The position numbers were made by a program, and so were the translations under genes. Below the pieces are notes generated by a model, which saw nothing but the letters and a program-made list of their open reading frames with translations, did not search any database and was not told the origin of the DNA. Source: Ferruginibacter sp. (GTDB lineage: Bacteria > Bacteroidota > Bacteroidia > Chitinophagales > Chitinophagaceae). Taken from it: a DNA stretch of 10,127 nt. This document shows, piece after piece, positions 1-10,127 of this stretch; the first letter of the stretch is position 1, and each line of letters opens with the position of its first letter. The stretch is taken from contig VERM01000029.1 in the NCBI GenBank assembly GCA_018882645.1, forward strand, positions 1-10,127, given 5' to 3'.

Positions 1-284
1 ACATAGAGCTCGCCTCCAATTCGCCTGAATATTATTTTACCAGATTAAACGAGCTGAAAATCGATTTGTTGGCTAAAGCCAGCCAGGATGCCAAACTTCG
101 TGCTGAAACCATTTCTAAAAACAGTGCCGGGACTTTGGGAAGTATAAAAAAAGCGAATATGGGTGTTTTTCAGATTACTGGCAAAAACAGTAATGAGGAT
201 TATAGTTATGGAGGCGCATTCAATACAAGCAGTAAATTCAAAACGGCATCAATTACTTTGAAGGTAGATTATCTTGTCCATTGA
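1..284 (+). CDS. SIMPL domain (DUF541) protein, C-terminal fragment
   Basis: This is the 3' end of a gene whose start lies left of the window. The reading frame is open from base 3 and ends at TGA 282-284, giving 93 visible residues. The fragment carries the alanine/lysine-rich helix and the GVFQITG strand typical of the C-terminal half of SIMPL-domain proteins (E. coli YggE, Brucella BP26), and it ends in a short beta-strand tail. Family members are usually about 220-250 residues and exported to the periplasm or envelope, with a debated role linked to stress tolerance. The signal peptide would be outside the window. A TTG at 66 could be taken as a start, but the family match continues upstream of it, so the gene is truncated by the window edge and not short. 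It converges on the signalling operon, with 53 bases between the stop codons, and there is no sign of a functional link. Confidence 0.85.
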   Translation, partial: IELASNSPEYYFTRLNELKIDLLAKASQDAKLRAETISKNSAGTLGSIKKANMGVFQITGKNSNEDYSYGGAFNTSSKFKTASITLKVDYLVH

Positions 285-337
285 TTTTGCTAGATAGTTG
301 AATACAAGTTGAGTAATTTTTTGAAATCCAATAATAA

Positions 338-1762
338 TCAATTGATTTCTGCATGTCGCATGGGGATAGATATTGTCAACTCACAACCATTTCCTGGAGT
401 TGATTGAATGTCAAATTCGCCGGAAAATAATTCTGACCTTCTCTTCATATTTGATAGTCCGATGCCTTTTTCCGTAGTGGAAGTATCAAAGCCAACGCCG
501 TTGTCTGAAATGCTTAATATTATATGACCCTTTGCTAATGAGAGACCCACATTAACAAGTGTTGCTTTTGCGTATTTCAAAATATTGTTGAGTTGTTCCT
601 GAATAATCCTGTATAAATTAAGCTGAAGCTCTGTTTTTAAATGTATTTCACTTATGGAGTCATCAAAATTGAACTGGATGGTAAATTGTTTTTTCTGATT
701 GAAATTGCTGAGTAGTTTTGCAATCGCATGTTCTAAAGTTGCCTCATCAAAAAACGCAGGAGCAAGTCTGTGAGAGATTTTTCGGATTTCATTCAGCGCA
801 AGATTGATGTGCTCTTTGGTCTTGTGTAACCATTTATGAGAAGATTCGGGCACATGGTCTGAAAGCAGCTCCAGACTTAATTGACTCGTTGCCAGTATCT
901 GACAAATATTATCGTGTAATTCAGCGCCAATTTCATAACGTTCATCTTCCTGAGCCTTGATGATGGCTTTGGTAATTTTATGCTCGTACAATACTTTTTC
1001 AGTAATGTCAATTGATATGACGAACTGGTATATTTTATCACTGATGGTAATAAGATTGCTGTAGATATCCACATCAATAATTTCCCTGGATTTTTTTATA
1101 TGCTTGTATCTGCCCTTGTACAGATTCACATTTACAGACTCAAGGTTGCTGTCGATTTTCTTTACAGATTCCACATCTACCTTTGGAACAATATCAAATA
1201 AAGTCATTTGCAGAAATTCCTCTTCTGAATATCCATAATTTTTAATAGCAGCCTTGTTTACCTGGTAGAATTTGTAGTTTTCCATGTCAAAGATCCACAT
1301 AGGCTGCGGACTCATCTGGAAGAGATTGCTGTATCTTTTTTCAGACTCTTCCAATAGTTGATTGGATTTTTTTCTTTCAATATTGTAAACTATACTTTTG
1401 TAAAGAGAAGATGCATTTATATCATCCTTTAATAAATAGTCGGATGCCTTGAGTGAGAGCGACCGAATACTGAATTCAATATCAGCGTATCCTGTTAAAA
1501 CGATAACAGGCGCTCCTTTGCTTTTCTCTACGGTATCTCTGATTAAATCTTCCCCTGTTTTGTCAGGCAATGTAAGATCAAGCAGAATGACATCAAACCC
1601 TGAACCCTGAACGGATAGTTTTACATCTGCTTCTGTGAAATTTCGGGCATGTTCAATTGAAGGATTTGAAATTTGCTCTTCAAGATAGTCGCTGATTAAG
1701 GCAAAATCTCCCGGATTGTCTTCTACAATCAGAATATTCAGTGCATTTTTAATCTTATACAT
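338..1762 (-). CDS. REC-PAS-HisKA_3 hybrid sensor histidine kinase
   Basis: A 474-residue cytosolic protein with no membrane segments. Residues about 8-130 form a receiver domain with the acidic pair E14/D15, phospho-acceptor D62, switch residue T90 and K112, all intact. Residues about 140-258 are a PAS domain. Residues about 265-335 are a HisKA_3 dimerisation domain with the motif ELHDN, phospho-acceptor H283. Residues about 375-470 are an HATPase_c domain with N393 (N box), DNGVGF 420-425 and GIGL 433-436. HisKA_3 kinases (NarX, LiaS, DesK types) normally phosphorylate LuxR/NarL-type regulators, and none is encoded here. The receiver in front of a kinase suggests that phosphorylation by the upstream H-NOXA kinase gates this one (inference). 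It is the last gene of the operon, starting 6 bases after the preceding stop, and the ATG has no Shine-Dalgarno. It may equally answer to an unlinked kinase. Confidence 0.92.
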   Translation of the reverse strand: MYKIKNALNILIVEDNPGDFALISDYLEEQISNPSIEHARNFTEADVKLSVQGSGFDVILLDLTLPDKTGEDLIRDTVEKSKGAPVIVLTGYADIEFSIRSLSLKASDYLLKDDINASSLYKSIVYNIERKKSNQLLEESEKRYSNLFQMSPQPMWIFDMENYKFYQVNKAAIKNYGYSEEEFLQMTLFDIVPKVDVESVKKIDSNLESVNVNLYKGRYKHIKKSREIIDVDIYSNLITISDKIYQFVISIDITEKVLYEHKITKAIIKAQEDERYEIGAELHDNICQILATSQLSLELLSDHVPESSHKWLHKTKEHINLALNEIRKISHRLAPAFFDEATLEHAIAKLLSNFNQKKQFTIQFNFDDSISEIHLKTELQLNLYRIIQEQLNNILKYAKATLVNVGLSLAKGHIILSISDNGVGFDTSTTEKGIGLSNMKRRSELFSGEFDIQSTPGNGCELTISIPMRHAEIN

Positions 1763-1768
1763 TTATCG

Positions 1769-2203
1769 CTAACTTTTGTGAGTTGGAATATGGGTCAGGT
1801 TCAACCAATACTCTTCGATTTTCGAAATCAGCTCTACAAAATTAGTGCCGTCAGTTGGTTTAGTAACAAATGAGTTGGCATAATTTTTATAGGATGCTAA
1901 AATGTCTGCAGGCGCAGACGAAGTCGTAAGCATGATTACGGGTATGTGTTTTAATTTATCATTGTTTTTTATGAAATGAAGAACTTCCTGTCCGTTCTTC
2001 TTTGGAAGATTGATATCCAGAAGAATGATGTTTGGTAATTCACCTTCACTTACCTTCAGTGTATTCGTCAGGTAATCTATTGCAAGCTGTCCATCCCTGG
2101 CAATGTTTATCTTCTTCAACAGACTTTCATTGTTCAATGCCTCTGTGATGAGAAGGATATCCCCCTCATTGTCTTCTATAAGCAGCAGCTCTATCGAATT
2201 CAT
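1769..2203 (-). CDS. Stand-alone response regulator, CheY/Rcp1-like
   Basis: A 144-residue single receiver domain with all catalytic residues visible: E10/D11 for Mg2+, phospho-acceptor D63 in LLDINLPKKNG, T93 in MLTT, and K115 in VTKP. The motif LPKKNGQEVL and the C-terminal helix with EEYW are the signature of the Rcp1 group, the partners of phytochrome-type kinases such as cyanobacterial Cph1. There is no DNA-binding or enzyme output domain. It probably receives phosphate from the kinase encoded just upstream and passes the signal on by protein contact or by a phosphorelay. Its start is 2 bases after the kinase stop codon, so translation is probably coupled and the two proteins made together. 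The partner assignment is inferred from order and subfamily; the domain call itself is secure. Confidence 0.95.
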   Translation of the reverse strand: MNSIELLLIEDNEGDILLITEALNNESLLKKINIARDGQLAIDYLTNTLKVSEGELPNIILLDINLPKKNGQEVLHFIKNNDKLKHIPVIMLTTSSAPADILASYKNYANSFVTKPTDGTNFVELISKIEEYWLNLTHIPTHKS

Positions 2204-2205
2204 TT

Positions 2206-4572
2206 TTATTGTTTTTTAATGGTAAAGTGAAAAACACTTCCCTGATTGGGGGTGGATGTTACCCAAATTTTTCCGCCTAAATTTTCAATGATTTTTTTAG
2301 TGATAGCCAGTCCAATCCCCGTACCAGAGTATTCGTCCCGATTATGTAATCTCTGAAAAATGACAAAAATTTTCTCATAGTATTGTTCATCGATGCCAAG
2401 TCCATTGTCTGAAACGGAAAACTGCCAAAAGTCATTCCCCTCTTTTGCTTCAACATGTATTAAAGGCTGAATTCCTTTTCTGTGGTATTTTAAGCCATTG
2501 TTGATCAGATTCTGAAAAACCTGTCTGATAGGAGATTTATATGTTTTCAGAACAGGCAAATTGTCGAATGTAATTATTGCGTTTAATTCATCCATTTGCT
2601 TGCTGTGCAATAAAACGATTTCATTGATGATGATATTCAGATCTACATCTTTTAAGCTTTCTTCGGTTCTGCCTATCCTTGAAAACTCAAGTAAATCCAA
2701 TATGATCTGACGCATACGTTTTGCTCCGTCAACTGCATAGTGAATATATTCTTTTCCTTTTTCATCAATGACTCCACTGTATTTTTTCTCCAGCTGTGAA
2801 AGAAAACTGGTTACCATTCTCAATGGTTCCTGCAAATCGTGCGATGCGATATATGCGAATTGTTCCAGTTCAATATTTACAGCCTTTAAAGCTTCTAATG
2901 CCTCCTGCAATCTTCTTTCTGCTATTTTGGTTTCAGTGATGTCAACACCATATCCAATCATGTATTTCAAGTCTTCTTCTTCAAAATATGGGTAAAAATT
3001 TCGGAGCACATATTTCAATTCGCCGGCTTTTGTTTTGTGTTCATCTATCCAGTCAACAACCCGCTTTTCCTCTATAGCCTGATCATACAAATCTCTTCTT
3101 CTTTTTGCTATGGTATCATCAATGCCAAAATGTTTGGCATAATCAAAGTCGTTTTTTCCGATGAGCCATTGTCTTTTTTCCTTGTCTTTGATTGCATTTG
3201 GATTGAGGAAAAGGTAGTTATGGCTTTTATCAAATACAGCAATATCCGCGGGTATATTGTTCAATATGTCTTCGGTAAATTTTTTCTGCACTTCAATTTC
3301 TCGATTCGCATTAACCATTTCGGTTATGTCTCTCTGGATGGATATCCAGTGGCTTACCCTGCCTCTTTGGTTTGTTACTGGATTTAGTGTGAAGTTGACC
3401 CAAATGGGCTCTTTATTTTTTTTATATGCAATTACCGTGGCTTCTGAACTCTCAAATTTTATGATTTGTGAAATGATTCTCTCAACCGTTTTTGGGTCAG
3501 ATTTGGGTCCACTCAACATGATTGGCGATTGCCCGATCACTTCATCTCTGTTGTAGCCTGTAATTTTGGTAAAGGCTTCATTGACATAAAGTATAGGCAG
3601 ATTTTCTTTGGAAGACATTATGATTACACTATCGTTAGTTTTTTCAACTACGGATTCCAAAAGTTTCAAGTGCTGCTCTTCTTTTTTCTTGATCGTTATG
3701 TCCTGCAGGGCGCCAATCATTTTTACTGCTCTGCCGTTCTCATTTCTTAAGACATAAGAATTGCCAAATACACTGGAATATTTACCATCAGATTTTCTGA
3801 AACGATACTCGCCACTCCATATGTTCATATCCCCTTGAAGGACTTGCTCAACCGAGTTCATGAGCATTTCATAGTCGTCCGGATGCACATTGTTTTGCCA
3901 GAACTCTATGTTGTGTTCTAAATCGTTGAGATCATATCCAAACACTCTTGAGAAACCTTCTCCGTAATATACATTATTATTGATCAGATCCCAATCCCAT
4001 ATTGCCTCTGACGTCGCTTTTGATACCAGCTCATAACGTTGATTGCTGATTTGAAGAGATCTTGAATAATCCTGAATTTGTTGGGCTGATTTTTTTAAGT
4101 CCTCTTTTTGTTTATTTACCTGAATAAGTAGCTCCTTCAATTCGGTGTTTACAATGCTGGAAGACTGAAGCAAATGTAACATGTCTAACAAAGCGTCGTG
4201 AGAAGACAAATCCTTAATGCTTAAGCCCGATTGATGAAGTTCTTCTGTAGATAAAACCCATGGTGAACCGATAAAAATAAAACCATTTTTTTCTTCAATG
4301 TACTCAAGTTGTCCACGCAGGATTATTTTCGGATTTTTCAAGGTTTCCAGGAGTACCAATTCTCCGCAAACTTTAAGTAAAGATTTTTTGTTGAGTAATT
4401 CAACATAGGGTCTTTTAATGATGAAATTTTCGATAAAGCTTGTCGCAGATTTTCCAATGAGTTTTTCAAGAGAATTTCCTTTGCTTTCAATCGTCATTCC
4501 TTCATCAATAAACATGAAGAATGGGTATAGTCTATTGAACTGCTCCTGTTTTAAGGTTAATTGGAATGACAT
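2206..4572 (-). CDS. H-NOXA-PAS-PAS-PAS sensor histidine kinase (H-NOX partner)
   Basis: A 788-residue soluble kinase without transmembrane segments. Residues about 14-135 match the H-NOXA (HNOBA) domain of soluble guanylate cyclase: YPFFMFID near 16, KRPYVE 53-58, LRGQLEYIE 85-93, GSPWVLS 102-108 and SSHDALLDML 123-132. A coiled coil follows (about 137-178), then PAS domains at about 178-293, 305-418 and 432-548. HisKA (about 568-632) carries ASHDLQEPL with phospho-acceptor H578. HATPase_c (about 675-786) has N688/N692, DNGLGI 722-727 and GTGIGL 750-755. The HisKA region closely resembles Cph1-type phytochrome kinases and has Glu at H+4, where Thr/Asn supports phosphatase activity in many HisKA kinases. 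There is no phytochrome GAF/PHY region. The H-NOX gene ends 6 bases upstream and the Rcp1-like receiver starts 2 bases downstream. H-NOX probably docks on H-NOXA and controls autophosphorylation (inference). Confidence 0.93.
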   Translation of the reverse strand: MSFQLTLKQEQFNRLYPFFMFIDEGMTIESKGNSLEKLIGKSATSFIENFIIKRPYVELLNKKSLLKVCGELVLLETLKNPKIILRGQLEYIEEKNGFIFIGSPWVLSTEELHQSGLSIKDLSSHDALLDMLHLLQSSSIVNTELKELLIQVNKQKEDLKKSAQQIQDYSRSLQISNQRYELVSKATSEAIWDWDLINNNVYYGEGFSRVFGYDLNDLEHNIEFWQNNVHPDDYEMLMNSVEQVLQGDMNIWSGEYRFRKSDGKYSSVFGNSYVLRNENGRAVKMIGALQDITIKKKEEQHLKLLESVVEKTNDSVIIMSSKENLPILYVNEAFTKITGYNRDEVIGQSPIMLSGPKSDPKTVERIISQIIKFESSEATVIAYKKNKEPIWVNFTLNPVTNQRGRVSHWISIQRDITEMVNANREIEVQKKFTEDILNNIPADIAVFDKSHNYLFLNPNAIKDKEKRQWLIGKNDFDYAKHFGIDDTIAKRRRDLYDQAIEEKRVVDWIDEHKTKAGELKYVLRNFYPYFEEEDLKYMIGYGVDITETKIAERRLQEALEALKAVNIELEQFAYIASHDLQEPLRMVTSFLSQLEKKYSGVIDEKGKEYIHYAVDGAKRMRQIILDLLEFSRIGRTEESLKDVDLNIIINEIVLLHSKQMDELNAIITFDNLPVLKTYKSPIRQVFQNLINNGLKYHRKGIQPLIHVEAKEGNDFWQFSVSDNGLGIDEQYYEKIFVIFQRLHNRDEYSGTGIGLAITKKIIENLGGKIWVTSTPNQGSVFHFTIKKQ

Positions 4573-4578
4573 TATTTA

Positions 4579-5121
4579 TTACCAGCTTACTTTAAAAATT
4601 TCATGATTGTTGCCTTTGTCCCTGCTTTCAAGCAATGAAATATCTACCGGCGTTTCATACATTTTCCCCAACCCAGTCAAAAGTCCGCGCACAAACTCCT
4701 GTAATCCTTCTCTTTTGGAGTAATAATGAATATGAATGCTATTATCGGTCTTATCACTCACCTTGAACTCAGGTGGTGTGAGTTTTGGATAAATCATCAT
4801 GATATGGTTGTGAAAAACCGGAAGGTTGGATAAAAATTCTTTTAGATTTTTTCCTCCGGTTTGTAATAGCCCGGCATATTTTTCTTTGGTCGTTCTCAAA
4901 ATCCACCATTCGCCCAGTAATTGCAGCACCAGTGAAAGTTCAATATTCATCTCCTCGGCCACAGCCCCGGCAAGTTTATATGTAATATCGTCGTCATAGG
5001 GTTCATTGCTGATGAAAAAATCGACATCAATACCACTTCTTTTTTTTACAGCCTCCCATTTTTCCGATCCGAAATTCTCTTTAATCAAATCTTCAATGGC
5101 TTTATTTACTATTCCGTACAT
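4579..5121 (-). CDS. hnoX: H-NOX haem nitric oxide/oxygen-binding protein
   Basis: A stand-alone 180-residue H-NOX domain, the usual length for bacterial members. It starts with MYGIVNKAIEDL, typical of the family, which fixes the ATG. The proximal haem ligand is H104 in the segment NLPVFH, followed by YPKLTPPEF, whose Pro116/Pro117 match the residue that distorts the haem in the family. The haem-propionate motif Y-x-S-x-R is complete (Y133, S135, R137). The distal position that is Tyr140 in the O2-binding Thermoanaerobacter protein and Ile145 in guanylate cyclase beta1 is F143 here, so the pocket lacks the tyrosine that stabilises O2. The protein is therefore expected to bind NO and to discriminate against O2 (inference). 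It is cytosolic, lacks a signal peptide, and is the first gene of the operon. The following gene encodes the matching H-NOXA kinase. Confidence 0.96.
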   Translation of the reverse strand: MYGIVNKAIEDLIKENFGSEKWEAVKKRSGIDVDFFISNEPYDDDITYKLAGAVAEEMNIELSLVLQLLGEWWILRTTKEKYAGLLQTGGKNLKEFLSNLPVFHNHIMMIYPKLTPPEFKVSDKTDNSIHIHYYSKREGLQEFVRGLLTGLGKMYETPVDISLLESRDKGNNHEIFKVSW

Positions 5122-5138
5122 GGTAATTAAAATTTATA

Positions 5139-5171
5139 CAACAATAAATCCCTATTCAGTAAATATACAAA
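5139..5171 (-). promoter_or_regulatory. Candidate promoter of the H-NOX operon
   Basis: Read on the minus strand, TTTG (plus positions 5168-5171) is followed after 21 bases by TATTGTTG (5139-5146), a 7/8 match to the Bacteroidota -7 element TAnnTTTG. Transcription would begin roughly 10-15 bases before the ATG at 5121, giving a very short AT-rich leader without Shine-Dalgarno. A second, poorer option is TATATTTA at about 5160-5167. This is a match by eye only. Confidence 0.4.
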
Positions 5172-5266
5172 CAAATGGGCTCAAACTTGAATGTTTAATT
5201 AATGCTATGAATTCAGTAATAAAAAAGAAACATTTTGGCAGCATTGTTTTCTTTACGGTTCACAGG

Positions 5267-5297
5267 TTGGTCGTTTAAAAATTTATGATTAACTTAG
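5267..5297 (+). promoter_or_regulatory. Candidate promoter of the thr operon
   Basis: TTG (5267-5269) is followed after 20 bases by TAACTTAG (5290-5297), a 7/8 match to the Bacteroidota -7 element TAnnTTTG. The predicted start at about 5302-5306 would place the leader ORF (ATG 5325) some 20 bases into the transcript, which fits an attenuation-style leader. An alternative, TTTG 5234-5237 with TACGGTTC 5254-5261, has a shorter spacer and a poorer match. Confidence 0.42.
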
Positions 5298-5322
5298 CCA
5301 TCCCAATCAAACTTACAATTGG

Positions 5323-5393
5323 ATATGATACAAACAGGTATGCATACAATTACTTCCACCATTACAACCCGTCAGGGTTGCAGCGTATCATAT
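5323..5393 (+). repeat. Inverted repeat bracketing the thr leader ORF
   Basis: ATATGATAC (5323-5331) and GTATCATAT (5385-5393) are perfect 9-base reverse complements, extendable by one G-U pair (5322/5394). In RNA they would form a stem that closes the whole leader ORF: the upstream arm contains its ATG and the downstream arm contains its last codons. A palindrome GTATGCATAC (5338-5347) repeats the ATAC/GTAT elements inside and could compete for pairing. Whether this folds in vivo is unknown. Confidence 0.5.
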
Positions 5394-5396
5394 TAA
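5325..5396 (+). CDS. thrL: thr operon leader peptide (thrL-like)
   Basis: A 23-codon ORF from ATG 5325 to TAA 5394-5396, too short for ordinary gene finding. The peptide begins MIQTGMHTITSTITT and ends RQGCSVSY. Six of 23 residues are Thr and three are Ile, with five Thr and two Ile in residues 8-15. The E. coli thrL leader has the same TITT-style run, and there ribosome stalling at Thr/Ile codons controls thrABC attenuation. The ORF lies 76 bases upstream of thrA, on the same strand, just downstream of a candidate promoter. An internal ATG at 5340 would give an 18-residue version that keeps the run. The name is by analogy of content and position, not sequence homology. The lack of a clear terminator downstream leaves the mechanism open. 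Confidence 0.72.
   Translation: MIQTGMHTITSTITTRQGCSVSY
5365..5380 (+). promoter_or_regulatory. Hairpin within the thr leader
   Basis: CAACCC (5365-5370) and GGGTTG (5375-5380) form a perfect 6-base stem with a GTCA loop, directly after the Thr/Ile codon run. Its 3' arm (TTG, 5378-5380) can instead pair downstream as part of TTGCAGC (5378-5384) with GCTGtCAA (5409-5416), one bulge, so the two structures are mutually exclusive. That is the layout expected of a pause/anti-structure switch, but no T run follows either stem. Confidence 0.4.
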
Positions 5397-5472
5397 CCAT
5401 GGGCTTCGGCTGTCAAAAGACAAAATTCCTATTTTATTTCACCGGTAATTTAATTTTCTAACTTCTTAGTTT

Positions 5473-7938
5473 ATGCAAGTATTAAAATTTGGAGGTACCT
5501 CTGTAGCCAATGCGGAAAATATCAGAAAGGTTATCTCCATAGTAAATGATGCCAATAAAAAAAGCTCAGCTATTGTAGTAGTGTCAGCTCTGGGAGGGAT
5601 TACTGATTTGCTTCTCGACGCAGGTTCACTCGCTGCCGAAAAAAAATCATCTTATTTTGAAAAGCTCACTACAATAGAGCAGCGTCATATCGACTGTATC
5701 AGACAACTCATTTCTGAAGATAATCAATCTCCTTTACTTGGATTGATCAAAGAAAGTATTGAGGAGTTGAAATCACTTCTCAATAGTTTTTTTGTAATTG
5801 GTGAAATTACCGCCCGCTCCAAAGACCGCATTGCCGGATACGGAGAATGGCTTTCATCGCAAATCATTGCCCAGGCTTGTAAAGAGAGCGGTATAGATGC
5901 ATTATGGAAAGACAGCAGGGAATTGATTGTTACCAATTCTTCATACGGAACTGCTGCTGTTGATTTTTCTGTTACTGATGCACGCATCGCTGAATTTGTT
6001 GCCTCCGGTAATCACCAGTCTTATATACTTCCCGGATTCATAGCATCCGACAAGAATGGCGTGCCAACAACCCTCGGAAGGGGTGGGTCCGACTACACTG
6101 CAGCTATTGTGGCTTCTGCTCTGAATGTGTCTAATCTCGAAATATGGACTGATGTGAGCGGAATGATGACGGCGGATCCGCGTCTCAGCAGCAATGCCAA
6201 AATCATCCCTCACATTTCCTATCAGGAGGCAATGGAGCTGTCTCACTTCGGAGCTAAAGTAATTTATCCTCCCACCATACAGCCTGTTATGAATAAAAAT
6301 ATTCCGGTCTGGATAAAAAATACTTTTGCACCCAATGATTATGGAACAAAAATTTCCAACGGAAAGCAGGAAGGAATTCCAAACGAATCTAAAGATGTTG
6401 AAATGGTAACCGGTATTTCAAGCATCAACAATATTTGTTTGATTACTTTGGAAGGCAATGATATCAATGGTATACCGGGGTTTGCCAAAAGATTGTTTGA
6501 AATTTTCAGCATTGAAAAAATTAAAATTATCCTGATTACACAAAGCTCCTCTGAGCAATCTATTACGCTTGCAATTGAAAGTAGTGCCGCACTGAAAGCA
6601 CGCAACGCCATTGATTATGCTTTTGCCAATGAACTGGCATTGCAACAGCTGGCTCCTCCAAAAATTGAATCCGGCCTGTCTATTATTGCGGCTGTAGGAG
6701 AAAATATGCGCAACCATCCCGGTGTAAGTGGACGTATGTTCAGTGCCATGGGAAGAAACGGTATCAATATCCGGGCCATCGCACAAGGGTCTTCTGAAAA
6801 AAATATCTCCGCGGTGATCAATACCACAGATGTCAGTAAGTCCATCAATGTGCTGCACGAAGAGTTTTTTGAAAAAACATATAAGCAACTTAATGTTTTT
6901 CTTGCCGGAACAGGAAACGTGGGGCAGCGATTGCTCGAACAAATTCATCAGCAGATCGGTTTTCTTCAGGAAAAAATGCGTGTCAACATCAGACTCATAG
7001 GTCTTTGCAACACCCGTAAAATGCTGATAGATGAAAAAGGTATTGATACCGGCAATTGGCAGGAAGCATTGAGCAATGCCCCTTCAGCTGATCTTTCTCT
7101 TTTTGTGGAGGAGATCATCAGACTGAATCTGCGAAATGCAGTTTTTGTAGATGTTACCGCAAGCAATGTAGTGGCAGATGTGTATCACAGATTGCTCCTA
7201 AAGAGTATCTCCGTAGTGGCATGCAACAAACTGGCAGCCGCATCATCCTATCAGAATTACAAAAAACTCAAAGACCTGTCCCGCGAATACAATGCACAGT
7301 TTTTATTTGAAACCAATGTAGGTGCAAGTCTTCCCATCATCGGAACCATCAATGATTTAATGCATAGTGGCGACCGGATTCACAAGATTGAAGCAGTTCT
7401 CAGCGGAACGCTGAATTTCGTTTTCAATAATTACGATGGGAAAAAGAAGTTTGCCGATGTGGTCAAGCAAGCACAGGCGGAAGGTTACACAGAGCCCGAT
7501 CCTCGTCTTGATCTCAGTGGCACCGATGTGATGAGAAAGATTATGATACTGGCAAGAGAGGCCGGACAACAGCTGGAAATGGAGAGTATTATCAATAACT
7601 GTTTTATGCCCGATGCTTGTATGAAAGGAACAGTAGATGACTTTTATGAGGAGATGGCCAAACAGGAAGTCCATTTCAAAGCTTTGTTTGATAAAGCGAA
7701 TGGTAGTGGGCATAAACTGAAATTTGTTGCCACATATAGCCATGGAAAAGCCTCGGTAGGATTGCAGCATATCCATCCGGAAAATGATCTGTATCATTTG
7801 TATGGAAAAGATAATGTCGTGTTGTTCTATACAGATCGATATAAGGATCAGCCACTGGTCATCAAGGGTGCCGGTGCTGGCGCCGACGTTACCGCAAGCG
7901 GTGTTTTTGCCGATATCATTAGAGCATCAAAAGTTTAA
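5473..7938 (+). CDS. thrA: Bifunctional aspartokinase / homoserine dehydrogenase
   Basis: An 821-residue fusion, almost exactly the length of E. coli ThrA (820). It catalyses phosphorylation of aspartate and, later in the pathway, NAD(P)H-dependent reduction of aspartate semialdehyde to homoserine. The kinase half (about 1-295) opens with KFGGTS (5-10) and has the LGRGGSDYTA nucleotide-binding loop (201-210). Two ACT regulatory modules follow (about 310-465), the likely site of feedback inhibition by threonine. The dehydrogenase half starts near 473 with the Rossmann glycine motif G479-T-G-N-V-G484, then ACNK (K586) and GTDVMRK with D685 and K689, which match the catalytic Asp/Lys of yeast homoserine dehydrogenase. 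Both active sites look intact. MQVLKFGGTS fixes the start. It leads thrB by 9 bases in one operon and is probably controlled by the upstream leader. Confidence 0.97.
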   Translation: MQVLKFGGTSVANAENIRKVISIVNDANKKSSAIVVVSALGGITDLLLDAGSLAAEKKSSYFEKLTTIEQRHIDCIRQLISEDNQSPLLGLIKESIEELKSLLNSFFVIGEITARSKDRIAGYGEWLSSQIIAQACKESGIDALWKDSRELIVTNSSYGTAAVDFSVTDARIAEFVASGNHQSYILPGFIASDKNGVPTTLGRGGSDYTAAIVASALNVSNLEIWTDVSGMMTADPRLSSNAKIIPHISYQEAMELSHFGAKVIYPPTIQPVMNKNIPVWIKNTFAPNDYGTKISNGKQEGIPNESKDVEMVTGISSINNICLITLEGNDINGIPGFAKRLFEIFSIEKIKIILITQSSSEQSITLAIESSAALKARNAIDYAFANELALQQLAPPKIESGLSIIAAVGENMRNHPGVSGRMFSAMGRNGINIRAIAQGSSEKNISAVINTTDVSKSINVLHEEFFEKTYKQLNVFLAGTGNVGQRLLEQIHQQIGFLQEKMRVNIRLIGLCNTRKMLIDEKGIDTGNWQEALSNAPSADLSLFVEEIIRLNLRNAVFVDVTASNVVADVYHRLLLKSISVVACNKLAAASSYQNYKKLKDLSREYNAQFLFETNVGASLPIIGTINDLMHSGDRIHKIEAVLSGTLNFVFNNYDGKKKFADVVKQAQAEGYTEPDPRLDLSGTDVMRKIMILAREAGQQLEMESIINNCFMPDACMKGTVDDFYEEMAKQEVHFKALFDKANGSGHKLKFVATYSHGKASVGLQHIHPENDLYHLYGKDNVVLFYTDRYKDQPLVIKGAGAGADVTASGVFADIIRASKV

Positions 7939-7947
7939 ATTCATCAC

Positions 7948-8871
7948 ATGAACTCAATCACAGTAAAATCACCTGCCTCTGTGGCCAATCTCTGTTGCGG
8001 TTTCGATATCATGGGTATCGCACTTAGCGGTTTATATGATGTAATGAAGCTTACTAAAAGAGACGAGCCAGGTATTTCCATTAAACATACAGACCGATAT
8101 AATTTATCGGAGAATCCTTCTGAAAACGTTGCCGGTGTTGCATTGCAAGCGATGATGGATGCTTTGAAATATACCAATGGTTTTGACGTGGTGATAGATA
8201 AGCAGATAAAGCCCGGAAGCGGTATAGGTTCCAGTGCAGCCAGCGCAACGGGTATAGTAGTGGCCGCAAATGAATTGCTGGGAAAACCTTTCGGTAAAAA
8301 AGAACTTGTTTCATTTGCCATGGAAGGGGAGGCGCTTGCAAGCGGTTCACGCCACGCGGATAATCTGGCTCCATGTATTTACGGCGGTCTCACACTAATA
8401 AGGGAAACATCTACATTGGATATCATTGAACTGCCCATTCCGCCAATGTATGTGAATATCATTCACCCTCAAATAGAAATCAAAACTTCATATGCCCGTC
8501 AGATTCTTCCAAAGGAAGTGCCATTGAAAAGTGCCATTACCCAATGGGCCAATGTGGCCGGATTAATCGCCGGTTTTATTAAATCGGATTACGGCTTAAT
8601 CAGCAGATCTTTGAATGATGTAATTGTTGAACCCGTGAGAAGTAAATTGATTCCCGGCTTTGATCAGGTAAAGAAAAAGTCTATCGAAGCCGGCGCACTG
8701 GGGGGAGGTATCGCAGGAAGTGGTCCTTCTTTGTTTATGTTCAGTGAGAATATTTCCATCGCTCAAGCAGTAGAAGAAGAAATGAAAACAGTATATCAGG
8801 ATCTGGGAATTGAGTATAAAACATACATTACCACTATTGGAGAAGGTATAATTGTTGAATCTTTAAGTTAA
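7948..8871 (+). CDS. thrB: Homoserine kinase
   Basis: A 307-residue GHMP-family kinase that phosphorylates homoserine with ATP to O-phosphohomoserine, the substrate of threonine synthase. The N-terminus has the family pattern VKSPASVANLCCGFD (6-20). The ATP-binding glycine/serine loop PGSGIGSSAAS runs from P89 to S99. A second motif, EGEALASGSRHADN, spans residues 126-139, and the C-terminal glycine-rich GGGIAGSGPS spans 252-261. Length and motif order are normal for bacterial ThrB and nothing appears broken. The ATG lies 9 bases after the thrA stop without a Shine-Dalgarno-like motif, so it is surely cotranscribed with thrA. The enzyme is cytosolic. An overlapping antisense ORF at its 5' end is a shadow. 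Confidence 0.96.
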   Translation: MNSITVKSPASVANLCCGFDIMGIALSGLYDVMKLTKRDEPGISIKHTDRYNLSENPSENVAGVALQAMMDALKYTNGFDVVIDKQIKPGSGIGSSAASATGIVVAANELLGKPFGKKELVSFAMEGEALASGSRHADNLAPCIYGGLTLIRETSTLDIIELPIPPMYVNIIHPQIEIKTSYARQILPKEVPLKSAITQWANVAGLIAGFIKSDYGLISRSLNDVIVEPVRSKLIPGFDQVKKKSIEAGALGGGIAGSGPSLFMFSENISIAQAVEEEMKTVYQDLGIEYKTYITTIGEGIIVESLS

Positions 8872-8910
8872 ACATATAAATCGCTAAATCCGAAATAGAG
8901 ATAAATCACA

Positions 8911-10127
8911 ATGAAATATTTCAGTCTCAATAACAGATCTTCTTTTGTCGATTTTAAAGAAGCGACCATAAGAGGTCAGGCTCCCGACAAGGGGCTGTAT
9001 TTTCCTGAGTACATACCAATGCTCGATAGAAAACTAATAAATGAAATTGAAAGTTTGTCTAACGAAGAAATTGCATTCAATGTGATTAAACCATTCGTAG
9101 GTGATGTTATCTCGCAGGAAGATTTATTTGATATTGTAATGCAAACGGTCAATTTTCCTGTTCCTCTGGTAAAGCTAAATGAGAATATTTTTTCTCTTGA
9201 AATGTATCATGGAAATACACTTGCTTTTAAAGACATCGGAGCCAGATTTATGAGCAGATGTCTCGCTCATTTTGTGAAAGACAATGATAAGAAAATTACG
9301 GTGCTGGTGGCCACTTCTGGCGATACCGGCGGTGCAGTGGCTGACGGATTTTGCAATGTTGATGGCGTGGATGTGGAAATATTGTATACTTCGGGCAAGG
9401 TGAGTAAAGTACAGGAAAAGCAACTGACATCACTGGGGAAGAATATTCATGCACTTGAAGTGAAAGGAACATTTGACGATTGTCAGCAAATGGTGAAGAA
9501 GGCTTTTGAAGATCATGAATTGAATCAAAAATTATTTCTGACTTCAGCCAACTCCATAAATGTGGCCAGATGGTTGCCTCAACAGTTTTTTTATTTTTTT
9601 GCATACAAGCAATGGCCTGATAAATCAAAACCTCCAGTAGTGTGTGTGCCAAGTGGTAATTTCGGAAATATCTGTTCGGCTTTATTGGCGCATATTTCTG
9701 GTTTGCCGGTTAAACATTTTATTGCTGCGTGCAATGCCAATGATGTTGTTCCTGATTTCATGAGAACTTTCAAATATAAGCCCAAAAAAGCAGTAGCGAC
9801 TATATCCAATGCAATGGATGTGGGTGACCCCAGTAATTTTATACGTATTTTGGAACTGTTCGAAAGCAAAACAAATGAGCTGTCCTCGCTGCTTTCTGCC
9901 TACAGTATTTCTGATGAAGAAACCACAGCAACAATACAATCGGTTGATAAAGAAAACAATTACCTGCTCGATCCTCACGGTGCAGTTGGATATCTTTCTC
10001 TAAAAAGATATTTAGACCAGCACACAAATGAAAAAGGCTTTTTTGCCGAAACAGCTCATCCTGTGAAGTTCTATGATGTGGTGGAGCCCATCATAAACAG
10101 GAAAATTGAGTTACCCCAGGCTATAGC
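8911..10127 (+). CDS. thrC: Threonine synthase (3' end beyond the window)
   Basis: The reading frame is open from ATG 8911 to the right edge (405 full codons), so the gene is cut by the window and not broken. The product is a PLP enzyme that converts O-phosphohomoserine to threonine plus phosphate. The start MKYFSLNN is characteristic of ThrC. The PLP lysine is K107 in LAFKDIGAR, the same number as in E. coli ThrC. ATSGDTGGA (134-142) and the phosphate/cofactor loop PSGNFGN (247-253) are present, as is the GKVSKVQEKQL segment (162-172). Family members of this fold are about 430-440 residues, so only some 25-35 residues and the stop should be missing. It follows thrB by 39 bases, the widest gap in the operon, with no terminator evident, so it most likely shares the transcript. 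Confidence 0.95.
   Translation, partial: MKYFSLNNRSSFVDFKEATIRGQAPDKGLYFPEYIPMLDRKLINEIESLSNEEIAFNVIKPFVGDVISQEDLFDIVMQTVNFPVPLVKLNENIFSLEMYHGNTLAFKDIGARFMSRCLAHFVKDNDKKITVLVATSGDTGGAVADGFCNVDGVDVEILYTSGKVSKVQEKQLTSLGKNIHALEVKGTFDDCQQMVKKAFEDHELNQKLFLTSANSINVARWLPQQFFYFFAYKQWPDKSKPPVVCVPSGNFGNICSALLAHISGLPVKHFIAACNANDVVPDFMRTFKYKPKKAVATISNAMDVGDPSNFIRILELFESKTNELSSLLSAYSISDEETTATIQSVDKENNYLLDPHGAVGYLSLKRYLDQHTNEKGFFAETAHPVKFYDVVEPIINRKIELPQAI

Follow-up and report, generated by a model that had tools for sequence, protein, structure and literature searches.

A short, unannotated open reading frame (ORF) rich in threonine and isoleucine codons precedes thrABC in a genome of the Bacteroidota, which raises the question of whether it encodes a leader peptide that senses threonine and, if so, how it switches the operon. 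Leader-peptide attenuation is textbook knowledge for Proteobacteria; in E. coli, thrL encodes a Thr/Ile-rich leader peptide and is the intrinsic-terminator attenuator of the thr operon. A passage in PMC2965389 holds that, as of 2010, leader peptides had been left unshown outside Proteobacteria and Actinobacteria. Strong clues for leader-peptide attenuation of amino-acid operons in Flavobacterium psychrophilum are described in part of PMC9723704, and B. thetaiotaomicron has long 5' UTRs that contain short ORFs (part of PMC7366714). In the open-licence literature, general hints alone of such attenuation in Bacteroidota were found, and no paper on a thr leader in this phylum; a 2010 comparative attenuation study by Lopatovskaya and others, cited in a passage of PMC4833913, may already list Bacteroidota thr leaders.

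The window, meaning the whole stretch of 10,127 nucleotides analyzed here, is from Ferruginibacter sp. (contig VERM01000029.1); the host assembly comprises 2.13 Mb in 479 contigs and is 89.5% complete. The leader and operon features are as follows.

5266-5297, plus strand: candidate promoter of the Bacteroidota -33/-7 type, GTTG (5266-5269), 20 nt, TAACTTAG (5290-5297), read from the sequence
5325-5396, plus strand: leader peptide ORF, MIQTGMHTITSTITTRQGCSVSY and stop codon, from translation and from conservation and codon periodicity in relatives
5346-5369, plus strand: Thr/Ile codon run TITSTITT, residues 8-15, presumed sensing codons, from translation and aligned relatives
5473-7938, plus strand: thrA, bifunctional aspartate kinase/homoserine dehydrogenase I (NF006959)
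7948-8871, plus strand: thrB, homoserine kinase (NF002288)
8911-10125, plus strand: thrC, threonine synthase, running off the window (Thr_synth_N and PALP)

Translation of 5325-5396 agrees with the initial annotation, which had described a 23-codon ORF with six Thr and three Ile codons and TITSTITT at residues 8-15. The 76-base gap to thrA on the same strand was likewise recovered (last base of the ORF stop codon at 5396, first base of thrA at 5473), as was a promoter candidate before the ORF. Bacteroidota promoters follow the consensus TTTG-N19-21-TAnnTTTG, which the candidate resembles, and its end lies 27 nt before the leader ATG. The start is ambiguous in that TTG at 5319 and ATG at 5340 share the ORF frame. 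When the 200 nt before thrA were shuffled 5000 times preserving dinucleotides, an ORF with at least five Thr in 12 residues arose in 0.46% of shuffles. An overlapping ORF (MINLAIP...) was considered as an alternative and shows no Thr/Ile run, and a sigma-70-like site on the minus strand (5416-5387) was within chance (2 found versus 2.1 expected). A search of NCBIfam with the 23-residue peptide gave no match, as expected for so short a query.

Divergent from the thr operon, on the minus strand at 338-5121, is an apparent nitric-oxide sensing cluster, which we note as a side observation.

4579-5121, minus strand: H-NOX (haem-NO-binding) protein
2206-4572, minus strand: PAS histidine kinase with a haem-NO-binding-associated domain
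1769-2203, minus strand: short ORF reading like a response regulator, by reading of the sequence
338-1762, minus strand: response-regulator/histidine-kinase hybrid

To compare relatives, two collections of thrA loci were compiled. The first yielded a thrA match in 58 of 59 genomes, from which 30 loci were taken; the second comprised 80 loci, the best 80 of at least 574 confirmed matches. Among these best 80 of at least 574, the nearest named thrA is that of a Chitinophagaceae MAG (L032; 92% identity), and among the matches listed, named thrA at 60-70% identity came from Chitinophagaceae and related taxa (Terrimonas, Niastella, Segetibacter, Sediminibacterium, and Ferruginibacter). Exact duplicates, L001, L027-L031, and upstream sequences shorter than 330 bases were removed, which gave 95 distinct regions of 300 bases each. 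Seven regions with no visible element were set aside by hand (L009, L010, L072, L074, L089, L098, and L104), and these, together with L007, L005, L047, and L111, were subtracted to give a set of 84 loci.

An ORF of 12-60 codons with at least five Thr in 12 residues was identified in 68 of the 95 regions, compared with 0.84% of 1900 shuffles; at a threshold of four Thr, the corresponding values were 85 of 95 and 6.2% of 1900 shuffles. The reverse strand of the same regions gave 0/95 and 2/95, respectively; the 95 regions are related by descent and hence not independent. The check that the initial annotation had proposed, a search for a short Thr/Ile ORF upstream of thrA in relatives, thus returned such an ORF in most regions, and its view of a Thr/Ile-rich leader of the thr operon holds beyond this genome. 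Since the leader is conserved, the objection that it had foreseen, a lack of conservation in relatives, does not apply.

With 83 loci anchored on their final Thr/Ile codon, the ten codons up to that point were 57.5% Thr and 21% Ile, percentages that are somewhat favoured because the anchoring selects Thr frames. Third-base freedom is unaffected by that selection, and entropy over the three codon positions followed a low-middle-high pattern (e.g., 0.45, 1.05, and 1.72 bits at position -5). This rise in variation from first to third base suggests translated ANN codons with a free third base. The leader ends in TTR, TTL, or TIR before its stop in nearly all loci. A TAnnTT-like element followed by an in-frame leader start was identified in 76 of 84 relatives (ATG in 40 and GTG in 36). 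In three same-genus relatives (L005, L007, and L033), the hairpin AACCCGCCAGGGTT is kept and the Thr run has decayed, an apparent loss of the sensor. Judged on such sequence evidence, 5325-5396 is very likely a leader peptide gene of thrABC that senses threonine; isoleucyl-tRNA is perhaps sensed too. That the ORF is a functionless chance occurrence is highly improbable, since conservation, covariation, and codon periodicity contradict it, for all that short ORFs are common and that the window form has lost both the stop codon in the hairpin loop and the first of two boxes described below.

Around and beyond the Thr run lie four RNA features.

5324-5346, plus strand: H0, TATGATAC (5324-5331) able to pair with GTATGCATA (5338-5346) in a stem that includes the start codon; a weak, local structure of -7.3 kcal/mol
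5365-5380, plus strand: H1, hairpin CAACCC-GTCA-GGGTTG where the Thr run ends, from covariation and an R1 match (below)
5389-5395, plus strand: box 2, CATATTA (consensus CATATYA), 8 nt after H1, conserved in relatives
5402-5411, plus strand: H2, weak hairpin GGC-UUCG-GCU within a conserved GGGC..GCTG segment, with weak covariation (t = -2.07)

An H1-type hairpin was detected in 87 of 88 scanned loci, the one without being L007. In relatives it spans the final Thr codons, the stop codon, and the nucleotides that follow (e.g., ACAACCC-GTTAA-GGGTTGT, AATCCGC-TAA-GCGGATT, and ACTCCGC-TCTA-GCGGAGT). An alignment (A1) was built from 68 of 74 located loci; L048, L050, L070, L081, L097, and L106 were excluded, being either short or near-duplicates. 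RNAalifold yielded no consensus fold for these 68 rows because MAFFT misplaces the short hairpin in several of them; the named H1 structure was then counted directly and its arms were tested against foreign partners. Its six pairs form in 91.9% of cells over the 68 rows, compared with at most 56.5% when slid by 1-3 columns, and four of the six pairs have changed on both sides (18 cells versus 4.7 in shuffles). In 94% of 84 loci, the two arms fit each other better than they fit arms taken from other loci (t = -11.8). The window RNA taken alone is not unusually stable (z -1.12).

The distance from H1 to the CATATYA box is 5-10 nt, and 7-8 nt in 47 of the 74 loci (of 84) in which it was located, the other ten being reversed in their files; GGGC and GCTG come after box 2 in relatives. 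In the window, the codon in the H1 loop is CAG instead of a stop, and the frame continues to the TAA (5394-5396) that overlaps box 2 in this lineage. A loop stop is also absent in L032, L006, L035, L013, L047, and L101. The hairpin-box distance is kept in the measured loci that have no loop stop, which suggests that the hairpin, rather than the stop codon, sets the spacing. The sequence of box 2 is conserved although no pairing partner could be detected, and the box recurs in other Bacteroidota families (viewed across families in an alignment, A3, used solely for this). A second, same-sense CATATCAY box (box 1) lies inside the leader at about codons 5-10, where it encodes HIISS or HITSS (L004, L036, L070, L109, and others); it was observed in 38 of 84 loci, compared with 13.1 expected, and is absent from the window.

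The leader start is itself paired. Its partner in most relatives is the Thr run, the window form being a short local stem. In 68% of 76 loci, the 26 bases around the start fit the Thr run of the same locus better than runs from other loci (t = -4.49), with exchanged stems such as AAGTGGTAC/CTACCACTA, AATGGTAC/GTACCATT, AATAGTGG/CCACTATT, and AGGTGAT/ATCACCT. Across the relatives' loci, covariation between the leader start and the region after H1 was not found (t = -0.60). A ten-pair stem that joins the leader start to box 2 in the window's minimum-energy fold (5322-5331/5385-5394) therefore has no general support; L032 alone was seen to share it, with nine letters kept on each side.

One part of the initial annotation, the equation with the E. 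coli thrL device, was not supported in that form. A Thr/Ile-rich leader of the thr operon is common to both; an intrinsic terminator was found neither in the window nor in the 84 relatives, and in its place are the conserved hairpin ending the Thr run, the CATATYA box, and the start-codon/Thr-run pairing. In none of the 84 loci did a terminator in the interval from H1 to thrA reach -6 kcal/mol (best -5.0), and terminator-like hairpins at or below -3 kcal/mol occurred in five of 84 loci versus 2.4% of 420 shuffles. A separate scan of the window (5130-5500) returned no terminator-like site. As for a mutually exclusive antiterminator pairing, among helices between the tested segments none that joins an H1 arm to sequence further downstream gained support. 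Searches of Rfam, including Thr_leader and Bacteroid-trp, gave no gathering-level match in the window, and six weak matches at E up to 10 in 5200-5520 were all unrelated.

As a control, the same terminator scan was applied to the hisG, ilvD, and trpE loci of relatives. Twenty peptides matched the patterns. One of them, the ilv case L227, was taken to run antisense to ilvD and excluded, since L222 has the same sequence pattern on the antisense strand within ilvD; this left 19. Leaders were identified in 7/10 his, 5/12 ilv, and 7/9 trp loci, and none was found in 3/10, 7/12 (L227 counted), and 2/9, respectively, the ilv and trp loci of the window's genome being among these. These His-, Ile/Val-, and Trp-rich leaders (his L211 and L213-L218; ilv L220-L223 and L226; trp L233-L239) include MLLNAIHHHHHAFAQARG, the his leader of the window's own genome (L216), as well as MKGNILNGITNIAAIIIVVVVIIIPISGGGIYM and MINTNNNNWWWGMVK. 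Downstream of all 19, which come from 12 related genomes, lies a terminator with a strength of -7.7 to -26 kcal/mol. Seven of the 12 genomes also have a terminator-less analyzed thr locus (G000, G002, G006, G007, G008, G013, and G016), or nine with G010 and G015. The detection of terminators at his, ilv, and trp in the same genomes indicates that neither a poor scan nor the genomes themselves explain their absence at thr. An intrinsic terminator most probably plays no part at the thr leader, and gene switching probably takes another route.

Composition offers a candidate for that route. The 80 bases before H1 contain 25.5% C and 11.5% G, and C exceeds G there in 84 of 84 loci, compared with 9/74 for the first 400 bases of thrA and 27/84 for the stretch 221-300 bases before thrA, upstream of the promoter. 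From H1 to thrA, C exceeds G in 81 of 84 loci. Within the run, the Thr codon ACG accounts for 29 of 477 (15.4% in thrA) and the Ile codon ATA for 3 of 174 (21.2% in thrA). The C-rich, G-poor leader resembles a Rho-loading region and lends mild support to Rho, which is encoded in the window's genome. The bias is not specific to Rho because it is partly due to the Thr codons and is also present in two of three terminator-type thr leaders measured. Rho is a possible terminator at the thr leader, with the balance tilting slightly against it.

As far as sequence comparison goes, the relatives show a translated leader, a covarying H1, a box about 7-8 nt further on, pairing of start and Thr run, and no recognisable terminator. 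A fairly likely account of the whole is a thr leader-peptide attenuator of a terminator-less type. In such an attenuator, charged threonyl-tRNA would be sensed through the speed of the ribosome over the Thr/Ile run, and H1 with the CATATYA box would cause RNA polymerase to pause. With ample threonine, the ribosome would pass the Thr codons, open H1, and leave at the stop codon; Rho would bind the exposed C-rich, G-poor leader RNA and transcription would end before thrA. With threonine scarce, the ribosome would stall on the Thr run and cover the Rho-binding region, such that thrABC is transcribed. The direction of this switch (on upon stalling, off with ample threonine) is taken from the leader itself and from established attenuation. 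Pairing of the start codon with the Thr run would act as a lock that limits each transcript to one or a few reading ribosomes, which is probably its role.

Whether H1 and the box form a polymerase pause signal is, by analogy, an even question. Pause sites have been reported in E. coli thrL, and the hairpins of E. coli leader pauses have strengths of -2.2 to -7.8 kcal/mol, with a 10-nt spacer used in the analysis (in the part of PMC9291695 available). The strength of H1 and its distance to the box are comparable, which fits a hairpin-stabilised pause.

Three other readings were weighed. In one, the leader governs translation or stability of the thrA mRNA, with the ribosome's position on the Thr run altering how the segment from box 2 to the thrA start folds, or shielding the 5' end, and leaves transcription alone. 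The lack of a visible terminator would suit this, as would the conserved box 2 and GGGC..GCTG between leader and thrA, and translational leader control is known in Bacteroides from tetQ (a reference listed in PMC12121999, which in the part available treats Rho and a uORF). However, the leader, H1, and box show no covarying pairing with the stretch that leads to thrA (A x C, t = -0.65; H3 x C, t = -0.18; B x C, t = 1.20; H x C, t = -1.66), and we regard this reading as improbable. To a similar degree improbable is that box 1 and box 2 bind a Bacteroidota-specific factor that performs termination or antitermination, with the ribosome acting through it. Conservation of the unpaired box 2, its recurrence in other families, and the excess of box 1 point in that direction, but no such factor was identified, more than half of the loci, the window among them, lack box 1, and its in-frame position (HIIS/HITS) means that box 1 may reflect the peptide.

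Less probable again is ordinary intrinsic attenuation with H1 as a weak terminator or attenuator arm and the terminator missed by the scan. A T-rich stretch does follow H1, and H1 itself scores as a weak terminator (at or below -6 kcal/mol) in eight of 84 loci; it fails the scan in the other 76, however, and falls far short of the related his, ilv, and trp terminators. The logic would also be reversed, since with plentiful threonine H1 would be opened by a ribosome that has reached the run's end.

Returning to the terminator-less attenuator, its distribution was assessed with a model, R1, of H1, box, and GGGC..GCTG, built from an alignment (A2) of 35 of the 68 rows of A1, hand-picked for diversity. 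R1 matches the window at 5365-5413 (E 1.9e-11), a match that is partly by construction because the window segment is among the 35 rows. Matches were detected in 23 of 59 relatives at E 2.5e-4 or better, weaker ones up to E 0.5 looking like chance, and in 163 of 294 same-family genomes (E 0.01) representing 66 of 101 genera, with 131 genomes having no match. Eight weak second matches were observed, none before a recognisable amino-acid gene and seven in or overlapping long ORFs. A pattern search for further copies in the window's own genome gave one match, the window itself.

At the phylum level, thrA relatives were identified in 86 of 118 genomes. Among 29 upstream regions inspected by eye, 12 had leader, hairpin, and CATAT box; two had the hairpin with a degenerate box; four combined a leader with a strong terminator (-17 to -23 kcal/mol), clear in L201, L205, and L206 and with a Thr-poor leader in L207; three had a Thr-rich leader ending in Gly and no terminator by the scan; and eight had no leader. 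L201, L205, and L206 are terminator-type thr leaders (e.g., MTSNNTIITTITTTGVKHGGR) from another family of the same class. Of 59 further regions taken, mostly from distant families, 57 had a located start and one (L279) had a Thr-rich leader, with a terminator, which argues that the leader is not phylum-wide. As for the choice between deep conservation and convergence put forward in the initial annotation, within the phylum the thr leader occurs in several families and in two architectures, both of which are found in the window's own family (L207 versus the rest), and was not seen in most of the more distant families scanned. A broader claim, tentative and on balance unlikely, is that Bacteroidota have a second, terminator-less class of amino-acid attenuator for threonine, in which the Thr run would be the Rho-loading region, the start would be locked for a single reading, and H1 with CATATYA would provide the pause, beside terminator-type his, ilv, and trp leaders in the same genomes.

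The thr leader peptide is real and conserved, ordinary in principle and unusual in build. One family has classic attenuators for histidine, branched-chain amino acids, and tryptophan together with a differently built, conserved threonine leader. If Rho is the terminator, the locus would offer a simple, compact system for work on Rho, on pausing, and on the coupling of ribosome and polymerase in a phylum where little is known of the transcription machinery. As a candidate for a pause signal the CATATYA box is a concrete one, and R1 would allow the unannotated leader gene to be added to several hundred genomes.

Among known systems, the leader is very likely akin to the E. coli threonine gauge. 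As in thrL, a Thr/Ile-rich peptide lies directly before thrABC, the speed of the ribosome is the presumed signal, and hairpin-linked pausing is plausible; unlike thrL, no terminator was detected, and a CATATYA box, a leader ending at the hairpin, and start/Thr-run pairing are present. The terminator-type his, ilv, and trp leaders of Bacteroidota share the phylum and a peptide rich in the regulated amino acid, but have strong terminator hairpins and T tracts that the thr leader does not. Bacteroid-trp RNA is linked to trp leader peptides. It is RF01692, as listed in a portion of PMC2864571. Leader peptides of actinobacterial cys operons, which have no obvious terminators, were explained by Rho, an explanation called weak by its authors (in a passage of PMC1262725). 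Those leaders resemble the present one in a codon run near the stop codon, a terminator that was not found, and the proposal of Rho; they differ in phylum, in amino acid, and in that no conserved terminator-like hairpin or Rho motifs were reported for them, whereas H1 and box 2 are conserved here. TnaC stalls at its own stop codon with free tryptophan and regulates a catabolic operon. In tnaC of the E. coli tna operon, cited as Rho-dependent in a passage of PMC1262725, as in the thr leader proposed here, shielding of Rho's binding region by the ribosome would be the switch; in contrast to the free tryptophan and stop-codon stall of tnaC, the presumed signal at the thr leader is charged-tRNA starvation.
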